From: Eumeta japonica
Taxonomy: Eukaryota; Arthropoda; Insecta; Lepidoptera; Psychidae
Direction: 5' to 3'
Assembly: GCA_005406025.1 (NCBI GenBank)
Contig: BGZK01000700.1
Location: 1-64,000 of the forward strand
Length of the DNA stretch: 64,000 nt
Part shown: piece after piece, positions 1 through 64,000 of the stretch
Layout of the letters: each line of letters starts with the position of its first letter
Position numbering within the stretch: the first letter of the stretch is position 1
The notes under the pieces: generated by a model
The model's database searches: none
What the model saw: only the letters and a program-made list of their open reading frames with translations
Told to the model about the DNA's origin: nothing
Made by a program: the position numbers and the translations under genes

Positions 1-3000
1 TGGTACGTAGAAGTCTCGATAGCCGACTAACACTTCCCTGGACCATAGAATTACGCGTGTTTAGGAAGGAACCAAATGTTAATAATATCGAGACATACGT
101 TACAAAATAGTAAAATAATATTTAATTAACTACAAAATCGTCCTTCAAAATTATAACGTCTTTTGGGAGAAGTTCATGGATAATTTAAACACATAATATT
201 ATGTTGTCAAAATCCACCTTAAACCTTTTGAAATGTTAATTACCGGTTTTTAAAACATTGCTCGAAAATAAATTTTATAAATTTCATTCAATAACATCCG
301 CGTAACCGATCATTCAATATTTACATTACGCCAGATAAATGGGAGTGATTCTAACTTGTCGAATTAGTTTATTAGATTTCACTCCACGTCCAATTTCATC
401 GAAATCAAGGAGAGGGATTGGCCAATCTGTCATTCTGGGATTCGATTCGGAATACCGACTGCTTTCAATGCCACCGACAACCGGTTATTTATTATGCACC
501 TGTCGATAAATTATAGGATTTTCTTACCAGGGGCGGTGGTTATATGCTCGGTGCTGTAAGCGCGTCCTCACTGCCCGCATAAAATGATTAAGGAACCCGC
601 CGGAAAGAAACTGGTGAAAACTGAGCGTGTAACGGACCACTGTTCGGGTGATATTTTCTTCTCGCGCTCATTAAATTTCAGGGTTCAACTTATGTGTGGT
701 AGTTTGAAATGATTATATATCTCGTCCTTTTGCTCGTTGGCTCACCCTTGTTATGCCTATCACTGCAGTATTTCCTTTTAATTCTGATGATTATTTTCAA
801 CAATGCTCCGTTCGCTTTATTACATTGACCAAGTTGAAAATTCCATTATAATATATATAAATGTATTCCTAAAATATAGAAATTTCAGTATTTAAAATTT
901 TACATTCAAACGGTCGCACACTTCTACATAACCGTGGTAGATATTTAGAGTCTTCGGGGCTTCCGCAGAAATGTTCGCCAGTACGTTTAGTACGTAGGTC
1001 GCGGCGGCCGGCCCTGGGCGACGACGATGCGCGCGTATCGCGATCGCTCCCACGTGGGCCGGCGTCCTATTTGCATAATTCCGCAATAAATTCGTCCGCT
1101 TTTAATTAAATTCCATAACTGGCGGCGGCGCGGGCGCACACTGCGCCACGCCGCGCCGCAGCGATGCCGCTCCGCGACGCCACGACTGATCTGGTATCTG
1201 CATGGAAATGAGTAACGCTTTCTCACACCATAAACATTTGCGTCCGGTCAACAAAGGGTCTACCGGATGGAATATAAAACAATTTCTCCATGAAAATTAC
1301 AAGAAATGTAAATATCTTTTTGTACCATATTATATTAGAGAAAATGTTAGGAAAAGTTAATTTTAATAGGTTCAAATATTAAATACCATTACGTATTTTT
1401 TTACGTGTAGCGTCTGCGTTTACACAAACAATGAATGCATTCGATGAAATATTTTCGCGTACGATTTTGGCCGAGCCCGCACAATAACCGCGTCACGTCG
1501 ATCCGCGGGCAAACTAACGCACTCGTAATCCCGTCGAGTATAGCTGTCAGGCCGCGAAAAACACCACTTACCGGAACGATATTAGCGGAAGGCTACGTGA
1601 GCGTGTAGGCCTCCGTCCATAAAACACTACAAAATGAAAGAGTAACATATTTCTATGGAAATGTGATAGAATAAGTAGTTGAGACAACTTTATCTGGTTT
1701 TTCGTAACACATTTAATAAATTTGCTTTTTTTTTTTTGTGCTCAAAATAACGTTGTTACTATCGAGTATTACGACGACCGTTAATCTCTTGTAGAAACAT
1801 TAAACTTCTTTGGTATTCGTTTGATCCCGCCAAAATTTATAAATGCTTCTTTACCGTTTATGCACTATTTACTTCCAGTGACCACTTCTATAAAGCTTGT
1901 AATATCATAAGTCGCTTAAAATAATACAGTAAAAGTTTCAATAGATTATATCGAAGCTCGAAACTCTGATTAATACTGTCGTATTACTTTTATAAACTTA
2001 CGTAAATTACTAAGTGAGAATGTCATATTGTAATCATATGCAGAAAGAAAAGACTAGAGATTTGTTCTGATCTATTAGGAAATAAACTTTGTAATCACCA
2101 CTAAATGTTTGTTTTATATTTCTGAATCGATGTTGAATTTATTTAATTTGTAAATTATAGTGTGCAAACAACTGATAGTCAATAAAGATTTTTTAATTTT
2201 TGTGTGGGAATACCATACTATTGCCGAAGTTCTTAAGGAAAACCTGAATTTGTAATTCATAAAATAAAAGTTTCTGTAAACATCTCATTTTTCCCATTTT
2301 TTTAATTGAAATTAAGCGCCCTCTATTTTAATCGTCGGTTTACGCGCGCCGGGTCGCGTGAATCACTCTATCGCGAGTGTGACAACTGATTAACGTGTTT
2401 AGGTGGTATTTACAGAGCACATACTTATATAATTACGGCCCCACCCAAACCCTCTTCGTCTTCCGGTAGGCGGTGACAGCAATCATTGATAATTTCAGTT
2501 TAATGTTTATTATATTTCATGCGTTGCGCTTTAAGGTTGTAGGTAGTTCGTGCCGTGCTACTTTTACCACGATATTTTCAAAAAGAAAAATCGTTGTCGA
2601 CGGCAACATATCCTTTATCTCTGGAAACGTCCACTCTTTCGATTACGAGAGAAGACCCCAGAAATGGACAAATTTACGATATAAATTTACGCCTTTAGAT
2701 TAAAAGTTAATCTACTTTTTAGTAAAAGAACTTAAAATGGGAACGAAAAGAGAATTATCAAATACGGAAAAATTGTAAATTATTGGAAAGTATAATGTAC
2801 AACAATAAAATAAAATCGAACACAACGCCAACATTCAAAGTCAAGCAGCAACTAATTTGATGACCGCTGCAGTTTCATGTATGTATTTGTTAATGTTTAA
2901 AATATGTCACTTACAGATGAAAATGTACTAATCTAAACTGAAAGAAGTTAGGCTGCACTACATACAGAAACACACACGATGCTGGCCATTGAGCAACTCT

Positions 3001-3142
3001 AATGATATTTACAAAAGAAACCTTAAGGAAGATCTCACAATCATTTTTTTTTCGAAAACAAAGTTGGTAAAAAATTAAAATTAAAACTGTCTGCAATTTT
3101 AATACGTGAGCACTTACGTAAAATTAACAACACCGAACATCA
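1..3142. other. Gene-poor AT-rich DNA with GC patches
   Basis: No supported exon or RNA gene. CpG-containing patches lie at about 950-1200, 1460-1560 and 2320-2380. The small ORFs across them come from low stop density. Confidence 0.6.
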
Positions 3143-3292
3143 ATGAGACGAGAACGTAAGTCGAAGGCTCCCAACGAGAAGACACACGACAGACGCCCAA
3201 CTGAACACGACCCGTCTGAGGACGCGGAAGAAACGGCACAACCAGAAGAACTGACCAGACGTGAAACGTCACTGACGTTCCGAATGATATGA
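3143..3292 (+). other. Short charged ORF in a GC-richer island (unassigned)
   Basis: A 49-codon ATG-to-TGA frame encodes a very hydrophilic peptide rich in Arg, Glu and Thr (starts MRRERKSKAPNEK). It sits in a ~170-bp island of balanced composition inside AT-rich DNA. The minus strand is also open across most of the island and is followed by a GTAAGT. It could be a TE fragment, a small exon or chance. I do not recognise the peptide. Confidence 0.15.
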
Positions 3293-4037
3293 GGCGAACA
3301 TGTTTTTTTTTTTTTAATCGGTGTACTGTTATTATTTGAGGCGAAGATACGATATTTACAAGATGTATCTATTTAGAAGGTGTAAAAATTCTCTTTGTAA
3401 AATATCCTCTCAAAACTTAATGAGTTCGCTTACTTTGAAAATCTGCAATTTTTTTTAATCTTTGTGCTCATTTCTAAGGATACTGTTAAAGAATCTTCAC
3501 CATGTAAAGACCAATTTGTGTCTTCTTTTCTTTTCTAATTGACATGCCAAATGCAGATAAACGCTTAGTTTTCAATACAAAAATTTTAAACGAATTTAAG
3601 TTTACGTTTCAAATGAAATAATTTACTCACCACTTCATGAAGTCTCTGATGAAATATTTATCAGTTGTCTATTTCGATAATATATTTTTAATTGATAGCA
3701 CTTACGATAAACAAAATACATAATATTATCATTAAAATATCCGTTTATGCGAGAAAAGGGCAAAATAACAACTGAACGCGTTATCCTTCGTCGTTCACAC
3801 AGTCAGGTAAAAAGCAATCGATCGAGAGACATTTCTCTACAACAAAAAGTCATCGAATCGAGAATCAAGTATCAAACACTATAGCGCGGTAACGACGCGA
3901 AAACACTTCTTTTGAGTTTCCGCACTGTCACGAGAACGGAAATTTAAATAAATAAACATGCATCGTAAGCGCATTACAAACACGCACACATGCATGAGGG
4001 TCCGACCATATGTTACTTTAACACTTTTGCTCGTTTT

Positions 4038-4100
<63 letters not shown>

Positions 4101-7070
4101 ACATATCCCTATCGTGACTCTTCATGGACCTGAATTTTCCTTCGCCTTATTATAACCAGCGCTGGTTGTAACGTAACGCTTTTGTTTCTTCAAAATTTTT
4201 ACTAATTGTTTTTAAACTTTTACAAAAAATTATTACGTCGTTTGAGTATAATTCAAATATGTAGACCTTAATTTTCCAATGAGACTCCACTTGTTCTTTT
4301 AGGTCACCGATATGATCGGCAAAGACGAAATGTTGCTGAAGGATTCAGGTGGAACAGATTCCGTCTAGTCAATGTCAACGTCTGATATCCAAGGTGCTTC
4401 CTGAGCAGTGCTTTGCCCAGTCTCTGATCCGATTCACCAAAAAATCAATAACGTATTCATATAAAGGCTATATAAAAATACTATAGAAACAACAAAACAT
4501 ACGCATTACGTAACGTAGATGTGAACTCTCTTCGCAATTTTAACTTTTAATAAAACCACGCCGAGGCGCTCCATCGCCGCGTTACTTAATTTATAGACAG
4601 CGCCTAAATGTAATGAACTCGAGCTAAGAATAGTAAAATAAAAAAATACATCACTATAGTCAGCAGCAAAGTTACTTGAATACAAAACGATCATTTTCTT
4701 TATAAAAAGCATTTATTACATCACCGACACGAAAATAAACTTCTCAATCACATTAACCGGCCAGGATCGTACAACGCCCAGAAACCCTACGAGTACGCCG
4801 GTCGGACGGCCCCATTAAGATAGCATCAGCAATCCGCAAACACGAGTTCATGATCGTTTCCATGATTCCCATAAGTAATAACTGTACTACATGGGAGTTT
4901 TACGCCGGATTAATTAGGAACACGGCGTAATATGGCGCGTCCCTAGGGAGTAGCGGACGATGACCGGAGACGAGGCAAGTCACGTGACGTAAACAATATG
5001 AAATTATTTGCGATTAAAAAAAGCATGCTCGCCTTTCATGGTTTAATTTGTGAGGAAAATAGTATCAGCCAAACGACTGTACAATTGCGAAGCTATGACG
5101 TTAAAACTAATAGCGGACACTTTAGAAACCTTTAGAACTACTCAAAATAACGTACTATGAGAAAACTTTTGCCCCCCCCAAATATTTGTACAAAAAGCCA
5201 ATGTTGATTAAAAGATAATTTTTTTTTGTTGTAAGTATCTATAAAAATATAGAAACATTATTTTGCAATATAATATTCTCGAGTATCCAGGAAATGAAAT
5301 CTCATGCAAACTCTGTTAATAAATGCTCGTAACGACCTTCCCTAAAAGGTCCACCGGCTACGCCCGCACGAACATAGATTAAGTTACGTCTGATCCGGAC
5401 CTGAATTGCTTTTTAGATGTCGATTCCGATCCCAATCACGAATACTATCCAGATACCAACTCCCAAATACAAATACAATCAGGTCAATACGCTCAACAAA
5501 GAAATACTTCTTAGAAACGGTGTTTTTTCTAGCAAACATCTTACAAGGTGTCGATTGCCTGTAAGTTGCCGCACACCCCCGCGCGCGCCCACCCCGTTCG
5601 GCGATGCCTCCCCGAGCGCGTGGGCCCCTATTTATTTTTCAGGGCCGCCTGAAACGATCATTAGCCATTTATCGGAACTGAATAAATTACTTCGCGTCAT
5701 CGACGCGATAACGCTTACGGCCGCTCGCGTCGGCTGTAACGTTGTTTTATCGTTTTACCTTAACCCGGTCGGGCGCACACATACGGGCGTACTCGCCTAA
5801 CGTATTAGGCACGGTAATATTTGTTATAAAAACCTTTTGTTAAACAAATTATTATTCAAGTTTGTTATAAAAATAAGTTTAGTGATCTGAAGGCGATGAA
5901 CGAAACCTATTAGAAGACTTGACCCATACTTTATTATTAGATCAAAGCTTTTTTTTTTCCTAACAATCCTAAATTTCAGTACTTAGTCAAGCATATCTTG
6001 TACTTTTGCTTGCGGAAAATCGTTACTGATTAATGATTCAAAAGTAGTATGCCGAGTGCCACTTCGGAAGGATAATTACTATAGATCAAATGTTAATATA
6101 TATTTTTATAAAAAATTATCATCATATATCTGAAACTGACTGAAACATATAAGTTTCTCGTTATATTTCATTGCAAATGATAAGACTTTTTTCGATGACA
6201 GCTATGTGTACTACTTATACTCCTTACTATTATAAAATGTGGTAGGTATCATATTATATAAGCTTCAGATGGTACCCGGCATCTTTACCACCGTAAGCTC
6301 CAAATGATAGGGCATTTAAGGTACCAGGGTGACGAAGGGCTTATTCTTCGGACAAACGACTACTACGCAGTTTACTCCGTTTATTCAATTTTTAACTTAT
6401 TTTCAATTAACCTTTTGTTCTCTACATTCGGATAAGCATTTTTTTTTTTTTGTTACTCTTAAGGCCCGTGACAAATTTTCCAGTTTCGTATTACTTTTCC
6501 AGACTTTCGTTTTCGCGAATTGTCCAAAATATTTTCAACATTAAAATTTAGAAATGGAGCTAATATTCGCGTATACAAACACACAGGTCAGATGCCTCTT
6601 ATTCAACGTACTACAATATATATTACGAAAATAAACAAAATGGAGTTGCAGACATGTGTAAAATGTAAAATGTTTCCGTTATCGAATTTCCTAATTTGCA
6701 AACCAGAGCCCGGCCCAGCCAAAATTTATATATTCTACGGAATCCTCTAAGAGACCAATCTGAATAATTCTTGACGAGGTTTTTAAGAATTTCGAACTTT
6801 TCGACGCTTGCCTGCAACATGCATTAACATGAAGCATACAACCCACCGCTGACCCTCGAATCTGCCTCTCTACTACGAATCTCTAGTGAAAGAATTGAAT
6901 ATTGATTTGAGAGGAATGGCAGATATCGAACACTTAAACAAGTGTTAATTTTATAATTATCTTTATCTACTAATCGTTATAATGTTAATTTCTACGTACG
7001 TTTCATGCCAACCAGGCATATCCTCAGGAAAAATGCTGACAATCACATTCACCAGGGTGTAAGGAGTGTT
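3293..7070. other. Gene-poor DNA with CT microsatellite and GC patches
   Basis: Holds the (CT)28 run and GC-richer patches at about 4750-4990 and 5560-5800. The 5417-5800 ORF is not convincing: no homology recognised, low-complexity start. Nothing else is seen. Confidence 0.55.
4041..4097 (+). repeat. (CT)28 microsatellite
   Basis: This is an uninterrupted CT run of 57 nt. The opposite strand is a GAGAG array, the sequence bound by GAGA-type factors in insects; any such role here is speculative. Confidence 0.97.
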
Positions 7071-7524
7071 ATAGACTACAGGCCCGTGTTAAAAAAATGA
7101 TGGGTCATTTGAACCACCAGATGACCTATGTAGAACGATATAAGAGCATAAAATAATAAGATTCAGCATTATGCCGTCACTTGTAAGCTGTCCAACTGAG
7201 TGCAGGTGAGAATTCAAAAGTACAGGTAGAGTGAGTATATTTTGGTCATATATTTTTGTACGGCATTCTTACTATCGATAGATCCATGAAAAATAATAAG
7301 ACAACGCGTAGTGCCGTAAAAATGGTGCGCCAAAAGTCGGATTTTTGATTTTCCGACAATTTCAGGGTGAATTTGGTCATTTAATTTTGTACGGCATCAG
7401 TTTCATGCTATTTCAGTACTGCTTCTAATACATTATTCCGCAACGCCGTACAAAATCATGCGACAAGGGGAAAAAACCGAGGGTTGCAACCCCCTCTCTT
7501 TCCGTGGTACAAGGGGTGATTTGA
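7071..7524 (+). repeat. Left terminal inverted repeat of the foldback element
   Basis: This arm pairs with 8351-8806. It contains four exact GCCGTA/TACGGC motifs and one GCCGTC variant. It ends at GGTGATTTGA, after which the two arms diverge. Confidence 0.9.
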
Positions 7525-8350
7525 AAAAGTACGGCTTTGGTTCCAAAACATTATCTGACACTTAAAAGTACTATTAAAAATAATGCCGTCAAAAAATGAT
7601 TGTTCATTTGAATGTATATCAATAATTATCTTAATTTCATCGTATTCTTGATTTATAAAGGTGTAAAATCATTTGATCCTGTACGGGAACTTTTTTTTTA
7701 ACATGATATTGTAAAATACAATTGTTATATAGTATTGCCGTTCAAAAGAAACTGTTCTGAAAAAAATTATAGAGAAACACAAAAACTGTAATTTTTCAAA
7801 TTATTGAAGAAATTTAAATATCATACATTAATGAAATATAGCAGTTTTCTACATTGTATCCCATGTTTTAAATAGTATTAACATAAATAAATTAGGAAAA
7901 AATGATGCCGTACATTTTAATGCAGATTGTTTCATTGTAATGATGTGAAGAAATAAAACAATTATTTTTAAGAAAAATTTGATATATTTAATAATGATGA
8001 TAATACAAAATATGGTTTCAATGAACAGTTTAAGTTGCCTCAACCGAAAATGTGCGAGTACCTACTTCTCAATAATATGTTGTATTTTGGAATTATAAGT
8101 GGCAACATGTCTATATTTTGGTATAAATCGATGAGTATACAAACCCATATTTAACATAGTTTCTAACTAGAAACCTAGAATCACGAAAAGCTATGAAAAT
8201 TAGTACAAATAAACTATCTAAATGCCGTACTTTTCGTTATATGAATTTTTCTTTTTCATTTTTTCCCCTTTGAACCAACGAAAATGTACGTCATATGAAA
8301 AATATTATCTATGCATAAATACTTTCGAAATAAATTAATTTGATGTTGTG

Positions 8351-8806
8351 TCAAATCACCTTGTACCACGGAAAGAGGGTTGCAACCCTCAGTTTTCCCC
8401 TTGTCGCATGATTTTTGTACGGCGTTGCGGAATAATGTATTAGAAGCAGTACTGAAATAGCATGAAACTGATGCCGTACAAAATTAAATGACCAAATTCA
8501 CCCTGGAAATTGTCGGAAAATCAAAAAAAAAATCCGACTTTTTGGCGCACCATTTTTTTACGGCACTACGCGTTGTCTTATTATTTTTCATGGATCTATC
8601 GATAGTAAGAATGCCGTACAAAAATATATGACCAAAATATACTCACTCTACCTGTACTTTTGAATTCTCACCTGCATTCAGTTGGACAGCTTACAAGTGA
8701 CGGCATAATGCTGAATCTTATTATTTTATGCTCTTATATCGTTCTACATAGGTCATCTGGTGGTTCAAATGACCCATCATTTTTTTAACACGGGCCTGTA
8801 GTCTAT
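8351..8806 (-). repeat. Right terminal inverted repeat of the foldback element
   Basis: This is the reverse complement of 7071-7524. Differences are mainly lengths of A/T and C/G runs, for example the A-run near 8523-8531 and the GGGG/GG difference in the GGTGATTTGA end. Confidence 0.9.
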
Positions 8807-9823
8807 TAAAAACAACCGACACAACCTCGTTAAGTGAACCGCTATCATGCAATGGTCAAAGAGCGACGAAAGGATCCTTACCAGCAGCCACAGACCACCA
8901 CCAATAGACATGCCTGTCAAATGTCACAAACTAACCATCACGAACCATTACCCAAATAGTTACAGGCAAGCGTCCAATATCTCACACAATAGAATATTCG
9001 AACTTTTCTTTGAATTTTGATTATTTAGGTAGTTATTTGTTGACTACAGCGAATGACACTACTAATAATACAATAAATTATAGTAATATATATTTTTAAC
9101 TATAATTTTATTTTACTAACTGACTTGACTACCAGTTTGTCTAACAAAAGGTATATAATATAACCCGAGTATATGTGTGTGTGTAAAAATACATATTTAA
9201 CTCTTTTTCGAACCTTCACTAATTCGATGTTGTCATAATTCTTTTAATACTCATAAATTGATTCTAATATCACATGTACATGACCGTATAAATAAATATT
9301 AATTTCATATCTAATTAATTATGACATTTAATACGACAAAGTGTATATGAGAGTTGAATTATGTTCCAGTGAAATGCTTAATAACGCGTAGTAGGTAAAT
9401 TAACGATAATTACAAACGTCAGATAAGCCTTCATTCGCGTGATTTCGTTTGAAGTGTTTTGGAATATGTTGTTAATTGAATGAAGGTACATGCCGTGCCG
9501 TGTCTTCTATATGTGATGCTGCAGAATCTGAATTGACTTATGTGTTAGAAATTCATTGTCATTAAAAAGTACGAAAAAAAATGGATGTGAAAAAGATATG
9601 TTCATTGAATTATAAAAACGAGATAATGAGATTGAGCTTCTTAATAGTTTTAAAATGAATTTTCTCTTATTTTATCGCGCGAATAAAAACGGTAGCCGTA
9701 GTAGTTATTCATCTTCGCAATGACAACTTGAGATCATTTTTCGGAAAGACTATTTTTTGTTACTTGAATTTAATTTTTGATATTTTTTCAAGTTTGTTTT
9801 TCTTGTATTGTTAGCAATATGTT

Positions 9824-9839
9824 TATGTATGTATGTATG

Positions 9840-9883
<44 letters not shown>
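9824..9883 (+). repeat. Compound (TATG)n-(AT)n microsatellite
   Basis: About five TATG units pass directly into about 19 AT units. Confidence 0.95.
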
Positions 9884-9884
<1 letters not shown>

Positions 9885-12829
9885 GAGTGTGTTTATATAT
9901 TACCAAGTTCAGCATTTATTTGATCGGTGTTGCCCTAAAATTTTCAATTCCCTTTATATATCAACATAAACAAGGTGAGCCCCGGCCGAGCAAGTTATAA
10001 TCCTTCATTAGTTGAGTTAATCTACAGACAAACATCCGGGCGAGCTGCTCACTCCAGATAAAGCTACGGCCCGCCTCAAACCGCCCGCCGCCTACGAGCA
10101 AAAATTGATACGGTTAATTAACTTTCATTAATGGTTTTGATTAATTTAATAAGAATTTGTTGATTTATTTTAGAGCCTCTTGAATTAAAGTATGAATTTA
10201 TGCGCAAAATACTGAAGCTTAATAATTATATATATATTTAAATTAGTGTTAATTGGTGTTTTTTGTAAACAAATTGCGTGTAGATATTGCATCTATGTGT
10301 TAATTACGTTGATATTTTCATTCATAGATGCTTATAAATTTAATTTTGGATAATACAACGCCAAACATTTGAATTAGCTAAGAAACGGATGAATAATGAA
10401 TTTTAATGATTATAATTTTTGATATGAAATTAAATTGATTTACTTCGTTTCGCACTGTAAAATGTGCAAATTCATAAATCAAAAACATTTAGCCAATAAA
10501 AAAGGCTAGCTTTGCATAATGTTTTTATAGCGAATTGATTCAAAGTTGTCAATGCTCCCCTTATAATGTTATTTAGTCTGTAGTTTCCGCTTTTGATGTG
10601 CCTCTTAGAGTTTTATCTGATCGCACTCGGCCGCCGGCTTTTATTAACTTGGTAGGTTTAAAACAATCTCCTTTAGCGATCCCACATTCATCAAACGACA
10701 TATTGAAATTAGTAGGGTTAACTTTGTACGAAACGCTTGACGCGTCAAAACTATAAAAATTGTGAGCGATCAGATCACGAATTTTAATATATCGACGATT
10801 TGCATTTTTAATTTCAATACATAAAATTTACATCAACCGCTTCACCGTTACGGCAACCATACGGAAACTGGTTGTTGAAATTAAGAGCCACCTGTTGTCA
10901 TGGTGATCGACGAGCGCTTAGGGCGGGCGGCGCGGCGCCGACAGCACATTGAACCTCTTCAAGCTCGTTTGGGAAACCAAAAAGAAAGCAAAAGCTTAGC
11001 GGTGCCTTTGTTCAATGTAGAATTTAAATGCGAATTTTCCAGTGTCTCAATTTTGTAAACCTGTTTTTAATCAAGCGGGGATTTATATATATATATTGTG
11101 TAGTGTAAGTGAAGACGTTTTTATATGTCTTCCGTCTCCAAGTTAAGTGTTTCGGGGTTTTCCGAAAATCAGTGCTTGTGCGATAAAAATGATAGCGAAA
11201 GCTTGTATGAGACTTGCCATTTGCAAGTAAGAAAGAAACACGTTATGGTAATTTAAGTATTTGTGTCAGGTTAATGTCACCACAACATAGCCATATACTC
11301 CGTCTTTTTTTTGGGAGGGTCAGTTTTTACGCCCGCCACGATATTCCAGTGCAGGCTGGGAGATGTCAAGCACCGCTATTATCGATGCGGTAACAACACT
11401 AGGCCGACCGTTCGACTTGCTGTCCGAGGACGTAGCAAGTGGTTTCGTTTAACTTAAGTGAAAACTCATTGGTCAAAGCACGCGTGATCGAGATTCAAAC
11501 CATCGTTTTGTCTTTCGAAGGTGGCGCGCACAAAGCGCGGGCTCCACCACTCATGGAAAATAAAAACTTGTTTATGCATATATGTATGTCTGTGTGTGTA
11601 TATATATAGTACATATTTAAAAATAGTCTTGAAGTCCTTGAACTCTTTCAGAACAGAAAGAGGTTATACGCGTGAGCGTCGGCGAACATCGGCTTAGCAA
11701 CCGATTTAATCGCCGCCGACGTCCATTACACTGTAGCGGCCGCGCTGTGCGCGCGTCGGCTTTTACGGCCTGATCCTTCTAATCCATCGTTAGGGCTGGT
11801 CCACATTTATAGGCACCGAGGCGCCAGTACGATTACATATCGTGCTTTGACACTATCCATAGTGTATGCGGAATGAAATTGAATCGACTGTATGTATTAG
11901 TGGTTGAGATAAGTTAAAAAACTAAAGTCACTAGGCCAGTTTCTGTTCTCATTACGAACCCGCTCGATGAAGAGCTTCAGAACATGTTCCGTATCCAGCT
12001 TGCGGTATCATACGGACAGTCATAAGGAACAGATTTATAGTACGTATCAGTTAAAAATGTTATTTCATCTTCATCGCTGTCGTAAACATCGATAGCTCAT
12101 ATAATTTAATGCTATATACTTTTAGAGTTAAAAAATAAAGTGCAATTAATGTAATCAATTGGAAATTTTGCTGGTAAGTATTTTGATTTTCCTCAGTAAA
12201 TTCGAAATACGTGAAAGTGGTCTTTGGTGACCCGATTCTTCATGTTATCAACTTTTTCAGTTGCCGTTACGCGATTTGTTAATTTTGATAATAGAGAAAA
12301 AATATATAAAAAAATAATCTCTTTTAAAACAGAGATTTACATTTTACATACATGCAAATGGGACCGAATTAAGTCTCCAAATTATCTACATAGATTAATC
12401 ATAACTAAACTAACTATCCATAAGATCCATTAATTGGAAAAATCCATTGATTAATGCATTTTTCAAAATTAATCCTAGTTTGTATTTTAAACGAAAAGAA
12501 TTGTCTTGTCGTAAACGACCTGTAAAAATAAGCAACCGCCCGCATATTTTAGTGTGCAGTACCCAGTGTGTGGGCGCCGCGGGGCGCTAGTCTACGTCAC
12601 ATCATACATTGTTTATCACTGCGTCACCATAAAGTTCTGTCTATAGCTAACCCGATTTACGTTTTATTTCTAAAAAAGTAACAATAATCTGTAAATCTGA
12701 CTTAAAAGTTTGAGCCTATATAGTTACCTGAATGTGCTGAAGCTGTAGCCGGCCCACCCAACGGACTGTATACATCAGACACTAGTGGGATTTTCTCGGT
12801 TTCAATTAACCGGCGTATACAGAGCAATG

Positions 12830-13330
12830 TAGGAAAAAGTACGAGTCGTATCCCTAAGGTCGTTTCGCCGATTGCCGCCGATAATAACGTTCCGATTCTG
12901 CAGCGTTCTGTGGCTAATCCGATACCACTCGGTGATTAACGTCTGCTCCCCCGTTATTTATGCGTCGGCGGCCGTCACCTGCGCGGAACGGAACGCCGGC
13001 GAACCGCCCGACAACCCGACCGCATTTATTTATACGATCGCTACAAAAGTGGAGGTTTTTATATTGACGATTTCAGAATGTTCGACATCGATATTGTATC
13101 GTGATGCGGCCGCGTCGAAAATTCACATTGCATTTTTCGGTTGCCTGAAACTAGTCAGTTGCGACGAGCGAACAGACCCGGCGGGGGTTGAGGGGGCGCC
13201 GGCGGTGCGCTTCGGGCCGTTCGCTTTCGTACGGCTCGTAAAATTTCATTGTCGCTGCCCTATGATCGTGTACGACTATTAAAAAACCATGTTCTCAACT
13301 TCGACGCCGGAGTGCGGTTTAGGGCGTGCC
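12830..13330. other. Longest GC-rich non-repeat block of the left half, candidate regulatory DNA
   Basis: About 500 bp of mixed composition with many CpG and no recognisable repeat or protein. The 136-codon ORF (12872-13282) has no domain I recognise. Blocks like this in insect gene deserts are often conserved enhancers; that is inference only. Confidence 0.25.
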
Positions 13331-14010
13331 ACGCATGTCGACCTCGTTTCGCCGTCTCGTAGAAGAAAGCCTTGAGTGTCCACGAAATGGGTATTTTCTT
13401 ATTTATTGGGAATCGTATTACTGGTCTATTCCACCCAAATTGTTCGGTACTACGAAAACGTTATCCCAATTTACTATAAAAACACGTTCTCGGAGCGGTC
13501 TAGATGCTCTGAAAAAAAGTCTAAACACGACCCTCGCATCCATCAGCTGCTCACCGCCGCCGGCTCCTGGTAATCTACCGGTCATGATCGATCACAGCCG
13601 TCATCCGAATCCATTAAACCCTCTTAATTGATAACGCAAAGAAATTGAGTCGGCAAAAATCCGCCTTTCAGGCTAGGGGATGTTACTCTATCTAAAAATT
13701 TACTTTTCAGACGTCTGAAACGCGACCGGAAACACATCTGTCAGTGTCGGAGCGTTTCTAATATAACGTCTAAAAAAGCAAATTTTATATTTAAAATATT
13801 ACAGCTTTCGCACACACACGATTTATTATAACAATTTATGTAAATTACGGGCTGCCTAATAATTTCAATAATAAATTTAATAATACGTTCAATAATTTGT
13901 CCAATAATAATAACTTCAATTTAAAATATTTTATAGTTGAAAAAAGTTGCACTGATTTGGTTAAAGACATATTTTAAGTCTATATTTATATAAATAATTT
14001 ATTTTAATTT

Positions 14011-14875
14011 TACTCCAGAACGTCCCCTGTAAGCAATTTTCCAGAGATTTGAGACAGAACGTTCAATAATGACAATTCCAGTTTCTTGAACTACCTTTTT
14101 ATTAATTCTGACTCAGATATTTTTAAAAGAACTTACGTTTTTTAGCTTATATGAGGCCTTCTCCTTTACGAAGTATCGAAAATCTTTCAACACCACGAGC
14201 CTTGTGGCACTTTAGGAGCAATTTCAGTTTTCTTTATAAATTCGACATTTGTGACTGTAAATAGTCTGTGATTGAAGCTCTATAATGACAGGTTGCTACA
14301 TTTGGTCAGAAGATGACACTATCTATGTTGTGATATTTATTAATGAAGTCAATTAATTTTTTCTTAATGCACTCATTTAGGCCTTTTTCAGAGTTCATTA
14401 AACCTTCAGACACAAATACGTCGGAAATTATCTTTTCCATCTATGCCCATTAAAAACAAAATTGATTTGGGAGTAACTCGATTTTCGTAATTGACATATT
14501 GACGATTGTTGCATTAAAAAATTTGTTTCCCGGAGTAGCTCTTGGTTCAGTGGCACGAAGTCTCGTCACCGATAGCAAGAACTTTTTTCAAACATTTTCT
14601 CCATCATTTCTTAGCTCTCGTTTCTTGATTTCGGTAACACTTTGCTGCTGATAATTTTGAATGTGCTTTCATACCTAAGCTCTTCTAACTTTTCTGGATG
14701 CAGTATATTTGTTCAGTTGGTGTTTGCGGACTGCATTTCGGAACGATATAGATGGATTTTGTTTAAAGAGACGTTCTATTCGTTCAATGTTGATTGGAGT
14801 AGCGCTATGAGCTGGCAGGCAAGAATTTTTTATCTTCTGCATCTTCATATCCCTTAATTCTCTGATAATCACTCG
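14011..14875 (-). mobile_element. Decayed maT/DD41D-like (IS630-Tc1-mariner) transposase
   Basis: Read on the minus strand, the pieces appear in the order of a DDE_3 transposase. An N-terminal helix-turn-helix (IERIERLFKQNPSISFRNAV, near 14875-14700) comes first. The first catalytic block with GDET is near 14560, followed by a strand reading LFLMGIDGKDNF, then the segment ending INKYHNIDSVIF. The second block reads PNVATCHY where the family has FWPDLAxxHY, and then come PKVPQ and RGVERF in different frames, matching the usual NPPNVPQARPIE box. Several stops and frameshifts interrupt it, and the second catalytic Asp is replaced by Asn, so it is dead. I could not find its terminal repeats. It is a relic with no link to neighbouring cellular genes. 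Confidence 0.65.
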
Positions 14876-16704
14876 TCCGTCGAATATTTTATAAGCTACA
14901 ATGGAAGATTTATCATTCTTTAATAATTAATTTATAAAATTTAATTATGCGATTCATAATATTTCCTATTCTTATCGCTTTTTTAGAAATAAAGCAGCAA
15001 TAACAAAACCACTGTTTGTCGTTTGTCATCAAAGTATTTTTAATAAAATACTATATGGTTAGTACCACGTAGGTAAAATTTATCTTCTTACTTATTGTAT
15101 ATCCTTTAATCATTCATTTTTAAATGCTTTACATATTGCATAAAATTGAGGATTTCAATCTAAATACAGACAAATACATTGGTCTTCCGTTATACAAAAT
15201 TCTCCGTGACACACCATTCACATGGGTCGCTAGCCATTTCGCCGGGGCTTCGCTTCGACATTTATGTGCAGCCGATGGCGAAAGGTCTAAAAAGCTAGCA
15301 TTGGATCGAACGTAATCTCGCTGACCGCGCGCAGGCGAACGCGAACAGGTGCGGTCTAGCTCGTAAATAGCGATAAGTTAGGGCGCAGTAAACGGCCGGC
15401 CCCGCGTAAATAACCGGCCAGAGGAGCCGGCCAGACGGATCAGGGGCGAAAAGTCTGCAGGCCCGCCTCGGGGTATTGAATGTACACGCGCATGCACGCC
15501 CAGAAGGAGCGATATGTGCGTTGGAGGATTGAATATACACCGAGAAATATTCGTTATTTTCGTTACAAATACATGTTTTATATAATCAACTTTTATTTTT
15601 CATACAATTTCAATAATTATACTTATTACGGAGAACGAGTTAAAATCGTAATCAGATCCGAAGAAGTATTGACTTTTAAAAGTTTCTTTACAAGCATTTG
15701 AAAATCCTCGTGTTATGTTCACTGTTTTAATTTTGCTTATAAATCATAATGAAGAAACCCATGTACCTAACGAGTCTAGATGGTTATTTTTTTATGCGAA
15801 AAAGAAATTTGGAGAAAGTCATAATACTGGCGTGGCTCCCATCCACAGCCTTATACATTCCGCTACATTTTCTCACTTGTTCTTTTAAAGGATTTTTTTT
15901 CTTTCAAAATCTTAGCCCGTACATTTATTAAATACACTGATAGTTGAAATTCCAGCCGTGCGGTCGCGTGCTCGCCCTAGACTCGCGTGCGGCTTCGTGC
16001 GGGCCGGCCGCGCGGGGTGCCCTCGCTTGTGCGTGTTCGACACACTCCTGCGACTGTTAATGCTACGTACTAATAATTCTCCGCTTACCTCTCGTGTTTA
16101 GTTTAGACTTTACCCTCTAATAGCATAGGAGTCGTCACTATATCAGCATACATTGCTTGTTCCATATCGGACTCGAGTCGAGCTATCGAACCGACTCTTG
16201 TGTGAAAAAGACAAATCATCGAATTGATGCATCCACGTATGACTGTGGCTTTTAGAACGCAATATATTTTTCTTTTACTATGTCGAATATGCCGAATTAT
16301 ATTAAACGGCACTAAATTCAATTGGATTTTATTGGACAAATCTTAGATTTGTGTGTTATTTTGAAACAATTCGTACTTATAAGAGTGTAAAGAGAAACAT
16401 CACGAAACGCAAATATTTAACTTGTGGTTTTTCTTTTAATTTTTTTAACCCTGTGACGATCCATCTTACGAAAGTCGCTTGTTGCCAACTTCTCGATAAT
16501 GTGGTCAAGATAACGCAAGTTAAATTTTCCCTTGGACGGCCATTTCGTAGCTTATTTTTGATAGGTCCGTAGCTTTGCTCGATGTACTAATAAACTATCA
16601 AGGCAATTCCAAAGCAAGGGCGATAATAAAATATTCGTACTTAGTGAAAAGTTTTCTAAATAGCGCTTCAGTGCAGTGCCGATGTGGCTGGTTAAATGTC
16701 TACT
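14876..16704. other. Gene-poor DNA
   Basis: GC patches at 15230-15540 and 15950-16040; otherwise AT-rich with nothing recognisable. Confidence 0.55.
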
Positions 16705-17484
16705 TTTTAGAGTACCAATCCAAACTGGTAAAAACGGAACCCTTATAGTCTCGTCGTGTCCGTCTGTCCGTCCGTCTGTCTGTATATCACTGGAAAAACT
16801 ACAAAACGTATATTGATGAAATTTGAACTATAGGTGTCTTGTGTAAGCCACTACTTCGTTTGGTAGTTAAATAACAAAAATAAATATTTCTAGGGGGGAG
16901 AGGCACTCTATACATGTAACAGAAGCTGGAATTTTTTTTTTCAGCAAACATCAAAGTGTGTTATATGTTTGGACAATTCTTCCAAAAGCACTTTAATGCT
17001 TTTAGCAATTTGTTTGATTAAGGGAATATTTTCGGAAATAATCGTTTCGAAAGTAGTATAAATTGTGTGCCCCCACGTTATTTTTTAAAACGAATGTCCG
17101 AAAAATATTAAAAATATAATAAGATTACGCTAATTATTTTCAACGAAAATATTTTGAACGTGAACGGATATACCGTTTTTTAATTATTGCTGAAAAACTG
17201 CGTTTTTCAACAAAAGAATGTACGTGCCACGAAAATACGCACTTTTGCTGGTGCACTTTAATTTACACTAGTTTATGAGTAACAGTCAACATACCTAATT
17301 GTTTCTCTAGTCACAGGCGACTATAGTGCTTATACCTACTTTGTGTATGTAAGAATATGCATTGAAACATGAAGAAAAGTGTTACAACGTAGTTATTTTC
17401 ATCTGTAGTGTATTTCTTTGCAGCAACGGCTACGTAATCCTACACCAAGCACGGTCCTACATGCTTTGGCCGGGTTTTTTTTTC
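16705..17484 (+). repeat. Dispersed lepidopteran-type repeat, copy A
   Basis: It begins at GAGTACCAATCC...AAAAACGGAACCCTTATAG and continues with GTCCGTCTGTCCGTCCGTCT. It ends near CTACATGCTTTGGCCGGG plus a T-run. A second copy lies at 61722-62455 in the same orientation. The two share the start, the GGTAGTTAAATAA block, the ACATGTAACAGAA block and the end region. No ORF is present. I recognise the type as common in moths and butterflies but cannot name the family. Confidence 0.75.
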
Positions 17485-18184
17485 TACTTCTTCTATTACA
17501 ATAACTAAACGGATGAAGGCGGGCTGCCTTAAAAGGTTAAGAAAAAAAGTGAATCCAAGTAAAATTACTCAACAAAAATCTAGTTCCGTCTGAAATGAAT
17601 AAACAATCGAATGTGTAACTCGAAAATATACCATTTCTAACGTCAATTGGCGACTTAGCTTACACGGACGTGGGACAGTCATGTTCTACTCTGTCTCTAG
17701 ACTTAGACAGTTCAACTGTCGATTGAAGTTCCCGTATTGATTTCGCTTCTGGTCACCGCGGCATTCTCGATCAGTTTACTTCATTATAAGAAATTCAGAT
17801 TTACAAAATTCAATATTGTATTATTTTTAATTTGAATTGAATATACTGATATTTTCTTTGAGAAGATTGTTAGTTTACGCTCCGTTTTTTCCATCGTTTT
17901 AATAATGTACAAATCGTCTTGCAATTTATAATAAAATTCACTAAAGTTTTTTTTTGCGCTTTGATGTTATGAATAATCATATCAACAAGGTATATCTCGA
18001 TCAGTTCCCTAAATTTGCATTTCAACTTTGTTTGCTGAATTTAAAAATTTTATTGTCTCGAATCACCAAATCGGAACTGAAATGATTTGTATAGAAATTT
18101 TAGGGACGTTTGCATCACATTTTAGGTTTTGTACGTATTCTAAATATAAATCATTCAAAATATTCGTACAAAAAAAAACACAAA

Positions 18185-18250
18185 AAAAAAACCATGTGTG
18201 TGTCTCGGGACGCCCGACAGAAGTGATAACTTAAACTAATCTAAGTTGAA
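18185..18250 (+). repeat. Short dispersed motif, copy 1 (CGGGACGCCCGACAGAAGTG)
   Basis: TCTCGGGACGCCCGACAGAAG followed by GTGATAACTTAAA resembles 30952-31010 (CACGGGACACCGGGCAGATG, then TGAAACATTTAAG). The motif looks like part of a TE family seen in moths; extent and type are unknown. Confidence 0.4.
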
Positions 18251-18829
18251 CTATTTAATATTAAATGTGTTTAATTTGAGAAAAAATTTAGGTTATTACT
18301 TAAATTTTATGTATGTCAATGTACTAATGTAAGGGAAGGTTATTTATTAATATAATCTTTTATTGGTTATATAATAAATTTTATTCTTAGTTACAGGTCT
18401 TGAATATGTACATTAGAATTTTGTGTATGTACATTATTAGTGTCATTATTTAATCCGATAAAAGTAATAATTGGCTTATGGTAGCCATAATAAGCAACGA
18501 AATTTTTACACATAAACACGTAAGAGAGAGAGAAAGTTGCTTGCTGGTTAGATTTTTATAATAATCATAAACACTATATACATATATGCGCGTCCATAGA
18601 GCCGTTGCGTGTTTATGTTTTGAAAGTAAATTTGAAGATGTAATGCTGTTTTGAATATATATTGTTAACAATATAATCGTATTGTATTGTATTATTAAAC
18701 TTACCTTTCGTTAGGAGATTCTGTAATATTCTGAGAATCATCTTCTGCCTGTTTCATGATATATTTTTTAGTCACTTTCAAAAATCGTGATCGTTTTAGG
18801 TTTTATGCTCATGTCAACAGTATGTGTCT

Positions 18830-19060
18830 ATCGCACACTAAAAACAGAGTATAGAGAGGGGGAAGCGTCTGTCCTAAATACGACTAGCGCTGTGGGTTAG
18901 AGTGAGAGAGGAGGAGCCTGCGTACCGCTGCCGTACGCGTGAGAGACAGGGAAGCCAGACAGATTGGCGCCGTAACGCGTTACGTTACGAAGCGGTTTAC
19001 CCTCCCATAAAAAATTATCACTTCAAAAATATATTTGTATCATATTTTTATGTGTAATTT
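18830..19060 (+). repeat. Likely TE-derived block with a CGTAACGCGTTACG palindrome
   Basis: This GC-richer segment has purine-rich stretches (AGAGGGGGAAG, GAGAGAGGAGGAGCC) and a perfect 14-nt palindrome at 18971-18984, followed by TTACGAAGCGGTTTACCCTCCC. The composition differs sharply from its flanks. I think it is a dispersed lepidopteran repeat, from motif memory only. Confidence 0.35.
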
Positions 19061-19519
19061 TATATCGCCTTGCTTGTCTTCGCGGAAACACGTTTTATTT
19101 CACAAACTAATCGGGCCAAAGGTTCGACACAACTGTGTCGCCGCCCGCCGCGACACAATGGGCGATGATTGCAGCGCGACCACGCTCCTGCATAAATCAC
19201 CGCGACCCGTCCGTCGCACATCTCGAGACCTTGCCGACGTGCGCGAAATTGAGGCCGTGGATAAAAAACATAACCTGAGGAGGCAAATCGTCGATGTGTA
19301 TTAGAATTAAATGCGAAATTAGCTCTCTACTATTGCTAGTAGTAGAATCAAATATGTAAAACAAATAAAATGATAAACTTATGTAGCCTTTTTGCGTCTT
19401 TTATCGTCTTGTTTTGTTGTTTCACTGAACCTAATATAAGTTCTTATTCTCATCACGTCGTGGATTTGGGTGTAGATTCCTAACCCGAGCACAGTGTCGA
19501 ACTTTTGTATACACATATT

Positions 19520-20250
19520 TTATCTATTGCTCAATGAAAAGAAAACAAAACTTGTAAAATTTTTCCTACCTGATTTTAAATTTATCAACACAAATGTAAT
19601 AGTCAAAAACGAGGTACTGGATGTTGTGGACACGACCCTATTTCTTGGTCTCACCTTAGATTCTAAGTTACGTTGGAATTCTCATATTACGAGATTAGCG
19701 AAATTAATATCCTAACTTTAGCATCACAATATATATACGAAAACCTGGTGTATGTCAAGAGAAATATAGAATCGTTCCAAAAAAAGAGCGACATCCATAA
19801 CATTAACACTAGACATAAGAACGATCTTGCTACTCATAAGACCCGTCGAAGTAAAGTTAATAAATCACCTAAGGAGATGTGTGTGCGCTTTTATAAGATC
19901 CCAGCTATAATTCAAAAATTGTCATTTGCAGAGTTTAAACGTTTTGTTAAAAGAAAGTTATATGGCAAAGGCTATTATACCGTATTGGAATATCTTAATG
20001 AAAAAAGCCCCTGGGATTGAGCTGCTCGCCTATCAGGTTATTTCATATTATTTTGAAATGTCGACTAAATTATAAATGACTAAATCCTTCGTATTGATGA
20101 GTAAAAAGAGCAAGCCTTGAGTTTCTTGCCCATTCTTCTCTCGGTGAATCAGGATTTGGAATGAGCGGTAATGTTGAAATGAATTTATTAATGACGTATT
20201 TCAAGTGTAATTTCATTACCTACGAAATAAAGATATTTTTGATTTGATTT
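19520..20250 (+). mobile_element. 3' end of a jockey-like non-LTR retrotransposon, internally deleted
   Basis: The first part (frame of 19494-19715) reads as the distal reverse transcriptase: LLLNEKKTKLVKF, then DTTLFLGLTLDSKLRWNSHI. Near 19710 it jumps to another frame that reads EINILTLASQYIYENL. In intact relatives roughly a hundred residues separate these blocks, so a segment has been lost. The C-terminal part (HNINTRHKNDL, then the CVRFYKIP region and FKRFVKRKL) ends at a stop at 20018-20020. It is followed by a 3'UTR with AATAAAGATATTTTTGATTTGATT, a tail typical of insect LINEs. It is 5'-truncated and inactive. The minus-strand fragment at 54.42-54.90 kb belongs to the same family. Confidence 0.8.
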
Positions 20251-23200
20251 ATCAAAATTTATTGTCCAGCTTTTTAATGCTATTCCATGATTATATATTT
20301 GTGCTTTCAAACATTACCTTCTATAAATGAAATTCAATGAAAACCTGTATAGTAGTTTTTATTGTAAGCTAAAAATGAAGTCAGATAAGCATAAATAAAT
20401 AAGTCTATATTCTAAGCCTCCAAGGGCTTCTTTGTATATTATTTTTATTGTATTGTCACACACTAAATATCCGCTTAAGTATATTATTTTCTATCATTAT
20501 TAATAATAAATTTATTATTACACAATTGTACAACAATCTTAAACGCAGTTTATTCTCTAAAACATTACTCCGCGGCCTTATAAATATGTGACGGTATGGG
20601 CATGTAACCTTGTGACCAATTTTTTTACAAAATAATCACTTACCTTTGTTCAATGTTTAACACGGAGCAGCACTATAAAGCTGCAAGCCCACCCATAGTA
20701 ATGTTCATCGATAATATCTACATGTAACACGACATCGACATCGCTAGTGCTGCGCTGGCAATGGGACCGGTCGCAGGCTGTAGTGGGAACGAGCTAGCGG
20801 ACGAGTTATCGATTTCAATCGCAGTACCCACAAATGACTTCTTGTTGAAGTGAATTAATTTCAGATTTTAAACATATAAATTTATTCGAATTCGTGATTC
20901 GCTCAATTTGCCGTAAAGTAAAACTTAAAATTTTGATTCCAAAAATCTCGTTTTATTTTATGAAAATCGATTACACGGGAAGTAATTAAGTATTTGTGTA
21001 AATAAATAATAAACAGTTTTCAATGATGATTTCAGAATTCCAATTATTCAAATATTTAATAAAAATATTGAATTGACTTGAATAATATATGGAAGAAGGA
21101 TGCATATTTTGGTTGTACAATTACATAATAAAAAATTGTGCTACAATTTACCATATTTTCATTCGGAACAAGTACCTATTAGAAAAAAAATAGATAGTTC
21201 AAAAGTGTACATCTCACACACTTATATTCCAAATAGAAAACCATGGAGTAGAGAGAGTATTGGTTTAAAAAAAATGTATTTTAATAAAAATTGTTTAAAT
21301 TTATATTGTGGAATCAATTTTTAATTTTATGCATATCTTTTTCTGACTTTTTAAAATAGTATTTATAACTGATTTATTTTAATTACAATTTTAATTTAAT
21401 ATAAAGTAAATCAATTATTATAAAATGAAATATATGATTGGTATTGTATATAGTATGATACAAATTTTACTTTGATTTTTATTTTAAACGTTTTCCGACA
21501 TTTTTCAACGCGACGGGAAAAAAGAATACTGCGCGTGAGCTTCATATATACCTAAGCAAACCCGAATTCAAAATTGACATCCATTCCTCCTGCGACTCCG
21601 TTTAACGCTGCAAATCCAGACTTAAAATGAGTACGGACATAACTTTTCCAAATTTATTCGAATCCCTTTTTTGGCAATATTTATCATTTATTGTTTGTTT
21701 ATTTCTTTAATTCATTTTCGATTTTTAATGACCAATTTTTTTAATTTTTCATTCCGGAATTACTTATTTCACACTGGATAAAGTGTTTTTTAAAAACATC
21801 ATATGTGTTTTTTCTTGATATGCTTGTATTCATATTATCCTATAAGTGCAATAGAATTAGAATAGAGGAATTTTAAGCCCCGGAAATTGCTTGACTTGTT
21901 GTGTTAAAAGTATAGAACACTACCTAAAACGCTTCGCGTCCGAGGGCGTGCAATATTCAAAATCATGTGTAAAAAATCATGTCTAATCAGAACAAAGAAT
22001 TACAATAATAACTCAAATTATCGATATGCATCATAGAATTCTCTTTTACGCCGTAATTTAATAAAATATATAAATAGATGTGCCCTACATTCGTTTGTCT
22101 ATTTTGAAGTCATAAGATAATAATCCATGATGCAGGCATAATGCAAGTTTCATTCCGGGCGTCGCCGCCGCGGTGCAGACTGCGCCCAGCTCAGTTCGCG
22201 TCAAGCATTCGCAATAACACGCCTCAAGAATTTTCCATTAAACGAACTTAAAGCTCACCCGCTGTGCCTATCTCATTCTTTGCGTGCTGCGGTGAATGCA
22301 TTTTAGGTTGCATCCCTTTTTTTTGTTTAGAGCCAAGTCTCCGAGTCATTTACTATTATAATGTTAACTAGGCCTCTCTGTTGCATTGAGACGAAAGGCT
22401 TAATTTTACAGACCGACACTTTCTTTATAACACTTCTTATTTGATTCAATCAATTGGTGATACTTTCTTATATGATATTCTGTGACATTTTATGCTGTAA
22501 TATGAAAATTCGTTTAAGAGATAAATTGAATATATTGCAATATGTTTTTTAATTTTTTTTCTGTTGCATATATAATTTCAATTTCAGATTCTTGATTATA
22601 TTACGTACGCACATTTATTTCTAAGTGTTATGACAATATCTAAGTACAGTGTAAAAATGTTCTTCCAATACATCAATATCGGAGTGCCAGATTTGCATCC
22701 CAAATCTGGCACTCCGACATGAAAATACACTACGGAAACACTGGAACATTTTTTACTCATCACACTTATTCACTAGTAATTGCACTACGCTTGTTAATGC
22801 GCTGAGTACCACGAGAAAAATAACTAGTGCCCGAACTATTTTGTACATACCCCCCCCGGAGACAATTATAAACAAGGTAGTAAAAATCTCATGTTTGACA
22901 TAACAAATGATTATCCGGTATCTTTTAGGATATTCTGACCAATGAACTTTATATATACATAGTGTAAATAACCATATATTTCAAATTAAACAAGCAAAAT
23001 TGCGTATTGTATCACATATATTTTAAACATTCGTTAAAATGTATAAAGCTTTATACCTGCTTTCGATTATACATTTACTCTATGTGCCATCAAACCTTCG
23101 ACAGTTTTTCTTATTCTATAAGAACTACCATGATTAAATAGATTTTATTTTTTTCATTTAAACTTAAATAGCTTTTGTCTTTTTTTAAATTAGTGTCGCT

Positions 23201-24810
23201 ATTTCAAGTGTTTTTATAAGGTTAATAGATAATATCATTAAACAACTCTACTTGGGAAGTCATTATAGTATAATCATTTCAATCTAAGATTTATCTAAGA
23301 TATTCCACATTTGTAAAACGTAATCTACAAGAAAGATTGTGTATTTATAATTTGATTAATTTGCATCCATAAATCTTTTCCATAACATAGACGCTTCCCA
23401 CGATATTTTAAATGGAATAAATTTTGTTTGATCTATCGTAGCGGCTTTGTGACGTTTGCTTAAATGTAAATCTCGTTTAAACCGAGGTCTATTTCTATTG
23501 ACATCGCTTTACTTTCATCTATTTTGAAATGAATGAATCGTTTTATTCGGACCGATTTCATTTTGACCAATTTAGATTCGGTCTTCGTTCAAATCGGATT
23601 TTGTCAAACAATGTAATGTCAACAAATATATTTTTAACATAGAACGCTTATTGGACGTACGAGTGTATGCACACCTGTCGCAAGGGAACCGCGTCCGATA
23701 AAATTGTCATATTTGTCAAAGGTAGTATGTACATGAAAAACTTAGGCAAACATATAAAATCAAAAGAGGACGCGGCATCGGCAATGCCCCTATGTTGTTG
23801 AGGATCGTGGGCAACGGTGATCATTTATTATGGAAAAATCGATATGCTCGTTTAACGCCTGTACACGGAGGAAAACTTGAAACGAGATATAGGCTATCAA
23901 AGAAGATAAGTAATCAGTGAAACCGTTGGGCGGTGCCCGTATCGTGTAAAGCCGATGTGGCTGTATGTGCGATGCATTGGATGATTCTAGATTCGACTCA
24001 CATATCAGGTCTCCGACCTCTCATTGCAGTAGATTATGATCACTAAACTCTTGACACAAAAGAAAAGCCCTAGAATAGAAGTGAGAGCTGGACATGAATA
24101 AAGCGAGTGTGACGAGCAGCATCAATGTAGAAAAATATAGGGCCTTATATGAAGAAAGCCACATCGCACCTTCGATAGTTAGTACGATGAATAAAACTTT
24201 AATGCACTCCGGACGAGCTTATGCTTTAGAGCTCTTTTAAACTTGCACTAAAAGACAATAAGAATTGATGCCGCTTTTATCCGGCTCGTGGGAGTGTCGA
24301 TGTCCCGGTCCGGCCGCGGCGGAGTGCTCTAACAGCGTTCGATTGCAGGAAAGCCGGTCATTAGCCGTTGCTTATTTAATCGCTACTCCCAACTGATTTT
24401 TGCCTTCCCTTAAATGCACTTCGGAATCCGAAGGCTGTTTGATGAAAAATAAACGAATTTACGGAGATTTAAGTAAAAAGAATTTTCTTTATATATATAT
24501 ATATATATATTTTTTTTTTTTTAATAAAATTAATAATATCTATCATTGTCTCAATGTACATACATATATTAAAAGTCATATGAGCAGATAAGGTATTAGA
24601 TTAATTAATCTACTAATTACAATTGTAATGGATTCAGATTTATTCCATTCATAATGTGACTGGTAGAAGCGATTGTTCAGTATCTGCTGACGGTGTCCTG
24701 TCATAAATGTTTTAATTGTGTAGAACTGCTTTGATCCGCCGCCTCGTTCGCCTGGACGTAGAAGGAATACTTTCACCTTTTATACCGAGTGATCTCTTTC
24801 AATGACAAAC
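20251..24810. other. Gene-poor AT-rich DNA
   Basis: GC patches at 20700-20830, 22150-22230 and 24290-24390, the hairpin at 22679, an AT microsatellite with a T-run near 24490-24520 and a C-run near 22850. Nothing else. Confidence 0.55.
22679..22717. repeat. Perfect 16-bp hairpin with 7-nt loop
   Basis: TCGGAGTGCCAGATTT (22679-22694) is followed by loop GCATCCC and the exact complement (22702-22717). Weaker complementarity continues outward (GTAAAAATGTTC against GAACATTTTTTAC), so it may be the core of a decayed foldback element spanning about 22620-22790. A small-RNA precursor is less likely but not excluded. Confidence 0.75.
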
Positions 24811-24858
24811 TTCAATTTCGGTTTCGGTTTCACTGTCCGTTCCGATCTCGATCATTTA

Positions 24859-27800
24859 TCATGCTGTTATACGCTTCGCGATTTTACCCTTGTACAATAG
24901 TACTTTTGAATTCGAGTTAAGTGTAATCCCACTGGAACTACATTTGACAAACCGAAAAACATTATAGAAGTTGTTTCAAGATTGAAGCAATACATAAACA
25001 ACCATTTGATTACGGTACTTAACCTATTTACCAATTTTGTGATTACTAACCTACAGGAGCTAAGCATTTTCTCGGCAAAAAAGTAGCTTATGTCACTTTG
25101 CGGTCCATAAATTATTTCTTAGCATAAATCAAGTTAATATATTATTGAGTGAAAGAGAAACAATTAAAAAACTCTTTAATTTGTAATCTTAGCAGGAATG
25201 TAAAAATATTTTGTTTCCGTTAACTTATATCAAAATGAGGAATGCACATAACATCAAGGAATCGGGGCATGCATGGTAGTTATTTGTCGAGCACGGCCCA
25301 ACATCACAAACTCGCCAAAAGGAGGTAAACTTTATTATTCTGTAAGAGGTGAAAAGTAGTCGTACATGCGGACACTGGCGCGGCCTATTGTGCGGTCACT
25401 TACTCGCCGGCCTGTTAGCCGATGCCCGCCCGCTAAGTGGCCGCTAATAGGCCTCATTAGCGCCCGCCTGTCGCCCGCGCCGCGCGACCCGTTCCGTTCC
25501 GAGGTTTCCGTACGGCGCCGCACGGCCGCTCAGCGCCGAGACGTGAGCGCCCGCGAACGCGACACGCTGTGCACTCTGAACTACACAGTTTCTATCGGAA
25601 TGGCATAATTTGTATGGTTTTAATTTATTTTAAGGTGGCTCTCCGCGGCGATTGCGCCCGTGTGGACGTACCTATATAAAATGTGTCCCAATTTTGGTAT
25701 CAGTACTGTTCCCGCTTTCACTCCCAGTCGAGATCTCGGTTTTAATTCCGGTCTCACGCTCGAATACGAACCTTAGAAATTCAGAATAGGACCGGATCCT
25801 GTTCCTAATCTCGACCCCGGTCCTGGTTCTCTATTTTGTCCGCCGTCCCGCTTTGAATTCCTATTCCACTACCGATCACGTTTCCAATTTGTAGGGAGAC
25901 AAGAAAAATGCCAGTATCAAAATAACTTATAGACTATGTTACTCTGACATAGTGGAGCTTTGTATGTGTGAATTTTTATACATTATGCAATTCTACATCC
26001 CACGCCGAGGATAACTTTTTTCCTAACGTCTCATTTTAATGAAATAACTCATATTCTGCTCCAAGCGTAGCTGTATTTACCTTGAAAATCGCATTAAAAT
26101 CCGTTAAATAATTTCAGAAATATGCGCGAATAGACTGGGACAGAAATTTAAAAGCCGCTGTTTTCTTGTTTATTACCTTTCACTTATTGTCCATTTTCCA
26201 TTTTTCATACATACCTTCAATGTGTAGATACGCAGAGTTTTACTGTTTTGTTATACTTTTCTTTTATAGCTTTTTTTATTTAGTACATTGGAATTTAGGT
26301 GACACCTAAAATAAATTGAACTACTTTGCAATATTGTGTACATAAATTATTTTTGACATCATCCATGTTCAATAATTGCATGCATTATTTATGTTGCTGT
26401 TTTATATCATTATAGCTTGCTTGATGAAGTTGACAGATAATTAATCAACGAAACGTAGGAAATTTTGATAATTTAAAATCAAACTCATCGATTTTCTAAG
26501 TACTTAATATTCAGTCTTCTTATTCGAACAGTTTGGTCGTATTCGTTTCTCATGTTAGCGCTTTCCGGAGATGGTGATTACGAGTTAAAGATATGATATT
26601 CACCTTTAACTGGAATTTATTTTCAACTTTTAATGCGCGTGCTCTGAAACCGAGAGTTGATCTGAAACTGAAATCTCTGGCACTGTCTTTGGAAAGAATT
26701 CGATCTGAGTAACCGTTTATTCTGTACATTAAAATAGTTAAAACACGATACCGACGAAGTCGTGTTCATTGTTAATTCCAAAATCTGTAAGAGACCAGTT
26801 GCGATTTCACCTTCTAAAATCAGTTTATTATCAACATTTAGTTCCTTTAACTGATTTTTTATATCACAGATCAAACCATGATCAGAGAATGTAATTTGGA
26901 CAAATGAATCTCGATTTATGACTATTAATTATAGCTAACGGACAGGAAGATTAATTGTCGGATGTTATTGGATCGGATATTTTATATGTATAATAAACTA
27001 CAAACTGCATCTGATTAAATACTTAGAAAGATTTCAATGCACTTTCATGTCCAGTATCAAAAAAAAAATCGAAACATGAGTGATCTATTTTTTAAAAGAA
27101 TCAAGATCGTGAAATCTTAGTGTATAGTTTATTAGTTTATGCACCATTAAAAGTAAGTACGTTTATTAATAAGTAGCATGCATGCATCGATCTAATTTTT
27201 TCTAATTCAATTATAAATTAATAATAATACATATTCACATTTTCGGTCAGCACTTGATAGCTTTATTTTTTAATCCTTAATAAATTTCAATTTATTTGTG
27301 TTTAATGTAGATAAACACGTGTTCGTAGTACTAAGTTATCGGAAATTGTAATTATTGTGCCTAATTTTAATTTTCTACGTGAGATTATATTTGGAATAAA
27401 GACTAGCAAATCACGCGGCAATCTCACAAGTGTTACGTAAAAACAAAACGAAGAGAAGCGGCGCGGACGCACTGCGAGCGGGTATCAGCGACTGTATTTA
27501 AAGCAAATTCCGTGTTTCCCTCGCCAACTTTCACTCGGCCCAAACTGATGGAAGGTGAATTAAACGCGGTAAAATAAAGTTACTCCCGCTTCATGATTTT
27601 GATGAATTGCCCGTAACGCGATTCCGACGGTGTCAACCGGCACCTCTACCCGTTCGCGCCCTCCCCCCTCCCGAGCTCGTGCGCCGCGCCCCTCCGCCGC
27701 CGCGCGAGCTCGTTAAAAGTTCCGGCCGGGTATCGACGCCTCCCACTTTGTAGGTACATCGCTCTACAAAGTATTACTTCGAATTGCTTAGTTCTTTTCT

Positions 27801-28137
27801 CCTTTCGGCTTTATTCACTGAAAAGTTAATTAATGAAATATGTAGTTCACTTAAAGAAAAAGAGATTCGTATCACAGGTTCGTCTAGTCGTGCTTTTAGT
27901 TGATTATAATAATTATTTATTAATAAACGTTTCTCACCGTATACTGATTATTTAATTAAAATTGTTGATCAAAAGTATAATAAGGTTGAAAGGTTTATGC
28001 TTTAAGCGAATAATTATTTTAATAATTATTTTTACAGTAATATTATAACTAATAGTTGCCTGCGACATCGTTTTCATGGATGTAGAATGAATTGTATCCT
28101 TTGTCCCTCCAAATCTAACTTTATCTAATTCCATCTC
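24859..28137. other. Gene-poor DNA with two strong GC islands
   Basis: Islands at 25360-25600 and 27600-27760, the second C-rich and CpG-rich with two GAGCTCG sites, plus the tract at 25.7-25.93 kb. Overlapping ORFs on both strands of the 25.4-kb island are shadows of GC composition. No exon is recognised. Confidence 0.5.
25695..25930 (+). repeat. Degenerate TTCCGATCTCG-type tract, best copy
   Basis: This is a pyrimidine/CG-rich tract of TTCCGGTCTC-, TCTCGACCCCGG- and CCGATCACG-type units. It ends in AAATGCCAGTATCAAAATAA, which is nearly identical to the end of the tract at 61.05-61.24 kb, so both are copies of one element. No coding potential. Confidence 0.6.
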
Positions 28138-28330
28138 AATCGCTATTTCGTTTCCAATCTCAATGTGATGTTTCAGATTGATTCCTGTCTTGTTCTCGAT
28201 TTCAATTTCGGTTTCGGTGTTGCGGTCTGTTCCGACTCTGATGTTCTTCCATCTCCGACCTAAATCTTAATTCCGACTTCGAGCACGAATCTGATGCTGC
28301 TTCTGGTTTCAGTTTCAATTTCAAAACCGT
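28138..28330 (+). repeat. Degenerate TTCCGATCTCG-type tract
   Basis: The block has repeated TTTC-A/C-ATCTC, TTCGGTTTCGG and TTCCGACTC/TTC units, of the same style as 25695-25930 but older. Short tracts of the same kind lie at 24811-24858 and, on the opposite strand, at 60715-60770. Confidence 0.45.
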
Positions 28331-30951
28331 TCTTAACTCGGCCAGCAAGCTATAAAGTTAATGTGGAGACCGACTCGCTTAAAAAGCATACAACTTAACA
28401 ATGATTGCCGAAAGTTCCAAAAGTACATCCCCGGCGGGCGACCAACAATCGGCGTACGCCCACATTTTGTGCTTCCAATTTTTATCTTCGGCAAACGCAG
28501 CGACTTCGTGTACGCGACCCACATAAAAAATAAATTAATTTAACTTTGTAAATAACTCGCAATGGTAATCTAATTACGTTATCTCGCATCCGGGCCTGTC
28601 CTTTTATTTGCTTTACTTGTGTTATGAATACGTGCAGAGAAATTACCATTTTATCTCTTGCGAAATTTAATATGCAAGCGATGCAAGCGCGTCGACTGAA
28701 TGCATTTCATTACCCGCACTGCACTGCTACTTGTATAAGGCTTCATAAGAAATTCTCAGCGTCCTTTTGTTCCCGTTAACTTATCTCAAAATTATGATAC
28801 TTTATGTAATACTTCTTTTTGCGGTCGGTCTTGAAGGTGAAGAGAGTCGTGGTGCTATAATTATCCCTGGGTTTAGTATGTAAATTAAACATTTAGTACA
28901 GTGAATATACTTTTGGATGTTTTAAGCAAAAACTGTGATCGATTCGAGGCTTTTCCACGAAGGAGCTATTTCTCATTTCTTGATATTGATGGAGCGAATT
29001 TCTGGGGAACTACATTTACATAATGTTTTATATATCATTTAATAACATCTACTTGATATCACGGTTTTAATAGCAGACACTCTTCTAAAATTAATAAACA
29101 AGTTAGTGGATGCTAATAAACCTGAAGCTAAAATCTGAATAAACGAAATACTTGCCGATCTTTGGGTTCATTACAGTTATTTTACAGTCGCAACAAATAC
29201 TTTTAATACCACCTACCTGTATAATATTATATTTTAAATTCATGTGAATACTCATGCTCATCATCAGACCTTATTATTTTATTCTCTTTAATGCCTTTCT
29301 AATTAGTCTCTATATAAGCTTATTTATTAGGATCTAAATCCATATGCGTGTGTGCGTATATCTATGTTTAAACATGTTGTTTCAGCTCAAACAGGACCTC
29401 ACTTCAGCAGCAGATCATGGTTCTAAACGCAATGCAAAGTATCGAATTGATAATGTTAACCTTTATTAATAATTCCTTAGTGAGGAATCGATTCTGTCTG
29501 CAATATCGATATTACAATCGATTCAGTAATGAAAATCATATTTTGTTATCAAATCTTAACGGTTTCACATAAAATTTCAAATCTCTGTTTCTAACCGTGA
29601 AAAAAGTACCTTCTTAGTAAGCTGTCATTGCATTTATATACATGTTACAAATTTCTCAAGCTCAATTAAATATCGGAACGTGGACAAAAATGAATATATG
29701 AAACGCGATTCCTTCTTATTTTTAAGTTAATAGATAAGTTTCTACCCATATTTATTACTTCATAGATATTTTTTAAAACTTGGAAAAAAGTAATCACCCC
29801 ATAAAATATACGGCAAGCAGTGGATGTATCAACGCAAAGTAATGACCACGCACCGCCTTTGTCTTTGCTATCGCGGCACATACAAAATTAACAAAGCGCG
29901 CGACGTGCATTAGCCAAAATAATTGGATGCTGTAGCCCGCCCGCCTCAGATTATCTGGTAACGTACTGCCTACCGAATTACGATCAACTAATTATTATCA
30001 GGGCAATATCCGCCCGGGGCGTGCCTGCCTTATCGTCGTCCGGAGTATTTATTAACCCGGATTACGTAAAACGTACAAAGTCGATGTTCCCGCTGCACAC
30101 GCTCATCTGACGCCGAATTCTAAAGTTCGTTAACGAGTACTTAAAAAGGGTATCGTAAATCGTACATAAATCGTAAAAAGAAACGTTCATATATCGATGA
30201 CGTCGCTAAATGACAATCAGAAGTAATCGTGCTTTTGTTGTATACACACATACATGGCTGCACAAAAGTTGACTGCACACTGTGCGGCAATCGCTTGAAA
30301 AAAAACCAACCGACTAGGAAGAAATACAACGAAATTCGAATAGGATTCGTCATTTTATAATTGTTTTACAGAGGTATTCCTAATTTCTTTCCGTCGATAA
30401 TTCTTTATAAACTGAGAATGCTTTAAACCTCGCACATTTCCAAGCATCGTCGACGGCATGTTTATAGAGTAAATTCGCTGTATTCTTAAAAAACACCGAT
30501 ATAGACCTATTTTTTTTTTAATGTTTTGTCCAAAAAAGATTTTTGTGTCAAAAATTCCGAGTCCCAACTTTGAGTTGGACAAGTTGTTTATAAATCGATA
30601 TAAATGTCTGTGATGTTTTAGTTTGTGAAACATAACACCATAACTTTATTTTCTAAAATGATTATAGAACGAAGCGTTGTGGCGACTAATAATTACATAA
30701 TTACAGTACTTAAGGTTTCATTAATAAAATATTGTAGTACCCATGTTGTATTTATATATCGGTGGAGACTGATTAAAACAGAAATATCAACATTTTTTTA
30801 TATCAGAACCTACAAACTCTAATATTGTCATCACTGAGTCTAGGTAATTTATTTGCAAAGGAGGATTTGAAATCATAATTTTCAAATAAAACATTTATAG
30901 AAAATCAAAAAAGGAATTAGAAAGCAAGAGAAGAATTGAAAAATAAATTTG

Positions 30952-31010
30952 GCTGTCACGGGACACCGGGCAGATGTGAAACATTTAAGTTATTATTAGA
31001 ATTAATAATT
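30952..31010 (+). repeat. Short dispersed motif, copy 2
   Basis: This is the counterpart of 18185-18250 in the same orientation, again followed by AT-rich DNA. No ORF. Confidence 0.4.
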
Positions 31011-34000
31011 AATAAAAATCTATAAAGAAAATATTGAATAAATTAATAGTTACAAAATGTATTTATAGATCGAAAAATTCTTTTAACCGCTTTAAAGACA
31101 ATAATGTTTAATGTAATAAGGAAAACATACAAAGCGGGTATACAAGCGGTAAACGTGTCAAGTATATTGTATTCCGATAGAAACAGCACACACAAGGGAC
31201 TCAAAAGTTGCGGCGTAGAGGGCATAATGGCACAAAAGACCGTCATGCCGTTTGTGACGGCATACGGGTCGATTTTACTGCTAAGGTGTGCCAATTGATG
31301 CTTCGCATTCAAAAAATTTAAAATTAAGTAAAAATCGATACAAAATAACTTTGCCAAGGTATAAGTCGGAATTACTAGAGGCAATTTGATAAAAGGTTTA
31401 TCGTAATGATGCACGCTGAATGTGGATATAGTCGAAAGTAGACGTGTTTTTATTTTTAAATTTGCTGATTTTGAAAACTATTATTTTCAGATTTTTTTTC
31501 ACATATAAATATAGCTTTTAAAAATAAGTTGACCACAAATTGAATAAAACTTTTTGAGAATTGACAATACAGTTCTAACGAATAGGCCTTAAAGAGAATA
31601 CAAAAGTTTCCGGCGGATGTCCGTCTGTCGCTCTGCTTGTATATGACTGCCCTGCTTAAACTTGCGAATCTTAGAAATCACTTAACGGATTTTAATACGA
31701 TTGTCACTCTCAGGATTTTATTTGGCTGATGATTTTGTGTATTAGCAGTTACTCTATCACTTACAAGAAGTGAACTTTAAATCAATTACCAAGTCAAGTC
31801 GGATGAAAATAGTTTATTTTAAAAGCCTTTCCATGAAGTTATAGTTATTCCAAGACACATAACAAAATCAGTGTGTCAAATTAATTGTTTACAATGAAGT
31901 AAAGACCATAATATATTTTTATGCAACAGATTACTCGCATTTAATTACGAACTGAAACATGTTTAAGGTTGACTATGTTTTATCATATAAAGAACGTAAC
32001 TTTTATTAAAATAATTTAATAATTAAATCGTAATGTGCCATGTAGATACTAAATATCTTGTATAGTCTACAATTTCTATCAATATTTCAGAACTTAAATC
32101 GTGCTTGGGCAGAGCCGGGTCGGATTGCTGCTTATTAAAAATAAAGGAATACTAAAACGGAAACGGGTACATTGTATGTCCACGGGCGATCAATGGTCTA
32201 TCAAGGAAGAAAACTCCACTTATCATTTCAACATGCACTTCTTCGTGGGCACGATATCAAAGAAATATAATACATGTCAGATACGAAGAATGTACAATTA
32301 TACAATGTTTTAATTTTTTCAAACAAATAAAATTTTCATTAATATACTACTTCCTCTGCAACCTTGTCAGCAGTCGACTAGTATTATCATTCTAATAGTA
32401 AAAAACTGACAAGACAATAAAAGCTTCAAGATATTTTAATAGTAAAACTTTATTACGGAATAAGTTGCTTAGTGCTTACTGTGCATTTTGCGTACCTTGT
32501 ACAGAAGAGAGTAGGCTTGTACATTTAACGTCACCGAAGTTACATTTAATATCGTCGAAGTAGCGCATTGAACTCCTTTCAAAAGTTTATAAAACTCTGC
32601 CACGGAACAGCAAGTACTCATGGACAAGGCTATAGTGTGTTTTTTTCTTAGTGGACAGTGTACATATTTTTTCCTTTTGATGTGGCAGTCAATACAATGG
32701 ATTCCAACCAAGTCAAAATACAGCATGTGTGACACCATGGATTCTTTTAAAATTTTACGGGATCGCTTCTGCGAACTTTCTCGAAATACCGGATTAATCA
32801 CGAGGTACATTTCAAAGTACACGAGTAAGTTTCCTCATCAGCGCGCATGCTAATTCTAACAAGTCCCTCGAGCATTAAGTTAAAACTCGACGCTTCTCTT
32901 AATCAGAATTAAGTCGGTCTGCGTTTGCGTTGAGCCGTCTAATGTAAGGACCGGCGAGATGATATCGCCCAAGACCGGGGGTGCTATTCTCATCGCCCTA
33001 ACTTTTAGTCAGCCCTAGATTATGTACGTCAATGACGACGTCGAATGTCAGCCCAACGCCAAAGGTATAAAATACGTAAATAATAAATTGCCCAAGTGCA
33101 TTTTATACCTACGCACCATTGATCATTATAGAGATTTCTTCGATTAGCGACTATAATGTTCTTTCAACCGATTTCTTGTCTTTGCTAATTGTACAGACTG
33201 TCAAAAGTATTCTAATCCGTTTTGTGTAATAAATTATGTTTCAGAATTAAAAGTATTCACAATATATATTTATCGTATATTATAAATATATATTGTGGCC
33301 AATATCAAGTTCGAACAAACACAATATATAATTAATTAATAATCCAGTGGAATTATTATTATAGACTTAATCAAATGTTTGAAATATATAGGTGGCCGAG
33401 CTTAGGTTTGGAAAAAATAGCACAATTTTTAATTAAGATTCACAAATAGTCCATAGTTTTAAAAGTCACTATTGAGATCAATCAAAAACCTAATTATTAA
33501 ATTTATATTTATTTTTTCTGAAAATAGGACATACTTTAAATGATTCCCTATCTTCGTGAATCCTTAGTGATGGACAACCGTAATGGACGAGTTGGGTTAG
33601 GCTGTTTACAGAATTGTAAAATTAATACTTTAATATAATGGAATAAATAATAGGTTAGCATCTATCTTATTCATTTCTAAAGTAATAATGTCTTATTGAA
33701 CGATATGAAAATAATGGAAATATTTTTGTATTATTGTAATAATAGAAGTCGTACCTATAGGCCATATTACAGTTTCATATTCTTTATTACATTCAAGTTT
33801 TAATTATGTCGCAAAACGTACTACATAAATCAAACGATAAATGCCGATGGTATACCATAGACGTACGATTTGGTACAGCAGATTCACTATCGACACGTCA
33901 CCCGAACTTCGGGGAGTGTGCCCACATTCGTCTAAGGCCGAGCGAGTAAATCACGGGGCGGGTGTTTAGTGTACGGAATGAGCTAATACCCTCAAGTGTT

Positions 34001-35443
34001 CTGGCCTCAAATTAAACTTTCTGATGCTTCAAGATTGATAAGGGTTTTCGAACATGATTCGTAGTAGCATTAGGTAATGTAATTTGAGATTTACCGACAT
34101 TTCTCGTATGAAAATAGTAGACATGCGATTATATTGACATTGTCGAGAAAATCTTAAACAACGCCTTCCATGCGACTATTTGTGTAACATTTAAAACGTA
34201 TTAATTTAATGTTAATAAAAAAAAACATATTAAATAAATATATTACAAAGCGCTTTACTTATAATGCGTAATATGTTCACTTGCCTGTTATATTTGGTGA
34301 TATACCCCGAGAAAAATGTATTATCGTATTACAAAAAGATTCGTGTCAACGCCGAAAAGCAGCGATTACTTTAAAAAGTCGCCGCTCGTAAAACGTGTAA
34401 TCTCGCTTCGAAAGTTGAGGAACGTTCGGAAACTCGTTGCGGGGAGCGGAGCGGCCCGTGGCGCTCCCGCAACGTGCGGCAACATGATAAATCGAGATTT
34501 CCGAACGCCCAGGCCGATCTGGCTCTGTAACGAAATTATTTAGGTCAATATCGGGTCATTAATTTCTTATTCATCAAACCTTTCAGCCTCCGTCAACATC
34601 AATTAGCGGCTCCCGGCGCACCCGCGGAGACTTTCACGGCTGCGCGAACTTTTGTATACGTTCCTACTTGTGCAAATATTACAAGGTGTAATTGCATGAT
34701 TCGCCTTTTGAAATTACACAATCCCATGTTTAATATAATGGTTTTGTTTTAAAGTTGTGTTTGTATACAACAATTTTAATTACATATTTATATATACATT
34801 AGGGTTTCCCTTATATGTCATAAAGTTTTTTTTTTGAATATCGATATACATACCCCCTATTTCTTTTTAAACTACCCAGACTTACTTAAATACAAAATGA
34901 TATCTTCCTATGTCAACATTAACCCATGCCGACAGAACCTTTAAGATTTTGAAAATTGCTGTTTTCAACCTTTACCATTATGTAGCTAAATAAATTGATA
35001 TATTTAATAAAATAGTTATTGGAAGAAGATAAAAATTGCTTCTGTTCTTTCTTTGCAGTGATCAAACCATGAAAATCTTGCATAAGTTTAACACCCCCTT
35101 TCAGCTGTAGAAATTATCTGTCCTTAAAGAAAGAACTTTTCTTTTTGGGCACCAAACAAAAAGGCAATATTTTCATCACACGTAAAAACGGGTCTCTGGA
35201 GTAAGTTCTCATCAATTTTTAATCGAGAAAATAAGTTTGTTGACTCTTGACAGACACAAAATAATATTTTTTCTGCAACAATAAATAAGGCATTATTATT
35301 ATCAGTTTAGTGAAAACAGTATAAAAATAATACTATTATATTGTATTCTTACTTACCATACAAATAATCAGACATATCTTCTTTCGATGAAATGTATATC
35401 TATATGCACATATTACTGTATATTTGGTGGAATGTATATATGA

Positions 35444-35469
35444 CTATTTAATGGTGTACCATTAAATAG
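35444..35469. repeat. Short perfect inverted repeat
   Basis: CTATTTAATGGT and ACCATTAAATAG are separated by GT. AT-rich; function unknown. Confidence 0.8.
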
Positions 35470-35989
35470 CCAACAACTGTCGACTGTAAATATATTGAAA
35501 GGGTGCTCTGAATTTTACAAAGGAAATACGACAGACGAAAGATAGAGTTGACGTGCACTATACGATATCACATATCAATCCGTTGTGGCGGCTACCGTTT
35601 TGCATATTTATAGCACAAATATTGAATCTTTGGACTATAAAATATTCAATATTATAGATGTTTTGGGTTTTTTATAAGTTATAATTAACTTATTTATAAA
35701 GCTCAAGGCTTTAAGCACTATATTTAAATATTATTTAAGTATGCGTTTTTAGATTTTTGAGATCGAGATACAAGATTTTTATTCGTGCAACGAAACGAAA
35801 TGTTATTTCTATAGACAATGAGACTTAAATATTTACAATTACTAAACATAATCGTTCCAAAATAAATCCAATCGTCTACAAAAGAAATCCGCCGAAAATT
35901 CGAGACACTTTCGGAGAAAATTAGGTCCATGAACCGTCACTATTTCGTATAGATGTCGCCAATTTAAAAACGCGAAAACGCGCGCATAA

Positions 35990-36320
35990 AGATAAAAGTT
36001 GATTGCAGCGACATCCCGGAGACGGACGGGGCCCGCGCCCGGACGGCGCTCGCGAGTCGAGGTCGGGACAACAGAGAAGACTTTTGCTGGATGACGAAAT
36101 ACGAAATGTCGTTTTCCACGTTCGCCGCGGATCCACGCCGCCCCCGCGTAATCCTGGCGGCGCGGGCGCGCGCTCTCCTAACGATACATTTCCCGGATTG
36201 TCTCCATGAAGAGGCAATAATTTAAAGAGCGGCGTCATCCCGACGTAAAACTCCCGATTTCATCGCCGCCCCGCTCCCGCGGAGGACCTGGGCGCCCCGC
36301 CCATAAGTTCGTTCATATCT
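35990..36320. other. GC/CpG-rich island, candidate promoter or enhancer
   Basis: One of the most GC-rich non-repeat blocks. It is open in reading frames on both strands, which is expected from composition. No TATA/Inr/DPE set could be fixed. Regulatory role is inferred from composition only. Confidence 0.2.
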
Positions 36321-37684
36321 CGGCCGAGACGTCTGTCGCTAATGTCAAGGGAAAATCGAGGGAAATAGAAACTTTGCTGGTGTTTTGTAAATGTTCGCGG
36401 AGCTAGTTCGATTGCGTTTAAATTGAGATCACACCGAACTTCGTGGTTCGCATTAGTTTTCTTAGTTATATCTTCTTAAGGCCTGCTCCTCCATGCTGGA
36501 AATGAATGAACGCCTCAGCTCGGTATCCGTGCTACGTAACATTACGACGTCAAAATTATAGAGTATATACGCTCTATAATCACTATGTTCGTAATCGTTG
36601 TTGTTCCTGTTCAGCACAAAAAAAGGACATTTCCAATATAGAATGGTTTATATTTCGACGAATAGACCAATGATTTTTTAGCGTCGAATTAAATCAGTCG
36701 CTTCGTGTCCCGCCGCGCTAAGCTGCCGGTCCCGTTGTCATCGCTATGGTGACGACGGTCGTCAGCAGCCCCCAACCCTAGAACAGTGGGGACGGCATGA
36801 GGTCCAAGCTCCTCAATCTGGAACGTAAAGATTGCGGGAGGGTATGTCAGTTTTACTGTCGTCAGCGGGACGACATTAAAAACCTGAAACGGCATATATA
36901 GTTTTAATTCATTATTATTTGTGAACAATATTGATTCGTTTGATAATTGGTCATGAATTTAAAAAATATTTTAATTTAACTGCCCGGAATCCAAAAAGAA
37001 TTTCTATAGCTGATCGGAATAGACATATTTCTTTTTTCCTATTGCCCGTAACACGATACTTTTATTACTACGCACAGTCGCCGCCGACTTCTGAGCGAAC
37101 CCTCCGGCCAATTAAAGGAGGCGATATCGCGCCAGGATGTTGTCCGATCTAAGCCGATTATTCTCGACGTGTCACTCGTACGCCGCCCCTGCGCCCGCGC
37201 CCCCGCACTCGCCCCCGCGCCCGTTCCACATTTTATGTCCACAATACTCTCGTTCTCTTCGGTGCGCCTTTCTCGTTTTTACTAAAATTGGAGCATCCGA
37301 AATTGTGTCTGTTTCTGTGTACACGCTTCGTATGAGAGTGAGGCGATCGACGTCGAACGGTGAGGCTGAAAACTACTATGAAACAAAAATCGAGAGTTGT
37401 CTTTTATTTATTTTGCGGTTTTAAAACCTCAATTTTACTGTCTTTTGCAAATGATTTTTTTTTCATTTGACGGTTTGTGTAACGGGATTTCCGTAATTTT
37501 TGAGCAAGATACCATAATAATCAAATTATTATCAGATCGACCTCAAAATATTCATTAAACTTACATGTCGATACAGAAAACATAAGTTTGCGTAATTTTA
37601 TAAATATGATAAGTGTTGTGGCGTAAACGTGAAACTGTTTATTTCACACATTACCCTCGGCGATTTTGAATAAATTCCTGTATC

Positions 37685-37855
37685 TTTTGTATCGAGCGAT
37701 CTTTATTTCAATCACGATCTCTATCTTAGTGCTGTTATCGATTTTAGTCCTATTTCCATGGCTGGTTCTTGCCTCGACCTCTCTTTCAGTTCAAATTCCA
37801 GTCTTGTTCTCAGCGATTCCGATGTTCATCCGCTCTGGATTCCGCTTTCGATAAC
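37685..37855 (+). repeat. Degenerate TTCCGATCTCG-type tract
   Basis: The block TTTCAATCACGATCTC to GATTCCGCTTTCG is made of the same hexamer-like units as the other tracts. The ORF through it (37666-37854) is a by-product of the stop-poor repeat and is not called as a gene. Confidence 0.45.
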
Positions 37856-39369
37856 GGCCGGCCATTCGTTACGTCGTCGACACCGTCGATTATACGCCCC
37901 ACGGTTTAACCTGCTATGAACACTCCGTGTTCTCTCTCGTGTTCGTGATTGCGGTGTTCACACGCGTAGGCGCTATAATCAGCACTTCATGAGAATGCAT
38001 CTTCGTCATATCAAACTGATATTATAAAGACGAAAGGAAGCATGTGAAGAGGTGTACCTATTTGTTACTATTTGACAAATATAAAAAGCTGACAGAAGTG
38101 ATATTTATTAAATTATCTGTATGGTATGCAAAATTTAGCCATTTTCGAGTACTGATGAGAGTACGCGATAGAAATAGTTGTTGACAGGAGGCGTCAAATT
38201 TTTTTCGATTGTAAAGCACTCTTAAGTGCTTTGCATTATGATTCGTACAAAAAAATAAAAATAAATTTTAGTCAATATTATTTAGTGATATTAGTGAATA
38301 TTTTTATAGAATTGGTTCAATAGTTCCAGAGATTATTACCTCGTTTACGAAAACATCAAATGTTGTCTCTTCATAATATTAGTACAAGTTATAAAAAATA
38401 GTGACATAATATTAATATCAAGTGACTATTGCAGTACTAATAATAAAATACTTTTTTTGTATAGAAAGAAAAATATTGTTATATGATTAACACAGCCTCG
38501 TTAATGCAGAAATCTACCAAAAAAAAAATATTCATCCCTTTTTCCAAAACTCCAGACATTTTCACTTAAACTCTCAACTTATTAAAGAATCCCGGTGTCC
38601 GCCAAAAACGCGACAAGTAAAAATTTTTAACCGCACCGCGTCGCGTCGCGCGGGCGCGGTTAGCCCGCTGATTTCCCAAGGCGGGCTCGTGGCTGTGTGC
38701 ACAGTAAGGTGTGCAATATTACTAGATATCCTCCACATTTTCATTATAATGAGAAACGGTGTTAATGTACAAAATGTACAATAAGTCGCTCGCAGGGTAT
38801 GAACGAATGGAACAATATACGGCGTTCATAATTAACCACTCGCTTACATTTCATTTCATAGGTCGTCCAGTGTCGTCCTGTGCTTTTTCTCGCATTACGA
38901 GATAATTCATCACATTTATAACGATCGCCGCTCGAGGACGTCGGGGTCAAAGCAGACCCCCATATCTCACTGCGGAACGATGGTCCCTGCGGCTCGCGGA
39001 CCCTAAAACGTAAACGCTAACGGATGCGAGATACCGGCCCCGGACGATGGCTCCCGACTGTTTGTTTAACGCTTTCTTCTATTAGCAGACATCATCTGAT
39101 AAGCACTGATAGCGAATTAGAATATTCGTAGGAAGTAAGTTGCCCTTTATGTTCATTTATTACTGCGGACTACGATTTAGTTGTTATTCTATAGATAATG
39201 ATATTTCACTTTTTGCAGTATTTTGTGTTGTGTTTTTGTAGTAATTTTTTTTTGTAGGATTTTTAAGGGACAAACGAGTATGAGGGATATCAGGACGTAG
39301 GAGACAAATACAAAAAAAAAACACTTGCTTAATTATTCGATATTTGTTAATCCTCTCGAATCAATATTC

Positions 39370-39780
39370 ATCTCGTTGGATGAGCTTTCGCAGTGAAAAA
39401 GCAAATTCGAGGGATAGCGGTGTGTTGCATGCTGCATGTAATTGTATGCAGGCAAGCTTCTAGGTGAACGCCGCCGCTCATCAACACTGGCAACTTTACG
39501 AGAGTCACTACTGCGTTGCCAGCATTTTGAAAAGGGCTATGCTCTTTTCTTAAAGACCCCATTCGTTCGCTGGGAATACGGCTGATGGTACATCATTCCA
39601 AAGTTTTACTGTACGTGACAGGAAGTAGCCCCTAAAGCGTACGGTACTAAAACACTAGCCGTCAGAATGGTGTTGACGCGAAACGATGACGGAATGCAGA
39701 AATCCATAAACCATACACAGAAATATTACGTATCTTCGCGAACGATCGTGCTGGCCAAGTAGTACTTATTCGCTGACGAT
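39370..39780 (-). mobile_element. Non-LTR retrotransposon C-terminal/3' fragment
   Basis: Minus-strand reading frames give broken pieces resembling the tail of lepidopteran reverse-transcriptase proteins: a CHVQ.NFGMMYHQPYSQ piece in place of 'RTVKLWNDVPSAVF', then GVFKKRA, then AGNAVVTLVKLPVLMSGG. The same tail type occurs at 45.33-45.56 kb. It is heavily decayed with stops and frameshifts and has no enzymatic domain. The clade is not assigned. Confidence 0.5.
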
Positions 39781-40599
39781 GTGTCCACTGTTTACCTTTG
39801 TACTGTGTGATTATTTTTTTAAAGGGAAAATCACATGAAATAAAATAATCAAACTAGTTAATTATTATTATAATAAAATTAGCATGTAGTGTTGAGTAAA
39901 ATTAACTCAAAAAGGTGATTTGCTTTTAAATTATGTTAACAGAAGAAAAACCACAGTGAAAGGTAAAAAAGTAATATCACGAACTAACCAACGTTAGTAA
40001 TCGAAATACCGGCACGTGTAATTGTACCAGCGAAAACCGGCGAAAAATAACTGCTTGACTTTCTTATCCATCGAGAAATCCCAAATATGCGATTTGGTAT
40101 TTGAGCGCCGGGTCTCTGCCGTTTCTAGTGTTAATTTCGCACTGACCGCGCCCACGAAAAACCATCGCGGTCCCGACCTCTCCCGGGTCGCCTGAGCACG
40201 CCGGCGGGGGGCGTTTCGCTCGCGAACTAGTTAACCGAACTCCTGTTAATATAATTACTTAGCGTAGCTGTAGCCTGCAAATTTCTAATACGGTGTACGT
40301 TGAAAGTTCACACTTCGCTCGTGCAGTGGCCGTAAGGTTGTTGAGCTCATGATTATACGACAAAGTTTTTTTTTTTTTATAACGCCCTTACTCGTTTATA
40401 TTTGCATTTCTGTGCATTTTCTATTTTTATGTTTGTTTTTTAGTTAAGTGTGTTTAGAGCTAATGTGTGCGATGGGATGGGTTGATAAGGGTCGACCTAG
40501 CAAATTCTATGCAGATCGAATTAGCGGCATATTAAAAAAGAGCCAAATCATAAGCACCCGAAACTGACTAACTGTATGTAAAAATTGATGAATGTCAGT

Positions 40600-40695
40600 G
40601 AAATAAGAGAGATATACAAAAATCGTATACCATGTGGAAATCTGTAGTCTCTGCCTACCCATCCAGGAAATAGGTGTGAGTTTATTGTATTATTA
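40600..40695 (+). repeat. LINE/SINE-type 3' tail fragment
   Basis: The block TCTGTAGTCTCTGCCTACCC, then AGGAAATAGGTGTGAGTTTA followed by a TTATTATTATT tail, resembles the 3' end of a short interspersed retroelement common in Lepidoptera ('CTCTGCCTACCCC...ATAGGCGTGAG'). It is identified from memory of the motif only. Confidence 0.5.
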
Positions 40696-43289
40696 TTATT
40701 TTAATTTTTAGGTAAAGTTCTGTACTACAAGCAACAACGAATGAAAGAAAATGTCACTGACTTGCAGAAATGAGAAACCATCAAAATATTTTGATCCAGA
40801 AACTTTTTAGGGAGATAGGTACTTTTAAGGAATTTCAATAGAATACACCTTTTCTAGCAATATCATCAATTTGTTTGTTAGCCTGATGTCTGTTTGTTAA
40901 CTCAGTTGTTTGACGTATTTTAATTTGATTTTCTCTACACAATCTCTGTAATATGGAGAAGTAAAATTGCTATACAACGAAACATGCAATAATTAAAGAT
41001 AAAAACGTAATTTTTTTCTCTAGATAATCCAAAAATTCGCATAAATAACGGAAATAGATAAGTAAAAATAGAAATTAATTTAAGCTATATAGATTGCGTC
41101 CACGTTTATTTATGACTCGAAAAATGTGGAAGTAATTTGTTATACATTGAAATTTTGAAATTTTTGGAATTAGGAATCCAATTCACGTAATCCCGCGCCG
41201 AGTTGATTTAGGCAATTTGATATTTTTCTAAATCGACTGAGGACCGTTATACGTCATTGAACTTGATGAAAATATATTGATAGTGTATAGATTCTAAAAT
41301 AATTTTCTTATGAGTTACTACTTAAAAGTTTAAACGTACATTGTTTAAAATGTATTATGTGATAAAAATAAACTGTAATTATATATAATTGCACTTTAAA
41401 ATATTTAATAGGTAAATTCTATCATAAAAAGTCTTTTTATTTTTAGGCAGATAAATATTTCATAAATACAATTCATATTAATAGTCATAAGAGAAAATGT
41501 TTCATATATATCTTAATATGAGCCTTGTAATTATTTCAGGGGCACTTCTATGCTTATGCATTAAATAATTCTAAGTATTCTATTCATTTGATTTTCATTA
41601 TTTATTATGTAGTAAAGTTTTTCCTTGTTATGCTCACAATACTCTCATTAAAATTGCAAGTTTATGTCATTACTATTATCATAGAGTTGGATGTGTTTTG
41701 AAGATTTAAATCTGCGGTCGCGTTAAGCCTAGCCTTTTACGTACGCAACTTGTATATTACAATAGTTAATCAACGCTTAAAAACTAATTTGGCATATTTT
41801 GTAAATATTAATCTTAAATTTAAATAACTCTCGTGAACAGTTTAATTTAGTACAGTGCAGCGAGTAAAAAGAGAGGGCCGACCTGCGAGATAACGTGCGG
41901 GTACCTGCCGCAGCAGGGCCCTAACGTTGTCCCTGATCCTTAACCTGGCGCTGTATTTACTTAACCTTTCCGCAGATAGGGCTGTCAGAGAGCTTCATAA
42001 AATGTCGTGTTGTATTTGGGATTACCACGATTCATAAGTCTGAATTGTTCCACTTTTGTAATTCGTCCTATGTGCAAAATTTAATTTAACTTGTCCAATT
42101 TTCTAGACTAGTACGGTTCGCTGTATTACGTAACCGCAAACCTTATCTTGAATTTGTCCACTTGATTTGTCTCATCTACGTAGATACATCTCCAAAGATC
42201 AGTCGCTGTATCAAGTGTAGGTATCTCCATGACTTGTTCGATAATATCAATGATGTTATAGATAAGACGACCAATTGTTGCATAACTCAATCTCAATCCA
42301 TCTACGATTAGACATAAATCGTTTTAGATACATTTTGTCTTCCAAACCAACGTATAATTGTTACCTATTTATTGATTTTCGTTTCTTAGATTTCTCATCT
42401 GTGTATTTTACACTTTCTTCTTATGCTTTTGTGTAAGAAAGAGCTCGACTATAACGTAATCAAATTCCTTTGGAAGTCAGCTAGCGTACGGGTAGCATGT
42501 GGTCATTCGGGCTCGAACTTGTTTAATTTTGGATATGGTTTCCAAATAATACAAAAATTTCATGACCTAAATTTGTATTCAATGAAGTATCCCGTTGAGC
42601 TCGTGTCCCAGTATATCGTCACCCTGTTATTCATGATGTGGAGATAATTATTTTCTATATTGAAAATAATACGATTGCTATATCAGGTATATATATATAT
42701 AGTATGTTATCTGCGCTGTGCAAATTGTACTTGTATTGTAGAATGCCTTGACGAATATTTTGTATCAACATGATATCAATACGTTCCCAATTATCCACGT
42801 GCTGAAAGTAAATTTAAGTGTATGCCCACGCGAGACGCCGGCTCTACGAAAAGGCGTACGTAAGATGCTTAAAATACGATCAAGACGATTTTATAGTTAT
42901 TGTTCATTCGTTGGTAACTTTCCTCTTATTATAACTGCTTTTAAATGGGAAAATAAAAATACTGCCCAAAAATCATATATTTATTTGATGGTGACGTTTT
43001 ATAGTATTTTTACAGCCATATCTTGTTTCGTAACAGGCCAAAGTTTTTATAGTCATAGACGTTGTTGGCACGAGCGATTCTTATGTAAATTTTTGAATTC
43101 CACATGATGGTTCTTTCCATTTAACTAAGTGTTCGACGGTCGGGAAACGAAGTGTCGTCGAGCGCATGCGGCAGGTTATGATAAAAATTATCTCTTTATA
43201 CGATACTTTCGATACGAGCTTTTACATTGACTAAAACTATGAGGAGAACAGGAGAATGGAATTCACCCGTATGCTCGCTTCAGTCCTCC

Positions 43290-46200
43290 GGATGACTTCG
43301 CAAAACTCGGCCCTCAAAGCTAATACGAATACGTACGCGGCGCGGCGGGCGTACGCAGACGCCGCGTCGTTCGTAGCCCGGGACGCAATTTAGCCGAGCT
43401 CTTATCGCGTGACGCGCGGTTATTTACGCGCTCGCCGCCTCGGCCCCTAATCCTCTATTTATTCCCAGAGATGTATCTGAAAATTAGGGATCACCGAGCG
43501 CCAGCCGAAACCTCGACGTCCCGGGGGAGCGGCGGGACGCGGGGTTAATTTGCGGGATTGTCTCGCGGCACGCTACGGGGCGCCGCGCTCTCCGAACACA
43601 CTCCATGTCATAGAATTAGCCGTTTGCGTCACCGCAGCTGCCGGGCTGACGGACGCCTCTTGACCAGCGGGCCTCGTCGGCGGCGGATCGAGTTGATGCC
43701 GTTGTCTCGCACATCTACGCTAGGGCTCCCACTAAAACTGCAGTTGCAGTTCGTCTTCCTTCTTGAAGAAAGAATTACTTATGCCTGTGAGATGACATAA
43801 GTGCTCATAAAAACAAAAGGTCTAACATGTAATATTTTACCATTACAAAAGAACTGGGAGATTTTTCTCGTCGTTATCGTGATCTCCTTTTGGTTGTTCC
43901 AAAGATTTTTCAGACCTCGAGCGAGGTCAGACGTATAGTACAGCCCGGTGCCTCTGTACGTCGCCAGTTCCTCCGTATCCCGACAAAAACATTTTCAGCA
44001 CCCAGATGGGGCTTTTATTTGTTTATTTGTTCGCTACCGATCGAAAAACTGTAGAACGCCAGGGTGCGATCCCTCCGCAGCCGGAGGGCCGTCAGAACGG
44101 CGACGTTACTCTCGAATTTACCAGGGAAAGCACTCCTGACCCTCTTCTCTCTTTTGTTTAAATAAGGAAACTATTCTTCGGGGGAACAATGGCCGAACTT
44201 ACAGATAAAATAGCAATGAGGCGGCGCGATACCGGCCGACATTAATTTATCATCAGTTTGTGCGAAAGTTTTTGTACCGCGAGCGGGCGGCCGGCGGCGG
44301 CCGCTTTTTTCACTTGTCTGTTTCAGTATTAACAAGCGAATCCTGTTATTTTTTCACGAAACGTGTAAAAAGCTCTAGTTCGATCCGGATAGTTCGGAAC
44401 ACGTTGGATGCGGAACCTTTATATTGTTTTTGCCGTTGATTTTTTTCCGTGTTGTATGTAAATATTTTCACACGAATAAAACCTTAAGCAGTATCTGTTT
44501 ATTATTTTTTAAACTTTCAAAAGGAAGCTAAAATAATTTATAGCACCTATTTTGTGTTCCATAAATTCATTACATCATATTTATGGAATACACAATACAA
44601 TTACGCTAAATAGTATGCGGTTTTAAGGATATTAAGTAAAATCGATATTAAATGTAAACATACTTTATGCAGTAACCTATATAAACATTAACAGTAATTT
44701 GTCCGCACTTCAGAAGCTTGGTCGGGCGTGGGGGCATTCATCAGACACTCAAAGGCGACGATGCGCGATTCTTTATCCACAATTTGCTTGCAATTTGCTA
44801 AATCGACCATCCGATTAGCGGTATTGCGACGGCGTAATCATATCGTTCGATGTGAAAACGACACGTACTTCATGAATACAACACGGAAATTAAATTGATA
44901 TATGCATGACATTTTGGACTTTCAAGTTAAAGAAAGTACAGTATTCTTTCGAGTTGGGAAAATATTTCTTAAGTTAAATAAAACCCAATATGCACTTCGT
45001 CGTTAAAATGTTTTTATAGGCGTATAATTTTTTATGAAAAGTTCTGAGTGACGAATTAATCTAAATTTTAATGATCGAAATTCAGTTTCTTTGTACTTAC
45101 TAGCTATTAGTACTGTATTAATATATTTTCTTTTTTTTCTAATTTTACCACCTGGTTGAGTTTGTTTTTTTGTTGGAATTTGTGTCTCGAAATCCGTATA
45201 AATTTTTTTCGAAAATGTCGTAATGTGACAAATTATGAAATATGTTTATTATTATGTTGGTATCTGTACTAATGTCTAAAAAATATGTAGGCATTAAAAT
45301 GATCGTCTGAGTTTTTTTTATGCAGCATAGTCGGGGAGCAAACGAATAGGCAATCATCAGAGAGTGCTCACCACCGCCCATGGACACTCGTAACGCCAAA
45401 GGAGTCACTAGTGCGTTTTCAGCCTCGTGGAAAGGAATAGAATATCTAAAGGAGGGGATCGGGTCGGTGGAAGGGAAGAGAAGGGAATGGGCTACCGGAA
45501 ATCTCACTCACTGGACGAAACCTAAGAGCGGAAGTTGCTACTTCATGTCCATATTCTGTTAGAGTGTGGCATTTTACTGGTAAACCGGGCCATTTATATG
45601 CTGTAGCCACATTATGGCTCTACCCTAGTCATATTTTCTTTTGAAAATGCATTTAAAACTTATAAAAATTGTATCCTCGCTTGCTAGGTGATAATAGTCG
45701 GTTTGGAGAACAAATAGTACTACTACCGGTGGTTAATTCTAAACACCTGCGAGCGCGACATCAGAACTGTGTTTTTGTGTGCTCCTATACCTATTTGTAT
45801 ACAGGCAGCTTTTATCTAAGTCCATATTTACTTATGTATTTTTAGTATTTTTATATGTCTGTCATTGTATCAAGAGAGTCGATAATTAATCGTCGATTAG
45901 CAACTTGAGAACTACGTACACGACACAATTCCATCCCTTAACATTTAAAAAGTCTGAGATAGAGGAACGGACGCTAACTGTGAAGCCACGGTAATAGCGC
46001 GAACGCGGTTTCGTTCTCAGCGTCGCGCTGCGGGACCTGAAAAGCTGAATGGAAAGTTTAAGTAGCCAGATACCATCAGGAATTACAGGCTGCTATTATT
46101 TCTATGCAAATTTTACTGCAAACGATTTCATAGTAATGATCGAATGAATAATTCTATTTTGATAGTGTTTTTTTCTTTAATGTTCGACTTATTGTAACAG

Positions 46201-46305
46201 TTACGTCTTGAAAGGTACAAAGTGTAATTGGCGCCTTTGATTACTTTTCGAATTAAAACACTAATTAGGCGTATGAATTAAATGTGTTTTTTGTTTTTTT
46301 TTCAG
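43290..46305. other. Upstream flank of exon 1 with a strong GC island
   Basis: A CpG-rich island at 43300-43720 and a second patch at 44040-44300 lie 2-3 kb before the proposed first coding exon. They could hold the promoter or a 5'UTR exon, but no core promoter or donor stands out. The 45.3-kb RT-tail fragment sits between. The last ~45 nt carry the branch-like CTAAT (46261) and the T-rich acceptor. Confidence 0.35.
45335..45562 (-). mobile_element. Non-LTR retrotransposon 3' fragment (second RT-tail copy)
   Basis: The + strand block CACCGCCCATGGACACTCG plus AACGCCAAAGGAGTCACTAG is a sequence type I know from many lepidopteran genomes. On the minus strand it encodes a retroelement tail (ENALVTPLALRVSMGGGEHS). 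It lies about 0.75 kb upstream of the proposed exon 1. It is truncated at both ends and not functional. Confidence 0.5.
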
Positions 46306-46365
46306 ATGGGAAGCGCGCACAGACAGCGACGCTTCGCGTCGTTGCTGACGACCAGCGCTTTTATG
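46306..46365 (+). CDS. caps/trn: Predicted first coding exon of the LRR receptor (start codon and n-region of signal peptide)
   Basis: This is a 20-codon exon starting with ATG and encoding a short basic stretch followed by the start of a hydrophobic run (MGSAHRQRRF, then ASLLTTSAFM). A strong acceptor-like sequence lies directly before the ATG: a T-rich tract ending in TTTCAG at 46305, with a CTAAT branch-like site at 46261. The exon is followed by GTCAGT, a usable donor with an unusual C at +3. The exon length is divisible by three, so it joins in phase to the ATG ATG ACA at 55079. The joined N-terminus has a basic n-region, a ~22-residue hydrophobic core and an A-L-A cleavage site, a textbook secretory signal. 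Exon 2 alone lacks the n-region. This assignment is inferred from signal and phase, with no transcript evidence. A 5'UTR exon must lie further upstream if the acceptor is real. Confidence 0.55.
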
Positions 46366-46943
46366 GTCAGTACACCCGTTAAGGTCGAATTCGCTATCTC
46401 CCCGCTTGAGCATGACGTAATTATAATTCCCTGTAGGTGTATTCCTTTAACTGTGCATACTCATTCCAAGTTTTTCCAGAGCAATAATAATAATGTACCA
46501 ACGACTTCTATACTCGAAGACTTAAACGTAAAGACAGAAAATAAATGAATGAAAAAAATTGTATAATTCAGTGACTTTGCTCAAGGTGTACGGCGAAAAA
46601 ATTACAGCTGCGATAGCATTAAACGTTGCCACCAGCGAGCCGTTTATGGCACATCGCCTCTAGCGCTAGGTTTTTATTGTCAATATTAGTTTTGTCAATG
46701 TAATTATGCCATACTATACTAGAGTATCAGTATTGAGTTGTCACATAGACTAAGTAAATGATTTTAATTTCGCTTTAGTAACAACGTCACATTGTTCGTA
46801 CCATAATAATAGATAGTATCTTTATAACCATGACAAAATCTTTTTAATAAAAAATCAGATGTAAATTGTCTCTGAATTTACTTTCGTTAGTTCCGGTAGC
46901 GAATATACTTTGTGTCTATGGCAATATTTTCTATAATTTTGAA

Positions 46944-47184
46944 ACAAAGTAACGTTATGTACCTTCGTTCCTCAAAAAAGTTACATTGCCGATCTTAACC
47001 TTTATATTTACTTGATAGTATACTATGAAGGTATTGATATTCCAGGCGCTACATATTGTTTTAGGACCACTAGAGAGGTGCAATTTTATTAGCCTATGAG
47101 AATATTATACTATCAAGAAAATATAAGGGTTAAGATCGGCAAAGTAACTTTTTTGAGGAACGAAGGTACATAACGTTACTTTGT
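46944..47184. repeat. Hairpin MITE inside the receptor intron
   Basis: Arms 46944-47022 and 47107-47184 are near-perfect reverse complements (ACAAAGTAACGTTATGTACC...). They differ by only a few bases and enclose an ~85-nt spacer. There is no coding capacity. The compact size and terminal inverted arms fit a miniature inverted-repeat element. No clear target duplication could be fixed. Transcribed as part of the intron, it would fold into a long hairpin. Confidence 0.8.
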
Positions 47185-48769
47185 GAATCAAGAAAGTGAA
47201 TCACTGGGCTAAAATCAAATTGAGAAAAGACTATAGGTATTTTTTATACATTTATTGAACTTTCACAGAAAAAAAAAGGTTGAAATAAAAAATAACTTAA
47301 GGTAAAAAGGTTATTTAAAATTTTTGCCTGGTATATAATATATATTACCTTACTTTGTAGTTAAAGTAAAGAAAATGTATTAATTGTTTAGAATTTCACG
47401 CATGTATATGTTTACAATTATAACTTGTACATGAAAAATTAATAGCTTGGCTGAAATTGAAAAATAATCAACAAAACGAAGCAAATTTTACCATTTTTTA
47501 AATGTTTAAGTACTCAATAATTAATTACTAATACTGTATAATATTAATGACTAATAATGGACATTAAACATGGATCATATTAAAATGAAAGAAATTGTTT
47601 ATTTTACAAAGTATAAAAATTTTTGAGACATTTAAGAAATTATAAACCATGTTAAAAATATGTAATAAAACAATTGGAATATTTGAGACAAAGAAAAGAA
47701 CATAAGATCAATGCATCCGAGAATATATAATGATAGAAGGAAAAAATTATAAACACTCGAATTCAAAAATTAAAACACTTACACCTACAGATATTGATAA
47801 TATTCATACATGAATACATACATATTACTTTAGTAAACTGCATACAAATTGCATTTTAAGAAGTGTATATTCTTTATATATTTCACAAGTTCGAAGTATT
47901 GACCGAGTTCGCATAATAATTTATTTTTGGAAAATCGTTCACTAGATGCGCTTAGGCATAATAAATATATTATATTCACCTCACCAGCGAGAAATGTGCA
48001 GACAAAAGGTTAATGGTGGTAGCAATGCGTGTAGTGATCCTACATTTGATGCAGAAAGTGTTAAGTTCACCTGAAAAAACGTATATAGCCAATATTTATA
48101 TTTTATTTAGAGTAATAACGCCTTGTTAACTTTTGTTTATATTAACTTTTTCGTTATCAAAACAAACACAAAATTTGAAAAATATGACAGCATATCTTTT
48201 AAATTAATTAAAAACGTCCAATACTCCTATAGTCGTTGCTTCGACAAAACCAGTAACATCTTTATTTAACGTTTACATAAACACTTTGAATAAGAAATAA
48301 ATGGAACGCGTACGAGCTCAACAAATATCCACGGACAAGTGAGAGCGCGGCCGCGCCTGCGCCGAGCCTGCGCCCTCGCACTATACTACTTTGTCATTTT
48401 CAGCAAATTACTTTGTCACGCTGTCAATTTTCATTCAGTTTGACGTAACATTGTTATAAGGACATATCATACAATTATATGCTCATAAAGTGACGTCGTC
48501 GCTTCATCAAATCATTTGAACATTTTCACAGAGGTTATTTCCTGTGGCTCCTACGACAATAAAACGTTCGTTGCAGGCAGAAAACTCGCTCGGGTGCGTA
48601 AGCAAAGTACATCGCTATAGTAACAATAAGATGTTAACAAAGCTTTTATTGTTATTTTGTTAACCCAATATTTTCTCAGTGTGAGATTGTGTCTGCATGT
48701 ATATATAGGCTTAGAACTGTTTCAAAAACCGTAAGTGCGGGTCGAATACATCGCCGAGAAGAAGTTGTG

Positions 48770-48960
48770 GAACCCTCCTCACATACACACACACTGCGCG
48801 CGTACGCACATATGCACAAAGACACACAGACACACGGACACACATGAGACATCTATACAGAGACACAGAGAAATAGAAAGAGAGAAACCGTACAACGCAC
48901 ACGCAGGCATGCACTCACTCATGCACATTAACACAGATGCAGTCACGTAAGCGCGCACGC
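48770..48960 (+). repeat. CA/ACAC-rich low-complexity tract in the intron
   Basis: These are imperfect CACA, ACAGACACACGGA and GAGACACAGAGAAA units. The overlapping ORFs on both strands (Arg/Thr/His-rich or Cys/Val-rich) are composition artefacts. Confidence 0.85.
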
Positions 48961-51900
48961 ACGTACGCGAATGTCGTCTCCAAAAGAAAAAGTAAAGGGT
49001 TCGGATCCTGATGGACTCGGACGACTTAAGCGATATTTTTAATTTGAAATGAAATTGATTCACTCGCTCGGGGCCTTGGCGTACACATTAAACTATGTGT
49101 TTGGAACATCTTACGCCATCGGCGACCACTTTAGTTACGAGCCCCCGATGGTACTGGGTCCGCTGAGGCTGAGATATCTGAAGTAAAAGGACTGTGAGAG
49201 GGTATAGCTGTACAGCGAGATGCTGAAAATCCAATACCTATAACTTCTAAACTAAACTACTAATGACGCGTTTCGAACAGTTTATTTTTAAATATTGTAA
49301 TGAACATGCTGTTCACGTTTCTCTCTTGCACTTGACCAATTTTTTATTTATCGGAACAGATTATTTCAGTCGACCGGAACGTATTATCCGAATGAACGCG
49401 TTCCGATTTGCGTGCATTAATGCGCAATTCGTCGAGATTCATAAACGTAACGCTTGTGTGAAACAAATGAAGCGATAATGAATGCAACAATTCTGTGTTT
49501 AACGCACCATTGAATACCCACCATGCGCACCACAATGCCCAAAATGGAACTAGGCTAGTCGAAATTCTCACGTTTAGCGAAGTTCAATATGTATTTTAGA
49601 GCAGCGGTGAATGGTGCTTATACTTATATTCGCATACTAAAAATTAAGGATTCGATCCTTAATCATAGGGAAATCGGTCAATAATTCTTAACTTTCTTAC
49701 TGTCTATCTTAAAAATTTTTGCTCAATGAAAATTCTGACACTGACACTATATTTTGAAAATAAAACTTTTACATGTTATAAATTTTCACATAAAGCAAAC
49801 TCGTAGCGAAAATTCCTGTTTGCAAATTGCTTATACTTGTATATAATCTGGATGCAGACGCTCCTTTATTTTTCTCACACTCCGACGGCGCCCGGTTGTT
49901 GCGCTATTAGCATATCGCGCATTTGTATCTTTTCATGTAAAAACAACTTATTTTCCGAGTACCTACTGTAAAAGAATTTCGGCAAAAATGTTCTCACCGG
50001 TTGTATAGCGGGAAGCGTTTATTGTTATTTGTTGATAGCGGTGTTCAGTATTGAGATATTTTGATTTTCTGAGCAAACAAAAAATAAGCTTTATAGTCGT
50101 AGGTAAAATCACTTGCTGTGGTTGTTTCTGCTCCTCGACCGTGCCCCTTAATTATTTCTAAAGTATCCTGCTGTGACTTTCCGTATTTGTAAGTAAAAGT
50201 ATGTGTCGCCGGCTTGTCTTTCGTGACCCGTTTCTATTATTAAAACTTTCTATTATGTATTTTGATGTAGAGACAGAAATTCGAAAACGTCGTAGGTAAT
50301 CCTTTTAATTATCACAAAACGTGTAAGTCGGCGACACTGTTAGAAATCCGAGAGATTGTTAAATAGACCTTCTCTGAGTTTTGGCTTAAATGAAAATTAA
50401 TCCCGTAATGAGTCACGTTTATTCATTTAAATACTTAAAAAATGTCTTACACGATCTTGAAAATACCTATGGGGCTTACCGATAGCCCACCTGGGGACAT
50501 GACGTCCTTCAGTATTAGAAGACGACATCCGTTTTAGGTTGCAGTCACTTTAGTAAGTAAAGAATCGTGAGCTTTACTCGTGCCTCCGTAAAAATTGGCG
50601 GCTTTAGGTGTGCAGAAAGTAAGAGGCAAGTAAAGGAAAGTGCTGAGGTTTTCAGTAAACATTATTGAAGCCCGATATCTTTACAAAAATTGCAAACGAA
50701 GTATATTTCTTAGCGTACAAACGGACGGACAGGAATTAAGACTTTTGTTTTTAGTAATTGGGGATTGTAGAGTATTTACAAGTGAAGCGTATAATTATTA
50801 AAGAGGCTGGTATTGCAGTGCAACCTTAATAGGGCACTGTTAGACTGGATAACAATTTCTTTATTTAATGAGAGTATTTTTGTTTTTTCGTACTGACGAA
50901 GACGGTATTTCCTACACATTAACTCTGTTATTTAACATAAATTATATAGAGTAAAATCGATCGCAAACAAATTTAAATTAGTTCATTAAATATACTTTTA
51001 ATACGATTCGTATTTGCAATGGTTTTAGATGATTTCCATAATATGAAACGTAAATGAACTCCATTTAGTACCTTTTTTGGATTAAATAAAACTTTTCTTT
51101 AAATAAACAAAATTTAATCCTAAATGCATCGACTACATAAGCGCCAAAGTAGCAGACCGTTTTTCTTTTCATTCATTAAGCCTCTCGTTAGATTAATGCA
51201 TTCCGCATTCTTCTCCTCACCTCTTTCTCTCTCCACCCTCTTGACGCTCCGAGACCATAAAGCCTGATGCATGCACTCAAACCGTAGTGAATGTTGCTGT
51301 GCAGCTCACTGCATGTTTGATAATCACCAAAATTCTATGTTTCCAAAGACAAGCTAGTATACAAACGATCTTTACTGAAATTCATAACATTTTCTTCTTT
51401 CTGTATTCAAATTAATATATTTAATTAAACATGAATTCAACCGACCGACCGGTCGAAGTTAATAATGACTCTGTCCGAGAACAACCCGGATACTAAAATC
51501 TCTTAGTACAAAAATACACTATTACTTTACTAAACTTTACACTGGACTTTAGATTACTAATGTGACGATGACGCCCTGGAGATGCAACGGGCAATGCACG
51601 GACAAAGGCCCGCATGACACACTACACCCTGCAGATCCTACACACGGTTGTGATAAAAATAAATTCCTTTATCTCTTTGTCTTTAGCGAGAACGGTACTT
51701 TTTAATCAGCGACACCTACATTTACTCATAACTCTGTCGTATATGCGTAAATTAGAACTAGTTTCGTGTACACTGATTATATAAAACGGAGTAGTGAATG
51801 AATGGAAGGCGAACAATGTCGCGATAAAAATAAAATTCCATTACCGAACTTTATGATTTAACATAAAATCAGTGTTCCGATGAAAATGAAATTGTCAGTC

Positions 51901-53463
51901 ATTAATAGCGAATACTATGGTTTTGCAATACAAATCATTTGACCACGTTTTATTGACCCGTTATTTGTCGACGCAGAGATACAAGAGAACTCGGGCACAA
52001 GAAACGAAACTCAAATCCGACCATCGGCGTATCTTAACTGGCGAAATGTATTGCAGGCGGACCGACCGCGCCTGTTGCCACCCAAATCGAATCGAGTGCG
52101 CTCTGCGCCCATTATAAATACCGGCGCTGTTGGCTGCACATGCCGGAATGCGGCTTTATTGGATTTGCCAGAAATTCGCTCGCCGGCCGCACACGGAAAG
52201 CAACGACAATAACACGCCAGTGTCTGGTTATGTTCGCGATGGATGCGATGATCGGATTTCATCATACGTGCAGCATTACGCCTGAACGGTTCCGCAGCGT
52301 GATTAGTTTGTGTTGAGCCTTATTAATTTACGTAATTCAGTTTTCGGATTTACTTTGTCCCGTACCTGCATCTAAAAAGTGTAACATTTATGAAATCGTA
52401 TTTGTATGTGACTTAGTATCAAAGTCCGTCATTATTTTTTGTCACAATAAATAAAGGAACAAATTTTAAATTCAACTTTAACTTAATTGAGTTTTTGTTA
52501 CTTTCTAAAATGTTTTTTTTTTTGTCATTAACCTTGTGTTCGGTTTTCTTGCACCTTCTTTCAGTATTTCCAAAAGATTTTTTCACTTTTAAAAACCGTT
52601 CCCTCCAATCGTAATTCAATGTTTTCTATTAATATCCTCTTCAAGGCACTCACTTATACTTCCTAACGCTATTCAAACAGCCTACGTCAAACGAAAATAG
52701 AAAACGGGCCTGTGACGGACAGTTACACATTCATGTCAACAGAAAATACCCCTTACATATTTCCCGCAGGAGTACAAGATATTCGATATTCTAAGTTTTT
52801 CTCCATGTAGATGTTAAAATATTTGCAAAGGTTTCATTTTTAGATATCACATCAATAACAATACTTTAAGATGTTTTAGATCTTTATGGCAAAAAAAAAC
52901 ATGTTTTTTTTTGAGAAATAGCTCAAAATGCAAAACTTAAGATTGAAATATACATGAGAATAGGTAATAGAAATCGTTCGGTACGTCTCTAGTTTATAGC
53001 TTTCTTAATGTAAAAAGAAATGCATTGTAAATAACGAATCTCGATAATAGCCTCACTCTCACTAAAAAACAAAACATTTATAGTTTCTTCATTTAACACC
53101 TATTCGGATATAAATGGTAAAGAACTGGAAAACACTTTTTCCAAGTCTCGTTTTATTATATACGAAACTTAAATCTATTACATTCATTTCCAAACATTAT
53201 TTACAGAATAGTAGCTCTTTTTCATGAATTCCGCTTTAGTATATTGTTTAAATTACTTATTTCTTAAATCCCCCTTGGAATTTTATAATAGAAAGGTATA
53301 CGGCCGTCCACAAAAGAATATTTACTTCTTGACAGTCGAAACATTAGAATTGCGAGTGTATATTTTACTATTCTATGTACAATGTAACAGTTGCCCATCT
53401 AGAAAAAGCATTAATGTTTTTGCATATATACATAGTAGTTTCGTATACCTTGAAATAACCTTG

Positions 53464-53540
53464 AAAGTCAAATCCAAGGTCAAATTGAAGGTCACCATTG
53501 TATTCCTCATTTAAAGTTACTTTAGAAATGACCTCGACCT
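53464..53540. promoter_or_regulatory. Cluster of AGGTCA-like nuclear-receptor half-sites in the intron
   Basis: CCAAGGTCA (53474-53482) fits the monomeric FTZ-F1-type site. GAAGGTCA (53487-53494), AAAGTCA (53464-53470) and, on the minus strand, AGGTCGAGGTCA (53529-53540, two half-sites without spacer) lie within 80 bp. The motifs are seen; binding is inferred. A decayed AAGGTCA tandem repeat would look similar. Confidence 0.3.
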
Positions 53541-54194
53541 TTTTCAAAAATACTTTACTGAGTAAATATGCAGCCGTCCCGGAACTTAATTGACATTCGA
53601 TATATATAAATTAACGCTATGTCTCTTTACCTGTATTATGAGATCGTCCTTCTTGCCAAATTTCATTTTTCAATATGTTCAAAGTGTTCTTTTACAATGT
53701 AAACATTTATTATTAACATTTGATTTATTACTATTATTATCGTGAATTTTTATATGCATTATTATTATATTTGGTGAAGTGCAATTGATATAAACTATGG
53801 AAGAAAGTGGTGTAGATAATAATGCTGGAATATCAAATGAACACGTGGTTTTCTTAAATTTTTAGTCGAAACGAGATTTTTCAGTTAAATAAACTCTTTT
53901 TGCGTATGTTTAGACAATCATACTTAAGGAGTAAACTCCAGTCGTGCGTCGGAGCTGACACACATTTTTTTTATATTTTAAAATTTTCTTCAAAATTATT
54001 TAATTTTATAAGGTTTCAAGTAACTAATTTTTTTTCAAATTTACAATTTCAATTTTTACAAATTTCAATAACTAATTTTCTTTTTTAATTTTATTTTTCG
54101 AAATATGAAATTATTATATTACCATCAGTCCTTGATAAATCTACAAAGTTTAAATGATATCTGACCGTTCAGAGTGAATCAAAATCGAGTCCAA

Positions 54195-54265
54195 AGGAGT
54201 CGGTTACAAACATACATACATACATGCGTATATGCATACATACATACCATACATACATGTGAAGC
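54195..54265 (+). repeat. Imperfect (TACA)n microsatellite in the intron
   Basis: CATACATACATACATG units are interrupted by CGTATATG and ACC, about 900 bp upstream of the main exon. Confidence 0.85.
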
Positions 54266-54419
54266 TAATAAAAGAGTGTTAAAAACAAACCTTCAAGAAG
54301 TCGAGCTCGTTATGTCCATTTATCCTTTAAATCAGATAAATTTCTTATCTCTTTGATTGCATGTGCAGCAGAGCTAAGCCTCTTCTCTAACTCGTCGACA
54401 TGAGGGCCCATTGAAGTTT

Positions 54420-54900
54420 ATTATCTAAAGTTTGTTTCTTATTAAAATAGTACCAGATCCATTTTTCACATGAAGAAGTGAAAATTTCACATATTTTGTG
54501 TTATTCCTATTAAGAAGTAAATTATTTACAGTTAACCAGTTTTCAATTTTGAAGATAACAATGTTCACGTCGTCATAATTGTGTGGATGTTTTTTTGACT
54601 TTGAATAATAAACTGGTATCACCTGCAAACAGTACTATCTCATGAATATCCTTAACAAGGCTAGGTAAATAATTAGCATAAACTAAATACAGGAATAGAC
54701 CGAGAATCAATCCTTGCAGCACCCCCATGCAGACCAGACGATTTCATGGCATTGACATCGACCCTCTGAATCCTAGTAGGCAAGCATTTTACCAGAAAAT
54801 CGAGTGCATGCCCCGTAACTCCATAATGATGTAGGTTCCAAATCCTGATCCTCTTATTTTGCGATATGGAACCCATAAAAAAGAAGGTTGCCATCTACGG
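54420..54900 (-). mobile_element. Jockey-like reverse transcriptase fragment, antisense in the receptor intron
   Basis: On the minus strand the palm region can be read across frames: IWNLHHYGVTGHALDFLVKC, then TRIQRVDVNAMKSSG. The catalytic box is FAGD where the family has FADD, followed by NYDDVNIVIFKIENWLTVNN and LLLNRNNTKYVKF. At least two frame changes and stops break it, and the first catalytic Asp of the pair is Gly. The end overlaps in homology with the start of the relic at 19.52 kb (both contain the LLLN...TKxVKF segment), so the two represent one family. It is 5'- and 3'-truncated. Confidence 0.8.
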
Positions 54901-55078
54901 ACGCTTTAAGAAGTGCAGTCTTTTATGCTAGCTTTACATTTTAACTTACAACTATTTCTAATTGCTCTCTTTTTGTATTCATATATAAATTTAAATAAAT
55001 TTGTACCAAGATTTGCCTAAAACGTTCAATGCATTTATAGACCCAATAAGCTAACTGCAGGAATTTGTCACTTTTCAG

Positions 55079-56605
55079 ATGATGACACTATGCTTGGGTG
55101 CAGGCGCATTAGCGAACTGTCCCAGTGGCTGCAGTTGCAACGACGACACGCTGGTCGTAGTGTGCGAGGAGAGCCGTCTCGACGTGCTACCGATTGCTCT
55201 CAACCCTTCCATCCAGCGCCTCATCATTCGCAATAATAAGATCAAGACTATCGACAGTTCAATGCAGTTCTACGCCGACTTACAACATCTCGATCTTTCG
55301 CAGAACCATCTTGTCAGTATTCCCAACCGTAGTTTCGCATATCAAAGAAAATTGCAGGAACTGCATCTCAACCGAAACAAGATCTCAGCCGTCTCTAACG
55401 CCACCTTCCAGGGATTGACCGCTCTCACCGTCTTAAACTTGCGACGTAACTTCCTTGAAGAGCTGGGCCCTGGTGTGTTCGCCACTCTGCCACGCCTCGA
55501 AGAGTTAAACATCGGCCAGAACCGGATCTCGCGACTCGATCCTCGCGCTTTCGCTGGACTTTCTGCTCTGCGCATCCTATACATTGACGATAACCAGTTG
55601 AACGCTGTGCCTACCACTTCGTTTGCTCTACTCGGTTCGCTCGCGGAACTGCACGTCGGTCTCAACGCATTCTCATCGCTGTCAGATGACGCGTTTGCGG
55701 GCCTCAACCGGTTATCTGTACTCGATCTAAACGGCGCTGGCCTCTCCAACATAAGCGAGCATGCTTTTCGCGGCCTGCCTGGCCTGCGTAGTCTCAACTT
55801 ATTCGGCAACAGACTCGATACGGTGCCCACTCACCAGCTCGCCGTTCTCACTAGGCTCGAGGAATTGTATATCGGACAGAATGACTTTACAGTACTAGAG
55901 AAAAATTCATTTAATGGACTTAAGAATCTAAAATTTTTAGACGTGACTGGAGCTCTGCAATTGGAACGTATAGAAAAGGGAGCATTTGACGACAACGTAA
56001 ATCTAGAAACCGTCGGTTTCGCCAACAACAAGAAATTAACAGCAATCGAAGACGGCACATTTGTCGGTCTTCCTAAATTGAAACATGTCACTTTGAGAGA
56101 CAATGCGATCGTGACACTCGGCGAAACCGTATTCGTTGGTAAAGAATTGAAACAGGTGGATCTCAGTGACAATCCACTCGTGTGTGACTGCCGCCTATTA
56201 TGGCTACAGGAGCTACTCAGTGAGAAAAGCAATTTCAGTACGGCACAGTGCGCTGCACCCGATCATCTCAAGGACCGACCGCTACGCACGCTCGCCGCTG
56301 ATGAACTGGGTTGTGTGCTACACGACTCGCGTCAACAGACCATCATATGTATTGCATTAGCAGTAGCCGGCGCTGCACTGACCGTACTCTGTATTGTTCT
56401 TTACAAATATCGTAAAAATATGCGTGAAAAGCTCAAAGATTATAAATTGAACAAACGCGCTATACGTAAAGATCTCGAGTATCAAAAGACGTTCTCGACA
56501 GAAGAGGACTATATCGTACGCGGTATCCATCCCGGGCAATACCCAGCACCGCCGGCGCCGCCGCATGCGCCAGGCCTTCGGCCTATTCCCGTCACCGAGC
56601 TGTAG
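55079..56605 (+). CDS. caps/trn: LRR transmembrane receptor, tartan/capricious type (main coding exon)
   Basis: This is a single-pass cell-surface adhesion/recognition protein. Counting from the first codon, the segments are: end of a signal peptide (1-12), LRRNT cysteines (C14, C18, C20, C29), about 13 LRRs of ~24 residues (45-367), LRRCT cysteines (C369, C371, C391, C412), a membrane helix (about 421-442) and a cytoplasmic tail (443-508) with EYQKTF...EDY and a final TEL. N-glycosylation sequons are at N83, N107, N224 and N385. From memory of the family, the LRRNT region (LDVLPIALNPSIQRL) and the tail motif closely resemble Drosophila Tartan and Capricious, which act in axon targeting and compartment affinity. 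I cannot tell which of the two. The exon begins exactly at a CAG acceptor, so residue 1 is probably not the true start. The proposed exon 1 adds 20 residues, giving 528 in total. The TAG stop may be leaky. Confidence 0.93.
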   Translation: MMTLCLGAGALANCPSGCSCNDDTLVVVCEESRLDVLPIALNPSIQRLIIRNNKIKTIDSSMQFYADLQHLDLSQNHLVSIPNRSFAYQRKLQELHLNRNKISAVSNATFQGLTALTVLNLRRNFLEELGPGVFATLPRLEELNIGQNRISRLDPRAFAGLSALRILYIDDNQLNAVPTTSFALLGSLAELHVGLNAFSSLSDDAFAGLNRLSVLDLNGAGLSNISEHAFRGLPGLRSLNLFGNRLDTVPTHQLAVLTRLEELYIGQNDFTVLEKNSFNGLKNLKFLDVTGALQLERIEKGAFDDNVNLETVGFANNKKLTAIEDGTFVGLPKLKHVTLRDNAIVTLGETVFVGKELKQVDLSDNPLVCDCRLLWLQELLSEKSNFSTAQCAAPDHLKDRPLRTLAADELGCVLHDSRQQTIICIALAVAGAALTVLCIVLYKYRKNMREKLKDYKLNKRAIRKDLEYQKTFSTEEDYIVRGIHPGQYPAPPAPPHAPGLRPIPVTEL

Positions 56606-56682
56606 CTAGAGCTTTACGCCTCCCCGAGCGTATTCTTCATGTCGGGCGGTGGGTCAGCACGGCGCCCGCAACGCTCGGGGGG
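56603..56682 (+). promoter_or_regulatory. Candidate leaky stop: TAG-CTA context plus downstream hairpin
   Basis: The stop is TAG followed by CTAG, and CTA after a stop is a known readthrough-favouring context. Fifteen bases after the stop an arm at 56620-56631 (CTCCCCGAGCGT) pairs with 56671-56682 (ACGCTCGGGGGG). This gives 12 bp with one T-G wobble. Inside the 39-nt loop, CGGGCG (56643-56648) pairs with CGCCCG (56663-56668). Stable stem-loops just after the stop are reported for readthrough genes such as Drosophila headcase. The pairing is seen directly; its effect is inferred. Confidence 0.6.
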
Positions 56683-57058
56683 CGGCGGCACGGGTGGCAC
56701 TCTGCCGGCTAACGGGTTTACGTACCTGGGCGGAGAACGAGCGCTGCCCGCGCACACACTCAATAACGGTGCACCTGCGCATGCACATACACATCACCTA
56801 AACAACGGGTCATTGCGCTCATTACGTGACCTAAAAGCGCGCCACCACGTGCCGCACCCGGACAATTTCCAACGCAACGTAGATTCGCGCTTCTCTCGCA
56901 AGCAGGAGAACGGCTACTTACGGCCCTCGGAGACGACGCTGGGCCTGGAGCGGCGCGGCGCGGGCGGCGACTCCGACTACAACGAGCCCGAGTACTCGGT
57001 TATCGCGGAGGGGTGCTACACGCGCGACTGCCCGCATTCTAACACTTTCAACTGCTGA
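56606..57058 (+). CDS. In-frame C-terminal extension after the TAG stop (candidate readthrough region)
   Basis: Directly after the TAG at 56603-56605 the same frame stays open for 150 codons until TGA at 57056-57058. The peptide looks like a real cytoplasmic tail. It has a Gly/Arg-rich start, two LNNG motifs around a His/Ala segment, a basic middle (RDLKARHH, RFSRKQENGYLRP) and an acidic, tyrosine-rich end with DYNEPEYSVI and several Cys near the C-terminus. YSVI fits the YxxPhi sorting pattern. Base composition is as GC-rich as the upstream exon and falls sharply after the TGA. An internal ATG at 56639 would give 139 residues, but it would not be expected to initiate downstream of a 500-codon ORF. 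Translation by readthrough is the simplest explanation. A recent nonsense change or an assembly error are the alternatives. Confidence 0.7.
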   Translation, partial: LELYASPSVFFMSGGGSARRPQRSGGGGTGGTLPANGFTYLGGERALPAHTLNNGAPAHAHTHHLNNGSLRSLRDLKARHHVPHPDNFQRNVDSRFSRKQENGYLRPSETTLGLERRGAGGDSDYNEPEYSVIAEGCYTRDCPHSNTFNC

Positions 57059-58942
57059 GCGTAACGGACTCTAAATATTTTGTGATCTTGCAATTTTAGC
57101 AATAATTCTTCATTCCATAAGTCGCGTAGGTAGTGGCACGCGGCCGAGGACGCTGGTGCGCCGGCCGCTCGAGATCAATTTCGAAAGTACTTTATTTGTA
57201 AATTAGGTAGTGGCGTACGTTTCAACGTGAGTTGGTGGAGCGTTCTTTTTATGAAAGTGAAACTTTCATAGGAGCGGCGCACGGTCGATGTACAGACTAG
57301 TCGTGTCGAGGAGGCCCGGTCGGTTCTCCTTTCCTTGAATTTGTACAAAAACCATTCCATGAAATCTTTTAATATCTAATATTTTATTTATAAGCGTGCG
57401 TTAAATAAGACACCAATATGAAAATATTAGATAAATGAATGTAAATATATTTATACATATATTGATAAATATTTATAAAATTTCATACGATCTTGCTCTT
57501 CTAATATTGTCATACGATAATTTAGAATTTCTGATATTTTATTGTTTATAACGTCGACTGATAGGAACGTGTTCTGCATTTCACGACTTGAAATAGTTCA
57601 ATGTCCACTGTATATTTATGGCGCACTAAACATTTCTTGTATATTATAATATACTTAACACGTATATTTAAGAATATGGAGCTTGTGAAATGTTTTTTAG
57701 TGCAAAAAAATAAATAAGTAAATAAAAGCAATCAATTGCAAGCTCCATTTTCTAACAAACATTTTGTACTGCTCAAATTTTATGAAATCATTGCGACTCC
57801 AGCACACTTCTTTTACGATAAAACACTCTTGTATTGTGATGAGATAGGTCTACAGTATTTTTATTTCAATTTTTATGCTACATCCAATGATAAATATCAA
57901 GTGTCTCAATTCTTTAAAGCCGTTTGGCGTTTTCATGATACAAGTTTTTACGTACTGTAACAACATTGCTGAGATAAAACCAAACGTATTTCTTTGCACA
58001 GTCTGTTGATATTTGTACATAATGGGAAAACGAAGACTTCCTTACTGAGGCATTAAGCGCGATGTCAAGTGTTAGTGCCTAGAAAATGCCTGAATAAAGT
58101 ATACAAGGAATACTTAATACATATGATGAAAATGTGATTAGTATGTACACATCCGAGGTTATGAATAGCTCATCAGTCATTCTCTACTTTATTGTAGTTA
58201 TTACCTACATACGAACTCGATAAATATAAAGTACATCAAAAATCTTACCTTTGGTTTCATTTGTTAACTTTACAAGCACCTATCGATATACAATTTTATT
58301 AAAATGGAAATTAAACTCATTTATTATTTGGATGTAATTTAATTTTTTTAATTTTTTTGTGTACTGTATCCATTGATACTAGACACCTATGTACCTATTT
58401 AAATTTTTTTCTCCTAATCGTTTTATACTGCATGGAATAAAAATCTGAAAGGAGATCCGAGAAAAAAATTAATCTTAAAATTTCAGCTGAAGGCAGATTA
58501 AGGTTAGAGAAATATATTAGACAAGAGGATAAGCAGGAAAGGTAAATTAGGATCAGGTATATATAGACAGAGGAGACAGATGCCAATCGGCCAACGGTTT
58601 TCGGTTCCTACGAGGGAAACAGGTGATTAATTAAAATGAATAAGTACAAACATTTTAAGAATTGATCTTGATTTAGCTACCTGAGCGTGATATTATCATT
58701 TACATAAAGCCAGTAAAATGTTGACAATCAGGAAACGAACTGCTGTCGTTTAGAACTGAGACTCTGTGGAATTTTTGGGGTTATGACTTACATCAATTCA
58801 ATGACTTTTTATAAATTCCTTGATTTACACATTGTAATTCCTTAATTCATTCTCTGGATGGCGCATCACCAGATCACACCAACCAATTTCAAGCTGTAAA
58901 CCAGAGAATCCCGAATGTGAAAAATGCAAATAGTAACTATCT
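57059..58942 (+). other. 3'UTR and downstream flank of the LRR receptor gene
   Basis: The sequence turns AT-rich after the distal TGA. Candidate AATAAA signals are at 57709-57714, 57721-57726 and 58093-58098; which one is used cannot be decided here. The first kilobase holds a Pumilio-type TGTAAATA (57440-57447), a K-box-like TGTGAT (near 57080), ATTTA-rich stretches around 57380-57480 and a 9-bp hairpin at 57250-57270. If the proximal TAG is the usual stop, the readthrough ORF would also be 3'UTR. Nothing else is recognisable before the mariner at 58943. Confidence 0.45.
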
Positions 58943-60204
58943 CTAAGGTAGGGGAAAATTTATTTTTCTAGTTTTATATACCAAATTTAAGATAACTTTA
59001 AATATAATTTAATTATAATTCATAAATGTCATTTTGATTTGTTGCCATTTTGTAGCATTTGTTGCATTGTTACCATAATCCCATTGCTGTATAAATATTG
59101 GGTTTGGAACTTCTGATCAAAAAAAACAGCAATAAGTAGTCCTCTCTTGATGTTAACCTAACATTAAAGAATAAAAGACCAAAACAGGTGAAAATCTAAG
59201 GATACAAGATCGGGCTGTATACTGGATGCATTAACACTTAAACCACGCTCTCAATATTTGCTGACTGGCTAAAAATGTTTGTGGTCTAGTGTTATCATGG
59301 TAAAAAACCACAACCTTTATATTGTTCGATTCCGGCCGTTATTTCTTTACTTATTGCTTGGGTCTCATCAGCTGTTGGCAGTAGAGATCCGAATTAATGA
59401 TTTTGCCCGGCGATAAAAGCTCATAATTAATAATTCCCTTACAATTCCATTATACACAACTTATTGCGAGTTAATCCGGATTTCGCTATTGTTTGTAAAG
59501 CTCTACAAGCTTGCCTTTTGACCATGATCTTTTTCGGACGTTCTTGGCATAGATAATCCATTTTTCATAAGCAGCGATCACCCTTTTCAAAAACGGTTCG
59601 GTATCATTACGATTCAATAGAGAATCGCAAATAAGTACACCATTAATCACATTTCTTTCAGTGAGCTCGTGTGTAACTCAAGCATCGAGCTTTATTGTAT
59701 ATCCTGTTTTTTTTTTTTCCAATGGGTCAAAACTGTTTTGCGGTCAAACCCCAGCTCTTCAGCTATGTCGTAAGAACTAATATGCCGATCTTGCTGTACT
59801 TTTTCGAAAATGGCATCAACTTTATCCGTAACAGGTCGACCAGAGCGAGGTTATCTTTGGCATCAAAATTACCTGACTGAAAACGCGCGAACCAATTTTA
59901 TTTTGCTCTTACCGATACTCCATGAGGTGTATAAACGTTAGAAATTTATTTTTTGCGGCTTGTGTTGCATTTTTCCTTTTCTTCTGTAAACCTGAAAATG
60001 TGTCTAATTTCTACGTTAGATTTACTCATTTTGATGTTCAGAAAAACAATAAAAAAAATGGCGGAACACAATTTTTACTTTTAATCTTTCTTTTTAAAAT
60101 GTCATCTATTTAATGGCATCAAAACTAACCAGATACAAACAGCACAAAGAGATTTTACTGAACTTTTACTTATAAAATACGAAAACACTTAGTCCCCAAC
60201 CTAA
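58943..60204 (-). mobile_element. Nearly full-length but dead mariner transposon
   Basis: The right end at 60204 reads, on the minus strand, TTAGGTTGGGGACTAAGTG, a mariner-type terminus next to TA. The left end near 58943 carries the degenerate counterpart TAAGGTAGGGG. The ~1.26-kb length fits mariner. The transposase runs on the minus strand from about 60030 (MSKSNVEIRHIF) through the HTH/linker (NWFARFQSGNFDAKDN) in several frames. The second catalytic block is HDNTRPQT, and the third is HPVYSPILYP where HPPYSPDLAP is usual, so the last Asp is lost. It ends with LTSRED- and FFDQKF-like pieces near 59060. Multiple stops and frameshifts make it inactive. Confidence 0.85.
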
Positions 60205-60579
60205 TATTATATGCCCAATGTAGTGAAAGGAAATTACCAAAAATTCATTAGTTCACATGCCGGATGTGCTTCGGCGGAATTATTATATAGTTATTATTAC
60301 CATGAAACATTTTTATGTTTCAAATATTTGAAGTCAATGCTTGATGTATGATTTAAAAGAATTAAAGGGGAGTGCGTGTCGGATGAGTTATTGCTACGTT
60401 TTTCAAAAGCAACTCAATTGAAATGCTATTTTCGATAATTATTTCAGTTAATTATAACTATTACTGATATATTTATCTCGTAAGCCATAGCATTACACTT
60501 TAAATACGTCATTAATTAATTTTTTTAAGACATTAGTATTACCACTCATTCCGAATGCTGATTCATATATCTACCTTTG

Positions 60580-61610
60580 AATTATAAATGCGAAAGTTTA
60601 AATGGATGTTTGTTGCTGAATCACACTAGAACGACTGCACGGATCTAGGTGACATTTGGCATAGAACGCAGATAGATCATAGTCTGGATTAGCGCAGACT
60701 ACGACTAAACGGAAACGGCTACAAAACCGAAATCGAACATCAAATCGGATTGAAATTGGAATTCTTGACACTGATAAAACTACTGACTTCTTTAACATAG
60801 GTTTTTCGTACATTTGTCTTAATTGATTACATATACATATGTAAAACGAATATTGCGCAAAGATTGTGGGATGCCTGATTTTTTATTATTATTAAATCCA
60901 TTGTTTTATTATTATTAATAAGACTAGCCGGCCCGGCAGATATTTTTTTGCCATTTCTTGTGGTTTACTCATGTAGTTAATGCACGCAGCTCTGCCAGCA
61001 TGGATGTAAAATGAATTAACTTCACCTTTTGCATAGATTATGTCAACTTCGATATCGTCTCGCGTAGGATTCCGGTCCCGGACATAATTTTGATTCTACA
61101 CCCGTTTTCGGCCCCCGTCCTGTTGTCAATATCGGTCCTGGCCCCGATCTCGCTTTCAATTCCGATTCTGTTATCAGCCACTCTTCTGTTTAAAAGGAAG
61201 CCGAGGCAAATGCTAGTATCAAAATAAAATATAAGCTTTATTTTTCGGTGATCGTGCAACTTTCTATTATTTGAAGGATTATTAAAATCGTCCCAGGAAT
61301 ATAAATTCACGGATAAAACCGGGGACAGATGTTGACAACTTTATTTACTCATAAATGATGTAGCTATTCATTAATGCAAGAATTTTCAGAATCAGTCCAG
61401 CAGTTCGATTTAGTAATACAAATACAAGGATAAAACCGGGGATAATGCTGGTTTTTGTAATTGAAGTTTTTTGATACAACGCTCTCATAAAATATTTGAG
61501 TTATTTTATGAGAGAGTTGTATCAAAAATATCGCTTTTAATTCCGATCCTAGTCACGTTCTAGATTCTGTTCCTGATTCCACATCGTTTTACAATCCCTT
61601 CAAGCCGTTT
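60580..61610 (+). repeat. Composite cluster of dispersed lepidopteran repeats
   Basis: Three pieces lie in series. The first (60580-60710) has GCGAAAGTTTAAATGGATG and a weak CGGATCTAGGTGACATTTGG core. The second starts at ACTAGCCGGCCCGGCAGA (60924) and passes into a degenerate TTCCGATCTCG tract (61045-61200) ending AAATGCTAGTATCAAAATAA. The third carries GGATAAAACCGGGGA twice (61312 and 61430) and another TTCCGATCC tract (61535-61605). They resemble widespread insect TE-derived repeats; family names are not assigned. Confidence 0.6.
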
Positions 61611-61721
61611 GTACGTGGTTAAATGAAAAAGATCCAAGCAAACTTTCTTATTAATATAGTTTTTTAATAGTAACATATCGCGGATTCGCCCTTTGTGAAC
61701 GCAACAAACTCCTTAATTTTT

Positions 61722-62455
61722 AGGGTTCCGAACCAAAATGGAAAAACGGAACCCTTATAGTGTCGTCATGTCCGACCCTCCGTCCGTCCACTTGTCACAG
61801 GCATTTTATTTAAAAACTACTAGACCTATATTGATGAAATTTATAGTGTAGATGTTTTGTATTAGCTGCTACTTCTTTTGGTAGTTAAATAATAAAAATA
61901 AGTATTTCTACGGTGAGTACTCCATACATGTAACAGAATGTGAAAAAAAAATTTTTCGAAACATCAACGAATGGTACATACTTCGACAGTTCTTTTACAT
62001 TTTAAGATTTTTAAGCAATTTTTCTGATTACGTGAATAATTTCGGAAATGATCGCTCCGAAAATTACAGAAATTTTCCCCCCTCTATTTTCTAAACCGTA
62101 TGTACAAATATATATGAGTAAAATTACAAAGGTAGCGCTTAATAAATACTTTCAACGAAAATTATTTTGAACATAAACACATATACCGTTTTTGAGTTAT
62201 TGCCGAAAAAACAGGGCTTCTCAACAAAAGGACGTAAGTGCCTTGCAGATACGCTGTTTTGCTAATGCATTATAGTTTAAGTTTTATAGTAATAGTCGAC
62301 ATACCTACTTGTTTTTCAAGTTATAGGCGACTAAAGACCTTATAACTATTTTGTGTAGGAAACATGGAAAAAGTGTAACTATGTACTTTTTTCATTTGTT
62401 GTGCATTTCTTTGTAATAATAGCTTTGGAACCCTATAATGAGCATGTTTTTACAG
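61722..62455 (+). repeat. Dispersed lepidopteran-type repeat, copy B
   Basis: It starts TAGGGTTCCGAACCAAAATGG and runs parallel to copy A through the GGAACCCTTATAGTGTCGTC block to GGAACCCTATAATGAGCATG. It is diverged from copy A by substitutions and short indels. This copy keeps the GGTTCCG start better than copy A does. It is noncoding. Confidence 0.75.
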
Positions 62456-62739
62456 TTAATAGGTTTAACAGTTTTCTTAACTCCCATTTTTATGTCTAAG
62501 TGGACATAATATACATAATAAAAATTTAATTTTATAATGATAAACTAGCATTAAAATGAACACTATTTAGACAGTTTAGAATTCGATGACAATGCCAAAA
62601 AAAAGCAAAAAATAAATATTGATATAAAAAAATCAGATAAACCAAATTTTTTAAAACGGGCTTAATAAATGTAAAGTACATGAGTCAATCTGAAAGTTCT
62701 TAGAAAATCAGAAACTGAGAAAACCAGCAAGTTATTTCT

Positions 62740-63650
62740 GTTATTTACTGTTTTTCAAAATAGTGTCCGTTGAGATCGCTGCAATCGATGGAACCACTGA
62801 GAGAAACGCTGCCCGTTCGCACATAAACCACTTTCTCTGAAGTTTTTCTTTTATTTTAGGAAATAAATAAAAGTCGCATGGTATGAGGTCGGGGCTGTAA
62901 GACGGGTGAGGCGTTGGCACGATGAAGGAAAATCCTATTACGTGCTCGTTTTTCCAAACTTTTTCTAAAAAAAAAGGCAAACAAATGTTAGTGTAACAGT
63001 CTGCAGCGACTGTTTTTTTTATCTCCTAAAATATTTGTTGTATAATGACTAGTTTAATAGGCAAGTCCTTGCAAGTAAACACCCACTGAGCAGACTGTAT
63101 TTTAGTTTCAGGATCGTAACAGCAAATTCAGCTTTCTTCACCTGTAACTATGTAGTATACAATATTTGAGGCATCACAGGCAAATTTTTGCATCATTTCG
63201 CGGCATCAATTTATATGGCGGACTTTTTAAGCTTCGGTCCAATTATTAGATATCCACGACGTAGCAAAGCTTCTTGACCGGTAAAGGTTCATGAAGGATT
63301 TTATGCACCTGACTCATACCGATGCCAAAGCTTGTCCAAATCTGCTAGTAGGTCATTCTTTTGTTAGTCTCTATCATGAGCCGCACAGCACTGATGTTGT
63401 CTTCGGTCGTCGCCGTAGAAGAACATCCCTCACGCAAATCATCAGTCAGATTAGTGAGTCCTTGTGTCACTAGTTAAACCAGTTCAAACAAAGGCAAGGG
63501 AAGAAGAATCATCATGGAAGACGAACCAAAGTCTGTTATATGAAAAAAATACAAAATTACTTTTTCGATGATTTAAGTGGCAACGAAAGTCATAGAAAAT
63601 CATTGCTGAAAATTTTCTCGCATTACATTCATGTTGATGTTAGACAAACA
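62740..63650 (-). mobile_element. Second mariner-type transposase relic (SETMAR-like lineage)
   Basis: On the minus strand the order of blocks is that of a DD34D mariner transposase: an N-terminal FYDFRCHLNH piece near 63590, LIDDLREG, then TATTEDNISAVRLMIETN. Next comes the HTH QIRTSLGIGMSQVHKILHE (63380-63300), then VKKLC. The first catalytic block reads TGEES followed by a stop where TGDETW is expected. After a damaged middle with no recognisable second-Asp block comes HPSYSPDLIPCDFYLFPKIK near 62900, where the third Asp is intact. Frameshifts and in-frame stops disable it. It is a different subfamily from the mariner at 58943-60204. Terminal repeats were not located. Confidence 0.8.
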
Positions 63651-64000
63651 ATTTTCTTTTTGCCGCCAGTTTGTAAAAACAAATAACAGATGAATGCAAT
63701 ATACGTATTAAGGAGCCGTTGAAGTATTACGTAAGCACTAAAGAGGGGTCTTTGCTACGCTTAATTTTGATGATATGAAGGGCGGGAGGTGTCGATGACG
63801 ATTACATTAGCAATATTTATTTATTTAGCTTTTCGTATTTTTTTGAAAATCTGAATAGATTTTGCTTTCAACATATATGTCAAACCTGTCTAAGCTCTAA
63901 AGCGAAAAGGATCCTTAGGCTTTTTTCGAAATAATTGATTATTGCTAACTCGCTCTCACGCTGTGTTAATTATGATTAAGTACGAAAAATACTAAGTAGG
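63651..64000. other. Right edge of the window
   Basis: AT-rich, no recognisable feature. A GAAGGGCGGGAGGTGTCG patch at about 63776-63793 is too short to interpret. Confidence 0.5.

Follow-up and report, generated by a model that had tools for sequence, protein, structure and literature searches.

Candidate stop-codon readthrough in a capricious/tartan-type receptor gene of Eumeta japonica

Receptor gene and its stop codon

We analysed a window of 64,000 nucleotides of Eumeta japonica DNA (contig BGZK01000700.1, positions 1 to 64,000 of the forward strand). The window carries a leucine-rich repeat (LRR) receptor gene with the following features:

46306..46365, + strand: probable coding exon 1, MGSAHRQRRFASLLTTSAFM (profile search; splicing putative)
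55079..56602, + strand: receptor exon 2 with LRR ectodomain, LRRCT, transmembrane segment and short cytoplasmic tail (Pfam and open reading frame)
56339..56404, + strand: single transmembrane segment, TIICIALAVAGAALTVLCIVLY (translation, by eye)
56483..56491, + strand: juxtamembrane QKT motif
56591..56602, + strand: VTEL, C-terminus of the short form
56603..56605, + strand: TAG stop, proposed readthrough site (sequence)
56606..56609, + strand: CTAG directly 3' of the stop, a readthrough-type context (CUAG motif in PMC4132726)

The receptor open reading frame extends from 55079 to 56605, encodes 508 amino acids and is closed by the TAG at 56603-56605. Exon 1 was located with a profile built from the N-termini of 36 relatives, which was searched against the open segments of the + strand in positions 1-55100 and gave this segment as its best match (hmmsearch, E 0.0015). 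The donor of exon 1 (ATG|GTCAGT at 46366) allows an in-frame join with position 55079, which would result in a receptor of 528 residues. Pfam families LRR_8 (2.7e-64), LRR_4 and LRRCT were found in the receptor while no Ig family appeared in its Pfam table. Searches of other collections returned distant LRR matches far under the cut-offs (NCBIfam), generic LRR proteins among the best 60 of 264 matches (PDB sequences) and nothing useful for the window in Rfam at the gathering threshold or in a tRNA search.

The sequence fits a lepidopteran LRR receptor of the capricious/tartan (caps/trn) type, because one relative (P0055) is named capricious by its source and the QKT motif is present. This juxtamembrane motif is described as common to caps, trn and Lrrn1 in the available part of PMC2225406, which also quotes the PDZ-ligand consensus S/T-x-V/I/L that the VTEL terminus fits. 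The window reads QKTFS at this position; among the rows listed, 6 of 40 have QKTFS and 34 have HKPIS. No fly caps or trn was found by name among the receptor matches listed. Orthology to 2mit, a fly LRR receptor with a proposed 13-residue readthrough (PMC3786989, available in part), was set aside: judged by the QKT motif and by the name capricious that its source gives to one relative, caps/trn is the better fit.

The receptor end is widely shared. Among the matches listed, 31 of 39 receptors end exactly at the same stop (...VTEL), including all 13 whose models come from the lgn source alone. The position of the first stop is common to most scored relatives, in a protein comparison from which codon identity is not readable.

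Conserved extension and predicted RNA structure

Downstream of the stop, the receptor frame stays open and the following features were identified:

56606..57058, + strand: candidate readthrough extension, 150 codons then TGA (open reading frame and conservation)
56617..56684, + strand: predicted stem-loop, starting 11 nt after the stop of UAG-CUAG (RNA folding)
56639..56641, + strand: first ATG of the extension, the usual start of isolated extension proteins
56984..57004, + strand: EPEYSVI, conserved YxxPhi-type tyrosine motif (extension protein rows)

An earlier note on this DNA had proposed readthrough of the TAG into 150 same-frame codons, and its coordinates are exact: sense codons occupy 56606-57055 and TGA follows at 57056-57058. 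Its receptor lengths of 528 and 679 residues likewise add up with exon 1 at 46306-46365. Within the extension, each of the two other forward frames is interrupted by four stops, and the reverse frames by eight, five and seven. The note had also held that a chance extension of this length was unlikely, conceding that GC-rich sequence weakens the argument. That concession is borne out, as 150 open codons have a probability of 0.034 in a first-order chain with the composition of the extension itself; lower values of 0.00085 and 5e-5 are obtained with the compositions of 55000-58000 and of the 3' flank (57059-57558). Coding-like composition, a further claim, did not hold: synonymous codon usage is not receptor-like, with a mean log-ratio of -0.01 for the extension vs 0.08 for the receptor (wrong frames: -0.05/-0.16). 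Open length and codon usage are thus weak evidence for a coding extension. Nor is the tail predicted to be ordered, as the note had described it, since AlphaFold2 gives a mean pLDDT of 53.5 with every residue below 70.

What lifts the extension above chance is its conservation in relatives. By length alone a chance open frame would be allowed (P 0.034, own composition); conservation rules it out. At least 24 isolated extension proteins besides that of the window were found, 11 of them from named Lepidoptera. Among the matches listed, LNNGAPA and a C-terminal [ND]TF[ND]C occur in all 25 isolated extension rows including the window, whose own C-terminus is NTFNC, and EPEYS.I occurs in 23 of the 25. 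In six receptor/extension pairs, the longest contig has the same length for both members (P0033/P0010, P0052/P0004, P0054/P0005, P0056/P0014, P0051/P0016 and P0046/P0017). Over aligned columns with gaps left out, the extension of the window is 70-76% identical to that of six relatives, compared with 76-80% in the ectodomain and 76-92% in the cytoplasmic part upstream of the stop. The genome of the window itself holds one match to the extension. Outside Lepidoptera, no extension was found by name among the matches listed, many of which are unnamed, and viral contigs (pattern and alignment) and genome contigs (alignment) yielded no DNA of relatives. Judged from these protein sequences, the extension is a conserved protein in Lepidoptera.

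In the predicted stem-loop, an inner stem sits on top of an outer stem of 14 bp that contains a single bulge. Its folding energy of -48.9 kcal/mol (z -4.5) was equalled by none of 200 shuffles, and 0, 2 and 5 of 1000 synonymous-codon controls reached it. Among 83 sliding windows, the one with the lowest z starts inside the stem-loop. Pair probabilities of the outer stem are 0.97-1.00 in a 501-nt context, and a 101-nt fold without the outer 3' arm gives a z of 0.16. The stop is accompanied by both a potentially leaky context (UAG-CUAG) and a modelled 3' RNA structure.

Proposed readthrough and competing explanations

We consider it likely that the UAG of this caps/tartan-type receptor is a programmed readthrough site which gives rise to forms of 528 and 679 residues. 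The conserved extension, the common receptor end, the stem-loop and the precedent of fly caps, discussed below, all support this interpretation, first put forward in the earlier note. Most ribosomes would halt at the UAG and produce the 528-residue receptor ending in VTEL. A fraction would decode the UAG, possibly aided by the UAG-CUAG context and the stem-loop 11 nt downstream, and would probably insert glutamine, by analogy with Drosophila dfr. In the resulting 679-residue receptor, VTEL would be buried internally, and the long form would bear a disordered tail with the YxxPhi motif and the conserved C-terminal NTFNC. Translation past the stop, the fraction of ribosomes involved, the inserted residue and changed cytoplasmic partners are what we infer here. 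Published experiments, as given in the available parts of the sources, also include weak cases: readthrough was low for two mammalian candidates that have RNA structures (PMC4132726), and several Drosophila stem-loop candidates were read through poorly in yeast (PMC5100048).

Alternative splicing may instead connect receptor and extension through a facultative GT-AG intron:

56516..56605, + strand: would-be 90-nt GT-AG intron of the splicing alternative, acceptor AG inside the stop codon (junction I|LELYAS in P0028-P0032)

Splicing would join ...EEDYI to LELYAS, and intron retention would yield the short form. The window sequence permits this stop-removing junction in frame, and the junction is present in at least five cluster representatives (Ostrinia furnacalis, Colias croceus, Vanessa tameamea, Papilio polytes and P0031), the five clusters comprising 9+5+18+12+4 = 48 members with the junction read in the representatives only. 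A model from Phthorimaea operculella (P0034) uses the same donor position but enters the extension at a later point, after which it loses the frame. The would-be intron interval measures 84 nt in 17 of 31 relatives and 69-120 nt in 29 of 31. The earlier note had allowed that the TAG might be spliced out, and such a splice is annotated in at least five protein clusters, while 13 of 13 lgn-only receptors end at the stop. Several observations speak against an intron. The lgn source is absent from all seven models that reach the end of the extension, and its receptors on their own invariably end in VTEL (13/13). Two further models join differently: P0026 leaves out just VTEL together with the stop, which as an intron would measure 15 nt, and the join of P0027 lies elsewhere. 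Such models suggest that a join is forced by the gene finders. By eye, both splice sites of the interval 56516-56605, the donor ATC|GTACGC as well as the acceptor tract, are weak when judged against the general splice-site consensus. The valine codon that supplies the GT is missing from P0053 and P0059, and in P0063 and P0064 the interval spans only 45 nt, so that 4 of 31 relatives could hardly use the intron, as assessed from the receptor side. Splicing would also leave the stem-loop and the annotation of Drosophila caps unexplained. Overall, we regard splicing in place of readthrough, the strongest of the competing explanations, as improbable.

A combination of both processes is also doubtful, if slightly less so. 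Here, the TAG would act as a dual switch, its three bases being both a leaky stop and the acceptor site at which a facultative intron ends, and one gene would supply three cytoplasmic tails. The readthrough form would then keep the proline-rich VRGIHP...VTEL stretch together with the recoded residue, and the spliced form would be without it.

It is very unlikely that the extension is a separate protein of a two-cistron mRNA, translated by reinitiation at the ATG at 56639. Annotations in named species do list it as its own protein, and 24 of the 25 isolated extension proteins listed, window included, start with Met (P0024 and P0025 at a later one); this Met may simply be the start a gene caller is forced to choose after a stop. 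Reinitiation after an open reading frame of 528 codons is rare, and the ATG has T at both -3 and +4, a poor start context by the Kozak rule. Further, LELYASPSVFF, the 11-residue stretch that separates the stop from the first Met, does not vary among the six of seven fused models that include it, the seventh skipping the stretch. A downstream start does not predict this, although the RNA stem may itself hold part of the stretch constant.

A-to-I RNA editing of UAG to UGG, read as tryptophan, seems just as remote. UAG is a favoured ADAR triplet, genes of the caps/trn family act in neurons and a strong RNA duplex is predicted near the UAG. However, the stop adenine itself is predicted to be unpaired (pairing probability 0.06 in the 501-nt context), and 31 of the 39 receptor matches listed, all 13 lgn-only ones included, end at the stop. 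A recent nonsense mutation, allele or assembly error would also leave a conserved frame downstream of the stop, but is practically dismissed by the end residue common to 31 of 39 listed receptors and by at least 24 relatives in which the extension is a separate frame.

Implications and comparison with known systems

If readthrough of the moth stop is real, it would be common to caps-type receptors of flies and moths and thus offer a good test for a function in a neural recognition receptor. The locus further offers a clean comparison of a conserved VTEL end with a conserved disordered tail, together with a defined stem-loop. It also presents an annotation problem, the same 140-odd residues being filed in some cases as a hypothetical protein of their own, in others as a spliced tail, and sometimes left out altogether.

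A narrow search of the literature on readthrough with capricious/tartan or Lepidoptera found no report of a lepidopteran case, and caps or capricious is absent from the available main text of Dunn 2013 (PMC3840789) and Jungreis 2016 (PMC5100048). The comparisons below follow the available parts of the cited sources. The moth gene resembles OPRL1 and other mammalian UGA-CUAG genes in having CUAG directly after the stop (PMC4132726). Unlike the mammalian UGA, the moth stop is UAG, the weaker partner of CUAG, since changing UGA to UAG in OPRL1 cut readthrough about 3-fold (PMC4132726). Drosophila glass likewise combines a proposed readthrough extension with an intron that, when retained, leads into a stop (PMC6655844). 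In glass, however, the intron and the readthrough stop lie at separate places whereas the alternative moth intron ends in the stop.

In case of Drosophila dfr, demonstrated readthrough goes with UAG-C and a stem-loop (PMC8417969, PMC13170385). The moth receptor similarly has UAG followed by C, a predicted stem-loop shortly downstream and a conserved extension predicted to be disordered, although positions +4 to +9 differ (CAAUCA in dfr vs CUAGAG in the moth). Moreover, dfr is a transcription factor, and its readthrough has been shown by peptides, antibodies and reporters.

The closest known system is found within the receptor family itself. FlyBase curators count Drosophila caps among the readthrough genes and give its extension as 240 aa, in a curated passage as opposed to a translation assay, and this extension adds similarity to the unextended tail of Trn, the related receptor which carries its tail without readthrough (PMC4528330). 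Compared by description, both fly caps and the moth gene encode LRR transmembrane receptors with a long in-frame extension of disordered-region pattern (PMC4528330), differing in length with 240 residues in the fly and 150 in the moth. The moth gene would be a lepidopteran case of an already known type, as readthrough of caps has been proposed in the fly.

Reading frame and gene layout

Translation bore out the open reading frame of the earlier note, in which the capricious/tartan-type receptor stops at TAG 56603-56605 and the same frame continues for 150 codons. Its 528 residues up to the stop and 679 through it were likewise reproduced by joining a probable first coding exon, found with a profile of 36 relatives' N-termini (E 0.0015), to position 55079. 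In a Pfam search the receptor matched leucine-rich repeats and an LRR C-terminal cap, and the extension had no match.

Features of the locus
46306-46365: probable exon 1 (coding), 8.7 kb upstream of the receptor exon
55079-56602, plus strand: receptor exon, terminated by TAG 56603-56605
to TGA 57056-57058, plus strand: extension by translation, 150 open codons in the receptor frame
56617-56684: stem-loop predicted by RNA folding, outer stem of 14 bp, 11 nt past the stop

A pyrimidine tract and CAG stand ahead of the probable exon 1 (46297-46365), so that a further upstream exon, carrying 5' UTR or a longer N-terminus, is likely. Some relatives have tens of additional N-terminal residues. Elsewhere in the window, a Pro/Gly/Arg-rich open frame of 105 aa (35921-36238, minus strand; no Pfam match at E 0.01) may belong to a mobile element or be another exon, and ordinary microsatellites are found at 4041-4097 (perfect CT dinucleotide array, 28.5 copies) and 9824-9883 (TATA array, 15 copies).

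Conservation of the extension and of the stop

The earlier note held so long an open frame to be unlikely by chance, with a reservation for GC-rich sequence. Length by itself is insufficient: a first-order chain yields 150 open codons in 3.4% of trials when given the composition of the extension itself and in 0.085% with that of the surrounding 3 kb. Nor did the claimed coding-like composition stand, the synonymous codon usage of the extension being unlike the receptor's. Conservation in relatives settles the question: the open extension is not a chance frame. It matched 24 proteins including the window's own, the 23 relatives showing BLAST identities of 53-69%, and a profile search (7988 candidates scored) added at least one more, giving at least 24 isolated relatives in total. 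Eleven are from named Lepidoptera (Chilo, Dendrolimus, Operophtera, Danaus, Leptosia, Pieris, Tuta, Papilio, Heliothis, Leptidea, Parnassius). LNNGAPA and a C-terminal [ND]TF[ND]C are present in all 25 isolated extension rows, and EPEYS.I in 23 of the 25 (window's own included in both counts). For six relatives with both parts, identity to the window over aligned columns, gaps left out, was 70-76% in the extension, 76-80% in the ectodomain and 76-92% in the cytoplasmic part upstream of the stop. Searching the 701.7-Mb genome with the extension returned a single match, the window's own. In public records of several Lepidoptera the extension (window 56639-57058) is filed separately as a hypothetical, uncharacterized or unnamed protein (P0003, P0007, P0014, P0015, P0016, P0017, P0019, P0023, P0024).

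Among the matches listed for the receptor's C-terminal half (7994 candidates scored), 31 of 39 end exactly at VTEL, seven continue to the extension's end and one (P0034) joins part of the extension, then runs elsewhere. Six VTEL-ending receptors can be paired with an isolated extension whose longest contig is equally long (P0033/P0010, P0052/P0004, P0054/P0005, P0056/P0014 from Danaus, P0051/P0016 from Pieris brassicae, and P0046/P0017 from Tuta, which also share a gene name), and we infer that both members lie on the same contig. In three of the six pairs the contigs are merely 3-5 kb. These may well be cDNA, since P0033 and P0052 start with exon 1-like residues, an exon 8.7 kb from exon 2 in the window; if so, receptor, stop and extension would be on one mRNA.

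RNA signals and possible splicing of the stop

CTAG directly follows the stop. The predicted stem-loop reaches -48.9 kcal/mol over 81 nt (z -4.5; 0 of 200 shuffles equally low), an energy attained by 0, 2 and 5 of 1000 synonymous-codon controls under three codon models that kept the peptide. In a 501-nt context the outer stem pairs with probabilities of 0.97-1.00, and the structure is predicted to stay mostly intact when the extension's first bases are removed. The 100-nt window beginning at the stop gave z -3.4, and the lowest z among 83 sliding windows (starts 55079 to about 57300) belonged to one beginning within the stem-loop. Upstream and downstream windows (z 0.93 and 0.09) and a 101-nt window lacking the outer 3' arm (z 0.16) folded no better than shuffles.

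The stop could also be removed with a small intron whose donor GT lies in the valine codon of VRG and whose last bases are the TAG, although splicing alone is an unlikely explanation. The earlier note had named splicing out of the TAG as a finding that would refute readthrough. Such a junction, I/LELYAS, is indeed annotated in five fused (receptor plus extension) cluster representatives, P0028-P0032, whose clusters hold 9+5+18+12+4 = 48 member sequences, the junction being seen in the representatives; the window equivalent (56516-56605, 90 nt) is in frame, and P0034 has the identical donor position. However, all 13 receptor matches sourced from lgn alone, a label which we take to denote assembled public read sets, terminate at the stop, and no fused model among the seven lists lgn as a source. 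For Danaus there are three discordant annotations: a fused model that omits just VTEL and the stop (P0026), a receptor ending at the stop (P0056), and an extension protein standing by itself (P0014). Further, the donor reads ATC/GTACGC and the acceptor region GTCACCGAGCTGTAG is pyrimidine-poor, as judged by eye against the splice-site consensus. The corresponding interval spans 45-120 nt in the 31 relatives with the VTEL end; at 45 nt in receptors P0063 and P0064 it is short for an intron, and receptors P0053 and P0059 lack the donor-bearing valine codon. Several points argue that splicing does not fully account for the extension, though it stays a real alternative.

Proposed readthrough and known systems

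We consider readthrough of the UAG, with production of the long protein, to be probable. Normal termination would give the receptor with its VTEL end, which fits the PDZ-ligand consensus S/T-x-V/I/L excerpted from PMC2225406. If UAG is occasionally decoded, with CUAG and the stem-loop favouring this, the 150-residue tail would take the place of that end. The tail had been described as ordered; its AlphaFold2 mean pLDDT of 53.5 instead suggests disorder. It bears a YxxPhi-type motif (EPEYSVI) and the conserved NTFNC end, and the exchange may swap cytoplasmic partners and perhaps add endocytic sorting.

The excerpted text of PMC4132726 describes CUAG as the motif behind efficient UGA readthrough in mammals; UAG, the stop found here, is ca. 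3-fold weaker there. Structure-predicted candidates in Drosophila have TAG more often, while the corresponding difference in Anopheles is given as not significant in the portion of PMC5100048 consulted; in reporters, stem-loop candidates sometimes fail to read through (PMC4132726; PMC5100048, in part). In Drosophila dfr, UAG is followed by C and decoded as glutamine, and stem-loop stability affects the readthrough rate (excerpts of PMC8417969; PMC13170385).

The window receptor carries the QKT motif common to caps, trn and vertebrate Lrrn1, and in a fly caps hypomorph a residue that all three conserve is substituted, T501I (PMC2225406, in part). Juxtamembrane QKTFS (56483-56497) occurs in 6 of 40 rows (window, P0033, P0053, P0059, P0063, P0064) and HKPIS in the remaining 34 (rows being the window and P0026-P0064). 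If T501 is the QKT threonine, as we take it to be, a residue of importance in Drosophila seems, from these alignments, to have changed in many Lepidoptera.

FlyBase curators describe Drosophila caps itself as a trn-like, leucine-rich transmembrane protein and give it a readthrough extension of 240 aa that prolongs its similarity to Trn (PMC4528330, in part). The kind of system is already known; new from this locus are the member, the stem-loop and the overlap of the stop with a would-be splice acceptor.
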